The notes under the pieces were generated by a model that saw nothing but the letters and a program-made list of their open reading frames with translations, was not told the origin of the DNA and ran no database searches. A DNA stretch of 26,711 nt from a virus: the IMG/VR virus record IMGVR_UViG_3300006641_000148, positions 1-26,711 of that record; one strand, written 5' to 3'. The translations under genes were made by a program, and so were the position numbers. Below, piece by piece: positions 1 through 26,711 of the stretch; within the stretch, counting starts at the first letter, position 1; each line of letters starts with the position of its first letter.

Positions 1-271
1 CATACCCGTTTACAAAGCGAACAGGAAAGTCAATGAAATCAACGGTCTACCCAGACCACCCCCGCGCCAGTGCTAGCTTTGCGTACCGTCACTTATTGCA
101 CTGAAAACGAGGAGACCCCTTAAAACAAGTACCTGACCCAAACCCAGCTCGCTGAACGCTGGGTGTTGACGTATTAGCTTTCTTACATCTGTTTGTTGGT
201 GTACTTTCTCCATTGAGGGGCAAGACATGAACACTGTGTTTCGACGATAGTCCCCAGACCTTCCGTGCGGT
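1..271. other. Gene-poor left edge downstream of lysis cassette
   Basis: No convincing gene is seen in this stretch. It lies downstream of the endolysin on the minus strand. It contains an inverted repeat, ACCCAGC at 142-148 and GCTGGGT at 158-164 with a 9-base loop, which could be a weak factor-dependent terminator for the lysis transcript; no clear U-tract follows it on the minus strand. A minus-strand reading frame from about 228 or 213 down to 73 would give a peptide of about 50 residues, but neither ATG has a Shine-Dalgarno sequence and the product resembles no family known to me. No Rz/Rz1 spanin pair, tRNA or attachment repeat is recognised. Confidence 0.5.
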
Positions 272-742
272 TCACGATCGAGGGTTATGAAGCAGCCAAG
301 CGGCCTCGGCCTCCCGGCGGGCGACGAGTCCCGGCAGCACTTTCCCGCCGCCAAAAACCCATCGGCGCAGTTCCGTGCCGGCCGCTAACCAGTCGCGCTG
401 GTTTATTCGTCGCCGCAGTGTGGAGGTCTGTAAACGCCCTGCTCCTAAATTAAAAGTGAAGTCAACGATCGCCGCCAAACGCGAATCGGGCTCAGTCGCC
501 AAGACCGGACAATACCGGAGCGTGGCGTTCGCAGCGGTCATCAGGTCATGCGCCAGATAGACATCACCTTCTTCCACAGAGATCGGTGGATGCTTCGGAT
601 CACACAGACGACCGTAGCCAATCGTCCAATAGCCAGCTGGACAGATATACGGATGGGCGCGCCCAGGATCAGCCTTTGGAACGCGATGAAACCCTTCGAA
701 GCGCTTGGCCAGATCGATAGCCAATTTCGGCACTTCGATCAC
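272..742 (-). CDS. Phage endolysin, GH24 lysozyme (T4/P22-like)
   Basis: Predicted muramidase of about 156 residues that cleaves the glycan strands of peptidoglycan at the end of infection. The N-terminal region holds the glutamate of the KRFEGF motif (residue 16), followed by YICPAGYWTIGYG, which gives the C-x5-T part of the GH24 active site (C34, T40). The later FNLGAGRL and ARREAEAAWLL segments are typical of the family's C-terminal lobe. The start is taken as GTG at 742 because it overlaps the holin stop as GTGA; longer versions run deep into the holin gene. No signal or anchor helix is seen, so release should depend on the upstream holin. It is the last gene of the lysis cassette. The family call is secure; the start is likely but not proven. 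Confidence 0.9.
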   Translation of the reverse strand: MIEVPKLAIDLAKRFEGFHRVPKADPGRAHPYICPAGYWTIGYGRLCDPKHPPISVEEGDVYLAHDLMTAANATLRYCPVLATEPDSRLAAIVDFTFNLGAGRLQTSTLRRRINQRDWLAAGTELRRWVFGGGKVLPGLVARREAEAAWLLHNPRS

Positions 743-1215
743 GATCGAGCCCGATCGAAAACACGCCCGAGGAACCAGAAGTTGAGCACGCCAGCCCAAA
801 GCGCCTGATCGGCCTCAGTCCAGGCATGCAAGATGGCCTCGCCCCAGGCAGCACCAGCCGTCACTGCGGCGGCGAACGCTGCTGTCTTGGCAGCGCAGTA
901 CAGGCCCATGAACCAGTAGGTGATGACGGGGCGAACGCTCGCAGAAAGAGCGTCGACCCAGTTCACCCCAGAAGGACGCCCCTGAGCGGTCACCGCCTCG
1001 CGTAGCGCCTCGATAGCGCCGACATTCCAAGCGGCTTCGGCCGCCGCACCGATCTCGGCCATATGCTGGGCACCGCGTAACTTCTCGAACTCCAGCGCCT
1101 TGTCCTGCATGGCGAGTTCGTGCCCGCGCTCGCCCTTTCGGTCGAGCCACTTCAGGATCTCGGGAGCCAAGCGAAAGGCGCCTCCGAGAAGGCCTCCGAG
1201 CAGCGTCTCGATCAT
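739..1215 (-). CDS. Three-helix phage holin (3TM_holin family)
   Basis: Protein of about 158 residues starting MIETLLGGLLGGAFRLAPEI, with a first hydrophobic helix, a long charged helix (KWLDRKGERGHELAMQDKA onward) and then hydrophobic segments around RPVITYWFMGLYCAAKTAAF and the aromatic C-terminal region. This layout matches the phage 3TM holin family, which permeabilises the inner membrane so that the endolysin can reach the wall. The ATG at 1215 overlaps the stop of the upstream gene as ATGA, and the stop overlaps the endolysin GTG, so the three lysis genes look translationally coupled. An upstream in-frame extension to 1308 exists but lies inside the preceding gene and is not supported. 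Confidence 0.82.
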   Translation of the reverse strand: MIETLLGGLLGGAFRLAPEILKWLDRKGERGHELAMQDKALEFEKLRGAQHMAEIGAAAEAAWNVGAIEALREAVTAQGRPSGVNWVDALSASVRPVITYWFMGLYCAAKTAAFAAAVTAGAAWGEAILHAWTEADQALWAGVLNFWFLGRVFDRARS

Positions 1216-1502
1216 TGGGAGCCTCCCATCAGCTTGAGCTTGATAGCGGCGCCGACCAGCAGACAGGCCAGAATGCCCGTGGTCACCACCCGGATGGCTG
1301 TCTGCCAAGCCGTATGTCTGGCATCTCGCCAGGCATCAAGGAGCCCACGCAGTTCGCGGATGTCGCGCGCCGCATGGCCGTTTTCCAGGCCCAGATGGGC
1401 CAGACATCTTTCTGCACCTCGTTCGGCGGCACGCGTCAATAGTTCATCAAGGTCCTCCTGGCGCATGCTGAGGATCAATGGATGCTGGGTTTCATCGGTC
1501 AA
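1212..1502 (-). CDS. Small lysis-cassette membrane protein, DUF6127-like
   Basis: Predicted protein of about 96 residues: a charged, probably helical N-terminal part (MRQEDLDELLTRAAERGAE) and one C-terminal membrane helix around VTTGILACLLVGAAIKLKL. This resembles DUF6127 proteins found next to holins; the biochemical role is unknown, and a holin-regulating or second holin-like role is only inference. The start is chosen as TTG at 1502-1500 because GGAG at 1512-1509 precedes it by six bases, whereas the internal ATG at 1466 has no ribosome binding site. That Shine-Dalgarno sequence directly follows the U-tract of the terminator at 1511-1550. The 3' end overlaps the holin start by four bases. 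Confidence 0.7.
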   Translation of the reverse strand: MTDETQHPLILSMRQEDLDELLTRAAERGAERCLAHLGLENGHAARDIRELRGLLDAWRDARHTAWQTAIRVVTTGILACLLVGAAIKLKLMGGSQ

Positions 1503-1510
1503 GGTTTTCT

Positions 1511-1550
1511 CCAAAAAGAAAAAGCCCGCGCTAGCGTGAACCAGGCGGGC
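1511..1550 (-). terminator. Rho-independent terminator between fibre module and lysis cassette
   Basis: Read on the minus strand, GCCCGC (1550-1545) pairs with GCGGGC (1529-1524) across a 15-base loop that can fold further, and is followed by TTTTTCTTTTT. It begins 22 bases after the radical SAM stop codon and ends at the Shine-Dalgarno sequence of the first lysis gene. It would attenuate readthrough from the tail operon into lysis genes, or be bypassed by antitermination. Confidence 0.8.
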
Positions 1551-1572
1551 CGGAACAAGAAATTTCTTGGTA

Positions 1573-2943
1573 CTAGGCAGCGACTACCGGAATGGGGAAC
1601 GGCTTTGCCTTATGGCTGCCATCTGCTGGGGTCGGATGCACAAAACCGAACACATCCTTGCGGGCATCCGGGAGGTCTCCCTCGATGTAGACCGGAACTA
1701 GCCCGGTGAGGAACTCAATTCCTGCCGCGAAAATTGGCAGTGCATCTGAATATGCGTTGTTGCACGACACCTCCCACAGTGGCCCCTCCAAGAACATGCA
1801 GGCTCCTTTGCAGATTTGGAGCATTGGACAGTTCGGACATTCAGATCGATGCGACCAATGGGTAGCGGTTCGGAGGGCCACCTGATCGAGTTGGCTGGTG
1901 TGCCCAATGCGGTGAGATTCACCATTCGGAGCCAAAGCAGTGGCGCTGACGTTCTGACACGTAAGCACATTACCCTTGAGGTCCACGGCAATGGAGTCAT
2001 GCCGATCCATGCCGCACTTTTGTCCCAGGCTGGATGCCGGCCTTTTGAACCTCAGCGAATTGACGAAGGACGTCACCCGATCCCGAACGCTTGCAATGCG
2101 GTCGGCCTTTCCATTCCGGATGTCGTGAAAAGCTTGGCGTCTGAATGAATGGAATTCTTCAGGTCGAAGCGATTGGCTGATGCCGCCTGAGTCATAGGCA
2201 TCCACAAAACCGCCCTCCCCGATATGCACATCGGAGTCGCCAGTCAGTTCGACAAAAAAAGACTGGATGGCTGCTCTTGACTGGTTTTCACGATTGAGCA
2301 TCGCGTTGAAGCTGAAACGCTCTTTCGGAGCCAATCGACGGTACAGGTCGAGGATGGCCGCCCTGGAATCTGGCTCTGCCAATGGGTCAGGACCACGCAC
2401 ATGCTGGCCAGGCCCATCGTGCGAGACGCTGACGGTGAAACCCAGGTCATCAAGCCACTGGTTGGTCGACGGACTCAGAAGAGATCCGTTGGTGATCACA
2501 GAGAACCTAGCCTCAGGATATTTCTCTCGTAAGGCCTGTGCTAAAGGTCGGAGCGTCTTGATGTAGACCAGCGGCTCTCCACCCCAGAATTCGATGGCCT
2601 CTGGCGGACTCATGACCCAGTCCTTCAGTGAAGCAAGAAAGCCATCGACATCCTCCGGGTTCGTGTCCACATTGCGGGCCACGAAACGCTGAGAACAGTA
2701 TTCGCAGGCGTAATTGCATGACAAGCCGAGTGAGATTTTGAGAACGCGCGGGGACGTTTTACCCAAGGGAGTGTCCTTGCTCGTCACCGGCGCAGACGCT
2801 GGAGTGCTCCGCAGTGATGCATCGACCGTACGAACCAGCGATTGCCCGTGAAGGTCGGTCAAGCTGGAATCCGAATTGTCGTAGTGCAGTGGCACCACCT
2901 CATCCGTGCGTGGATCGACCGTGGTGATCAGGAATTTAGCCAT
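1573..2943 (-). CDS. Radical SAM/SPASM peptide- or protein-modifying enzyme
   Basis: Predicted 456-residue radical S-adenosylmethionine enzyme. The cluster-binding motif is C76-x3-C80-x2-C83 (SCNYACEYCSQ), followed by the GGEP SAM-contact motif at 121-124 and SVITNGSLL at about 148. The C-terminal part has a full SPASM-type cysteine set: C310, C329, C369, C372, C378, C382 and C394, which in this superfamily holds two auxiliary iron-sulfur clusters. Known SPASM enzymes modify proteins or ribosomal peptides (thioether crosslinks, sulfatase maturation, C-C bonds). The ATG at 2943 overlaps the upstream oxygenase stop as ATGGCTAA and has GGAAAG upstream; a longer frame to 3033 has no support. It is the last gene of a coupled fibre operon, so the Cys-rich fibre tip encoded upstream is the most obvious candidate substrate. 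No recognition (RRE) domain is evident. Family call very secure, substrate inferred. Confidence 0.93.
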   Translation of the reverse strand: MAKFLITTVDPRTDEVVPLHYDNSDSSLTDLHGQSLVRTVDASLRSTPASAPVTSKDTPLGKTSPRVLKISLGLSCNYACEYCSQRFVARNVDTNPEDVDGFLASLKDWVMSPPEAIEFWGGEPLVYIKTLRPLAQALREKYPEARFSVITNGSLLSPSTNQWLDDLGFTVSVSHDGPGQHVRGPDPLAEPDSRAAILDLYRRLAPKERFSFNAMLNRENQSRAAIQSFFVELTGDSDVHIGEGGFVDAYDSGGISQSLRPEEFHSFRRQAFHDIRNGKADRIASVRDRVTSFVNSLRFKRPASSLGQKCGMDRHDSIAVDLKGNVLTCQNVSATALAPNGESHRIGHTSQLDQVALRTATHWSHRSECPNCPMLQICKGACMFLEGPLWEVSCNNAYSDALPIFAAGIEFLTGLVPVYIEGDLPDARKDVFGFVHPTPADGSHKAKPFPIPVVAA

Positions 2944-3553
2944 TGTGTCTTTCCACCTTGATGTTGAGAAGTACCTGCATGAAGGGCGCATCTCCCATGT
3001 AGGTTTTTTGAAAATGAACGGCACGGGCATCAAATGCCACGAGTAATCCCCTGTGAGGCTGTATCCAGTACTTGGCGTGTGTTTCCCACGGCATCAAGCA
3101 TTTGCCAAAGCCCGAGGAGCGCCAGTCTGGATTGCAGATGGCAAAGGCATTCGCCCCGTATCGATTCACCTGCTCTTGCAAGTCTTTTGAAGGTTCCAGT
3201 TCAGGACCATTGGGGAAATACACCGCCTGCAAGTGGCACTCATCCTCATCCGAGTGAGGCATGATTTCCAAACCTGCGGTACGAACAACTTCCCGTCCTT
3301 GCAGGTGGGTGATCCGCCCACACGGCCCCACAAAGTCCCGTTGAAGGACAGGTAGTGCCATCCGGGCCAGTTGAGATGCAGTTGGGACCGATCCGTCAAA
3401 TATGTTGTGCGGATGCCGGCCCCAAATCTCACCCGCATCGGTCTTCATCGCGCCATGGACCTGCAATAGCGCCTGGTACAGCAGAAGGTCAAATGTGGGA
3501 TCAGTGTTGAGGGACCATAGACCCACAGCGGTGGGAAATAGGTTCAACCTCAT
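2936..3553 (-). CDS. Putative 2-oxoglutarate/Fe(II)-dependent oxygenase
   Basis: Predicted 205-residue protein. The N-terminus (LNLFPTAVGLWSLN) resembles the opening of the 2OG-FeII_Oxy_5 / TIGR02466 group, common in phages. A likely iron-binding facial triad is H100-x-D102 (MPHSDEDE) and H180 in GLLVAFDARAVHFQ, followed by a strand ending LLNIKVE in the usual double-stranded beta-helix order. The basic residue that normally grips 2-oxoglutarate after the second histidine is not obvious, so the co-substrate is uncertain. Members hydroxylate proteins, peptides or small molecules. The ATG overlaps the upstream stop as ATGA, and the stop overlaps the radical SAM start by eight bases. This arrangement suggests joint action with the radical SAM enzyme on one target, possibly the fibre protein; that is inference. 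Confidence 0.72.
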   Translation of the reverse strand: MRLNLFPTAVGLWSLNTDPTFDLLLYQALLQVHGAMKTDAGEIWGRHPHNIFDGSVPTASQLARMALPVLQRDFVGPCGRITHLQGREVVRTAGLEIMPHSDEDECHLQAVYFPNGPELEPSKDLQEQVNRYGANAFAICNPDWRSSGFGKCLMPWETHAKYWIQPHRGLLVAFDARAVHFQKTYMGDAPFMQVLLNIKVERHNG

Positions 3554-4407
3554 AGAACGTTCACCATCAGGTCATCGGTTCCAGAGAAATACTTGAATCC
3601 CACCTTGATCTTGGCCGAATCCCCCGCAGCCATGCCATCCGGTCTAAAGCTCGTCGAACCCGCACCGCCTGCAGTTCTGACGCGCCGGGCCACCAGATAA
3701 CCCGCCGTAGACTCCAGGTACACCTCGGCATCACGTTCTTCAATCGGCTCACCGTCTGGCGTTTCGAATTTGAAATTTATGCTGACTTCACCGTTGGACA
3801 CGACATTCAGTGATGGCCCTCCGACAAAGCGGACGACGGGGAGCGTTTCTTCGCGAACCAGCGCCAATGTGATGGCGGGTATGACTTCGATGTTGTGACT
3901 GGCCTTTATCAACTCCGGACTGAAAACATTGAAGCCAAGCGTCCAGTCCTCAAAAGGCGATGACCTGAAGGGCACCAAGATGTGCCCGATCGGATGTGTT
4001 TGAAGAACCGATGCGTGATAGGCCTGCGCATCCATCTTCGACCCTAGGGTCGCAACGTAGAGATTGGGCGTCTGTTGAAAAAACCCCGAAGGTGTCCCGT
4101 ACCTCTCCATGACCCCAACCGGGGCGTAAAGCATGAAACTGGCGTGATCTGAGAACTCAGCGTGCTGGCGCAATGTTTCCAGATCCAGCGTGCGCTGATA
4201 GATCGGATCGCCAAAGACACCGAAACCTCCGCGCCATTCAGCGATCAGGGCTTGATCAAAGAACTTGCCCCCGTTGGTGTGAAGTTTGGAAGGATCGCCT
4301 ACGAACTCCTGCTGCATGACAGATCGGACGCTGAAGGAGAGGACTGATCCGTCGAGCGCCACATCCAAAGCGAATGGGGGATTCTTGTTGCCGATGAAGA
4401 GTTTCAT
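3550..4407 (-). CDS. Cysteine-free protein of unknown function in fibre-modification operon
   Basis: I do not recognise a family for this 285-residue protein. It contains no cysteine at all, in contrast to its three neighbours. The first about 200 residues are mixed alpha/beta with many aromatic residues (for example AEWRGGFGVFGDPIYQ and HILVPFRSSPFEDWTLGFN). The last about 80 residues (GEVSINFKFETPDGEPIEER onward, ending GFKYFSGTDDLMVNVL) look like an Ig-like beta-sandwich. There is no signal peptide or membrane helix. The start has a strong ribosome site (GAGGAGAGG) just after the stop of the Cys-rich fibre gene, and the end overlaps the oxygenase start as ATGA. Possible roles are a fibre-assembly chaperone, a substrate adaptor for the modifying enzymes, or a structural partner of the fibre; none is shown. 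Confidence 0.8.
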   Translation of the reverse strand: MKLFIGNKNPPFALDVALDGSVLSFSVRSVMQQEFVGDPSKLHTNGGKFFDQALIAEWRGGFGVFGDPIYQRTLDLETLRQHAEFSDHASFMLYAPVGVMERYGTPSGFFQQTPNLYVATLGSKMDAQAYHASVLQTHPIGHILVPFRSSPFEDWTLGFNVFSPELIKASHNIEVIPAITLALVREETLPVVRFVGGPSLNVVSNGEVSINFKFETPDGEPIEERDAEVYLESTAGYLVARRVRTAGGAGSTSFRPDGMAAGDSAKIKVGFKYFSGTDDLMVNVL

Positions 4408-4416
4408 GTCCTCTCC

Positions 4417-5379
4417 TCAGCAGCAATTGCAATCGCAATTGCAGTTGTAGCGCGTGGTTTGCGATCCAAAACTGATGGTCGACCCGCCATCAACCAAGCG
4501 GAGCATGTAGTAATACGGGGTCGGCGCCTGGTCGCCGCAGTTGTAGTAATCAGCAGTGTTCGCCACGCAATTAGGTGCGCCTTGCCAGCCCGAAGTCGGG
4601 TTACTACTTCGGAAGCAATTGCTGACAGCATTGAAGAAGTAGTCGTGCAGCCACCCGTAGTTGGCAGTCCACAACGAGCCGCCGTTGTTCATGTACATGT
4701 CCCAGTTCCCGTCGGACTTCAAAAAGCCCATGAGATTGCTGTTCACATGCAGCGAGCGAGTCACATTGTCCGTGTCCTGCATCGTGATCGTCGGGGCGGT
4801 GTTCTGAATCGTCAGGTTCCCAGTCATCGTGTCGCCCGACTTGGCCACTCGGCTGGACAGATCAATGTTGACTGTGGCGTTGCCAGCGGCATCGGGGCCG
4901 GCGCCATTGACGGAGCGCACAAAAGCAGCCGAGTCATACCCGTCCAACTTATCGGCATCGGCTGCCTTGGCCGTGATGCCGAGATACGTCGTGTTGTGGT
5001 TGTGCGTGCTCGATGCGAAGGCGCTGGCGTGCTGGCCGTCCAGCAAGTCGGCATCGAGTCCAGTCCCGGCGCCGTCGACGGTGAGAAGCTTGGCCAGTAC
5101 ATCGGCTGCGGTGTAAGAAGCCGCATTGAGCTTGGCCGCGAACTGGGCATCAATTCCGCTGGACAAGTCCATGATGAAACGCCAGTTGTCGGGGTTGACT
5201 CCGATCAACTGGTAGAGCTTCAACTGATCCGTTCGGTAGCACAGCATCCCCACCTGAAGATTGGTGGTCGGGTAGGTGGTGCCGCTGTGGCAGGAGATCG
5301 CCGTCTTGTCGTTGTTCAGGATCTCAATCAACGAATCCGAGAGCGTTCTGGACGATGGAATGTCGGTGAAGCTTTGCAT
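4417..5379 (-). CDS. Tail fibre protein with Asn-Cys-rich C-terminus
   Basis: Predicted 320-residue fibre. Residues 105-155 carry two LDG repeats typical of trimeric phage tail fibres (LDADLLDGQHASAF and ADKLDGYDSAAFVR), then SGDTMTGNLTIQN at about 181, another widespread fibre motif. From about 210 a distal domain follows (NLMGFLKSDGNWDMYMNNGG, NYGWLHDYFF). Eight of the ten cysteines lie in the last 66 residues: 255, 271, 281, 313, 315, 317, 319 and 320. The first seven of these directly follow Asn (one follows Asp), and the chain ends NCNCDCNCC. The gene starts right after the preceding fibre's stop (TAG-ATG). It is followed by coupled genes for an unknown protein, a putative oxygenase and a radical SAM enzyme. 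The tip may bind metal, form disulfides or be enzymatically modified. Confidence 0.88.
   Translation of the reverse strand: MQSFTDIPSSRTLSDSLIEILNNDKTAISCHSGTTYPTTNLQVGMLCYRTDQLKLYQLIGVNPDNWRFIMDLSSGIDAQFAAKLNAASYTAADVLAKLLTVDGAGTGLDADLLDGQHASAFASSTHNHNTTYLGITAKAADADKLDGYDSAAFVRSVNGAGPDAAGNATVNIDLSSRVAKSGDTMTGNLTIQNTAPTITMQDTDNVTRSLHVNSNLMGFLKSDGNWDMYMNNGGSLWTANYGWLHDYFFNAVSNCFRSSNPTSGWQGAPNCVANTADYYNCGDQAPTPYYYMLRLVDGGSTISFGSQTTRYNCNCDCNCC
4420..4446 (-). repeat. Tandem hexamer coding the (Asn/Asp)-Cys tail
   Basis: Read on the minus strand, the end of the fibre gene is four near-identical hexamers, AACTGC, AATTGC, GATTGC and AATTGC, followed by TGC and the stop. It encodes NCNCDCNCC. Such a short tandem could expand or contract by slippage and so change the number of Cys-Asn units. 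Confidence 0.9.
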
Positions 5380-6732
5380 CTAGTACCCCTGTGCAATCCA
5401 AGTGAAGGAGCCGGTCAATCTCGTGCCGGAACTGTTTTCGAGGACGGCGATAAAGCCGGAAGTGGTGACTGCACCCAGCAGCCGAGGGATGGCGACTGTC
5501 GTGCCACCCTTGTGGGTCGTGGTCACCTCGGGCGGGACACGAAAGTTGCGGGAAAAATAGATTGCGGCACCCGCAGCGGCATCGGTGATCTGGGCAGTGC
5601 CCCGGTCAAAGATGTCAGGCACATCGACTGTCACCCGCAATGCGTCAATGAAGCCGCGATCAGAGTTGCGCGAGTTCAAGATGGCTCGAAACAGCGCGCG
5701 CCTGTAGGTGTAGTCGCCCTGGATGAAATCCCGAAAGTCGGTGTAACCCGGCGGGTGGCCAGCTTCGACGATGGCGGCAAAGTCTTGCTGGGTGATTTCG
5801 GTGCTGGCGACGAGCATGTCGCTGATCACGCCGTTGGCATGCCGGCGGTATTGCTCGGCCAGCGCCAGAGCCTCACGCACTTTCAGGTTCATTGCCCTTC
5901 GCAGGGCGTCCGACATTGCGAAGCCCTCGGTCAGGTTGCGGCGGTAGGCCACCGATCTGCCCAGTACTTCCGCGATGGCCAAGGCTTCAGCCACCCGCTT
6001 GATGGATTGCCGGGCCGCTTTGTCCGCGATGCCAAACGCCTCAGCGACCGGCTTTCGGACCTGCTTTGCGCCCAGATCGCTGACACTCAGACTTTCACTG
6101 ATGCGCAAAATGAAGGCGATCAGATCGGTGTAGGTCTCGGCAAACGCTACGGCTTCTGAGATGCGCTTAGTCATCAGCCGGTCCAAGTCGTCACCCAGTC
6201 CAAATGCTTCGTAGGCGTTCTTGGTCACACCGCGTTGTGGGGTCTCCGAAATCAGCAGGCTTTCTGCCAGGCGCTTGGTATTGCTCTGACGAAGCACGTC
6301 ACCCCAAGCCAGGCTCTCCGAGGAGTTTTTCGTCAGGAGGCGAGTGAGGTAATCGGATGCTAGGAAGGCCTCCCGAACCTCCTTGCGATTGGCTTTTCCG
6401 ACGCCCTCCGCAAAAGCCATTGATTCCACCCATCGAAGCACAAAGGCGATGAGGTCTGAATAGGTCTCTCCAAACCCAACTGCCTCGGACTCGCGCAGGG
6501 TCAACTGCTTGGCCATCCTCTCAGCGAAGCCCATCGCCTCGCTGGACCGCTTGGTCCACTGTCGTCCCGACGCCTCGACCACCGCGAGAGTCACGGCAAC
6601 GGCTACGTTGTAGACAGCGGGATAGGCAGTGGTCCAGTTCTTCCCGGCACTGGCGCTCGACCACGTAAAGCTCGCCGACGCCCATGTGTACCTCGCTCCT
6701 GGGGTTTCGGCGACTGTCACTGTATCGGGCAT
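5380..6732 (-). CDS. Repeat-stalk tail fibre/appendage protein
   Basis: Predicted 450-residue structural protein. Residues 1-60 form an N-terminal region (TWASASFTWSSASAGKNWTT) that may attach to the tail tip. Residues 63-299 consist of 13 copies of a unit beginning E-[AS]-x-x-[FLIVM], spaced 18 residues apart with three 20-residue spacings. Residues 303-385 are a conserved-looking linker domain (YTDFRDFIQGDYTYRRALFR). The last about 65 residues (NFRVPPEVTTTHKGG to SGSRL-like GTRLTGSFTWIAQGY) resemble the beta-rich C-terminal caps of phage tail fibres. It starts five bases after the previous tail gene and ends directly at the ATG of the Cys-rich fibre gene. No enzyme motif is seen. Role as a stalk or host-contact fibre is inferred from architecture and position. 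Confidence 0.75.
   Translation of the reverse strand: MPDTVTVAETPGARYTWASASFTWSSASAGKNWTTAYPAVYNVAVAVTLAVVEASGRQWTKRSSEAMGFAERMAKQLTLRESEAVGFGETYSDLIAFVLRWVESMAFAEGVGKANRKEVREAFLASDYLTRLLTKNSSESLAWGDVLRQSNTKRLAESLLISETPQRGVTKNAYEAFGLGDDLDRLMTKRISEAVAFAETYTDLIAFILRISESLSVSDLGAKQVRKPVAEAFGIADKAARQSIKRVAEALAIAEVLGRSVAYRRNLTEGFAMSDALRRAMNLKVREALALAEQYRRHANGVISDMLVASTEITQQDFAAIVEAGHPPGYTDFRDFIQGDYTYRRALFRAILNSRNSDRGFIDALRVTVDVPDIFDRGTAQITDAAAGAAIYFSRNFRVPPEVTTTHKGGTTVAIPRLLGAVTTSGFIAVLENSSGTRLTGSFTWIAQGY
5836..6546 (-). repeat. Thirteen 18-residue protein repeats in fibre stalk
   Basis: The repeat-initial glutamates fall at residues 65, 83, 103, 121, 139, 157, 175, 193, 213, 231, 249, 269 and 287. 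Spacing is 18 residues with three steps of 20. The loose consensus is E-[AS]-x-x-hydrophobic-small-[ED], then a basic stretch near the end of the unit. Units 2 and 8 are almost identical (EAVGFGETYSDLIAFVLR and EAVAFAETYTDLIAFILR), which suggests a later duplication of a 110-residue block. Confidence 0.9.
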
Positions 6733-6737
6733 GACAA

Positions 6738-7184
6738 TCAGCTCATCGTGAAGGTAAAGACTGCGGTCAGGCTGTCATCAGCCCCCTTGTTGACCACCGG
6801 AAAAACCACTCGATCGAGCATGATTCCGGCCGTCGCGGCATTGAACACGCCCGCCTCGGTGAGGGCGCCCGTGCTGTCTCCAGCCAAGAAGTCCGCGGTG
6901 AACGTAAAAGTCTTGGTGCCCGCCGTGTGCGCATAGGTAGCGGCATTGCGGTCGATTTCCGTCACCAGGGCCGACTGAGTGGCCGCAGCCGCCGTACTGC
7001 CGGTGCCCAGTGCGATGAAACCCATCACTGCGGGACGGCTTACCGACTTACCAATGGCATCGGCGATGAAGTCAAAGCCGACGTTGACGATGATGTTGTC
7101 CTTGTGGACCGTCTCGACCTCGCCACTCGCGCGGCGAAGGATGAGGGTCATGGCGCCCTGAAGCTGCATGGATTCGTCGATCAT
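6738..7184 (-). CDS. Tail tip/fibre-base protein
   Basis: Predicted 148-residue protein without transmembrane or signal segments. It contains ALGTGSTAAAATQSALVTEI at about 57 and GALTEAGVFNAATAGIMLDRVVFPVV near the end, a pattern I associate with small structural proteins found just after gpJ or near fibre genes in betaproteobacterial and other phages. The ending in alternating beta-strand residues (SLTAVFTFTMS) fits a structural beta-sandwich. The ATG at 7184 has GAGGA six bases upstream. Its location between host-specificity protein J and the repeat fibre suggests it forms part of the tail tip or the fibre attachment. No specific function can be named. Confidence 0.65.
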   Translation of the reverse strand: MIDESMQLQGAMTLILRRASGEVETVHKDNIIVNVGFDFIADAIGKSVSRPAVMGFIALGTGSTAAAATQSALVTEIDRNAATYAHTAGTKTFTFTADFLAGDSTGALTEAGVFNAATAGIMLDRVVFPVVNKGADDSLTAVFTFTMS

Positions 7185-7207
7185 GAAAAGTCCTCGCTAA
7201 ATGAAAA

Positions 7208-7231
7208 GGAGAAATGGAGAAATGGAGAAAT
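7208..7231 (-). repeat. Triple 8-bp tandem repeat in J-fibre intergenic gap
   Basis: On the plus strand GGAGAAAT occurs three times without interruption (7208-7215, 7216-7223, 7224-7231). In the minus-strand transcript it reads as a C/U-rich tract between the stem-loop after J and the ribosome site of the next gene. No protein use is seen. Confidence 0.9.
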
Positions 7232-7259
7232 GGCGCTGCCTCTTGCGAGAACAGCGCCA
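7231..7259 (-). terminator. Stem-loop after J, possible attenuator
   Basis: TGGCGCTG and CAGCGCCA form an 8-bp stem around a 13-base loop that can itself pair as CTC-GCAA-GAG with a GNRA-type tetraloop. It lies 31 bases after the J stop and is followed by TTTCTCCATTTCTCC rather than a clean U-run. It may therefore attenuate or protect the J message rather than fully terminate it. Confidence 0.5.
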
Positions 7260-7290
7260 CGGTTGGGGTTGGGTTTGGGAACGACGCGGT

Positions 7291-10200
7291 CTAGTACAGA
7301 CGCAAGGTCGAAAGAATTCCAACGGGAGCAAACCCCGCGCTTGCAGCCTGGATGTCACCGCCCATGCGACCGGCAAAAAGCCGCCGCTCAGAAGCGGTCT
7401 GGCACACCCCGATGCAGACGCGATCGGTGGCCGTCATCCCAAAGGGAACGCTCACGCGCCTGGCCAGGTGGTCCTCCAGAAAGAAGGCGGATGTGGCTGC
7501 GTCGTAGCCCACCAAGAGCAATCCAGAAGGGCCTGACGCGGTCCAGATCACGCAGGTTGTGACCTCGACGGGGATGAACCAAAAGGAGGTGTGAAACACC
7601 GATGGAACGCTTACCGTCCAAGCCACACGGGTGGTGTCCTTGACCATCAGACCATCACCATAGCGGCCGGCCGCATAGGCGATACCTGCCGCTTGGCTGG
7701 ATACTGCGCTGCCCAATCCAGCCGTTGAACCGTTCAGGCGCCAGCCGTAGATCTCTCCTGCTTGCAGCGTGTCCTCGCGGGCAATTTGAAACCTGGCATC
7801 CACATTGGCGACCGCTCCGTCATAGGCCCACTGGCGCCGGGCGGCGTCACCGCTCCACGGAAAATTCGCCTCCAGCCAGGTCGTTCGGTCGTCGACCGAG
7901 GCGCCCAGACTGTTGAGCAAGGTGTTCTGCGCCCGGATTGGCGACACCAGATCAAGCTCGAAGAGGTACTCGGCCGTTTGGGCCCCTGTACTCATGCGTA
8001 GGACGTTGCGGCCATTGACCGCGACCACCGATGCGAAATGCTTGGTCCCCGGAAAACCCAAGGCCTGCTCGTCCCGCTCCAGGATCAGGTTGGCGTTCTG
8101 CGGCTGCGCCACGACGGTCGACACAAAGGTCGGCGTGTCGCTGTATATGCCCGGTGAGGCAATCGCCTTGATCCAGAACCTGCGCTCGCCATCAAAGCCC
8201 GAGGGCAGCGTGTAACTCGTCGACTTGACCTCGGCCACGAAGAGCGACGCATCCCAAGCCGCGCCCTCGCGCAACTCATAACCCACCACCTCAGGCTCGG
8301 GGTTGGGCTGCCAGCGAAACTCCAGCCGATTGGCTGACTGCACGACATCGAACTGGCGCACGGTCGAAGGTGCGAGCAAGGTCAGCACGAAAGTCGTCAC
8401 ATGGGCGCTGTAGTTCCCGGAGGTATCGATCCCGCGTATGTGATACGGGTACTGCCCGGCAGCGCTCTGGTCGTGGACCATCTGGGTCGCCGCGGTCTTG
8501 GCCACCAACTGGGCGTTGTCCCAACCAGGCCCCACCCGCACCTCGTAGCCTGAGAGATCGGCGTCCAGAAGCTCGTCCCACTGAAGGAGCAGGTCCGACA
8601 TCCGGCGCTGGACCAGAAAGCCCGTGACGTCGGACGGCGGAAGCGTTTTCCCCAGCACCGTAGCGTTGAAGGTCGCCGGCACGCTTTCCTTGCGCGTGAT
8701 GCCAATGGCCCGCAGGCTGAACTCGTACTCGCCTTCCTGCGCGTCACGGATTTCGGCGTAGTTGGCACTGGTCAGCGGCAGGCTCACGAAGTTGCCGCCC
8801 CTGACCCGGTACGACAGCCGATACGCGATCGCAGCTTGCACCTCCGACCAGGACACTTGCACCAGAACCTGCGCCTGGTCCTTGACCCGGTAAAGGCTCT
8901 CTTGCACGGCAAGTCCGGTGGGTGTCGCCGGCACGTCCGAGAGGACCGTGATCGATCGTGGCTGGAGCGCCAGACCCTCCTCGATTGCGGCGTACTTGCT
9001 CGGGTTATGAGCCAGCGCCGTGACTTCATGCTCACCCGGATCACGCTCGGCGACAGCGACCACCCGGAAAAGTTGGGTCTCGATGATTGAGGATGCCAAC
9101 ACCCAGATCGCATCCGTCTGCGGGATCAAGCTGAACGGGATCGTCACCGTCAAGGTTCGGCCTGAAATCGGCCCGACCAGTCGCTCTTCAACAGTGCCAT
9201 TGGGCAGAATCACCGAGAGCCGCCACGGCAGATCCGCAGGCAGATCTTGGTCCAGCGTCACGGTGCTGGAGGTTGCCGCGGCAATCCGGCCCCCCAGTCG
9301 CATCCCTCCACGCACCGGGTCCGCCACCTTGATGACATCGCCCGGGCGCACCACGGCCCCTTCCAGACCAGTGCGGAAAGTGACAATTTCTGACTCGGAC
9401 TGCTCGGAGTACAAAAGCCACTTGCCCACGCGGTGAGCCTGGCCTCGGGAGGTGCATCCCAGAGCGACCACCTCGGCTTGCACGATGCCGTACCGAACGA
9501 TACCGGCTGCGTCCTCGACGTACTCGACCTTTTGCCGATAGAAGTCCTGCGGATCGTTCCAGGTCACCAGGGCTACCGTGTGCCGGGCCTTGGCCGACGA
9601 GCCTTGGTAGGCGAACTCACCATCGATCACGTTGCCAGGGGCGAATTGGTAAACCGGGTCCACCGGCGCGTCTTGCGTGACCGTGATGGCCCCACCCGAC
9701 CAATACACCATGCCCCGGAAAATCGAGGCTATGTCCTGAACGACCTTGTAGGCCTGCTCCCGTGTCTGGAGGTACAGGTTGCAGGTAAAGCGCGGCTCGA
9801 GCCTGCCCAGTCCGTCGGGAACGAGTTGATCGCAATACTGAGCCACTCGATACAGGGCCCACTTATCAACCTGTGCCTCCGGGATATAGCTGCCCAGCCC
9901 ATAACGGGTGCTCGTGACCAGGTCATAGAAACACCAGGCCGGGTTATCCGTCCAGGCGATCTTGAAGGTGCCGTCCCAGACCCCGCTGTAGGCCCGAGCG
10001 GCCACGTCGTAGTTCGCCGGCACCCTCACGCGCAGCAGCTTCATGTCGTAGCTGCGGCGTGGGATGGAGGAGAACTGCGAGGCATCGACCCGCAGCGCCA
10101 CCAGGGCGCTGTTGGGATACCTCAGCTTGCTCTCGATGACCTCGGTGTAGGACTCCAGATAGGTCTTGTTCTGGATTGCCGATGAGGTCGAATCGGCCGT

Positions 10201-10800
10201 GATGCGGCGCACACGGATTTCCCAGGGGCCAATGCCCGTCAGGCGGACGTAATAGCCGCGCTGGTACTTGGTCGTGGTTTTACCGGAAATCGTGTCGTTG
10301 ACCACCTCCACGAAGCCGCCACCGTTGACCTGAAGGTCAATCGCAAAATTGACCGAACTGCCGTTGAGGTCGCCATTGGTGGTGTCCTGGTTGGTCAGTT
10401 GGGGCACGCTCACCTTCACCCGAACCGCGTCAATGTCTGGGTCTGTCACTGAGCGGACCACAGGGTTACTCGCCTTGACCTCGACGCCCACGGCGATTTC
10501 GTTCTCGACTGAGGAAAAGCCGGGCACATAGCTCTGCTGCTGGGTACCCGGCCGCGACTCCAGCGTTACACCCGTGAAGTTGTATGAGCCGTCCTCGTTT
10601 TCAATGGGCGTGTCATCCAGATACACCGACTTGAGTCCGTCCGCCAAGCCCTCGATCTCGCCCTCCGAGATGAGGTCCATGACGCGGGCAAAGGCCTTCG
10701 AGCGCAGGCTGTCGGGTGCCTCTTGGGCGACACGGGCACTGCCGCCTCCGCCCTTGCCACCTCCGGCGCCGATGATCAGGTCGCTCATCAGGTTATTCAA
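7291..10800 (-). CDS. J: Host-specificity tail tip protein (lambda gpJ-like)
   Basis: Predicted 1169-residue central tail-tip protein that caps the tail and contacts the host receptor. The N-terminal part (SLRSKAFARVMDLISEGEIEGLADGLKSVYLDDTPI) is a hallmark of gpJ-type proteins, and the next about 550 residues cover the hub region. Around residues 620-895 three fibronectin type III-like segments follow (starting near PATPTGLAVQ, PPSDVTGFLVQ and STVRQFDVV). The remainder to 1169 is likely the receptor-facing part, including a lectin-like beta-rich segment. The TTG at 10800 overlaps the gpI stop (TTGA) and has GAGGTG five bases upstream; an ATG at 10788 is the alternative but sits 17 bases from that site. 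It is followed by smaller tail-tip and fibre genes rather than ending the module. Confidence 0.95.
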   Translation of the reverse strand: MNNLMSDLIIGAGGGKGGGGSARVAQEAPDSLRSKAFARVMDLISEGEIEGLADGLKSVYLDDTPIENEDGSYNFTGVTLESRPGTQQQSYVPGFSSVENEIAVGVEVKASNPVVRSVTDPDIDAVRVKVSVPQLTNQDTTNGDLNGSSVNFAIDLQVNGGGFVEVVNDTISGKTTTKYQRGYYVRLTGIGPWEIRVRRITADSTSSAIQNKTYLESYTEVIESKLRYPNSALVALRVDASQFSSIPRRSYDMKLLRVRVPANYDVAARAYSGVWDGTFKIAWTDNPAWCFYDLVTSTRYGLGSYIPEAQVDKWALYRVAQYCDQLVPDGLGRLEPRFTCNLYLQTREQAYKVVQDIASIFRGMVYWSGGAITVTQDAPVDPVYQFAPGNVIDGEFAYQGSSAKARHTVALVTWNDPQDFYRQKVEYVEDAAGIVRYGIVQAEVVALGCTSRGQAHRVGKWLLYSEQSESEIVTFRTGLEGAVVRPGDVIKVADPVRGGMRLGGRIAAATSSTVTLDQDLPADLPWRLSVILPNGTVEERLVGPISGRTLTVTIPFSLIPQTDAIWVLASSIIETQLFRVVAVAERDPGEHEVTALAHNPSKYAAIEEGLALQPRSITVLSDVPATPTGLAVQESLYRVKDQAQVLVQVSWSEVQAAIAYRLSYRVRGGNFVSLPLTSANYAEIRDAQEGEYEFSLRAIGITRKESVPATFNATVLGKTLPPSDVTGFLVQRRMSDLLLQWDELLDADLSGYEVRVGPGWDNAQLVAKTAATQMVHDQSAAGQYPYHIRGIDTSGNYSAHVTTFVLTLLAPSTVRQFDVVQSANRLEFRWQPNPEPEVVGYELREGAAWDASLFVAEVKSTSYTLPSGFDGERRFWIKAIASPGIYSDTPTFVSTVVAQPQNANLILERDEQALGFPGTKHFASVVAVNGRNVLRMSTGAQTAEYLFELDLVSPIRAQNTLLNSLGASVDDRTTWLEANFPWSGDAARRQWAYDGAVANVDARFQIAREDTLQAGEIYGWRLNGSTAGLGSAVSSQAAGIAYAAGRYGDGLMVKDTTRVAWTVSVPSVFHTSFWFIPVEVTTCVIWTASGPSGLLLVGYDAATSAFFLEDHLARRVSVPFGMTATDRVCIGVCQTASERRLFAGRMGGDIQAASAGFAPVGILSTLRLY

Positions 10801-11390
10801 AGGGTCACCTCGTCCACGTCGATCCCCGCGCTGATCACGGCTGAACCCACGATCAGACGGCCATACCCCACTGGCACCGGATGCCCTTGGGCGGTGGTGT
10901 TCACCGCCCCGTTGAAGCTGTAGCTGGGCTTGTTTTCGGGCCGCTCGGACGGATCAGGCGCCTTGGGCGTGGGCGCGATCATCTGGGCAACGCCACCCAG
11001 CACCATCGAAGTGCCGATCGAATACAGGGTGGTCTGCGAAAGAAACGATCCGGCAGCGGCCCAACCCATCGGGTTCCACCAGGCGACGGCGATCAGCGCC
11101 ACGCCCAGCAGGATTTGACCCAGGCCATTGCTGCCGGCCCCGGAGACGACCGGCGCAATGGTGATGCGCTGCTGACCGGTCGGCTCATGCAATTGGTCAA
11201 GCGAGAGTGCGTCTCGCCCAGCCAGTACGCGATAGCCGACACCGCGCTCGCCAGATGCGACCAGTTCGCGCTCAAAGGAGGGAAAGTTGGCGCACAGCGC
11301 GCGTACCGCCTCCGCAGCCGAAGCAATGGCCAAGCGGTGCCGGCGACCGAATCGCTTGGCGAGTTCACCTAGAAGAATGACCGTGACCAT
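10797..11390 (-). CDS. I: Tail assembly protein (lambda gpI-like)
   Basis: Predicted protein of about 197 residues needed for tail-tip assembly in lambda-like phages. The N-terminal ubiquitin-like region (VTVILLGELAKRFGRRHRL, then AVRALCANFPSFEREL) matches the gpI family. A glycine/alanine-rich hydrophobic middle (GQILLGVALIAVAWWNPMGWAAAG) and a C-terminal segment (GHPVPVGYGRLIVGSAVISAGI) are also typical. ATG at 11390 is preferred because family members usually begin close to this point; ATG at 11438 would add 16 residues and a longer overlap with gene K. Neither start has a strong ribosome site. The end overlaps J, consistent with coupled expression. Confidence 0.88.
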   Translation of the reverse strand: MVTVILLGELAKRFGRRHRLAIASAAEAVRALCANFPSFERELVASGERGVGYRVLAGRDALSLDQLHEPTGQQRITIAPVVSGAGSNGLGQILLGVALIAVAWWNPMGWAAAGSFLSQTTLYSIGTSMVLGGVAQMIAPTPKAPDPSERPENKPSYSFNGAVNTTAQGHPVPVGYGRLIVGSAVISAGIDVDEVTL

Positions 11391-12090
11391 ACCGAAGAAC
11401 GTGGGTTGTGACTTTTTGCCAGTAGCCGCCGTAGACATCCCGGCTGGACAGCCGGCCCTGCAAGTGATGCAGGATCAGACCGTCGCCGAGGTACACGGCG
11501 GCATGGTTGGGAACGGGCGATGCCACCTGCATCAGGAAGCAGTCGCCCGGCAGCAGATTGCGCAGGTCAGCGAAGTTGACGACCTCAAAGCCGACCCGCG
11601 AAAAGTTGTCCAGGTAGAGGTTTTCGCCCCGCTTCCACCAGTCATCGAACCGGGCAAAGTTGGGAAGAAGCACGCCGCGCTCGCTGCGGAACCAGTCCCG
11701 CACCAGCGAATAACAGTCCAGAACGCCATGGGACCATTCCCGACCGACCAGGGGCGCAACAAAGCCGGTCGGCTCAATGCGGACCCAGTCCTCGCTGGGG
11801 ATCCCCACGATGTGCCACGGCAGACCACTGGCTCCACAGGCGACACGGTCGGCCTGGCTGGGCTCGGGCGACGTCCCTGGGTGGCTGTGTACCACCCCCA
11901 CAATCTCGCCTTCCCTGTCGGCCGCTGCGTAGTCCTCGGGGTGAATCACGAACTGGTCGGTCCCCACGCCGATGTTTCGGCAGCGGGCGTAGACCTCGCG
12001 GCCCTTGCGGATCACGAGCAGTCCACAAGCCTCGCGCGGGTACTCCGCGCGGGCGTGCTCCAGCGCCAGCGCCTTGTTCTCGGCGAGCAT
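11365..12090 (-). CDS. K: Tail tip peptidase (lambda gpK-like, JAB + NlpC/P60)
   Basis: Predicted 241-residue two-domain protein. The N-terminal half is a JAB/MPN metalloprotease-like domain with the zinc motif HSHPGTSPEPSQAD (H-x-H-x7-S-x2-D) and an upstream glutamate-containing PREACGLLV strand. The C-terminal half is NlpC/P60-like, with the catalytic cysteine in DCYSLVRDWFR and the histidine in NHAAVYLG. In lambda-like phages this protein acts in tail-tip assembly and may cut peptidoglycan peptides during DNA entry. The ATG at 12090 shares one base with the L stop (TGATG); longer upstream frames lie inside L. Both active sites look intact. Confidence 0.92.
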   Translation of the reverse strand: MLAENKALALEHARAEYPREACGLLVIRKGREVYARCRNIGVGTDQFVIHPEDYAAADREGEIVGVVHSHPGTSPEPSQADRVACGASGLPWHIVGIPSEDWVRIEPTGFVAPLVGREWSHGVLDCYSLVRDWFRSERGVLLPNFARFDDWWKRGENLYLDNFSRVGFEVVNFADLRNLLPGDCFLMQVASPVPNHAAVYLGDGLILHHLQGRLSSRDVYGGYWQKVTTHVLRYGHGHSSR

Positions 12091-12806
12091 CAGCGGATCA
12101 GACCCGCAGCCGGAAAGCCCCCGAATGAGAGCTCGGCGTGTTGTCCAAAGCGCGCCTGGCAAGACGACAGCCGCTTGCCGCAGACGTCCTGGCCACTCCC
12201 GCCCACCGCCTGATCGTTTGCATCGAAGTACGCGGAGCCGGTGTAGCCACACTCACTGCCGCGATATCTCCAGGGGCAGACGTTCTGGACGATCTGCCGA
12301 CGCGGCAGGGAAACGCCTTCCAGATCGAACGAGGCAGCCAACTCGAATTCGACGACATCCCGGGTTTCGCGGGACTTGCGGTCGACGTAGTAAATGTCGT
12401 CCGCGAATTCGGCGGACCGGTCGGCGCTCGGGTTCACTGCGCCTGGGAAGTTCACGGCGTCCAGGTACTTGGCTAAGGTGCGCTTGCGGGTGATTTTGGC
12501 GCCGATGAGGTCCTGATAGCTCAGCATCAGGGCCGTGATCGAGCCGGTGACGTTGGCCACACGCAGGCGTGGCCGCGGCACCTGACCTCCACCATTCAGC
12601 TCAAATCCCTCCACCTGGATCGGAAAGGCCTCATAGGCATTGCCCTGCCAGACAACCCGCTGCATCAGCGCGTTGGTGCCCGCATGAAAGCGCACCGGAC
12701 CCTGCCCGAACAGGGAAAGGTCCAGCACGAATAACTCGATCACGGCGCTGGGCGCGAGCTTCTGGATCTCAGACGTGATCGCCAAAGAGGTGGACGGCTG
12801 CGTCAT
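12090..12806 (-). CDS. L: Minor tail protein (lambda gpL-like)
   Basis: Predicted 238-residue tail-tip protein. The core (FHAGTNALMQRVVWQGNAYE, FPIQVEGFELNGGGQVPRP) is characteristic of gpL. The C-terminal region holds four cysteines, in NVCPWRYRGSECGYTG and in VCGKRLSSC. Lambda gpL is known to bind an iron-sulfur cluster through C-terminal cysteines, so a cluster here is a reasonable expectation. The gene overlaps M by four bases upstream and K by one base downstream. Together with M, K, I and J it builds the tail tip on which the tube polymerises. Confidence 0.93.
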   Translation of the reverse strand: MTQPSTSLAITSEIQKLAPSAVIELFVLDLSLFGQGPVRFHAGTNALMQRVVWQGNAYEAFPIQVEGFELNGGGQVPRPRLRVANVTGSITALMLSYQDLIGAKITRKRTLAKYLDAVNFPGAVNPSADRSAEFADDIYYVDRKSRETRDVVEFELAASFDLEGVSLPRRQIVQNVCPWRYRGSECGYTGSAYFDANDQAVGGSGQDVCGKRLSSCQARFGQHAELSFGGFPAAGLIR

Positions 12807-13141
12807 GACAGATCAAACACTTGCTTGAAGGTTGCGCGCACCGTCTCGACGTTGGGCTCGTCCACCGACCGGCTCCATTCCTCGCACGTGAACTTGCCAG
12901 AGGTTCCTGCCGGTGATACCCAGTCAAAGGCCTGGACGGCACCACGGGCACGCAGAAAGTTATCGATGGCGGCCGCATCCAAGCTCGTGCGGCCGCGAAA
13001 CTCCAACGTCCAGACCTCGGGCTTGGTGTTGAGGCCAAAGGCAAGCCGCTGCTCGTAGCCGTCGCCAAACGCCACGCGGCGCACATTGGGACGCAGGGCG
13101 ACGCTGGCACCGACCGACGGTGTCCAAGTGAAGGTTGCCAT
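12803..13141 (-). CDS. M: Minor tail protein (lambda gpM-like)
   Basis: Predicted 112-residue protein close to the usual length of lambda gpM. It carries the family features FTWTPSVGASVALRPNVRRV, FGDGYEQR, and the tryptophan-containing EVWTLEFRGR and FDWVSPAGTSGKF. It is a structural component of the tail tip. Its ATG directly follows the tape measure stop codon and its end overlaps gene L as ATGA, so the order tape measure-M-L-K-I-J is exactly that of lambda (gene H onward). Confidence 0.92.
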   Translation of the reverse strand: MATFTWTPSVGASVALRPNVRRVAFGDGYEQRLAFGLNTKPEVWTLEFRGRTSLDAAAIDNFLRARGAVQAFDWVSPAGTSGKFTCEEWSRSVDEPNVETVRATFKQVFDLS

Positions 13142-15673
13142 TTACAAGGCCCTTCGCGCATCCAACAGGCCACCCGCACGCTTTTGCGCGAGCATCTCTT
13201 GGCGTACCGCGCTGGCGATCGCTTTGCCAAGGTCGCGGCCACCTGCGTCATCGCCGCTGGCAGCGGCTCCGGCGTCCGACACGCTCACCGAGATGTTGAA
13301 CACGTCACCACCGCCGCCGCCAGACATCGTGACCGGGATGCTGCGGCCGTCCGGCAATGGCACATAGGCCTCATTCATTCGGCCCTCGCCAAACAGCGCC
13401 AGTTGCGGTCCGGTAGCGATGCCTCCGTTGGCGTACTGATTGAGGGCAAGCGGTCCCATGTTGCTCATGATTCCGCCGTTGGCCGCCGTCATCGTGATGG
13501 GCACCACCTGGGAGGCGGGAGCACCGACCGTCGCGCCTCCAGTGCCACCAAATGCAGAACCGATGAGCGAGCCGAGCCAGCCGGCCAATGGCCGCGTGAT
13601 GCTTTGCTGAATCTGAATGCGGATCATGTCCGAAATGATGGAATTGGCCAGGGAGCGAAAGTCCAGCTTGCCGCTCATGACAAAACTCGTGAGCGCATCA
13701 GTCATGCCGTTAAAAGCCCGGGTCGTCGCCGACTCCATTTGCTTGCCCACCTGCTCAGCTTCCTCAGCCACGGTACGCAGGGCCTTGGCAAATCCCGCCT
13801 CGGGGTCGGACAGTTCCTTGGCGCGCTGCGTCAAAAGCGAGGCACCGTCTGCGGCTTGGCGCGCGGAGTCCTCAATCTTTCGCAGGGCGTCGGCGAGCTT
13901 CTCGTTGCCAGGCGCTGCCTGCGCCAGTTCGCGGGCCTGCTGCGCCAGTGTGGCCAGTTGGGTTGCGCTTTCCTGGCGGGCACTGGCCAGGCGACGTAGC
14001 GAGTCGAGTTCGCTGATCGCACCAGACTCCCGAAGCGTCTTGATCTGCTCTTCGACCGCTCGAAGTTCGTTTTGGCCCCGCGCGGCTTGCTCTTGCAGGT
14101 CCTTGAGCGATTCACCGGGCAGGCGAATCTGGCGTTCCAGATTGGACTGCTGGGCGTCACGCTCGAGTTTCTGGCGCTTGAGGATGATCTCGCTCAGCTT
14201 GTCCTGAAGCTTGAGTCTGTCCTGCACAGTCTTGGCCACCGTATCAAGACCGTGGCGCAGGATCGACTCTTCATCGGCCGACAGGGCCCGCAGCTTGTCG
14301 GTAAAGTCCTCCTGGGCAGCCAGCCTTGCGTCGCTCGCCTCCTTGAAGCTCAGGTACCCCTGGCTTTCGTAGAGGTCAATGATGCGTTGGCGGTCTTTGA
14401 GGATGCCACTTTCGACATCGACCAAGCCTTGCAGCCGCTTGATGTCACTGTCGATGCCGGCCATGGCATTGGCCGTCAACTTGTCAGAGGCCGTGTTGTA
14501 GTTCAGGCGTTTACGCGGCGCCGCGGCTTCTGTGGCGGTGTTGGCAGCGTCGGTGCCTTTTCGGATGTCCTCAAATCGCTTGGTGACCGCGTCAGCCAAC
14601 AAGGGCATGTCCCACAGATCAACATAGTTCTGGTTGGCCTGTGCGACAACGGCGTTTCGCTTATCGAGAGCTGCCTTGAGCCGCGCCCGGTTCTCCTCCG
14701 AGAACGGATTCATGCCCTCACCGCCCGCCAAGAAGGTCCCTGCCAGCTCGATATCGGCCCAGACCGCCTGGAAACTGCCGATCACCGCCCTGACCGTGCT
14801 ACCGATACCGCGCAGGGCATCGATGACCACGGCGATGGCGTAGGCCGTCTTTTCAGCCCAGTTGGTGAGCGTGCCATCCGAGCGCAGGCGCCGGACACCG
14901 TCTACCGCGTTGTCCGTACCCAAAACTACGTTCTTGAGTTCCTGGTACAGCACCGACATGGATGGGATGGCGGAGGTGACCAGGGTCTGCGCCACGAAGT
15001 TCGATTCAGCGCGCATACGCCCCATGGCCTTGGATGCGTTGTCAGCCTCCTCAATCTGCTTGGCGGTCAGCCGGATATTGAGGTCTTGGTTTTCAGCCAG
15101 GTCTTTGAGGAACGGGAGCATCGTTGCACCGGACTTCCCAAAGAGTTCCATAGCGATGGCGGTCTTACCCGCGCCGTCCTCAAACTCGGCGAGCTTGAGC
15201 GCGACATCGTTCATCACCTCCGCCGGATCACGCAGGTTGCCGCCAGCGTCCTTGGCCCGGATGCCCAGAAATTGGAGAGCCTTGGTCGCCCCGGCCGTCT
15301 CATCATCAACCCCGGCCAGTCCTTTCGACAACTTGGCCAAGCTGGCACCAATGGCCTCCATGGCTGTGCCCGAAATGGTCGCCACCGGCGCAAAGCCAGA
15401 CAGGGCCGCCGCACTGGCACCTGTCTGCTCGGACAGTCCCTGCAGCGCGGCAGAGGCCTCAAGCGTGTGCGTCACGAAGTCGCGAAGCGCAGCGACCGAG
15501 GCACCGCCAATCACGACGGCAAACGCCGTCTTGGCAACACTGGCGACCTGCTGGAGCGAAGCCTTCATCTCGCTGGCGTGCTTGTCGAGCACCCGCGCAC
15601 TGCGACCAAGATCGGCCTGAAATTCCGACGTCTCTGCGGCGAGCTTGACAACAAGAGAGCCAATGTCAGCCAT
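13142..15673 (-). CDS. Tail tape measure protein
   Basis: Predicted 843-residue protein that sets tail length and enters the host envelope during DNA delivery. By the usual rule of about 0.15 nm per residue the tail would be about 125 nm. The N-terminus (IGSLVVKLAAETSEFQADLG) is typical. Hydrophobic segments lie near residues 45-65 and 270-330, and a long charged helical region (NLERQIRLPGESLKDLQEQA, RRLASARQESATQLATLAQ) occupies about residues 470-640. A Gly/Ala-rich hydrophobic stretch (LIGSAFGGTGGATVG) precedes a lambda-type C-terminal domain. The ATG overlaps the stop of the GT reading frame by eight bases. A plus-strand frame of 544 codons opposite it is a composition shadow. Confidence 0.95.
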   Translation of the reverse strand: MADIGSLVVKLAAETSEFQADLGRSARVLDKHASEMKASLQQVASVAKTAFAVVIGGASVAALRDFVTHTLEASAALQGLSEQTGASAAALSGFAPVATISGTAMEAIGASLAKLSKGLAGVDDETAGATKALQFLGIRAKDAGGNLRDPAEVMNDVALKLAEFEDGAGKTAIAMELFGKSGATMLPFLKDLAENQDLNIRLTAKQIEEADNASKAMGRMRAESNFVAQTLVTSAIPSMSVLYQELKNVVLGTDNAVDGVRRLRSDGTLTNWAEKTAYAIAVVIDALRGIGSTVRAVIGSFQAVWADIELAGTFLAGGEGMNPFSEENRARLKAALDKRNAVVAQANQNYVDLWDMPLLADAVTKRFEDIRKGTDAANTATEAAAPRKRLNYNTASDKLTANAMAGIDSDIKRLQGLVDVESGILKDRQRIIDLYESQGYLSFKEASDARLAAQEDFTDKLRALSADEESILRHGLDTVAKTVQDRLKLQDKLSEIILKRQKLERDAQQSNLERQIRLPGESLKDLQEQAARGQNELRAVEEQIKTLRESGAISELDSLRRLASARQESATQLATLAQQARELAQAAPGNEKLADALRKIEDSARQAADGASLLTQRAKELSDPEAGFAKALRTVAEEAEQVGKQMESATTRAFNGMTDALTSFVMSGKLDFRSLANSIISDMIRIQIQQSITRPLAGWLGSLIGSAFGGTGGATVGAPASQVVPITMTAANGGIMSNMGPLALNQYANGGIATGPQLALFGEGRMNEAYVPLPDGRSIPVTMSGGGGGDVFNISVSVSDAGAAASGDDAGGRDLGKAIASAVRQEMLAQKRAGGLLDARRAL

Positions 15674-16001
15674 TTTTTTTCACCCGGTGCGCGAACATGG
15701 CCTTGAAGCGGGCGACATTCACCTTTGATTCATCCTTGAGCGGCGGTCGGTCCACGAATGGCATGAAATCCTCTGGCGTGAAGGGCTTGGAGTTCTTCGC
15801 GCGATTGGCGTTGGCTAAGGTCGACGCGATCACGCCACTTCTCACATCGGCACGCATATCGCCAAAGGGCTCAATTTGGTAGAAGGCCATCCACTCCGTG
15901 ATTTCGTCCGAACCCATGCGGGTCAGCAGCTCGCGCACCGGCATACCCAGCGCAAGTGCCAGGCGAAAGATGAAACGTCGGGTGGGGTTGGCCCTCAGGC
16001 T
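15666..16001 (-). CDS. Tail assembly chaperone T extension (GT by -1 frameshift)
   Basis: This reading frame is joined to the upstream G gene by a -1 ribosomal frameshift, giving a GT protein of about 231 residues (120 from G, 111 from T). After the slip, the frame reads SLRANPTRRFIFRLALALG and then MPVRELLTRMGSDEITEW. The first ATG at 15944 gives a 92-residue piece with no clear ribosome site, and the residues before it continue a family-like helix, so frameshifted expression is the better model. In lambda-like phages GT bridges the tape measure and tail tube subunits and is absent from the finished virion. The end overlaps the tape measure start by eight bases. Confidence 0.85.
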   Translation of the reverse strand, partial: SLRANPTRRFIFRLALALGMPVRELLTRMGSDEITEWMAFYQIEPFGDMRADVRSGVIASTLANANRAKNSKPFTPEDFMPFVDRPPLKDESKVNVARFKAMFAHRVKKNG

Positions 16002-16360
16002 TTTTTTGCGACGTCTGCCTGCTCCGTGCCGATGCCGTTGAGCCGCTGTGCGACGGCGAACACCCGGTCAAGGGCGCGAGCGCTCTTGCGACCCAAGGCT
16101 GCGATTTCGCCATCCCCGAAAAGGCGGAGGCCGCTTTCGTCGCAGAGCGTAAGAGCTACGAGTCGGGCACGTACGTTCTCCATCCGCCCCTCTTTGGAGC
16201 CCTCTCGGCCAATGAGGCTCGCCTCAAAGGCATCACGGTCGGTACCGCTCATGGTCCGAACGTAGACGTCCCCGCCCCATTCGGAAACATGGACGGTTTC
16301 GCGCGGAAGATCGTCGGCCGCTAGGATCGCTTCTTTGGAAAGGATGTTCATACGCGTCAT
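15995..16360 (-). CDS. Tail assembly chaperone (lambda gpG-like)
   Basis: Predicted 121-residue protein beginning MTRMNILSKEAILAADDLP. It is made between the tail tube and tape measure genes, the fixed location of the G/GT chaperones in long-tailed phages. The features TVHVSEWGGDVYVRTMSGTDRD and VRARLVALTLCDESGLRLF match the tail assembly chaperone family of lambda-like and phiE125-like phages. Its last codons, GCA AAA AAA GCC TGA, contain the slippery site used to make GT. The start overlaps the tail tube stop by four bases (ATGA). Confidence 0.9.
   Translation of the reverse strand: MTRMNILSKEAILAADDLPRETVHVSEWGGDVYVRTMSGTDRDAFEASLIGREGSKEGRMENVRARLVALTLCDESGLRLFGDGEIAALGRKSARALDRVFAVAQRLNGIGTEQADVAKKA
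16001..16007 (-). promoter_or_regulatory. Programmed -1 ribosomal frameshift site (A AAA AAA)
   Basis: The minus strand reads GTC GCA AAA AAA GCC TGA in the G frame, giving the slippery heptamer A AAA AAA followed by G, two codons before the G stop. A -1 slip enters an open frame that runs on through T to 15666. No strong downstream pseudoknot is evident by eye. Position and product agree with the conserved frameshift of long-tailed phage tail genes. Confidence 0.88.
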
Positions 16361-16770
16361 GCCTCCGTGATGTCGCCGTCAATCTCGATCGTGACGCTGG
16401 CCTCAACCACGGCATCCACGCCACCTTGAACGCTGAACTGGGTCACATAGCCGTAGAACGTCCAGGTCGCAGCCGGGGCCGTATCGGTGAAGGTGATCCT
16501 GAACTGACGCCGGGTGCGATTTCCGCGGTCGGTGCGCAGTCCCTGGTGGACCGTGTCATCCGGATTGAAATGCAAGCTCAAGCTCAGCTGGCCCTCATCG
16601 CGAAGGCCCACCCGCTTTTCTTTGGCGGTCGATGCGAGGTTGGTGACGTCGATGACCGACGCTTGGCCTCCTGGCCCTTGGAACGAGACCACGTTCGGGA
16701 TAGTTTCAAACGCGGTGGCGCCGAAGCGCGCAATGATGATCCCCTGCGCAGTGATGGCAGTACTCGGCAT
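16357..16770 (-). CDS. Major tail tube protein
   Basis: Predicted 137-residue tail tube subunit. It is rich in beta-strand patterns (IIIARFGATAFETIPNVVSF, LSLSLHFNPDD, RQFRITFTDTAPAATWTFYG, VEASVTIEIDGDI) and ends in an acidic strand, in keeping with the tube/Hcp-like fold. It is slightly shorter than lambda gpV and lacks an obvious Ig-like C-terminal domain. Position immediately before the G/GT chaperones and tape measure supports the call. The stop overlaps the G start as ATGA, and a 32-base gap separates it from the upstream gene. Confidence 0.85.
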   Translation of the reverse strand: MPSTAITAQGIIIARFGATAFETIPNVVSFQGPGGQASVIDVTNLASTAKEKRVGLRDEGQLSLSLHFNPDDTVHQGLRTDRGNRTRRQFRITFTDTAPAATWTFYGYVTQFSVQGGVDAVVEASVTIEIDGDITEA

Positions 16771-16802
16771 AGAAAGCCTCCAACAAAAAAGAAATGAACC
16801 GC

Positions 16803-17138
16803 TTAGCGGTAGTAGGTGAAGTCCACGGACACCCGGTAAACCTGGGCGTCCTGGTCAAAGTCGGTCAGGCTCATGCGTACATCGGCAATGGTGTGGATGT
16901 CGGCCATCAAGGCCGCCAACACCTGGTCCTGCAACTGGTCGCAGACCTCAAGGGTTCGGGCATAGGCGTCGACCTGCACGCGCGAGCGCTTCAGGGCACC
17001 CGGACCATCAATCGCGACAACGTGCGTCTGATCTACCGGGGTGTAGACTAGCGACGGGTACTGCGCGGTCTGTGGCGCCACCACGGCGTACACCTCTCCG
17101 CCAGCCAAGTGCTTGATCGCGTCATAAAAGTCCTGCAT
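16803..17138 (-). CDS. Tail completion/terminator protein (DUF3168)
   Basis: Predicted 111-residue protein with the DUF3168 pattern: an N-terminal helix followed by VYAVVAPQTAQYPSLVYTPVD, a segment RSRVQVDAYARTLEVCDQLQDQVLAAL and a final strand VYRVSVDFTYYR. DUF3168 proteins act at the head-tail junction as tail terminators (gpU-like) in siphophages. It sits two bases after the HK97 gp10-like gene and before the tail tube gene, which matches that role. Confidence 0.88.
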   Translation of the reverse strand: MQDFYDAIKHLAGGEVYAVVAPQTAQYPSLVYTPVDQTHVVAIDGPGALKRSRVQVDAYARTLEVCDQLQDQVLAALMADIHTIADVRMSLTDFDQDAQVYRVSVDFTYYR

Positions 17139-17140
17139 CG

Positions 17141-17629
17141 CTACCGACCCTTCAAAGCCTTGACTTCGATCTCGATGCGCTGTGCCAAACGACCCTTGAT
17201 CGCCTCGACGGCCTCACGGCGCCGGGACTCGAGTGCCGGCCGCAGGAAGGGTCTGGCAGCCATCTTGCGTGTGCCGAATTCCACAAAGCGCCAGTACCAG
17301 GCGTCTTGCGAGAGGTTCCCGCGCTTGCCTTGATTGCGGTACTTCTTGCCCTGGCGGACCAACACGTAAAACGTCTGTCGCCCCCCACCGGATAGCTCCC
17401 GGATGTGCTTCATGATGACCGATCGCTTGAGCGTTCCGGCAGGCGGTTGCTTGATGCCCAGCGACTGCGCAGCCTTCGGCGCCCGATGCCGTGCCTCATC
17501 TCTGATGACCTTGGCGCCGGCATAGACCGCCGTTCGCAGGCCCCGATTCGCAATGCGCTGGGGCAGCTCACGAAGCGCCCGGTTCAGTTCAGCCAAGCCT
17601 TCAATGCGGACTGTTTCGGCCCTAGCCAT
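17141..17629 (-). CDS. HK97 gp10-like head-tail joining protein
   Basis: Predicted 162-residue protein of the HK97 gp10 family, a putative tail-connector component. Typical features are VRIEGLAELNRALRELPQRI at the N-terminus, RTAVYAGAKVIRDEARHRAP, then AWYWRFVEFGTRKMAARPFLRPAL, the aromatic and proline motif conserved in the family, and a charged C-terminal helix. The first eight bases of the gene overlap the end of the head-closure gene. Basic residues are frequent, as in other members. Confidence 0.9.
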   Translation of the reverse strand: MARAETVRIEGLAELNRALRELPQRIANRGLRTAVYAGAKVIRDEARHRAPKAAQSLGIKQPPAGTLKRSVIMKHIRELSGGGRQTFYVLVRQGKKYRNQGKRGNLSQDAWYWRFVEFGTRKMAARPFLRPALESRRREAVEAIKGRLAQRIEIEVKALKGR

Positions 17630-17972
17630 CGCGCAAGCCTTCGCTGGCCAATAACGTCACCACGACATTGGCCTCATCCTCATTGAGTGCGGCGTGAATC
17701 GCAAACACTCGACTCCGGTATAAAACTCTCAGCTGGGCAACCGCCTTGGGGGCGCTGAACGCATCTTGGAAACGCACTGTGATCTGGTGGGTAAGCTCTG
17801 CTGCGACTCGATCGGCGATGCGGGCTTCCCGCCCCGAAATAGGCTGGATGTCAGCCCAGACTGTCCCCATATCAGCCCAGCCTTGCGTCGGGGCCCCCAG
17901 CATGTCCTTGCTGACAATGGGTCGCTGAATCCGGACCCGGTGATTGAGTTGTCCCGCACCGATCGCACTCAT
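17622..17972 (-). CDS. Head closure protein (head-tail adaptor, SPP1 gp16-like)
   Basis: Predicted 116-residue protein of the phage head-tail adaptor/joining family. It begins with IGAGQLNHRVRIQRP, followed by GWADMGTVWADIQPISGREA, the typical strand and loop arrangement, and ends in DEANVVVTLLASEGLRDG. These proteins sit below the portal and close the head until tail attachment. It overlaps the connector gene upstream by four bases and the gp10-like gene downstream by eight. Confidence 0.9.
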   Translation of the reverse strand: MSAIGAGQLNHRVRIQRPIVSKDMLGAPTQGWADMGTVWADIQPISGREARIADRVAAELTHQITVRFQDAFSAPKAVAQLRVLYRSRVFAIHAALNEDEANVVVTLLASEGLRDG

Positions 17973-18592
17973 ACAAAACTCACCCGATATCCGTCAAGCA
18001 GACTGTCCACAAAAGTTAAAGCGTCAATACGCCCACGCGTGAGCGTCGCAACCTCTTCCCGGTGCCCGTAGAGACTGCCCACACGCAGCTTGATCCAGCT
18101 CTTGAGCCCCTCAGGCACGGCACTGGCAGTGCCATAGCCAGCATCAAAGATGACGCCAACGGCACCGATTTGCGGCAAGGTTGCTGGCCATGTTTTCCCG
18201 AAGACTGGGGTGACGCGCGCCGGCTCGCACGCTGCATCCAGCACGTAATCACTCGAAGGCACCGCCTGAGGGTCGCCATTCATGTCCAGGTAATGGATGG
18301 CTACGACCGACTGGACGGGGCATTTGGCGAGGAGGACGGCGTGTGCGGGAAGGCTGAACGATGCGCCGGCAGGTACGCCCATCAGCGAAGGCCCGGGAAA
18401 GGCGTCGAGCACCAGTTTCCAGCGGGCAGTCGTCAACTGCCGGCCGGTCTGGGTCTCAGCCGCCTGCCGGGCTGCCGTGATGAGCGCACCGATCAGCGCA
18501 TCGTCATCGTCAACATCCACCCGCAGGTGGAGTTTGGCCTCGGCAAGCGATACCGGCTCCTCTGAGGGGGGTGTGACGAGTTGGAGCGGCAT
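17969..18592 (-). CDS. Head-tail connector protein (phiE125 gp8 / HK97 gp6-like)
   Basis: Predicted 207-residue connector. The N-terminal helices (EEPVSLAEAKLHLRVDVDDDDALIGALITAAR, then AETQTGRQL) are the hallmark of gp6-like head-tail connectors, and the longer form with a middle beta segment (VVAIHYLDMNGDPQAV) is that of the phiE125 gp8 group. Members form a ring beneath the portal. The ATG lies three bases after the preceding gene's stop codon, and the end overlaps the head-closure gene as ATGA. Confidence 0.92.
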   Translation of the reverse strand: MPLQLVTPPSEEPVSLAEAKLHLRVDVDDDDALIGALITAARQAAETQTGRQLTTARWKLVLDAFPGPSLMGVPAGASFSLPAHAVLLAKCPVQSVVAIHYLDMNGDPQAVPSSDYVLDAACEPARVTPVFGKTWPATLPQIGAVGVIFDAGYGTASAVPEGLKSWIKLRVGSLYGHREEVATLTRGRIDALTFVDSLLDGYRVSFV

Positions 18593-18595
18593 GCC

Positions 18596-19042
18596 TTAGA
18601 CGATTTGGGCCACAGCGGCCTGGTTGCCGGGGTCTGCAGGCAGCATTCGAGGGCTCACACCCAGCACCTGCGCCGCCGTCAGACTCGCCGCGCCCCCCAC
18701 CGTCACCGCAAGACGCACGAAGCCAAAGCCGGCGACCGTGTCCAGGTCCTCTGGCTTGACGTTGATGAGCGCCTGCTTGTTGTCGCCGGTGGCTTTGGTG
18801 ATCTGAGAAATCGCCTTGCCGGCGATGTCCTTGGCACCCGTGCCCACGGCGTCCAGCGCCTGCTGGACCTTGGCGTCTACCGTCGCACCCGTACCGAGTA
18901 CTCCGGTTTGGATGACGGCCAGCAGGCCGTTGTGCATCGCCAGAGAAATCCATCCGGTGGTTGCGGTGCCTGCAGCCTGACTGGACGGATCCAGCGTGGC
19001 CAAGATGGCCAGCAATTCGCTGCCCTTTGCATTGGGAAACAT
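18596..19042 (-). CDS. Hypothetical head-region protein
   Basis: I do not recognise a defined family for this 148-residue protein. It is Ala/Gly/Thr-rich, starts MFPNAKGSELLAILATLDPSSQ, has a central helical part (VDAKVQQALDAVGTGAKDIAGKAI) and a C-terminal part around FGFVRLAVTVGGAASLTAAQVLG. It has a good ribosome site (AGGAGA, six bases upstream). It lies between the capsid gene and the connector gene, a slot that in related phages often holds a small head accessory or decoration protein. A decoration or capsid-stabilising role is possible but rests on position alone. Confidence 0.75.
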   Translation of the reverse strand: MFPNAKGSELLAILATLDPSSQAAGTATTGWISLAMHNGLLAVIQTGVLGTGATVDAKVQQALDAVGTGAKDIAGKAISQITKATGDNKQALINVKPEDLDTVAGFGFVRLAVTVGGAASLTAAQVLGVSPRMLPADPGNQAAVAQIV

Positions 19043-19069
19043 GTGTGTTCTCCTTGAGTGTTAGGGCGT

Positions 19070-20401
19070 TCAGCGCGCGCCCAGTTGAACAAAGGGCGAC
19101 AGGCTCGTAGTGCCCTTGGCAGGCGAGATGGGCGCCGCGATCTTGGATTGGCCGTCCATGCGGAACGTGGTGCGAAACGCCGTGAGGTCCGCATCAAAGT
19201 ACAGGTGCATGGAGGTGGCCGTCTGCATGCCGCCGGCCTTGGTGATGGTCTGGTAGTACGACAAGTCCGCCAGCAGCACGTCGCCGGCTGCGGAGAAGGT
19301 GTTGGCGTGCTGGGACACAAAGACGGGCCGGCCCAGCAAGGTGCCGTAGGGAGAGACCTGAATGCCACCCACATTGATGCCGGTAGGCAGGTAGATCGGG
19401 TAGTTGCCCAGCGTCAGGGTGAAGAGCGCTGGCAACACGTCGTTGTTGACGATCCACACCGCCTTGGCAAACGAGCCGGGGGGCAAACGCGAGATCATCT
19501 TGGCCAGGTTCTGGGCCAAGAGCGTCTGCGTCGCCTGCCCCGACTCCTTGGCCACAGTCACCGTGGTGGCAGCGCTCATGCACCCCACCGGCAAGCCAGT
19601 GCCTGAGCCAAACAGGATCGACTCGTTGGTCTTCCACCGAATGGACGTTGCGATCTTGTCGGGCAGATAGGTCGACAACGCGTTGGAGTCATCCAGCAAC
19701 TCATCGGTCACAGGCACCAGCGCCATGAGCTTTTTCAGGCGCAGGGTCGATAGACCTAGCACTGGCTTGGTGCCCACGGCTGCTGCCGCTTCGCCCTGCC
19801 AGTAAGCCCGGATGCCATTGGTTCCCCAGGGCGTCGTTTCGTCCTTCGGAAACGCCATGGTGTTGCCGGTTATCTCCACGTTATCGGTGAGCGGTAATAG
19901 GGAGTCCTCGCCCAGGGACAGTTGAAAGATCTCTTGGGCGAACTGCGGGGGCACCAGGAAGCCTCCGTCCTGGGCAGAGCCTTCGCTGCCAAACGATGCG
20001 GGCGCCACAGCGCCGCGGCCAGAGCCAATCAACAGTCGCTCATCAATTGAGCTACCGGGGTTTTGCGCGTGACGAACCGTTTTGAGGAAGTCGCCAACGC
20101 TCTTGAAACCATGCTTGGGGTCAGACTCGATGTTGTCGGTGACCGAAATGACGGAGGCGCTGTTCGCGTGGGATACGCCAACCTGGGCCACTCTGGCCAT
20201 GTGGGCCTCTTCAGCGACCAGGGAAGCCTCGCGGTCAATGCCTGCCGAAGCGGCTTCGATCCTGGCCTTGAGTGCGTCAAAGGCGGTCAGTTCCTCCTCG
20301 GTCATGTCACGCGCCTCGGCTGCGGCGATATCGGTCAAGGTGCGGGCGTCCTTGACCAGGGCGGCTTTGCGAGCTTGCAGCTCGCGCAGTTGTTTGCTCA
20401 T
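19070..20401 (-). CDS. Major capsid protein, HK97 fold
   Basis: Predicted 443-residue capsid subunit. Residues 1-75 are charged and helical (KQLRELQARKAALVKDARTL, RDMTEEELTAFDALKARIEA), the form of an HK97-type N-terminal delta/scaffold domain that the neighbouring protease removes. The mature shell domain follows, with GGFLVPPQFAQEIFQLSLGED, an E-loop-like region (MAFPKDETTPWGTNGIRAYW), LMALVPVTDELLDDSNAL, and a C-terminal part with PIYLPTGINVGGIQVSPYGTLLGRPV and TAFRTTFRMDGQ. ATG at 20401 has GGAG eight bases upstream; an earlier frame to 20470 runs through the leader stem-loops. Whether the mature shell is crosslinked cannot be judged here. Confidence 0.94.
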   Translation of the reverse strand: MSKQLRELQARKAALVKDARTLTDIAAAEARDMTEEELTAFDALKARIEAASAGIDREASLVAEEAHMARVAQVGVSHANSASVISVTDNIESDPKHGFKSVGDFLKTVRHAQNPGSSIDERLLIGSGRGAVAPASFGSEGSAQDGGFLVPPQFAQEIFQLSLGEDSLLPLTDNVEITGNTMAFPKDETTPWGTNGIRAYWQGEAAAAVGTKPVLGLSTLRLKKLMALVPVTDELLDDSNALSTYLPDKIATSIRWKTNESILFGSGTGLPVGCMSAATTVTVAKESGQATQTLLAQNLAKMISRLPPGSFAKAVWIVNNDVLPALFTLTLGNYPIYLPTGINVGGIQVSPYGTLLGRPVFVSQHANTFSAAGDVLLADLSYYQTITKAGGMQTATSMHLYFDADLTAFRTTFRMDGQSKIAAPISPAKGTTSLSPFVQLGAR

Positions 20402-20425
20402 TGGTGTTGCTCCAGAAATAAGAAT

Positions 20426-20453
20426 GCCGCTCAGGCAAAAAGCGCAGAGCGGC
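20426..20453 (-). promoter_or_regulatory. Stem-loop in capsid gene leader
   Basis: GCCGCTC (20426-20432) and GAGCGGC (20447-20453) form a 7-bp stem with a 14-base loop. Read on the minus strand it ends about 25 bases before the capsid ATG and is followed by ATTCTTATTTCT. It may be a weak attenuator or an mRNA-stabilising or processing structure that helps raise capsid expression. Confidence 0.5.
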
Positions 20454-20462
20454 GATTGAGGC

Positions 20463-20478
20463 GCGACCAACGGGTCGC
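20463..20478 (-). promoter_or_regulatory. Tight hairpin in protease-capsid spacer
   Basis: GCGACC and GGTCGC pair as a perfect 6-bp stem with a four-base loop. It stands nine bases upstream of the second stem-loop in the otherwise non-coding 140-base gap between the protease and capsid genes. Two structures in tandem suggest a control or processing region; no promoter is recognised. Confidence 0.5.
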
Positions 20479-20541
20479 AATGGATCAGCAGCCCTCGACG
20501 GAGAACTGCAGAAATTCAAGTGGAAATCTCGGTCGAAAGCG

Positions 20542-21468
20542 TCAGATCAGCGCGAGGGCTGCACGGGCCTGCTTGAGCCGGGAGGCGCCCACGGGCTGGG
20601 CGGAGCGAGCCGTCTTTTGGATCTTGGCCAGCACCTCGTCGAATGTGGCAACGCCATCGACCATCTTGGCGGCCAATGCGGCATCCGCTCCCAGCACCCT
20701 GCCCTCCCCCATGCCCTCGCGTACGTCATTGACCGTCAAGCCTCGGCCCTTGGCCACTGCCTTAGCAAAGGCGTTGTAGTAGTCGTCAACGCGCGACTGC
20801 ATGAACGACAGCGCTTCAAGATCCAGTGGTACGTAGGGGTTGCCTTCAACCTTGAACTTGCCAGCCGAGATCAGGGTCGGCTTGACCCCATCGCCCTCGA
20901 GGGCCTTGGAATAGTCAAAGTGCGCTTGCCACACGCCAATGGAGCCGACCTCGCCGCCCGGGGTCACGTAAAACTCTCCGGCGGCGCAACCGATCCAATA
21001 GGCGGCTGACGCTGCCAGGCTGTTGGCTACGGCAACAACCGGCTTTTGAGTTCGGGCTTTCATGATCTCGGCAGCCAGCTCGCTGACGCCGTAGACGCTG
21101 CCGCCCGGGCTGTCGATGTCGATCAGGATTTGGGCCACGGTGTCATCGGCCAGCACTTGGCGCAAGGCCGACGTGAATTTCTGGGTGCTGGTGCTTCCGG
21201 GCCCCGAAATGTCATCGACCATATTGCCTCGCTGCGTAATCACCCCATACAGGGGGAGCACCGCGATACCGGCACCGGCACTGGAGGCCGCAAACTGCTT
21301 GCGCGTGTCGCGCATTACCCGGTCTGTGTTGACCTGGAACAGCGTCTCTTCCTTTGGCGGTTCGTCTGAGGACCAGCGGGTGAGGACGGCCGTCATGGCT
21401 TGAAGCCGTTCCGGCATCAAGGCCCAAGGCGTGGTCAGAAATTCAGAAATCAGCAGTTGCTTGTTCAT
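20542..21468 (-). CDS. Prohead maturation protease, S49 (SppA/ClpP-like)
   Basis: Predicted 308-residue serine peptidase that would trim the capsid delta domain and itself during head maturation. Features in order: VLPLYGVITQRG at about 70, IDIDSPGGSVYGVSELA at 116-131, the likely nucleophile S154 in NSLAASAAYWIG, GEVGSIGVW at 172-180 and the likely general base lysine in SAGKFKVEGNPY at about 201-212. This is the phage form of the S49 family. The start overlaps the portal stop as ATGA, and the capsid gene follows after a structured 140-base spacer. Confidence 0.93.
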   Translation of the reverse strand: MNKQLLISEFLTTPWALMPERLQAMTAVLTRWSSDEPPKEETLFQVNTDRVMRDTRKQFAASSAGAGIAVLPLYGVITQRGNMVDDISGPGSTSTQKFTSALRQVLADDTVAQILIDIDSPGGSVYGVSELAAEIMKARTQKPVVAVANSLAASAAYWIGCAAGEFYVTPGGEVGSIGVWQAHFDYSKALEGDGVKPTLISAGKFKVEGNPYVPLDLEALSFMQSRVDDYYNAFAKAVAKGRGLTVNDVREGMGEGRVLGADAALAAKMVDGVATFDEVLAKIQKTARSAQPVGASRLKQARAALALI

Positions 21469-22946
21469 TCGTGCATCCCAAGTTGGACGAGCGCACGCGC
21501 CAGCGCCTGCTCATCGGATGGTGTTTCAAAATTGGCGGCCCAGACGGCGACGACTGACGGTGTCAATCCGAAGCTCTGGGCGATGAGATCGATCTCGTTG
21601 GGGCCAAGAACCCCTTTCCTGCCGATGCGTCGGGCCAGCCGCTGCGCATTGGACTGGACCAGGCTGCGCAGCCTCAGGCTCAATCCCTCATCGGGCGTGG
21701 CAGTGCCATCGGTGTCAGCCGATTCAGGCTCCTGGTTGTAGATCTCTTGCTCCTCAGCGGCTGCCTCTTCGACCATATTCAAGGGTCGAAGAGGCTGGTC
21801 CAAGCCTTTGATCGGATTGAGGTTCTCGGCGACGCGCGCCTCGTTTCGGGTGAGCCAGCCGTTTTGGATTCCGCTTTGGTAATACGCCGAGCGGCTGGCA
21901 GCATCGCCCCGCATCAAGTTGGCGAAGTCGAACTCGACTTCCAGCTCATCACCGTCGAGCATCAGATCGGCCTCAATGGATGCCTCCCACCGCTCAGCCC
22001 AAGGCGTCATGGTGTGCATGACGAACTCCAGACTCTGCTGCTCGATATTTGAAAAGGTAGCTCGGTCCAGGTCGGCGATCATGTGCGGCGGCACCCGGAA
22101 CAGGCGGGCAATGTCCGTGATCTGGAACTTGCGCAATTCCAGGAACTGAGCGTCCTTGTTCGTGACACCTACCTCGTGGAACTTCATCCCGTTCTCGAGC
22201 ACCAGCACCTTGCCCCGGTTGGCACCGGACTGGGCCGCCTGGTAAGACTCTCGGAACACCCGCTTGGCCTCGGAGTCCTTGAAATTGCCCGGAAACTCAA
22301 TCCAGCCACCCGTGGGCTTGGCGTCGTTGGAAAAGAAGCGGGCGCCATACTCCTGCGCGGCCAAGGCCATGCCCAGGCTTTCGCGGGACAGCTCTATCGG
22401 GCTCAGGCCCAACAGCCCGTCCGAAGACAAGCCGCGCAGGTGCCAGACCTCGCCCCGGCGCAGAACCATCTCCTGGCCTGCGGCGTTTTGGATCCGGTAG
22501 CGATAGTCCCCTTGCGCAAGTAGCTCCAAGCGCACTCGATCGGGGTGGATAGGGATCAGCTCTGTGACTTCGCCCCGGCCGTTGGTCAGGATCTGGCAAA
22601 AGGCATTGCCCCTGAGGGCCAAGTGGCCCTGCAGCATCTCGCGCCACTCAAAAGGGTTTTGATACCGGTTGGGCTTCTTGCCCAGCACCCGGTAGAGCCA
22701 ATGGTCGGTGACGCGGTCCTTCCCGCCGTCCGCTCTTGCCCGGTACACCACCAATGGCAGCGACGCCATGGTTTCCGACAGGATCCGAACGCAGGCATAG
22801 ACAGCCGCCAAGCGCATGGCCGAGTCAGGCGAGACGCGCATGCCCGAGACACTGCGCACAGACACCGGCTCGAAGAAAAAGTCTCCCCACGCGGACCGGT
22901 CACTGCTGGAGGCTTTAAATCGGTCAAAGAAGCTCAGGATTCCCAT
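21465..22946 (-). CDS. Portal protein, HK97 family
   Basis: Predicted 493-residue portal subunit that forms the dodecameric DNA gate at one capsid vertex. It shows the HK97-type sequence order: MGILSFFDRF at the start, SAMRLAAVYACVRILSETMASLPLVVYR, then GNAFCQILTNGRGEVTELIP, LSRESLGMALAAQEYGARFFSNDAKPTG, and VPPHMIADLDRATFSNIEQQSLEFV in the stem/crown part. The C-terminal about 100 residues are acidic and helical (VEEAAAEEQEIYNQEPE). It starts 15 bases after the terminase stop and overlaps the protease gene. Confidence 0.95.
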   Translation of the reverse strand: MGILSFFDRFKASSSDRSAWGDFFFEPVSVRSVSGMRVSPDSAMRLAAVYACVRILSETMASLPLVVYRARADGGKDRVTDHWLYRVLGKKPNRYQNPFEWREMLQGHLALRGNAFCQILTNGRGEVTELIPIHPDRVRLELLAQGDYRYRIQNAAGQEMVLRRGEVWHLRGLSSDGLLGLSPIELSRESLGMALAAQEYGARFFSNDAKPTGGWIEFPGNFKDSEAKRVFRESYQAAQSGANRGKVLVLENGMKFHEVGVTNKDAQFLELRKFQITDIARLFRVPPHMIADLDRATFSNIEQQSLEFVMHTMTPWAERWEASIEADLMLDGDELEVEFDFANLMRGDAASRSAYYQSGIQNGWLTRNEARVAENLNPIKGLDQPLRPLNMVEEAAAEEQEIYNQEPESADTDGTATPDEGLSLRLRSLVQSNAQRLARRIGRKGVLGPNEIDLIAQSFGLTPSVVAVWAANFETPSDEQALARALVQLGMHE

Positions 22947-22961
22947 AACCAGTCTTGGCCA

Positions 22962-24677
22962 TCAGAGCAGCATCAGCTCGTAATCGGATCCCAGCACCAC
23001 CGAGTCTCCCGGTTTGATCGCCCGTGAGAGGGCCATGATCAGTGCAACGATGCCGTCGATCTTGTTTTCTGCTCGCTCCTTGCGCGGATAGATGTTGTCT
23101 TTGGCGTCCAGGTGGGCGACCACGTTGCTGGCCATCCACGTGAGCACAGGGTCGCCGTCGTGGACCAGCTTTCTTTGCAGCACCAGGGCTTCGAGCGTTT
23201 TCATAGGTTCGCTGAAATTCAGTACCGTGGGCCGCACTTCGATCATGGGTAGCCCCTCGGCCAGCATGCGTGTCGACAACTGGGTGGCCTGAAAGGGATC
23301 GAAGGCCACTGCCTGGACGGCAAAGCGCGAGACCAGGTCCAGCAGGTCGGCCTCGATCCAGCCAAAATCGATCACGTTGCCCGGCGTCACGGTCAGGCGC
23401 CCCGTCCGCATCCAGCCGGGGTACTGGCTATTGCCCGCTGCCTGGACCGTGTCCTCGGGCAGGTAATACTTTCCAAACACCACGTAGGCGTCTGAGATCT
23501 CGGGGTGCTGAAACATCAGCATCAGCGCCGCGATGTCGGTCTTGCTGGCCAGGTCCAGGCCCACCCAACACGGCTGCCCCGTAAAAGCCTCGATATCCAG
23601 GGACGAGTCGCCGCAGGCATCCCAGGCCCGCATGTCCATCCAGGCCGTATCAGCGTTGACCCATTCGTTGAGGTGCTTCGTCTTGAAGTTATTGACCGCA
23701 CTGGGCAGTTGCATAGCCTTGGCCTGCAAAGGTCCCAAGATCTCGGGCCGGACCGATATGCCCCAGTTGGGGTTGGCTTTGACCAGGGCGTTCTCCGTGG
23801 TCCAGTCGTCCCCGTCATCAAGCCCGTACACGATCCCGAACTGGGTATCGTCTTCAAACACACCGTTGAGCAGCTTCGTCACGAAGGTTCGAGCCTCATA
23901 GCAAATGCCAGCCCGGTTACTTCCGGCTGTAGTGATCACCCACAGCAACGAGTTGTCCCGCTTGCCGGTTCCGGTCTCGACCACGTCGTAGACGGTGCGC
24001 GTTTTGTGCGCGTGAAGTTCATCGACACAACCAAAGTGGATGTTCAGGCCATCCAGCGTCGAGCCTTCAGCCGACAAGGCTTCAAACTTTGAACCCGACG
24101 CCAACACATGCATGTTGTGCGCTCCAACGTTCACAGCGAAGCGGCTTCGAAATCCGGCGCTGCGCCTAGCCATCGTCTGGGCGTCACCGAAGACGATGCG
24201 CGCCTGATCTCGGGTCGTAGCCAAGGAGTACACCTCGGCACCTCCCTCGCCGTCGGCTGCCAGCATGTACAGCGCCACGGCCGAGGACAGCGTTGATTTG
24301 GCGTTGCCGCGCGGCACCTCGATGTACGAGCGCCGATATCGCCGCTTGCCGTCGCTCTTCACCCAGCCAAAAACCGTCGACAGAATGAATATCTGCCACG
24401 GCTCCAAAGTGATCGACTCGCCAGCCAGAGGCCCCTTCACGTGCGGCAGCCGCTCAATGAAGGCGCAGAGGTTGTCGGCCGGGCAGAAGCTGCGCCCATC
24501 GCGGTCCACCAGCTTTGGGTTAAAGCGGTACGGACTGCCTTTGCCCTTGAAACGGGCTAAATCGTTGAGCTGCCTCTGGCATGCCAACTGCACCCAGCGG
24601 CAGCTCAGGATTTCACCAGCCACCACCTGCTCGGCGTACTGCCTGGCGATCTTGGCCGTTTGGTTCTTGGCACTCAT
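22962..24677 (-). CDS. Terminase large subunit
   Basis: Predicted 571-residue DNA packaging motor. The ATPase half has a Walker A-type motif VPRGNAKST at 121-129 and a Walker B pair CVDE at 217-220 (FGCVDELHAHK). The RNase H-like nuclease half starts with VGLDLASKTDIAAL, containing the first metal ligand D375, and later has AVAFDPFQATQLS and a C-terminal KIDGIVALIMALSRA segment. The N-terminus (ARQYAEQVVAGEILSC) is typical of HK97-type large subunits. The ATG at 24677 has no recognisable Shine-Dalgarno sequence, which may reflect the inserted toxin-antitoxin segment that separates it from the small subunit gene. Confidence 0.95.
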   Translation of the reverse strand: MSAKNQTAKIARQYAEQVVAGEILSCRWVQLACQRQLNDLARFKGKGSPYRFNPKLVDRDGRSFCPADNLCAFIERLPHVKGPLAGESITLEPWQIFILSTVFGWVKSDGKRRYRRSYIEVPRGNAKSTLSSAVALYMLAADGEGGAEVYSLATTRDQARIVFGDAQTMARRSAGFRSRFAVNVGAHNMHVLASGSKFEALSAEGSTLDGLNIHFGCVDELHAHKTRTVYDVVETGTGKRDNSLLWVITTAGSNRAGICYEARTFVTKLLNGVFEDDTQFGIVYGLDDGDDWTTENALVKANPNWGISVRPEILGPLQAKAMQLPSAVNNFKTKHLNEWVNADTAWMDMRAWDACGDSSLDIEAFTGQPCWVGLDLASKTDIAALMLMFQHPEISDAYVVFGKYYLPEDTVQAAGNSQYPGWMRTGRLTVTPGNVIDFGWIEADLLDLVSRFAVQAVAFDPFQATQLSTRMLAEGLPMIEVRPTVLNFSEPMKTLEALVLQRKLVHDGDPVLTWMASNVVAHLDAKDNIYPRKERAENKIDGIVALIMALSRAIKPGDSVVLGSDYELMLL

Positions 24678-24700
24678 GCAAGGGTGATTTCAATCATGTA

Positions 24701-24729
24701 TTGACATCAGCTACACATCCAGCTAGGAT
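24701..24729 (+). promoter_or_regulatory. Sigma-70-type promoter of toxin-antitoxin operon
   Basis: TTGACA at 24701-24706 is separated by exactly 17 bases from TAGGAT at 24724-24729. Transcription would begin near 24736, about 28 bases before the antitoxin start. It lies in the 86-base divergent gap between the terminase large subunit and antitoxin genes. Confidence 0.8.
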
Positions 24730-24731
24730 TC

Positions 24732-24748
24732 GTGTATCTGTTGTGTAT
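24732..24748 (+). promoter_or_regulatory. Putative antitoxin operator (GTGTAT direct repeats)
   Basis: GTGTAT occurs at 24732-24737 and again at 24743-24748, 11 bases apart, about one helical turn. TACACA at 24712-24717 is an inverted partner of TGTGTA at 24742-24747. The repeats overlap the expected transcription start, a suitable location for autorepression by a ribbon-helix-helix antitoxin. Binding is inferred. Confidence 0.5.
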
Positions 24749-24763
24749 TCGTTTGGAGATGCC

Positions 24764-25033
24764 ATGCGTGACGCCGCCATCAATTTGCGAGCCCTGCCTC
24801 AACAGCGCGACCTGATCGACCAGGCCGCGCACCTGCTTGGGAAAAACCGGTCTGACTTCATGCTGGAAGCCGCCTGCGACAAGGCTCAGTCGGTGCTGCT
24901 TGACCAGGTGTTCTTCAGCCTGGATGACGCCAAGTTCCGGGAGTTCACGGCCATGCTGGATGCGCCGGTACAACCCAACCCAGGGCTGGAACGCTTGCTG
25001 GCGGTCAAGGCCCCCTGGAAAGTTGGCGCATGA
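24764..25033 (+). CDS. DUF1778 ribbon-helix-helix antitoxin (TacA/AtaR-like)
   Basis: Predicted 89-residue antitoxin. Residues MRDAAINLRALPQQRDLIDQ form the N-terminal strand-helix of a ribbon-helix-helix DNA-binding domain, followed by AAHLLGKNRSDFMLEAA, and the C-terminal toxin-neutralising tail ends in NPGLERLLAVKAPW, as in the DUF1778 family. It should dimerise, bind its own promoter and inhibit the GNAT toxin. TGGAG lies five bases before the ATG; upstream in-frame sequence covers the promoter and is not coding. The stop overlaps the toxin start as ATGA. This pair is on the opposite strand to all other genes and splits the terminase genes. Confidence 0.92.
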   Translation: MRDAAINLRALPQQRDLIDQAAHLLGKNRSDFMLEAACDKAQSVLLDQVFFSLDDAKFREFTAMLDAPVQPNPGLERLLAVKAPWKVGA

Positions 25034-25518
25034 ACTTGCGTGCCCCGGAGTCGTTGTCACCGGATCACCAAGTCAGCTCATTCGCCTGCGGCGAATCCAC
25101 GCTCGACGAGTGGCTCAAACGTCGCGCTCTGGGCAACCAGGCCAGTGGTGCCAGCCGCACGTTCGTCGTCACAACCCCAGAGCGTGAGGTCATGGGCTAC
25201 TACGCTTTGGCTGCAGGTGCCGTCGCGCACCAAGATGCTGCCCGGTCCATTCGTCAAAACATGCCCGATCCAGTTCCAGTGATGGTCCTGGCCCGGTTGG
25301 CTATCGATGCCCGAGCGCAAGGAATGAAACTGGGGGCAGCCTTGCTTCAGGATGCGCTACAGCGCTGTGTTCTGGTATCGCAAAACACAGGTGTGCGAGC
25401 CATGCTTGTGCATGCACTCAACGATCGTGCCCGCCAGTTTTACGAGTACTACGGTTTTAAGGCATCGCCCGTACATCCCATGACACTGATGCTGCGGATC
25501 AATCAGTCATCAATCTGA
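25030..25518 (+). CDS. GNAT-family acetyltransferase toxin (TacT/AtaT-like)
   Basis: Predicted 162-residue toxin. Known relatives block translation by acetylating the amino group of aminoacyl-tRNA with acetyl-CoA. Visible features are HQVSSFACGESTLDEWLKRR at the N-terminus, SRTFVVTTPEREVMGYYAL, the acetyl-CoA binding region VMVLARLAIDARAQGMKLG at about 85-102 and the conserved tyrosine motif QFYEYYGF at about 137-143. QGMKLG departs slightly from the usual QGxGLG. It is coupled to the antitoxin by a four-base overlap. Its stop is only three bases from the convergent terminase small subunit stop, so no terminator fits between them. Confidence 0.93.
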   Translation: MNLRAPESLSPDHQVSSFACGESTLDEWLKRRALGNQASGASRTFVVTTPEREVMGYYALAAGAVAHQDAARSIRQNMPDPVPVMVLARLAIDARAQGMKLGAALLQDALQRCVLVSQNTGVRAMLVHALNDRARQFYEYYGFKASPVHPMTLMLRINQSSI

Positions 25519-25521
25519 TCT

Positions 25522-25986
25522 TCAGCCAGCGATTTCAGCCCAGGGATCGTTCTTGTCGACCAAATCCTGCGGCACCTGAACCCGCGAGCGCGATGCGGGG
25601 GTGAACCCCATCTCCGTCTCGTAGCCCTTCATCTCCTGAGCCAGATCTCGGATTACATCCATGAGCGGCGAGCGACGCAAGATGCCGCTTGGGGTTTTGA
25701 TGATCATGCCGGCCACACCCGATCGATTGATTTTGCCCAACGCCTCACGGTAAAGCCCAGCGCAGTTGGCCCAGCGCTCCAACACGGATGCGTCAAGCGA
25801 TGACAACAAACCCGGCGGCGCGTTCTCCACCGCATAGATCCAGGCCTCCTTAGCGATATCGGACATGTACTCAGGTGGCTCACCCAACTGCCCGCCTGGG
25901 CGCGGCTCATGCGGGTTGGTTCGGCATTTCTGAAGCGTGCCCTTGATCTTCTTGACCGCCACAGGCAAAGGTTTACGGCCGGCCAT
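25522..25986 (-). CDS. Terminase small subunit, P27 family
   Basis: Predicted 154-residue DNA-recognition subunit of the packaging enzyme. The P27-family (Terminase_4) features are the N-terminal MAGRKPLPVAVKKIKGTLQK, the proline-rich EPRPGGQLGEPPEYM and the segment AKEAWIYAVENAPPGLLSSLDASVLERWANC. Its C-terminal part (ETEMGFTPASRSRVQVP) is also typical. The ATG at 25986 overlaps the upstream small gene by 14 bases. Its usual downstream partner, the large subunit, is pushed away by the plus-strand toxin-antitoxin pair. Confidence 0.93.
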   Translation of the reverse strand: MAGRKPLPVAVKKIKGTLQKCRTNPHEPRPGGQLGEPPEYMSDIAKEAWIYAVENAPPGLLSSLDASVLERWANCAGLYREALGKINRSGVAGMIIKTPSGILRRSPLMDVIRDLAQEMKGYETEMGFTPASRSRVQVPQDLVDKNDPWAEIAG

Positions 25987-26227
25987 GTGGCTCCAACTCT
26001 TCGGCTTGGACTACAAGCTGCGAAAGCTCGGATAGGGTCATTGCATGCAGATCCTCCGGCTGGGCCGGGGACATGTCTTCCGGTCCCGCCGAGATCCATG
26101 ACGATGCATCTAGCCTCTCGATCTCGGCCAAGTCTGCCATGTAAGCCTGTTCAGCGGTCATTTCTGGCATTGGGTTGTCCAAAAAAAGTTTTTCAATTTG
26201 CACGCGGAAAAATTTGGGCAGGCGCAC
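25973..26227 (-). CDS. Small hypothetical protein upstream of terminase
   Basis: Predicted 84-residue protein, mostly helical and acidic (MPEMTAEQAYMADLAEIERL, LHAMTLSELSQLVVQAEELE), with a basic N-terminal segment (RLPKFFRVQIEKLF). I know no defined function. The GTG at 26227 is used for the full frame; an internal ATG at 26170 is the alternative, and neither has a strong ribosome site. The end overlaps the terminase small subunit start by 14 bases, which suggests coupling. It may be a packaging accessory, but only position supports this. Confidence 0.6.
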   Translation of the reverse strand: MRLPKFFRVQIEKLFLDNPMPEMTAEQAYMADLAEIERLDASSWISAGPEDMSPAQPEDLHAMTLSELSQLVVQAEELEPHGRP

Positions 26228-26254
26228 GCATCGTGGCTCGCCATCCCTAGAGAT

Positions 26255-26638
26255 TCACCCCCCCTGGGGGGCTACTGACCGCCCTGCTGACTCGCGGGCG
26301 GTCTTGCGGTTGTGACAGGACACGCACAGCGACTGCAGGTTGCTCACATCAAACCGCGCGCCGCCGTCCTTGATTGGCTGTACGTGGTCCACGACCCGGG
26401 CCGCAACCAACTGCCCCTTGGCACCACAAGCGCTGCACAAGGGGTGTTCGCGCAGGAAGGCCGCCCTCACCGAGCGCCACTGGCGTGATTGGTAGAAGCC
26501 CGCCTCCGCATCGAACCCACGCCGCGCACGCCCGTAATCGCGATGAATCAAGGACCTGTGAGCCTCGCAGAACCCGGGCACCGTTACCACCGCGGCGCAT
26601 CCCGGATATCGGCAGGGAGTGGGTGCACTTAGGGGCAT
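26255..26638 (-). CDS. HNH endonuclease, packaging-associated
   Basis: Predicted 127-residue HNH nuclease. Zinc-type cysteine pairs C68/C71 (PLCSAC) and C105/C108 (LCVSCHNRKT) frame the active-site motif VVDHVQPIKDGG, followed by N100 and H109-N110. An extra N-terminal C9-x4-C14-x9-C24-x2-H27 group may bind a second zinc. HNH proteins next to terminase genes are required for cos-type DNA packaging and specific cleavage in HK97-like phages. It is the most upstream gene visible in the operon. The C-terminus is encoded by a C/G palindrome at 26258-26271. Confidence 0.93.
   Translation of the reverse strand: MPLSAPTPCRYPGCAAVVTVPGFCEAHRSLIHRDYGRARRGFDAEAGFYQSRQWRSVRAAFLREHPLCSACGAKGQLVAARVVDHVQPIKDGGARFDVSNLQSLCVSCHNRKTARESAGRSVAPQGG
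26258..26271. repeat. Extreme C/G palindrome at HNH 3' end
   Basis: Seven C, one T and six G in a row give a near-perfect 6-6 dyad. It falls within the last codons of the HNH gene, 31 bases before the next small gene. It could be a strong mRNA hairpin or part of a DNA element such as a cos-region; only the symmetry is seen. Confidence 0.7.
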
Positions 26639-26711
26639 CTGCAGCGGCCTTCGAACTGATTCAAGAAAGAAGCAACTGCTTCGGAGATTCCGCTTGGCTT
26701 CCTCTGGAAAC

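Follow-up and report, generated by a model that had tools for sequence, protein, structure and literature searches.

QhpD, a SPASM enzyme of quinohemoprotein amine dehydrogenase maturation, places thioethers in a protein subunit and not in a small peptide. It resembles the system described here in that a whole protein would be the substrate; it differs in being a cellular enzyme with another substrate and no phage setting. Anaerobic sulfatase-maturating enzymes (structures 4k36-4k39) have the same radical SAM plus SPASM architecture and a different substrate motif. A pairing of the two enzyme types considered here is named in NCBIfam as the FlmC-family 2OG oxygenase and the FlmE-OhkG radical SAM enzyme (NF052475, NF052473), a system for which no paper was found in the open-access literature. 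The thioethers that PapB makes join Cys to Asp or Glu, and the enzyme accepts Cys-Xn-Asp with n = 0-6 (PMC9413430). Here too a SPASM radical SAM enzyme stands beside a Cys-rich candidate substrate with Asn or Asp next to Cys. The PapB substrate, however, is a leader-bearing peptide with Cys-X3-Asp/Glu repeats and the acceptors in that study (PMC9413430) are Asp and Glu, whereas the candidate here is a phage structural protein with the tip NCNCDCNCC, and tips of this kind carry mostly Asn. Among phages, the host-recognition islands of pelagimyophages have been mentioned as carrying radical SAM cassettes, with no target assigned (PMC7029224).

The window, i.e., the whole stretch of DNA analysed (a viral record 26,711 bases long), carries tail and packaging genes as a module on the minus strand. 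Four ORFs from the ORF list, all on that strand, encode a fibre, a companion protein, an oxygenase and a radical SAM enzyme, and their junctions are, in order, +9, -4 and -8 bases. Tail genes, including one for a 1169-aa J/Tal-like protein, lie upstream of the set, and family searches place DUF6127, an unknown gene and a phage lysozyme downstream. An earlier sequence-only reading was thus right to describe four coupled genes spaced by -8 to +9 bases between tail and lysis genes. Its coordinates were exact as well, except that the 486-aa ORF given for the radical SAM enzyme has a TTG start upstream of the likely ATG at 2943. The features are:

4417..5379, minus strand: tail fibre / tail-tip protein, 320 aa, candidate substrate (ORF and PHROG tail fibre matches)
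4420..4617, minus strand: Cys/Asn-rich C-terminal region of the fibre, residues 255-320, with Cys 255, 271, 281, 313, 315, 317, 319 and 320 and isolated NC dipeptides
4420..4446, minus strand: alternating tip NCNCDCNCC, residues 312-320, candidate modification site (motif scan and linkage)
3550..4407, minus strand: Cys-free companion, 285 aa, phage-only family, C-terminal half resembling an Ig-like domain
2936..3553, minus strand: 2OG/Fe(II)-type oxygenase, 205 aa, putative accessory hydroxylase (AlphaFold model and conserved His)
1573..2943, minus strand: SPASM radical SAM enzyme, 456 aa, putative tip-modifying enzyme (family profiles)
2695..2718, minus strand: CxxxCxxC cluster motif with C76, C80 and C83, invariant in 30 relatives
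1762..2016, minus strand: SPASM auxiliary-cluster region with seven Cys (C310, C329, C369, C372, C378, C382, C394)

The radical SAM enzyme matches PF04055 (33.4 bits, cut-off 29.5), the SPASM profile TIGR04085 (33.6 bits, cut-off 27) and phrog_1802 (E 5e-62); the first two scores bear out its earlier identification as a SPASM radical SAM protein. In the alignment of 30 relatives all seven Cys of the SPASM pattern, CX13GX4C and CX2CX5CX3C followed by a further C, are invariant. The nearest NCBIfam profiles are PapB and the geopeptide maturase, which rank first, and PapB is also the nearest profile for the homologues in two other loci (L051 and L064). The scores themselves are far below the family cut-offs: 56.4 bits against 340 for PapB (NF047865), 43.5 against 453 for QhpD (TIGR03906), and 34 against 349 for the sulfatase maturase (TIGR03942). 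By these profiles, the enzyme falls outside the named families tested.

The fibre matches PHROG tail fibre families (phrog_7389, E 2.5e-10) and ends in YNCNCDCNCC. Eight of its ten Cys are within the last 66 residues, five of them within the last eight, and it contains six NC dipeptides (shuffle p = 5e-5), so the tip is indeed as rich in Cys and Asn as had been noted. This spread of Cys recurs in 56 dereplicated tails, where the last 20 residues have a Cys density of 0.29, which drops to about 0.01 at 80-120 residues and is close to nil beyond. The residue between the Cys of XC runs in these tails is Asn in 226 cases, Asp in 26, Ala in 19 and Gln in 4. Because the search pattern is itself biased to N/D within the tip core, a cleaner figure comes from the Cys upstream of the last 14 residues, of which 154/238 (65%) are preceded by Asn against an Asn background of 8.2%. 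The unit of the putative modification seems, from sequence, to be Asn-Cys.

Codon usage bears on how such tips arise. In the relatives the tip codons are mixed (TGC 193, TGT 111, AAC 141, AAT 93), which indicates that selection acts on the protein and rules out chance or a DNA repeat as the origin of the tip in phages. In Burkholderiales genomes the same DNA pattern consists mostly of AACTGC hexamer runs, and those matches were for that reason left out of the evidence.

A conversion of the tip Cys to formylglycine, as carried out by anaerobic sulfatase maturases, could in principle give an aldehyde array able to bond with amines of the host surface. Structures 4k36-4k39 align over residues 74-383, most of the radical SAM enzyme, and its homologue in Achromobacter phage JWF carries the annotation of an anaerobic sulfatase-maturating enzyme. 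This chemistry is nevertheless improbable: the PapB and geopeptide maturase profiles outscore that of the sulfatase maturase (56 vs 34 bits), the tip lacks the C/S-x-P/A-x-R sulfatase motif, and this chemistry gives no reason why Asn should so often precede Cys.

The relation between tip and enzyme was examined from both sides. A blind DNA scan of viral contigs for NCNC[N/D]CNC, a pattern holding no information on any enzyme, finds the motif at the very C-terminal end of tail-like ORFs that differ widely in length and sequence. Among the matches listed are 53 C-terminal NC tails followed by 4 kb or more of sequence; 52 of them have a radical SAM gene of this family on the same strand within 4.5 kb, and for the 53rd the distance is 5.3 kb. 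After dereplication the figure is 22/22 among the matches listed, and all strong radical SAM matches among those listed (61/61) are downstream on the same strand. Where the motif is neither C-terminal nor in front of a self-cleaving domain (L062, L097, L119, L134, L137), there is no radical SAM gene. From the enzyme side, fibre relatives are found upstream of the radical SAM gene in most loci where upstream sequence is present. Enzyme homologues, far from occurring mostly without the fibre gene, have a same-strand ORF with an N/D-rich XC run in 57 of the 62 listed loci that extend 4 kb or more upstream (L291, counted among the 57, is a doubtful case). In L299 and L315, two of the five exceptions, a long ORF with 11 NC dipeptides lies just downstream; the other three of the 62 loci lack an NC-rich ORF in the vicinity. 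Three diverged cellular homologues (L344-L346) are likewise without one within the stretch read. Within one tail lineage, defined by a shared J/Tal gene, 28 listed loci reach 7 kb or more downstream; 27 of them have both tip and enzyme, none has the tip only, none the enzyme only, and one (L203) has neither.

Because the locus collections share close relatives, the counted cases do not each stand for a separate event; the dereplicated set and the comparison within one lineage agree with the raw counts. Three loci that look like rearranged or chimeric assemblies (L004, L022, L025) were excluded from the evidence. Judging by this two-way linkage, which gives strong support to what had been proposed from the window, the radical SAM enzyme very probably acts on the fibre tip.

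There are two other ways to read the neighbourhood of these genes, both very unlikely. The first treats the NC tail as a RiPP-like precursor from which a modified tail is released as a free peptide (an antimicrobial, a signal or a superinfection factor). Peptides are the usual substrates of SPASM enzymes and some of the ORFs with an NC tail have a length of just 65-133 aa, but most loci have the tail at the end of a fibre-like protein 200-630 aa long, and no exporter or protease family was seen among the intervening proteins. RiPPs are recognized by a short precursor with a removable leader; the candidate substrate in the window is a fibre of 320 aa that stops at the motif. Self-cleaving domains, where present, sit after the tip, so that the tip would stay on the fibre.

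The second alternative is that the enzymes target a host metabolite or another virion protein, and that their location reflects the tendency of host-recognition regions to collect cassettes. The pelagimyophage islands, with their radical SAM cassettes of unassigned target (PMC7029224), provide a precedent, and the 2OG oxygenases of the modules vary freely. What this explanation does not account for is the two-way presence and absence with a single motif across unrelated fibres.

In the fibre of the window and in most relatives, a stop codon ends the ORF directly at the tip. Hint and Peptidase_S74 domains, known from auto-processed phage fibres, are self-cleaving; the fibre of the window has neither, whereas relatives of the system in which sequence continues past the NC tip often bear one of them right after it. 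In Achromobacter phages JWF and 2-1 and in three further loci (L155, L162, L347), the tip is followed by a Hint domain or Hint-like start; PF05203 was tested in JWF (L163) and L155, with E values of 3e-12 and 2e-11. L057 and its near-copies have a Peptidase_S74 auto-chaperone (PF13884, above cut-off) within a few residues of the tip, and in other loci the tip precedes a domain of a third type, about 170 aa long and uncharacterised. Since Hint and Peptidase_S74 domains cut themselves off, the mature protein would still end at the tip. That separate add-on domains keep the tip terminal suggests that it must be exposed at the C-terminus.

The oxygenase of the window has no match of its own in Pfam (E of 1 or less), PHROG or NCBIfam. 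Its AlphaFold model (pLDDT 88.6) has a double-stranded beta-helix fold, and PDB entries 3bvc, P4H 4j25 and PHD2 are matched with a probability of 1.00. The HxD...H triad consists of H100-S-D102 and H180; His100 and His180 are invariant in 44 oxygenase relatives, and position 102 is variable, often H. The fold matches and the two invariant His uphold the assignment as a putative 2OG/Fe(II) oxygenase. Oxygenases of related modules match PF13759 and PF13640, and those of L012, L047 and L108 match FlmC weakly (46 bits, cut-off 240); the window oxygenase has no FlmC match.

The companion has no Cys in its 285 residues, as had been stated, and no Pfam, NCBIfam or PHROG match. A tblastn search of an annotated phage collection gave no direct relatives of either the companion or the oxygenase. 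An iterated profile collects 84 companion ORFs in the fetched loci (65 after dereplication), and within the libraries searched the family is phage-specific by sequence. With the companion model (pLDDT 91), a fold search matches only Ig-like domains and uncharacterised phage proteins, and no enzyme or chaperone fold was detected. The Ig-like C-terminal domain is the best-conserved part. The protein occurs in most modules, including those in which the radical SAM gene directly adjoins the tip gene (L051, L054, L058). Adhesins cap the tips of some fibres, and the companion might likewise cap the tip or else present it to the enzyme.

The least probable account of the tip is that a CxCxC trimer holds metal ions or iron-sulphur clusters on its axis while the radical SAM enzyme does another job or aids cluster assembly: Cys at alternate positions would point to one side of the strand, the tip is a C-terminal end, and HxH iron sites are known from the T4 long fibre tip, but neither the SAM-cleaving SPASM enzyme beside nearly every tip nor the isolated upstream NC pairs are explained.

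The reading preferred here, and one that has a good chance of being correct, is a phage-encoded tail-tip maturation system in which the radical SAM enzyme modifies the tip and the oxygenase and companion are auxiliary. Its action would parallel that of a SPASM maturase on a substrate, the candidate substrate here being a virion fibre. The newly made fibre would expose a C-terminal tip in which Asn or Asp alternates with Cys, and it would have scattered Asn-Cys pairs just upstream. Before virus assembly, the SPASM enzyme would use a 5'-deoxyadenosyl radical and its auxiliary iron-sulphur clusters on the Asn-Cys units. The leading guess for the chemistry, a tentative one suggested by analogy, is a ranthionine-type thioether bond between the sulphur of Cys and a side-chain carbon of the Asn or Asp. 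PapB chemistry is not safely transferable because its profile scores 56 bits against a cut-off of 340; the linkage of adjacent Asn/Asp and Cys is chemically thinkable because PapB accepts spacings of 0-6. Hydroxylation of the same tip region by the 2OG/Fe(II) oxygenase is a reasoned guess with an even chance, and the capping or presenting role of the companion is about equally balanced. The end product would be a rigid, cross-linked, receptor-contacting virion end, with rigidity or receptor binding as its purpose, again a reasoned guess.

A broader proposal is that a widespread, unnamed class of tail-tip maturation exists, in which radical SAM enzymes cross-link Asn-Cys repeat tips, exchangeable oxygenases and other enzymes diversify them, and non-standard RiPP-like tips are displayed; this falls somewhat short of an even chance. 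No description of the pairing of tip and radical SAM enzyme was found in family libraries or the open-access literature, and the published study of phage JWF contains no mass spectrometry. The enzyme superfamilies are already known and the system as a whole appears new, provisionally so, since preprints or subscription papers, which were outside the scope of the search, could describe the pairing. If the proposed system is real, virions bear radical-made amino-acid chemistry on their host-contacting tips. The reading of tail-fibre structure and function from sequence would then change, as a recombinant fibre made without the enzyme would have no working tip, and a large family of unusual protein-modifying enzymes would be opened up.

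The modules vary in composition. Nearly every module has both the tip and the radical SAM enzyme, most have the companion, and the oxygenase is an accessory that can be exchanged. At least two types of 2OG oxygenase occur (PF13759 and PF13640), single, paired or absent, and it is this variation in type and number that makes them look like accessories. A fixed four-gene set was rejected, because the oxygenase and the gene number vary among modules; the exact set of four proposed earlier describes the gene content of the window correctly and is one variant of a wider module. The Hint-bearing version of the system is carried by an isolated, cultured phage, Achromobacter phage JWF. Some radical SAM matches found downstream of NC tails are weak (E 1e-8 to 1e-20) and may represent a second radical SAM lineage. 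A second radical SAM gene occurs in modules L064, L065 and L090, and one genome region (L347) has five radical SAM matches together with two Hint-type fibres.

The number of enzymes and tails in the module varies among loci fetched from other contigs and genomes. For example, a single region (L347, G118:C5:22500-42000) contains five matches to the radical SAM enzyme, the proposed modifier of the fibre tip, along with two fibres of the Hint type, that is, with a self-cleaving domain, carrying the alternating Asn-Cys C-terminus (NC tail). At L081, L104 and L112, a tandem of two to three short NC-tailed ORFs is followed by one oxygenase and one radical SAM enzyme.

ORFs rich in CQxC repeats and ending in NC tails are found at L077, L098 and L135, where the radical SAM enzymes are more distant; these loci perhaps represent a second lineage of the system. 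At L036, L043, L295, L299, L309, L315 and L317, an uncharacterised domain about 165-215 amino acids long (KIVCGKLHDLGMM...) comes after the NC run and may be another self-removing domain.

Other enzymes occur beside NC-tailed ORFs at some loci. At L095:8601-10555, an NC-tailed phage ORF is followed by a PLP enzyme of Cys/Met metabolism (PF01053, E = 6e-42) and by a second, unknown enzyme-like gene. The module at L138:8359-9879 contains two proteins resembling membrane fatty-acid desaturases. A Pfam search with these gave no match; NF049918 was matched by two members of the searched protein set.

In one phage (L193, G004:C1:37440-38789), the radical SAM gene is interrupted by two frameshifts, and the fibre tip reads NCNCDRNCGC, with Arg where Cys is expected. 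Joint decay of enzyme and tip is possible in this single case.

Contigs L004, L022 and L025 encode radical SAM enzymes 98-100% identical to that of the window, with the neighbouring genes rearranged; these are likely chimeric assemblies or deletions.

Two other features of the window were noted:
5380-6732, minus strand, 450-amino-acid protein with many mutually similar helical stretches of SEAL/FAE type (by eye)
24581-25518, plus strand, pair made up of a TacA-like antitoxin (PF08681, E = 9e-26) and a toxin-like GNAT acetyltransferase

By eye, the C-terminal part of the 450-residue protein resembles gp27 (157 amino acids) of JWF, an Achromobacter phage with a Hint-bearing version of the module. 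The toxin-antitoxin-like pair lies between the terminase genes, on the opposite strand.

Follow-up and report, generated by a model that had tools for sequence, protein, structure and literature searches.

An exchangeable Asn/Asp-Cys tail-fibre tip as a probable substrate of an adjacent radical-SAM/SPASM enzyme in tailed phages

Introduction

PapB, a radical-SAM enzyme with a SPASM domain, links Cys to the Cβ of Asp and tolerates Cys-Xn-Asp substrates with n = 0–6 (PMC9413430). QhpD, another radical-SAM enzyme, installs intraprotein Cys-Asp/Glu thioethers in quinohemoprotein amine dehydrogenase, and the cluster of the ranthipeptide maturase CteB has an open site near the substrate (both PMC8326336); in enteropeptin, a six-membered thiomorpholine is formed from Cys and one other residue (PMC12395415).

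The locus described here lies in a viral DNA of 26,711 nucleotides (positions 1 to 26,711 of IMG/VR record IMGVR_UViG_3300006641_000148), which is called the window throughout. Similar to the PapB system, it combines radical-SAM and SPASM domains with an adjacent gene for a Cys-rich candidate substrate that carries an acidic or amide residue near each Cys, but here this substrate would be part of the virion, a fibre about 300 aa long whose core is C-terminal, and Asn or Asp stands directly before Cys rather than in a CX3D arrangement. PapB (NF047865) is the best-scoring curated family, yet the window enzyme reaches 56.4 bits against a cut-off of 340. If thioethers form here, the likeness to QhpD (TIGR03906) would be that a functional protein is modified and not a released peptide; the QhpD target, in contrast, is a bacterial enzyme subunit and not a virion part, and the window enzyme scores 43.5 vs. 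453 bits. If the Cys sulphur were bonded to the alpha carbon of the residue before it, a six-membered ring as in enteropeptin would likewise result, but enteropeptin is a free self-inhibitory peptide with an N-methylornithine acceptor and without phage or fibre.

Among virion structures, the T4 fibre tip carries HxH iron-binding sites. Metal-capable residues likewise alternate at the distal tip of the fibre studied here, but they are Cys and not His, and a dedicated, presumably modifying enzyme accompanies the tract. Some phage fibres end in Hint autoprocessing domains or Peptidase_S74 intramolecular chaperones, and either follows the tract in relatives of the window fibre, whereas the window fibre stops at the tract itself. 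The prevailing view is that phage fibre tips are unmodified protein, and no earlier description of a radical-SAM-modified fibre was found in the open-access literature.

Results

A fibre tip with Asn- or Asp-preceded cysteines

The fibre ORF matched tail-fibre PHROGs (best phrog_7389, E 2.5e-10) and is followed on the same strand by a protein X, a 205-aa oxygenase-like protein and the radical-SAM enzyme (Table 1).

Table 1. Positions of the fibre, its tip and the downstream genes in the window
Feature	Position	Strand	Remark
Tail fibre with C-terminal Asn/Asp-Cys tip	4417..5379	-	320 aa
Fibre stem, aa 1-248, common to phages with different tips	4636..5379	-	DNA similarity, identity
Exchangeable tip domain, aa 249-320, all N/D-preceded Cys within	4420..4635	-	
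N254-C255 pair	4615..4620	-	invariant in alignment A2
N270-C271 pair	4567..4572	-	conserved in class I tips
N280-C281 pair	4537..4542	-	invariant in alignment A2
Terminal tract NCNCDCNCC, aa 312-320, proposed modified core	4420..4446	-	alignment A2
Protein X, 285 aa, own N-terminal domain and Ig-like C-terminal domain	3550..4407	-	
2OG-Fe(II) oxygenase-like protein, 205 aa, HSD at 100-102, H180	2936..3553	-	
Radical-SAM/SPASM enzyme, predicted peptide maturase	1573..2943	-	456 aa from ATG at 2943 (longest ORF to 3033)
CxxxCxxC radical-SAM cluster motif, C76, C80, C83	2695..2718	-	invariant in 49 sequences
Seven-Cys SPASM motif CX13GX4C-CX2CX5CX3C-C, C310 to C394	1762..2016	-	invariant in 49

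The fibre contains ten Cys (positions 30, 47, 255, 271, 281, 313, 315, 317, 319, and 320). Asn precedes C255, C271, C281, C313, C315, and C319, Asp precedes C317, and Cys precedes C320, while the two stem Cys depart from the rule (C30 after Ser, C47 after Leu). The chain ends in RYNCNCDCNCC, so that the tract abuts the stop codon, and C313, C315, C317, C319, and C320 are invariant in tip alignment A2. A preliminary description had reported the seven N/D-preceded Cys between 255 and 319 and the NCNCDCNCC end, exactly as they are found in the ORF translation; its term 'seven leading cysteines' suits the seven pairs but not their place, as C30 and C47 precede them and break the rule. It had also held that random placement would not give such a pattern, and consistently, with the composition of the fibre fixed, residue shuffling reached seven or more N/D-C pairs in only 3.5e-4 of trials, so that a chance origin of the pairing is unlikely even within one N/D-rich protein. 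Neither HxH in the window fibre tip (aa 249–320) nor a CxPxR sulfatase motif in the tips was found, and the CX3D/E motifs of PapB-type substrates are replaced by the (N/D)-C alternation of the tract.

In 138 non-redundant systems, 987 of the 1223 tip-region Cys follow Asn or Asp (896 Asn, 91 Asp), vs. 74 of 295 preceded by Asn elsewhere in the proteins of these systems. The rule also holds outside the seed motif, as Asn (167) or Asp (16) precedes 183 of 266 such Cys in the loci of the DNA scan described below (among the matches listed). The tract is not a DNA microsatellite, because 151 of 157 tracts use mixed codons. Ala stands between the tract Cys in some relatives (NCNCACACACACDC in L206, and similarly in L209); Asn is thus favoured but not obligatory. 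The Ala-containing tracts therefore weaken the case for a side-chain acceptor, and the acceptor may be the backbone alpha carbon.

Single-linkage clustering separates the tip domains of the 138 systems into at least 14 sequence groups. Comparison of homologous fibre C-termini, which the preliminary description had proposed as a check, gave diverse tips with the N/D-C tract kept in all complete ones, the opposite of the case it had named as refuting, namely a retained fold with the N-C dipeptides lost. A distant second group (L031, L052, L083, L111) has long CQxCQx repeats that end in NCNCDCNC-like tracts, and the radical-SAM enzymes near these proteins are more distant (E about 1e-20 to 1e-31).

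Linkage of the tract to a radical-SAM gene

Nearly every one of some 200 related loci has an N/D-C tract with its own dedicated radical-SAM gene beside it. IMG/VR was scanned, blind to neighbouring genes, with a DNA pattern for NCNC(N/D)C(N/D)C, and the first 80 loci of the matches listed were analyzed. The tract was mostly at the C-termini of tail proteins, and at least 57 ORFs (≥90 aa) in these 80 loci carried it in their last 20 residues. Among the matches listed, the radical-SAM gene was present at 47 of the 57 terminal-tract tail-like ORFs, at all 30 terminal-tract loci with at least 4 kb of downstream sequence, and, when near-copies were collapsed to distinct tails, at 35 of 39.

In the reverse direction, a profile of the radical-SAM enzyme yielded 69 strong loci in bacterial genomes. 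In 57 of them, an N/D-C-rich ORF precedes the enzyme gene on its strand within 5 kb; none has such an ORF downstream on that strand, and the opposite strand gave one upstream and one downstream. Most loci scored as having no tip look cut by a contig end, have the tip elsewhere or miss the scoring threshold; clear tip-less exceptions are RiPP-like bacterial loci such as L192, L196, L199, and L200, and the phage-like L195.

Homologues of the fibre stem were found at 79 loci, 57 of which cover the fibre completely together with 3.2 kb or more of downstream sequence. Both tract and radical-SAM gene were present in 56 of these 57, the tract only in one (L299), and a fibre without the tract in none, with strongly divergent tip domains among them. 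A search of 200 genomes with an 18-base DNA pattern matched 56, but the reversed control also matched widely and the pattern was too noisy; only 3 of the 200 genomes contained the radical-SAM gene. Radical-SAM proteins of Campylobacter phages align over a short stretch only, at about 30% identity; one sampling of their surroundings gave no N/D-C-rich ORF, and they are probably a different enzyme.

Exchange of the tip together with the downstream genes

Compared with the DNA of locus L016, the window remains similar up to fibre aa 248, loses similarity over the tip, X and the oxygenase, and regains it at about aa 64 of the radical-SAM enzyme. The fibre is 93% identical to that of L016 in the stem and 35% in the tip, while the values for L003 are 66% and 89%, respectively. 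Identity is 46% over the N-terminal 64 residues of the radical-SAM enzyme vs. 68% over its core. The tip, X, the oxygenase and the radical-SAM N-terminus are thus exchanged as one block and the stem is not; given this pattern of tip and stem, the tip travels with its enzymes. The N-terminus of the enzyme may read the tip. At L001 (3705–4448), an upstream tail ORF is fused to the C-terminal part of the oxygenase, without fibre and X, on a contig that carries the same radical-SAM gene; this is either a real deletion or an assembly error.

The radical-SAM/SPASM enzyme and its relatives

The enzyme matched PF04055 above its cut-off (E 6e-8), phrog_1802 (E 5e-62 over 354 residues) and the SPASM family TIGR04085 (E 4e-8, 33.6 vs. 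a cut-off of 27 bits), and the nearest curated families, the PapB ranthipeptide maturase (E 3e-15), the geopeptide maturase, HxsB and QhpD, were all below their cut-offs. Exactly ten Cys columns are conserved in alignment A1 of 49 diverse relatives, those of CxxxCxxC and the seven of the SPASM motif; an eighth conserved SPASM Cys is absent across the 49 sequences. Three features of the superfamily are present: CxxxCxxC in the radical-SAM domain, a SPASM motif of the form CX9-15GX4C-CX2CX5CX3C-C, and an adjacent candidate peptide substrate with a repeated core. A RiPP recognition element, which is common but not universal in such enzymes, might lie in the N-terminal 64 residues that diverge with the tip.

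By sequence, the anaerobic sulfatase maturase (4k36–4k39), with radical-SAM and SPASM domains, is a close solved structure. It has one more cluster Cys and an Asp after the next Cys, both of which are missing here, and CteB likewise lacks that extra Cys. Gln follows C329 in 47 of the 49 sequences, the family reading C310...C329-Q-N. An open auxiliary cluster is only suggested, because position 316 is Asp in 34 of 49 sequences and D316 could ligate this cluster, closing a site otherwise open to a substrate Cys.

A Comamonadaceae metagenome-assembled genome (L143) encodes an enzyme with 100% identity to that of the window, and close relatives occur in Limnohabitans. Thalassobacter stenotrophicus has several copies in one genome (L187, L191, L203, L211; three long, one partial), and in Polynucleobacter necessarius (L204) the gene is broken up into several reading frames, which points to a prophage in decay.

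Non-phage relatives, which intermingle with the phage forms in the enzyme tree, lie beside a peptidase-C39 ABC exporter and HlyD (L192, region 3374–5575 of the radical-SAM locus), an ABC transporter (L196), or a YcaO cyclodehydratase with a nitroreductase domain (Variovorax L200, 5355–7655). The neighbourhoods of L192 and L200 look like RiPP loci; no convincing small Cys-rich precursor peptide was found beside the non-phage relatives.

Protein X and the oxygenase

The X family is present in 134 loci. Among the 138 non-redundant systems, 112 loci have an X-family protein and 17 have a member of an alternative family, that of phage JWF; the two families never occur together. The model of X (pLDDT 93) gave Ig-like and intimin-type matches, which pointed to no function; some family members weakly match Big_1, and the annotated phage collection contains no relative of X. 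X may be a partner or presenter of the tip, or a virion component. In L195, a radical-SAM gene is directly preceded by that of a phage tail tube protein (7036–7956; PF18906) that matches, at its C-terminus, the Ig-like end of X; no N/D-C tract was seen.

The 205-aa oxygenase-like protein of the window alone had no family match in profile searches, and its AlphaFold model from 8 sequences was poor (pLDDT 46), so family profiles were used instead. Members of its family match PF13759 (32/46) and phrog_81 (35/46), and H100 and H180 are invariant. Oxygenases were found in 101 of the 138 non-redundant systems, and so not in every locus.

Position of the tract at the probable mature C-terminus in relatives

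The tract directly precedes a Cys-starting Hint domain in the Achromobacter phages JWF (an isolated temperate siphovirus that UV induces; PMC3899368) and 2-1, in Burkholderia paludis, and in others; one pattern search gave at least 13 distinct cases of tract followed by Hint, and further cases were found besides. Similarly, a Peptidase_S74 follows the tract in L060, and in the Hint-ended stem homologue L241 the tract lies upstream of the Hint domain. Cleavage by Hint or S74 would make the tract the new C-terminal end of the chain, and its placement looks as if a mature C-terminal position were required.

Discussion

The fibre tip is probably the in-situ substrate of a phage-borne RiPP-type maturase, most likely one that forms thioethers. 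The tract and its conservation, the linkage to the enzyme from both directions, the block exchange and the location of the tract at or near the mature C-terminus are the observations on which this explanation is built. The adjacent radical-SAM/SPASM enzyme would modify the Cys of the exchangeable tip, above all those of NCNCDCNCC, in the infected cell. The likeliest products would be short thioethers in which each Cys sulphur is bonded to a carbon in a neighbouring residue, with the preceding Asn or Asp as the favoured acceptor. Such links would give the fibre a rigid distal cap, stable to proteases and to redox change, and this cap might contact a receptor. The 2OG-Fe(II) oxygenase may hydroxylate, for example, Asn, and X may present or accompany the tip. 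The weak points of this explanation are the Ala in some tracts, the score of the enzyme far below the PapB cut-off, its undemonstrated N-terminal RiPP recognition element, D316, and the patchy occurrence and poor model of the oxygenase.

The preliminary description was silent on the downstream radical-SAM gene. Of its three options, that of a recurring modification site is strongly supported because a dedicated radical-SAM/SPASM enzyme travels with the tract, while a metal-binding tip and a disulfide lattice gained no positive evidence and would leave the enzyme unexplained. A stable thioether would answer its worry over ten Cys in a reducing cytoplasm.

Modification of the tip by the same enzyme without thioethers, that is, epimerisation to alternating D/L residues (polytheonamide class) or conversion of Cys to formylglycine, is doubtful. 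Alternating epimerisation would fit the strict alternation of Cys with Asn, Asp or Ala; by sequence, the nearest structures include solved anaerobic sulfatase maturases, and the phage JWF enzyme is annotated as such a maturase. Against this, thioethers are what the best-scoring curated family makes, and formylglycine formation is opposed by the lack of CxPxR in the tips. Two marks of the sulfatase maturases are also missing from the enzyme, a fourth Cys for the auxiliary cluster and an Asp directly behind the next Cys. The linkage between tract and enzyme is what a metal-binding tip fails to explain. In a Cys counterpart of the T4 HxH sites, CxCxC would put all sulphurs on one face of a beta-strand as HxH does, and the trimeric tip would bind metal with the radical-SAM gene as incidental company; this is very unlikely, as it accounts neither for the presence of that gene (30/30 among the matches listed, 56/57 stem homologues) nor for the block exchange and the usual Asn between the Cys. 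A disulfide lattice formed after lysis would draw on many closely spaced Cys of an exposed tip, but no thiol oxidase was recognised in the cassette and the radical-SAM linkage would again be left over, and we find it hardly credible.

2OG oxygenases (phrog_81) are common in phages. Together with the recombinogenic nature of the region, this would agree with the radical-SAM enzyme, the oxygenase and X being cargo in a variable region behind the fibre genes and acting on another target; such an origin is quite improbable, since the association emerged whether the search began with only the tract or with only the enzyme, and since tip and cassette swap together while the stem does not. An origin of the NC tract as a side effect of some 6-bp repeat in the DNA has next to no likelihood: AACTGC hexamer repeats without this radical-SAM gene, false matches to the DNA pattern, do occur in the Comamonadaceae genomes G010 and G193, but besides the mixed codons, isolated N-C pairs outside the tract obey the rule as well.

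Beyond this locus, we lean towards the broader proposal that tailed phages carry exchangeable RiPP-like cassettes that cross-link the outermost fibre residues into a chemical cap, possibly with one S–C ring per Asn-Cys and in places exposed by Hint or S74. If so, a part of the virion would be built by radical-SAM peptide chemistry, as a kind of receptor-contact or cell-entry device, and many phages, among them those of freshwater Burkholderiales (such as Limnohabitans and Polynucleobacter), Rhodobacterales and Rhodospirillales and the Achromobacter phages, would build their tips by a radical chemistry otherwise known from peptide antibiotics and few enzymes. It would also assign phrog_1802 a function in phages and explain why oxygenase and radical-SAM genes lie next to those of fibres; the C-terminal (N/D)C tract would be a substrate on which a peptide-stapling enzyme acts in nature, and such tips could be found by sequence.

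Elsewhere in the window, a pair of small ORFs by the terminase genes (24581–25518) resembles, by eye, a DUF1778-type antitoxin and a GNAT toxin.
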